Part shown: in pieces, positions 1 through 8,548 of the stretch
Layout: each line of letters begins with the position of its first letter
Position numbering within the stretch: position 1 is the stretch's first letter
Source of the DNA: a bacterium
GTDB lineage: Bacteria; Coprothermobacterota; Coprothermobacteria; Coprothermobacterales; JAADFF01
Direction: 5' to 3'
Assembly (NCBI GenBank): GCA_027063755.1
Contig: JAMORD010000076.1
Location: 1-8,548 of the forward strand
DNA: 8,548 bases
Position numbers and translations under genes: made by a program
Notes under the pieces: model-generated
What the model saw: the letters and a program-made list of their open reading frames with translations, nothing else
Database searches by the model: none
Told to the model about the DNA's origin: nothing

Positions 1-63
1 TTTTTTAGTATTCTAATAAGCTGTGTGTACTTTGCCACACTACCACCTCCTACTCTCTTTACC

Positions 64-74
64 TATGTTATAAT
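64..74 (+). promoter_or_regulatory. extended -10 promoter of the FMN riboswitch-ribU unit
   Basis: A perfect TATAAT lies at 69-74, preceded by TG at 66-67, giving the extended -10 form TGTTATAAT. No good -35 box is found 16-18 bases upstream (46-51 reads CCTCCT). Transcription would start near base 81, about 30 bases before the aptamer. TATAAA at 82-87 could be a weaker second -10. The call rests on sequence pattern only. Nothing else is recognised in bases 1-63 apart from a T6 run at 1-6, which may be the tail of a terminator outside the window. Confidence 0.6.
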
Positions 75-109
75 CCTACCGTATAAAACATAAAATCTAG
101 CAGGTAGTG

Positions 110-223
110 GACCCTTCGGGGATGGGTGAAATTCCCTACCGGCGGTGAAAGCCCGCGAGCCCTACGGGGTTGACACGGTGGAATTCCGTGGCCGACGGTG
201 AAAGTCCGGATGGGAGAAGGGTC
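110..223 (+). promoter_or_regulatory. FMN riboswitch aptamer (RFN element)
   Basis: The sequence follows the RFN consensus throughout. Stem P1 is GACCCTTC (110-117) paired with GAAGGGTC (216-223), eight perfect pairs. Inside it are the conserved blocks GGGTGAAATTCCC (124-136), ACCGGCGGTGAAAGCCCGC (from 138), a CGG-GAATT-CCG hairpin (from 176), and GGCCGACGGTGAAAGTCCGGATGGGAGA leading into P1. These make up the six-stem aptamer that binds flavin mononucleotide. It lies directly before a riboflavin transporter gene, a classic target of this riboswitch, so high FMN should lower riboflavin uptake. Recognition is firm; the ligand follows from the family. Confidence 0.97.
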
Positions 224-226
224 AAA

Positions 227-261
227 GAAGGGTCCCCCTGCATAGGAAGGGGGTTATTTTT
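227..261 (+). promoter_or_regulatory. riboswitch expression platform: hairpin sequestering the ribU ribosome site
   Basis: CCCCCT (234-239) can pair with AGGGGG (248-253) across an eight-base loop. The 3' arm is the ribU Shine-Dalgarno (GGAAGGGGG, 245-253), eight bases before the ATG at 262, so the closed hairpin hides the ribosome site. TTATTTTT follows at 254-261, so the same GC-rich hairpin could also terminate transcription. A second exact copy of the P1 3' strand, GAAGGGTC, sits at 227-234, eleven bases after the first. Pairing the P1 5' strand with this copy extends to nine pairs (109-117 with 227-235) and would take two C residues from the sequestering stem. FMN-bound RNA would then be off and free RNA on. 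Base complementarity is seen; the switching model is inferred. Confidence 0.7.
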
Positions 262-810
262 ATGCACAAAGAAACGCTTTACTTAAAAAAACTCTTATTA
301 CTCTCCATTCTCATTGCTATCTCATTTGTTCTTGCCAAATGGCAAATTCCATTTTTCCCACCTTACAGCTTCTTGAAGTTTGACCTATCAGAAGCACCAA
401 TGATCATAGCTGTACTTATGTATCCAGAACTCACGATCATCGCAGCACTGGCATACACAGCATTGGCATATATGATTCATGATCCTGTTGGTGCAACATT
501 TAAAGTAGTAGCTGTGTTATCAATGATCCTTCCAATAGGATTAGGAAACTATAAAGCATCTGCACACAAAAAACATGCAAGATTTCATATCGTACTTCTG
601 GTATTGGGCGTAGCTAGTCGTATAGCTATCATGATAGGGGCTAACTACTATCTCATAGAAATGACTCACTTCTGGGGAAATTATTCTATGCCTACTATTT
701 ATTATCTTGTCATTATTCCTCTGTTCAACTTAGGTCAAGCAGTACTTAATATTGTTGTAGCATATCTTACAACCTTACAGCTACAAAAAATAATGACAGG
801 AGAGTCTTAA
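262..810 (+). CDS. ribU: riboflavin ECF transporter substrate-binding subunit RibU
   Basis: This 182-residue integral membrane protein is the S component of an energy-coupling factor transporter. It binds riboflavin and needs the EcfA/A'/T module, not encoded here, to import it. The family signature FLKFDLSEAP (37-46) corresponds to the FLKYDFSD-P block of RibU proteins. Other matching parts are VASRIAIMIGANYY (117-130) and FNLGQAVLNIVVAY (155-168). About six hydrophobic segments are visible, near residues 9-25, 46-54, 56-72, 82-95, 107-133 and 145-172, and the length is normal. The ATG is placed eight bases after GGAAGGGGG. The upstream FMN riboswitch independently supports the substrate. 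The stop overlaps the stop of convergent fapA by four bases inside a palindrome. Function is assigned by family and regulation. Confidence 0.95.
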   Translation: MHKETLYLKKLLLLSILIAISFVLAKWQIPFFPPYSFLKFDLSEAPMIIAVLMYPELTIIAALAYTALAYMIHDPVGATFKVVAVLSMILPIGLGNYKASAHKKHARFHIVLLVLGVASRIAIMIGANYYLIEMTHFWGNYSMPTIYYLVIIPLFNLGQAVLNIVVAYLTTLQLQKIMTGES

Positions 811-822
811 GACTCTCCTGTC
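795..822. terminator. bidirectional terminator: perfect 28-nt palindrome over two stop codons
   Basis: GACAGGAGAGTCTT (795-808) is followed at once by its exact reverse complement (809-822). The RNA of either strand can form a long stem, although the centre must open to make a loop. Reading leftwards, the stem is followed by ATTATTTTTTG, a good U-tract for the fapA transcript. Reading rightwards, the tail TTATCTAA is weaker for ribU. Both genes end inside it with overlapping TAA codons, written TTAA at 807-810. The symmetry is seen directly; terminator function is inferred. Confidence 0.85.
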
Positions 823-2438
823 TTATCTAAAGAAGAAATTATATCTATAGGTGGCGGGTCTTGCCATGGCTTTACCCTGAGATTTCTACTCTCATCGCAG
901 GTAAGCACACAGTTTTCATATATACGGTCAATATCAAAGGTTGTGTCGTAGAAAGTTGCATGCACTTTAGGATACACCCTATCTTTTACATATATTTTCT
1001 TTCCAGACCGTAATGATTTTATCTCTGAAAGAAGATATTCATACTCCTCTTTTAGTTGCTGGTACTGCTGTCTAAGCTGAGACTCCTCTTCCTCTAAAGA
1101 AGCAACTTTTTTTATAAGACCTAAATTTCGTGCCTTGGTAAGGTCCTTCTCCACATCCATGAGTTTTTTCTTGAGTTCCACAACCTCAGAAGATAGCGTT
1201 TCAAAGTGTTCCCTAACCACAGGGTCAATACCTACTCCTACATATGTATCTGTACCCCTATCGTTACCAAGAAGAGGTGTCACAATATCATCACGGGCCA
1301 TGACCTCCCCTCCAACAATCTTGCCGCGGGCACGAGATAATATATAAACAGCACCACCTGCTCTTACTGTGCTTTGCATAAGGACATCTTGCACAACAAC
1401 ATGTCCATTGGTTTCTACTTTAGCCGATACGATTTCTTTTGCTATTACATTACCACCAGCCTTAACATATCCACCTGTTTTACATGTAATACGACCTTCC
1501 ACCTCAACATTCCCTCCAGCTTCAACAACGGCATCGGTTACAGACCCTTGAATGTATACATCTCCATTGGCAATAACCTTAAAACCAGGCAGAACATCAC
1601 CATAAATACGAACATTTTGCACATTAGTGATATTACCAACCTCATAATTAACATCACCATTGACAACAAAAGTATCTTCCACAACATACTTACCATAGGA
1701 TTTTCGCAATATACCACTCCTTTTGGCTACAACTCTTAAACCATCAGGGGTAACCTCTGTGCCATCACCAGCGTATGTAATAAGATTAATATCCTTACCA
1801 GGCCGAGGAGGAATAGGCTCACCAAAAACATCTTCACCAGGGATACCTGGGGTAGGTGGCACTTTCTCTACAATTACATCACCTTCTGCGACAAAGATAT
1901 GTGAAGATATAGAATGCCAATCTATGTTTTCTGTAGCAGAAATCTCTATGGGTTTATCGGGATCTATTCTAATAATAACTTCAGCATCTTTGCCCTTTTC
2001 AGGCGGTTTTCCCATACCTACAAGCATCTTTTTACGGGGATGGGTAAGAGCCTCTTCAATAAGTGATAAATCATACTTCTTAATCCCTTTGGATTCCAAT
2101 TCCATCACCACATCTTTTATCGTCATCGGCTTACCATCACCAAGCGGAGGATGATAAACAATATGAACCTCTTGTTTATTAGGAGATACATGAATCTCTA
2201 TATGACCATCACGATTGACAGGGGGACCAAGAAGTACCCATTGACCTAAATTGCGTATAGCCATACCAATGGCTTCAAGACTACTAATAGGTATTTTTTC
2301 TTCTGCAAGCACCCTTCTAACAACAGGCGGTGCTATCTTTTTCTTTAAACGAAGATAAGTTCCCTGTTTGTTGACATACAGCTCTATACCATCTGCAATT
2401 TCTACTCCGCGCCATGCACTACCTGCTACTGCACTCAC
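807..2438 (-). CDS. FapA/DUF342 polymerising beta-helix protein
   Basis: This is a 543-residue member of the FapA (flagellar assembly protein A, DUF342) family. An N-terminal region (about 1-240) includes the PPTPGIPGEDVFGEPI block (194-209), typical of the family. Then comes a repetitive parallel beta-helix (about 259-380) rich in turns such as NGDV, GDV, AGGNVEV and AGGAV. A heptad-like coiled coil (about 410-478, many K, E and L) and a short domain containing VYPKVHATF (488-496) follow. There is no signal peptide or membrane helix, so it should be cytoplasmic. The start is GTG in a GTGA overlap with the upstream DUF77 stop, with GGGGAG seven bases before it. Despite the family name, no flagellar gene is nearby, and many DUF342 members are found outside flagellar loci. 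Family is firm, cellular role unknown. Confidence 0.88.
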   Translation of the reverse strand: MSAVAGSAWRGVEIADGIELYVNKQGTYLRLKKKIAPPVVRRVLAEEKIPISSLEAIGMAIRNLGQWVLLGPPVNRDGHIEIHVSPNKQEVHIVYHPPLGDGKPMTIKDVVMELESKGIKKYDLSLIEEALTHPRKKMLVGMGKPPEKGKDAEVIIRIDPDKPIEISATENIDWHSISSHIFVAEGDVIVEKVPPTPGIPGEDVFGEPIPPRPGKDINLITYAGDGTEVTPDGLRVVAKRSGILRKSYGKYVVEDTFVVNGDVNYEVGNITNVQNVRIYGDVLPGFKVIANGDVYIQGSVTDAVVEAGGNVEVEGRITCKTGGYVKAGGNVIAKEIVSAKVETNGHVVVQDVLMQSTVRAGGAVYILSRARGKIVGGEVMARDDIVTPLLGNDRGTDTYVGVGIDPVVREHFETLSSEVVELKKKLMDVEKDLTKARNLGLIKKVASLEEEESQLRQQYQQLKEEYEYLLSEIKSLRSGKKIYVKDRVYPKVHATFYDTTFDIDRIYENCVLTCDESRNLRVKPWQDPPPIDIISSLDKTGES

Positions 2439-2749
2439 CGGACATCTCCCCTATACTTATTAACAGATTCCAATTTACCATCCATTGTAAGCTGTTTATC
2501 TGTTCTCTCATCAACCTTTAATGTGTAAACCACCCTCTTCAACCCCATATCAAACATCTGACGTTTGATATCCAATATAGCCTGAAATATAGCCTCCTCT
2601 TCTCCCTCAATGATGGTGCACATTGGCGTAAGTTGATATTTCAAACCATGTTTATCCAGCACATCAAGAACATGGGCAACATATTTACTAACAGATGGAG
2701 TATCTGTTCCCAGTGGGGTAACAACTAATGATGCTATGACATGAGACAC
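2435..2749 (-). CDS. MTH1187/YkoF-type thiamine-binding family protein (DUF77)
   Basis: A small cytoplasmic protein of about 104 residues. Family features are VTPLGTDTPSVSKYV near the N-terminus (10-24), TPMCTIIEGE (41-50), and KVDERTDKQLTMDGKLESV (78-96), which matches the usual K-ID-R-D-K--TM--K--SV ending. Members are ferredoxin-like-fold proteins; some bind thiamine or a related pyrimidine. I prefer GTG at 2749 as the start. AAAGGAGG (2758-2765) is then eight bases upstream, whereas GTG at 2758 would overlap that ribosome site and ATG at 2755 would be only two bases from it. Cys44 stands where the family more often has Gly. The stop overlaps the fapA start by four bases, so the pair is probably co-translated. 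No TPP riboswitch precedes it, so a thiamine role is unproven. Confidence 0.85.
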   Translation of the reverse strand: MSHVIASLVVTPLGTDTPSVSKYVAHVLDVLDKHGLKYQLTPMCTIIEGEEEAIFQAILDIKRQMFDMGLKRVVYTLKVDERTDKQLTMDGKLESVNKYRGDVR

Positions 2750-2766
2750 AAGCATCACCTCCTTTT

Positions 2767-2778
2767 TATGTTATTATA
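2767..2778. promoter_or_regulatory. divergent promoter with overlapping -10 boxes
   Basis: On the plus strand TG-T-TATTAT (2769-2777) forms an extended -10, placing the start of RNA at about 2784-2785. On the minus strand TATAAT reads from 2778 to 2773, with a weak -35 (TTAGAA, 3 of 6) 17 bases upstream and RNA starting near 2766. The two -10 boxes share five base pairs. The minus transcript would begin just before the AAAGGAGG of the DUF77 gene; the plus transcript would begin at the ATG of the membrane gene. Sequence pattern only. Confidence 0.6.
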
Positions 2779-2784
2779 GAACAA

Positions 2785-3399
2785 ATGGCTATCAATTCTA
2801 AGATGCCGAGTATATCGGTAGACAAAGAAGAAAAGTGGACCTACCAATTCTGGAAATATCTTATGGCTGGTTTATGGATTATTGGTTTTACTTTAAGCAC
2901 AACGATTAATCTTCGTATGTTCCATTCCTACATGGTTTTTGCACTCTATCCCATACTCATTGCAATGTTTTTCCTTGACAGGTATGGCATCATGTTTGTA
3001 TCAGGTATATCTGTAGCGGTAGCTATGTGGTTTCTTGAAAGCTACTATCTTATGCCATGGTATTTCCTCATATACGGGTTTGCAGCATTCGTGGCATATA
3101 ATTATGCTCATGTAGACACTAAGTCTACCAATTTTTCTATAGAAATACCACATATTACCCCAAAACCGAAAATCAAAGATGAGAGAAATACGATATATGT
3201 GATGTATGCTATGCTCATCGTTGCCATAGGAAGTACACTTGTAGACCTATTTTCCTTTGGGAAAACTATATTTATAACAAGATTTCCTATCCATATTATA
3301 GAGGCTGCCATATCGGGAATTGGGGCTATGCTAACAATTATGTTATATGAGTTTATAAAGGAAAAGAGGAGCAAACGCTCCCCTTACAAACCTATCTAA
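2785..3399 (+). CDS. six-helix membrane protein of unknown function
   Basis: I do not recognise this 204-residue protein. Hydrophobic segments lie at about 23-41, 48-64, 69-87, 91-108, 137-157 and 168-191, with a 28-residue polar loop (109-136) rich in Lys, Pro and Asp. The C-terminus is strongly basic (KEKRSKRS), which suggests both ends face the cytoplasm. Size and helix count resemble ECF transporter S components, but no substrate signature is visible, so that is only a guess. No Shine-Dalgarno precedes the ATG at 2785; it sits where transcription should start, so the mRNA may be leaderless. An in-frame ATG at 2803 also lacks a ribosome site. Coding status is supported by the long membrane-type reading frame and its fit between a promoter and a convergent gene. 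Confidence 0.75.
   Translation: MAINSKMPSISVDKEEKWTYQFWKYLMAGLWIIGFTLSTTINLRMFHSYMVFALYPILIAMFFLDRYGIMFVSGISVAVAMWFLESYYLMPWYFLIYGFAAFVAYNYAHVDTKSTNFSIEIPHITPKPKIKDERNTIYVMYAMLIVAIGSTLVDLFSFGKTIFITRFPIHIIEAAISGIGAMLTIMLYEFIKEKRSKRSPYKPI
3368..3381 (-). terminator. possible terminator of the tdh-to-transaldolase operon
   Basis: On the minus strand GGAGC-GTTT-GCTCC forms a five-pair stem with a four-base loop, followed by TCTTTTCCTTT. It lies about 28 bases past the transaldolase stop, inside the last codons of the convergent membrane gene. The stem is short and the U-tract is interrupted, so this is a modest candidate. Confidence 0.4.
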
Positions 3400-3408
3400 G
3401 CAGTATTT

Positions 3409-4068
3409 CTACTTGCCCAACTTCTCTTGAAGAGCATTCCAGTCATTTTTGAATCTTTCAATTCCCTCATCGGTAAGTGGGTGCTTAAACATCATTTTTA
3501 GAACTTTAAATGGCATTGTCACAATATCTACACCAAGTAGTGAAACTTCTTTTACATGTCTAACACTGCGAGTACTGGCAGCAATAATTTCTGTATCAAA
3601 GTCGTAGTTCCAGAAGATATTAACAATCTCTTCAACGAGCTTTATGCCATCCCAACCTCTATCGTCAAGTCTCCCCATAAATGGAGACACATAGGTTGCT
3701 CCAGCTTTAGCTGCAAGAAGGGCTTGCATAGGGGTAAACACAAGCGTAACATTCGTTTTAATCCCTTCTTTAGACAAGACACTAACAGCCTTGATACCTT
3801 CAGGTGTCATAGGTATCTTTACTACAACATTGTCAGATAAAGATGACAGTTCCCTCGCCTCTTTGATCATACCATCGGCATCTTCGCTGATAACCTCAAG
3901 GCTCACGGGACGGGGATATACAAGTTTCAATATATCTTTAAAGTGAACATCGGGATCACGACCTTCACGTGCAATAAGTGTGGGATTTGTTGTAACACCA
4001 TCAAGCACACCCCACTGTAGCGCCGTTTCAATCTCTTTAAGATTGGCTGTATCAAGATAGATTTTCAT
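3409..4068 (-). CDS. tal: transaldolase, small TalC/FSA-like family
   Basis: A (beta/alpha)8-barrel class I aldolase of about 219 residues. With ATG at 4068 as residue 1, visible features are Asp6 in [16 protein letters not shown] (24-32), the Schiff-base lysine Lys84 in VVVKIPMT, and SPFMGRLDD (128-136). Glu58 (SLEVIS) and Phe130 (SPF) occupy positions that are Gln59 and Tyr131 in E. coli fructose-6-phosphate aldolase. Both match the true transaldolase pattern, so I favour transaldolase (sedoheptulose-7-phosphate plus glyceraldehyde-3-phosphate giving erythrose-4-phosphate plus fructose-6-phosphate) over FSA activity. ATG gives the usual MKIYLDTA start, ten bases after AAGGGGG; TTG at 4074 is only four bases from it. 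It follows rpoZ after a short gap and is probably the last gene of the operon. Confidence 0.9.
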
Positions 4069-4093
4069 GGTCAAACCACCCCCTTAAACAGTT

Positions 4094-4312
4094 TTATTTC
4101 TCCATGAGCTCTATCTCCACCTTGCCCTCATAAATCTCCCTGATAGCCTGCTCTACCGGTCTAACATAAGGGGTCTGAGCGGCAAGAAGCTCGGAATTTG
4201 ACCTTTCAAGGGCAATAGTGTATGCACGAAGTCCCACACCTTTGACCACAGCATATCTTGGTAATTTGGTAATTCTCATAAGGTCATCTATAGATATCTG
4301 TCTTTCTACCAT
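4094..4312 (-). CDS. rpoZ: DNA-directed RNA polymerase omega subunit
   Basis: A 72-residue protein with the normal size and pattern of bacterial omega, which binds the beta' C-terminal region and assists RNA polymerase assembly. The core is LPRYAVVKGVGLRAYTI (17-33), equivalent to the usual KYALV---AKRARQI helix, followed by a variable middle and the conserved-type end KPVEQAIREIYEGKVEI-like stretch, here VRPVEQAIREIYEGKVEIEL. The basic core deviates slightly (GVGLRAYT in place of AAKRARQ). The ATG overlaps the gmk stop as TAATG, and AAGGAGGG (4322-4329), encoded by the last codons of gmk, serves as ribosome site. Position right after gmk is the standard order in Bacillota and strengthens the call. 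Confidence 0.92.
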   Translation of the reverse strand: MVERQISIDDLMRITKLPRYAVVKGVGLRAYTIALERSNSELLAAQTPYVRPVEQAIREIYEGKVEIELMEK

Positions 4313-4974
4313 TATCGTTCTCCCTCCTTAAATTTGTTAAAATCAAAATCTTCATAGTCTATAACGCCACCGTTTTTCAGCTTGTTAATAAGATAGCGGG
4401 CACGGCCACGGGTAACAACCCACTTGCTCATATTAATTATATTCTTTATAGATTGCACTGCTACATCTAAATCTTCATTGAGCACCATAAAATCATAGTC
4501 TACTATATAATCAAGTTCCTGCAAACTTCTCAGCACTCTTAGTTTTCTCACCTCTTCATCTTCTGTTCCACGTTTATCAAGTCTATTAGCAAGCTCTTTT
4601 ATACTCGGTGGAAGGAGAAAGATAAGAACTACATCATCTACACTCCTCTGAACCTGCATGGCACCTTGCATGTCAATCTCCAAGATAACCGTCTTACCCT
4701 CAGCTAACCTATCAAACACCTGTTTCTTAGGTGTACCATAATAATGTCCATGGACATAAGCCCATTCAAGGAGCTGATTATTTACTACCATTTCCTCAAA
4801 TTGCTTATCGTCTATGAAAATATAATCCTTACCCGGTATCTCCCCAGGTCGTGGTCGTCTTGTAGTAACAGACACCGAGATATATAAATCTGGCATCTCT
4901 GCAAGCAGTCGCTTCACAACTGTTCCTTTACCTACACCTGAAGGTCCGGAAATAACAATCAAACTACCGCCCAT
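4312..4974 (-). CDS. gmk: guanylate kinase
   Basis: This 220-residue cytoplasmic enzyme phosphorylates GMP to GDP with ATP, a step required for all guanine nucleotide supply. The P-loop is GPSGVGKGT (10-18). GMP-site residues are Arg39 and Arg42 in TTRRPRPGE, Tyr51 in GKDY, Glu70, and Tyr79 in YYGTP. LEIDMQGA (98-105) carries the conserved Asp101, KRGTEDEE (134-141) is the lid region, and DYDFMVLNEDLDVA (159-172) is the family's C-terminal signature. About 20-25 residues extend past the usual end, with an aromatic and acidic tail (DYEDFDFNKFKEGER). The ATG shares one base with the remA stop (TGATG), with AGGAGG seven bases upstream inside remA. The identification is secure. Confidence 0.97.
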   Translation of the reverse strand: MGGSLIVISGPSGVGKGTVVKRLLAEMPDLYISVSVTTRRPRPGEIPGKDYIFIDDKQFEEMVVNNQLLEWAYVHGHYYGTPKKQVFDRLAEGKTVILEIDMQGAMQVQRSVDDVVLIFLLPPSIKELANRLDKRGTEDEEVRKLRVLRSLQELDYIVDYDFMVLNEDLDVAVQSIKNIINMSKWVVTRGRARYLINKLKNGGVIDYEDFDFNKFKEGER

Positions 4975-5246
4975 CAGCCTTCCTCCTCATCTTCATCTTC
5001 TTCATCCCACTCACCACGGGACACAAGTGTTTCAGGAAGCACAGCAGAAAGTACTACAATGCCTCCATCCATGATAATAACAGCCCTTGTTCGCCTGCCA
5101 TATGTAGCATCAACAAGCATTCCAGACTCTCGGGCCTGTCTAATAAGTCTACGGATAGGATTAGAATCAGGGTGAACTATGGCAACAATCTTATTAATAG
5201 CCACATGAGAACCATAGCCAATGTTAAGAAATTGAACCTCTGCCAT
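4974..5246 (-). CDS. remA: RemA-family (DUF370) DNA-binding regulator
   Basis: A 90-residue protein matching DUF370: [20 protein letters not shown] (5-24), an arginine-rich stretch [30 protein letters not shown] (28-57 region), and [12 protein letters not shown] (66-77). In Bacillus subtilis RemA activates biofilm-matrix and osmoprotection genes as a ring-shaped DNA-binding oligomer. The paired arginines of GRRTR (51-52) are kept; Lys19 stands where the B. subtilis protein has Arg18. ATG at 5246 is the likelier start because GGAG (5255-5258) is eight bases upstream; a GTG at 5255 overlaps that site. The C-terminus is an unusual acidic tail, [11 protein letters not shown], whose codons also form the gmk ribosome site. 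The DNA targets here are unknown. Confidence 0.9.
4982..4987 (-). promoter_or_regulatory. gmk ribosome site inside the remA acidic tail
   Basis: AGGAGG on the minus strand, seven bases before the gmk ATG. It is made by the remA codons GAG-GAG-GAA-GGC. The preceding acidic codons are GAA and GAT, and the switch to GAG occurs where the ribosome site is needed. Confidence 0.75.
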
Positions 5247-5251
5247 CTTAC

Positions 5252-6097
5252 TCACTCCACATTCATTGCATGCTCTTTCATTGCCTCTACTCTACTACGC
5301 ATATCAACAATGATATCACCAACAGCATGATGTCTAATCTTTTGTGACATTGTATTAATCTCACGCTGCAACTCCTGAAGAAGTATATTTAAATTATAAC
5401 CTACAGCGGTATCTTTTTCAAACAGTGCCTTTATACGATCTATATGCATACTGGCCCTCTGAATCTCTTCATCAACAAGTAAAGGACTAATGGCCTGGGC
5501 TATATCTTTCACAGTAAGACCTTCAAGCGTATAGGCAGAGATAACCTCCTCAACCTTCTTTTGCAACTCATCAAATATAGAAGGCAACATCTCCCTTATT
5601 TTATTCATTTCCAATTCTATATTATTTAAATGCTCTCGTAAAACCCCCTCTATATATGTACCTTCCTCTTTTTTGACATCAACAAATTTCTCAAGGGCTT
5701 CTTTTGCAACTTTGATAACAAGAGAAGAAAGACTTTCCTTGTCCGCTATATCCCAAAAATTTGATGTGCGGTATACATCATCAAATGAGATAATTCCCTG
5801 CAGTGTGGGGTGCATGGCAAGAACCTCTTCAATAGTTTTCATATACGAATGAATCGTGTCCCAGTGTATCTCCAACGCCTCATCGGATGTCCAGCGTATA
5901 GACACATACATGTCAACTTTACCACGCTTCACATACTCTCTAACAAGATTTCTTAAATCATATTCCAAAAAGTAGGCAAAGCCAGGCACCCTGACATTGA
6001 TATCAAGGTGCCTGGAGTTTACACCCTTAACACTAACAGAGACATTGTATACTTCATTCTGGCCGGTAGCTTCGGCAAATCCGGTCATACTTCTCAC
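5252..6097 (-). CDS. yicC: YicC/YloC-family endoribonuclease
   Basis: A 281-residue cytoplasmic protein with the two parts of the family: a YicC-like N-terminal region and a C-terminal DUF1732 region. Markers are RSMTGFAEA (2-10), [12 protein letters not shown] (27-38), KRGKVD (57-62), [22 protein letters not shown] (206-227), [14 protein letters not shown] (241-254) and the final KEHAMNVE, a variant of the usual REQVQNIE ending. Members in E. coli and B. subtilis (YloC) have been described as endoribonucleases acting in RNA decay. The GTG start overlaps the tdh stop as GTGA, with AAAGGTGG ten bases upstream. The gene is followed by remA in the order known from B. subtilis (yloC-remA-gmk-rpoZ). 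Family is secure; the RNA substrate is unknown. Confidence 0.93.
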
Positions 6098-7128
6098 GGT
6101 TTCATTACCACCTTTCCCGCCTTACCCTCAAAGAGTGCTTTAAAACCTTCCTCATATTTTTCTAACGGTATGACATGGGTGATGATCGGAGATAAATCTA
6201 CAACACCTTTTTCCAGTAGAGCCACAGCCTGATACCAAGTTTCATACATCTTACGCCCGATAATTCCCCTCACGGTAATTCCCTTCATAACAATACCATT
6301 GGCAACATCAAGAGATACATCGTCAGATGGAATACCAAGAATTGTTACCTGTCCTTCGGGCACTACAATTTTCAATGCATCTTGCAGAGCAGATGGTGCA
6401 CCAGACATTTCAAGAACCGTATCTACACCTCTACCTTTTGTCAGCTCCATAACCCTTTCATAGAGGTTTTCTTCGGCCACATTGATGGTGACATCGGCAC
6501 CCATCTTCTTGGCAAGTTCCAGTCTAAAAGGCTTAATATCGGTAGCAATAACCATAGAAGCACCAAATGCTTTAGCCAGTGCTATGGCCATATTGCCAAT
6601 AGGACCACTCCCCAAGACGGCAACAGTCTTTGCCCTAATAGGGGACTCCATCACTGTGTGAATAGCATTGCCAAATGGTTCCATAATAGAGGCCATCTCC
6701 AGCGGAATACCCTCTGCATGTACGAGATTTTCCTCGGGCAGTACAACATACTCGGCATATGTACCATTGATATCTACACCAAGTATACGGGTATTCTTAC
6801 ACACATGAGCTTTACCCGTACGGCAGAATTCACATATACCACATACGACATGGGTTTCTGCAGTAACAATATCACCGGGCTTGATACGAAATACGCCCTC
6901 TCCTACCTCAACAACCTCTCCAACAAACTCATGACCTATGGTTAGTGGTGGTTTTATACGATTTTGAGACCAATGGTCCCATTTGTATATATGAAGGTCT
7001 GTTCCACAAATAGATGTACGAAGGACTTTTATGAGAACCCATCCCGGTTTAACCTCTGGTATTTCAACTTCTTCAAGCCATAACCCTGGCTCCGGTCTTG
7101 ACTTTCTAATAGCCTTCATTGTAGCCAT
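6094..7128 (-). CDS. tdh: L-threonine 3-dehydrogenase, zinc-dependent
   Basis: A 344-residue medium-chain dehydrogenase that oxidises L-threonine to 2-amino-3-ketobutyrate with NAD+. It resembles E. coli Tdh along its length: TSICGTDLHIYKWDHWSQ (38-55), catalytic zinc ligands Cys41, His66 and Glu67, structural zinc cysteines 96, 99, 102 and 110, Glu150 in MEPFGNAIHT, the nucleotide loop GSGPIG (173-178), Asp197 in ATD (favouring NAD over NADP), LEMSGAPSA, and the Tdh-specific IIGRKMYETWYQ followed by DLSPIITH. The ATG is seven bases after GGAGG (7136-7140). The usual partner Kbl, which makes glycine and acetyl-CoA, is not in the window. Its place at the head of the yicC-remA-gmk-rpoZ set is unusual. 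I see no convincing promoter directly upstream. Confidence 0.95.
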   Translation of the reverse strand: MATMKAIRKSRPEPGLWLEEVEIPEVKPGWVLIKVLRTSICGTDLHIYKWDHWSQNRIKPPLTIGHEFVGEVVEVGEGVFRIKPGDIVTAETHVVCGICEFCRTGKAHVCKNTRILGVDINGTYAEYVVLPEENLVHAEGIPLEMASIMEPFGNAIHTVMESPIRAKTVAVLGSGPIGNMAIALAKAFGASMVIATDIKPFRLELAKKMGADVTINVAEENLYERVMELTKGRGVDTVLEMSGAPSALQDALKIVVPEGQVTILGIPSDDVSLDVANGIVMKGITVRGIIGRKMYETWYQAVALLEKGVVDLSPIITHVIPLEKYEEGFKALFEGKAGKVVMKP

Positions 7129-7152
7129 AAAAACACCTCCTCAAAATATATA

Positions 7153-7179
7153 AAGGGCTCAGGGAAAACCTGAGCCCTT
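7153..7179 (-). terminator. terminator between the aminotransferase gene and tdh
   Basis: An 11-pair perfect stem (7153-7163 with 7169-7179; AAGGGCTCAGG arm) with a five-base loop. On the minus strand it is followed by TATATATTTTG, giving a U-rich though interrupted tail. It lies about 50 bases after the aminotransferase stop and ends some 25 bases before the tdh ATG. It most likely ends the aminotransferase transcript; partial read-through into tdh remains possible because no clear tdh promoter is seen. Confidence 0.8.
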
Positions 7180-7227
7180 ATATTTAAACCTACTTACTTG
7201 TTGCAGTTGTAGTAGTGCTATTCAAGA

Positions 7228-8412
7228 TTAGGCCTCCTTAAGAAGATTGTGGAATGCCTCTTCCATGCGATCCATACCAATCTTGATATTCTCCATAGAT
7301 GTGGCATAAGAAATTCTAATGTAACCCTCTCCACCATCACCAAATGATGTACCGCCAAGCAGGGCTACACCGGCCTGTTCCAGAAGATAAGAGGCAATTT
7401 CAGATGCGGGTTTTCCAAATTTCTTGACATTGGGGAAGGCATAGAATGCACCATGGGGCATAAGAGCGTGTACACCAGGCATATTATTAAGGCGCTCAAT
7501 GATATAATCTCTTCTCCTCTTAAACTCAGCCACCATTTCTTTAGGCTGATCCTGTGGCCCCTCATATGCAGCCTTACCGGCCAGCTGAACAAATGTGGGA
7601 GCATGAGAATAAATGTTAACTTGAATCTGTGAAAACACCTTAGCGACAGGTTTGGGGGCAACCGCATAACCAAGACGCCATCCTGTCATAGCATAAATCT
7701 TTGAGAATCCTTCCATAAGAATAATGTTCTTGTGAAACTCATCAAACTCGTAGAAAGATGGTGCCTTTTCGCCCTCAAAATAAATACGGTGATACAGCTC
7801 ATCGGCAAGAATCATAATATCTGTACCATCAACAATCTCAAGAATTCTCTTAATATCATCTCTGGTAAGCACAGAACCTGTTGGATTATGAGGTGTGTTA
7901 ATAATAATAACCTTGGTCTTAGGAGTAATCATACTCTTCAGCTCATCAATATCCAGTCTAAACTCATTCTCCTCCCTTAAAACGATAGGTTTCGGGACAC
8001 CACCGGCAAACTGAATAGCAGAAGAGTATATAGGATATCCCGGATCGGGATAGATTACCTCATCACCTGGATTGACAAAGGCAAGCATGGTGTAAAGAAT
8101 AATAGGCTTTGCACCAACAGTAATAACAATCTGCTCAGGGTCTACTTTGATGTTTCTTGTGGTTGCTACATAATTAGCGAAAGCTGTCCTTACCTCTGGA
8201 AGACCTGGTGCGGGACCATAGTGGGTATACCCATTCTCCAGTGCCTCAAATGCTGCCTTTTTAATGTGGGCTGGTGTATCAAAATCTGGCTCACCAATCT
8301 CAAAGTGAACCACCTTTTTGCCAGTGGCCTCAATAGCACGAGCCTTGGCAAGAACCTCAAATGCACCTTCTCCCCCCATTCTCTTGGTCAGTTCTGCAAA
8401 TTTATAATCCAC
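7228..8412 (-). CDS. class I PLP-dependent aminotransferase, aspartate aminotransferase-like
   Basis: A 394-residue fold-type I aminotransferase of the I-gamma type common in thermophiles and Bacillota, usually annotated as aspartate aminotransferase. Visible motifs are FEIGEPDFDTP (37-47), THYGPAPGLPEVR (63-75), GAKPIILYTML (100-110), INTPHNPTG with Asn176 (171-179), ADELYHRI with Asp204 and Tyr207, the PLP lysine Lys238 in EGFSKIYAMTGWRLGY, Arg246, and Arg366 in YIRISYA, which binds the substrate carboxylate. It transfers an amino group between an amino acid and 2-oxoglutarate; substrate range cannot be read from sequence. GTG at 8412 is the start, with AGGAGG (8421-8426) eight bases upstream. 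It is read from its own promoter and ends in a strong hairpin before tdh. Confidence 0.9.
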   Translation of the reverse strand: MDYKFAELTKRMGGEGAFEVLAKARAIEATGKKVVHFEIGEPDFDTPAHIKKAAFEALENGYTHYGPAPGLPEVRTAFANYVATTRNIKVDPEQIVITVGAKPIILYTMLAFVNPGDEVIYPDPGYPIYSSAIQFAGGVPKPIVLREENEFRLDIDELKSMITPKTKVIIINTPHNPTGSVLTRDDIKRILEIVDGTDIMILADELYHRIYFEGEKAPSFYEFDEFHKNIILMEGFSKIYAMTGWRLGYAVAPKPVAKVFSQIQVNIYSHAPTFVQLAGKAAYEGPQDQPKEMVAEFKRRRDYIIERLNNMPGVHALMPHGAFYAFPNVKKFGKPASEIASYLLEQAGVALLGGTSFGDGGEGYIRISYATSMENIKIGMDRMEEAFHNLLKEA

Positions 8413-8457
8413 AAGTCATCCCTCCTTGCATAAATACATGCATATTTCATGACATAT

Positions 8458-8548
8458 TTATTGTATCACTTTTTTAAAATGCAGGTATACCTCTATGAGA
8501 TGCTCTATAGGTGTTGATGCACCGCCAACAATGAGAATATTTCTATGC
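8458..8548 (-). CDS. C-terminal end of a possible IspH (cut by window edge)
   Basis: A minus-strand reading frame enters from the right edge and ends with TAA at 8458-8460. The 29 visible residues include RNILIVGGASTPIEHLIEVY. GASTP followed by an amphipathic helix resembles the end of 4-hydroxy-3-methylbut-2-enyl diphosphate reductase (IspH/LytB), where the usual text is VGITAGASTPDWLIEEV; the serine there contacts the substrate phosphate. IspH is the last enzyme of the non-mevalonate isoprenoid pathway. The fragment is too short for certainty, and the text departs from the consensus (VGG for TAG). The following aminotransferase gene starts 45 bases downstream with no terminator between them. 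Confidence 0.5.
   Translation of the reverse strand, partial: HRNILIVGGASTPIEHLIEVYLHFKKVIQ
8460..8468 (-). promoter_or_regulatory. extended -10 promoter of the aminotransferase gene
   Basis: On the minus strand TGATACAAT reads from 8468 to 8460: TG, one base, then TACAAT. No clear -35 box lies 16-18 bases upstream. RNA would start near 8453, leaving a leader of about 40 bases before the GTG at 8412. The element falls in the last codons and stop of the upstream reading frame. Sequence pattern only. Confidence 0.5.

Follow-up and report, generated by a model that had tools for sequence, protein, structure and literature searches.

Hairpins that end transcription of two convergent genes have been described for several bacteria (TransTermHP, PMC1852404; Bacillus cereus, PMC5381666; Zymomonas, PMC7566282). 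In brief, one hairpin lies at the convergent junction, and the A-tract on one side of the stem serves as the U-tract of the other strand. Such shared terminators are conserved more than one-way ones, and their stems evolve via compensatory changes (PMC5381666). The known cases are mainly intergenic. Convergent genes that overlap by four nucleotides, in the tetramers CTAA, TTAA, CTAG or TTAG, are also documented (PMC2174442, in extract). The same extract lists, for 58 convergent overlaps in E. coli, a Rho-independent terminator for one gene in 19 cases and different terminators for both genes in 2; the overlap described here is one of the tetramers that it names, and within it no shared palindrome giving matched protein tails is reported.

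Two further systems bear on hairpins that reach into coding sequence. In E. coli, a stop codon placed a few bases before a terminator cuts its efficiency from about 90% to less than 10%, the ribosome covering the stem (PMC4824070). The stem begins before the stop codon in that system as it does here, where this holds for two genes at once. Hairpins shaped by template switching show paired changes in their arms (PMC8794818), as does the present one; they have been described for RNA genes, whereas the arms considered here encode two proteins.

We analysed a window of 8,548 bases, the whole stretch of DNA presented above. The genes ribU and fapA converge near its start, and their ends lie within a perfect 28-nt palindrome, GACAGGAGAGTCTTAAGACTCTCCTGTC (Table 1). 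The arms, 795-808 and 809-822, are 14 nt each, 100% complementary and without a spacer, which confirms the palindrome that the initial annotation had placed at the 3' ends of the two genes. It is the sole perfect element of that arm length in the window, and by chance about 3-4e-5 perfect 28-nt palindromes are expected per 8,548 bases of this composition. RNA folding gave -21.1 kcal/mol on both strands, with a z score of about -6.

Table 1. Position of the features at and around the ribU-fapA junction in the window
Feature	Position	Strand	Basis
FMN riboswitch RF00050, upstream of ribU	108..225	+	117.2 bits, E 1.5e-27
ribU, ECF transporter substrate-binding component, 182 aa, ending ...KIMTGES*	262..810	+	PF12822, E 2.6e-9
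U-tract ATTATTTTTT of the predicted fapA-direction terminator, within ribU codons	785..794	-	terminator scan
Palindrome; RNA hairpin of 12 pairs with a UUAA loop on either strand; codes TGES twice	795..822	both	arm search and folding
TTAA, in which both TAA stop codons overlap; also the hairpin loop	807..810	both	sequence and ORFs
fapA (DUF342 / FapA), 543 aa, ending ...SLDKTGES*	807..2438	-	PF03961, E 5.7e-58; PF20250, E 6.6e-35
Weak U-tract TTATCTAAAG on the ribU side, within fapA codons	823..832	+	permissive scan

The genes in this analysis are long open reading frames chosen mechanically rather than annotations. The name ribU is given because the ECF S-component domain PF12822 sits behind an FMN riboswitch, RF00050, and fapA is named from PF03961 and PF20250; both names agree with those first proposed. 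The ribU stop is the TAA at 808-810 on the forward strand and the fapA stop the TAA at 809-807 on the reverse strand, so the genes overlap by four nucleotides. The initial annotation described the stops as halves of TTAA. The tetramer does supply both of them, but each stop takes three of its four bases and two bases are shared. The ORF translations bear out that both proteins end in Thr-Gly-Glu-Ser and that both genes enter the palindrome in the same phase, so that one element gives two protein tails and two stop codons. There is likewise no non-coding spacer, and the tails of the hairpin both fall in codons of the opposite gene.

Identical TGES ends and mirrored stops follow from the palindrome and the shared phase: each codon in one arm recurs in the other, and a stop in either frame brings its mirror image in the opposite one. 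Matched tails, paired stops and the four-base overlap thus amount to a single fact and not to independent coincidences. A shared phase has a chance of about one in three for any palindrome that spans both gene ends. It is the palindrome itself, and not the identity of the tails, that needs explanation.

The motif is present as a single copy in the source genome (matching on both strands, as a palindrome does), and no match with three or fewer mismatches was found in six relatives. A dispersed palindromic repeat, such as a REP, an RPE or an uptake sequence, was rejected on these grounds.

Among nine genomes of the phylum, ribU and fapA are adjacent elsewhere only in a second species of the same genus (G001, contig JAADFF010000083.1), and a genome scan for the same junction returned that contig alone. 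In Coprothermobacter the RibU and FapA genes are about 60 kb apart. In the sister species the two genes still overlap by four nucleotides (there TTAG, another of the documented tetramers), the hairpin is retained, and the junction reads GGCAGGAGAGGCTTAGGCTTCTCCTGCC. Both of its proteins end in AGEA instead of TGES.

Over the palindrome the two species are identical at 22 of 28 positions, and five of the six differences lie in the stem. The pair 796/821 is A-T in the window and G-C in the sister species, and the pair 805/812 is T-A in the window and G-C in the sister species; in each case both sides differ. The pair 804/813 differs on one side only, G-C in the window and G-T in the sister species, giving G-U on the ribU strand and A·C on the fapA strand. 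The loop pair 807/810 also differs. In a simulation of five random stem changes, at least two double changes that restore Watson-Crick pairing arose with P = 0.006; the covariation consists of two paired changes, in an arrangement present in two species only. These are differences between two species and carry no direction of change. The flanks are 67% identical on the ribU side and 80% on the fapA side. The hairpin is stable on both strands in both species, with -23.7 kcal/mol on the ribU strand and -18.7 on the fapA strand in the sister species.

The double changes hit first codon positions in both genes, and the Thr/Ala and Ser/Ala differences are consequently alike in both proteins. We read a hairpin that is conserved while its paired changes have like effects on the two proteins as a sign that pairing is selected over residues. 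It could instead be proposed that selection falls on the C-terminal peptide, which might serve each protein as a tag for stability or sorting, with the palindrome as a by-product. A matching tail in both proteins of both species would agree with this. The tail itself is not conserved between the species (TGES versus AGEA) while the pairing is kept, however, and selection on protein alone needs no base-by-base pairing of codons. The Pfam domains moreover stop about 13 and 28 residues short of the two C-termini, and the Coprothermobacter homologues end differently. We regard a selected peptide as very improbable.

The sister species also settles the question of an accident. The source genome is fragmented (251 contigs) and convergent genes often overlap by 4 nt (17 cases in our sample), so a chance palindrome or an assembly artefact at such an overlap might be suspected. 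Such a palindrome is expected only about 4e-5 times per window, and the separate assembly of another species has a hairpin at the same locus with different bases, which refutes this reading; we give it practically no credence.

Paired changes of this kind may also come from template switching (quasi-palindrome mutation), in which, during replication, one arm serves as the template for the other and paired changes arise as single events, without selection on RNA. Template switching can make or keep hairpins and mimic compensatory changes (PMC8794818), the copy in the window is perfectly complementary over 28 nt, and both double changes could be a single event. The arms of the sister species are imperfect at 804/813 and at the loop pair 807/810, though, so correction has not been continuous. 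Nor does such a process explain why a T-rich tail adjoins the hairpin in each of the two species or why this genus has a surplus of terminators near stop codons. We consider template switching unlikely as the explanation of the element; with two species compared, it may still have produced the paired changes, and in that role it agrees with a terminator function and does not compete with it.

Based on these observations, we think it probable that the palindrome is an intrinsic (Rho-independent) terminator common to two convergent genes and built wholly from their coding ends, with the pairing under selection and the tails dispensable. It lies at a convergent junction, as bidirectional terminators do. 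The fapA strand has a GC-rich stem with a short loop (7 of the 12 pairs are GC, 4-nt loop, -21.1 kcal/mol) directly followed by a U-rich tract, ATTATTTTTT, the equivalent of which in the sister species is AGTATTTTTT. On the ribU side, TTATCTAAAG passes a permissive scan only, with the stem shortened by two pairs, and the standard scan does not accept it; the ribU-strand tail after the hairpin in the sister species is TTACTTGATG. The predicted terminator thus has a good consensus fit toward fapA and a weak one toward ribU. The element had first been described as a bidirectional terminator. Of that description, the hairpin and the U-tract on the fapA side hold up well and the ribU side is weak; termination in both directions is possible, as judged from the sequence.

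A narrower form of the same explanation, and not an exclusive alternative to it, is that the hairpin ends transcription of fapA only, while ribU transcripts read into antisense fapA or are ended by Rho. The good U-tract is found on the fapA strand only in both species, and Rho was found in both genomes. The sole unbalanced change in the sister species nevertheless favours the fold of the ribU strand, and short T-rich tails such as TTATCATG occur at other shared hairpins of that genome. We hold strictly one-way termination to be a tentative reading, at somewhat less than an even chance. Our best reading is that the terminator works mainly for fapA and possibly for both genes, with the counterpoint that the 804/813 change in the sister species weakens the better-tailed fapA direction.

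We suggest that RNA polymerase arriving from fapA would form the hairpin and release in the U-run within ribU. Transcription of ribU may be stopped less efficiently, or its message may merely be trimmed to the hairpin and shielded there. Selection would act on base pairing, leaving the final tetrapeptide of each protein dispensable and the two tetrapeptides drifting in lock step. As to the origin, a terminator between convergent genes may have been invaded after earlier stops were lost, each gene now ending at the UAA of the loop. FapA extends 12-13 residues past its PPPI motif here and 6-7 residues in the Coprothermobacter homologues, and the longer end is what would be expected if the gene had acquired a tail by extending into the hairpin.

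Since the stem starts before the stop codon, and ribosomes repress such terminators in E. coli, the proposed function is predicted to require an RNA polymerase that runs ahead of the ribosome. In Bacillus subtilis RNA polymerase outruns the ribosome, according to work cited in PMC12207403.

Convergent gene ends and terminators were surveyed in about 1.9 Mb, comprising 734 kb of the sister species, 95 kb of the source genome (G000), 400 kb of Coprothermobacter (G002), 20 kb of G003 and 658 kb of others. In the sister species, 56 convergent pairs have ends no more than 60 nt apart; 16 of them have a strong shared hairpin, and in at least four of the 16 (the ribU-fapA locus, L064, L080 and L133) the stem enters coding sequence. 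None of the 27 convergent pairs in the Coprothermobacter sample has a strong shared hairpin. At L080, L133 and the orthologous loci L059 and L064, stems reach 15-17 nt into coding sequence. The orthologous pair (L059:5978-6002 in the source genome, L064:9643-9667 in the sister species) is convergent and shares a 13-14 bp hairpin that extends 16 nt into the end of one gene.

Among the 17 four-nucleotide convergent overlaps in the sample, a strong hairpin is found at the ribU-fapA locus only, in two species. Besides ribU-fapA, the survey gave one more candidate for a hairpin reaching into the ends of both genes. This is L032, where one partner is a short ORF of 108 aa, the overlap measures 30 nt, and there are a mismatch and three G-U pairs; it is probably not real.

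Predicted terminator stems whose start precedes the end of the stop codon by 6 nt or more were found for 3 of 62 genes in the source genome, two of them being the element at 795-822, and for 5 of 704 genes in the sister species. There were none for 363 genes of the Coprothermobacter sample and none for 561 genes of the other genomes; mid-gene controls for the terminator scan gave 0-3 hits per genome set. Stems before the stop codon in this lineage, which by genome kinship is a sister family of Coprothermobacteraceae, lead to the prediction that the ribosome lags behind RNA polymerase in these bacteria.

In comparison with known bidirectional terminators, this element consists of codons throughout, from the arms and the loop to the two tails, and one U-tract is weak. 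The kinds of component are known, and the unusual variation on them is that two unrelated proteins have tails that co-vary in lock step. Our literature search, which covered papers outside subscription, turned up no description of convergent genes that owe matched tails to a single palindrome. We lean, if only slightly, towards a dual-coding terminator in which selection on RNA pairing drives matched substitutions in two unrelated convergent proteins (TGES/TGES versus AGEA/AGEA); stems inside coding ends would be tolerated in this lineage. The locus would then be a clean natural case in which two proteins together appear to have their sequence dictated by a structural constraint on nucleic acid and not by what the proteins do. 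Two matched species display the change in both tails, and the lineage is one in which terminator stems can begin before the stop codon.

Predicted intrinsic terminators were found for approximately 13-23% of genes in the two members of the genus and for approximately 4% in the Coprothermobacter sample, and they sit nearer to the stop codon in the former. A genome without Rho, which would force the use of intrinsic terminators, was rejected as a cause, as Rho is present in both genus members. The coding purine bias is 0.531-0.535 in the source genome, the sister species and the Coprothermobacter sample versus 0.526 elsewhere, and is uninformative on runaway transcription.

Two further hairpins were noted in the window. 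One, at 3364-3385, is terminator-like for a transaldolase-like gene on the reverse strand (3409-4074) and lies inside the end of a convergent gene at 2785-3399; it is kept in the sister species but for one loop base. The gene at 2785-3399 encodes a predicted membrane protein of 204 aa that has no Pfam match and is conserved near fapA in the sister species. The other, at 7153-7179 on the reverse strand, is a strong terminator-like hairpin of 11 pairs with a T-rich tail, located between a tdh-like gene and an aminotransferase gene.
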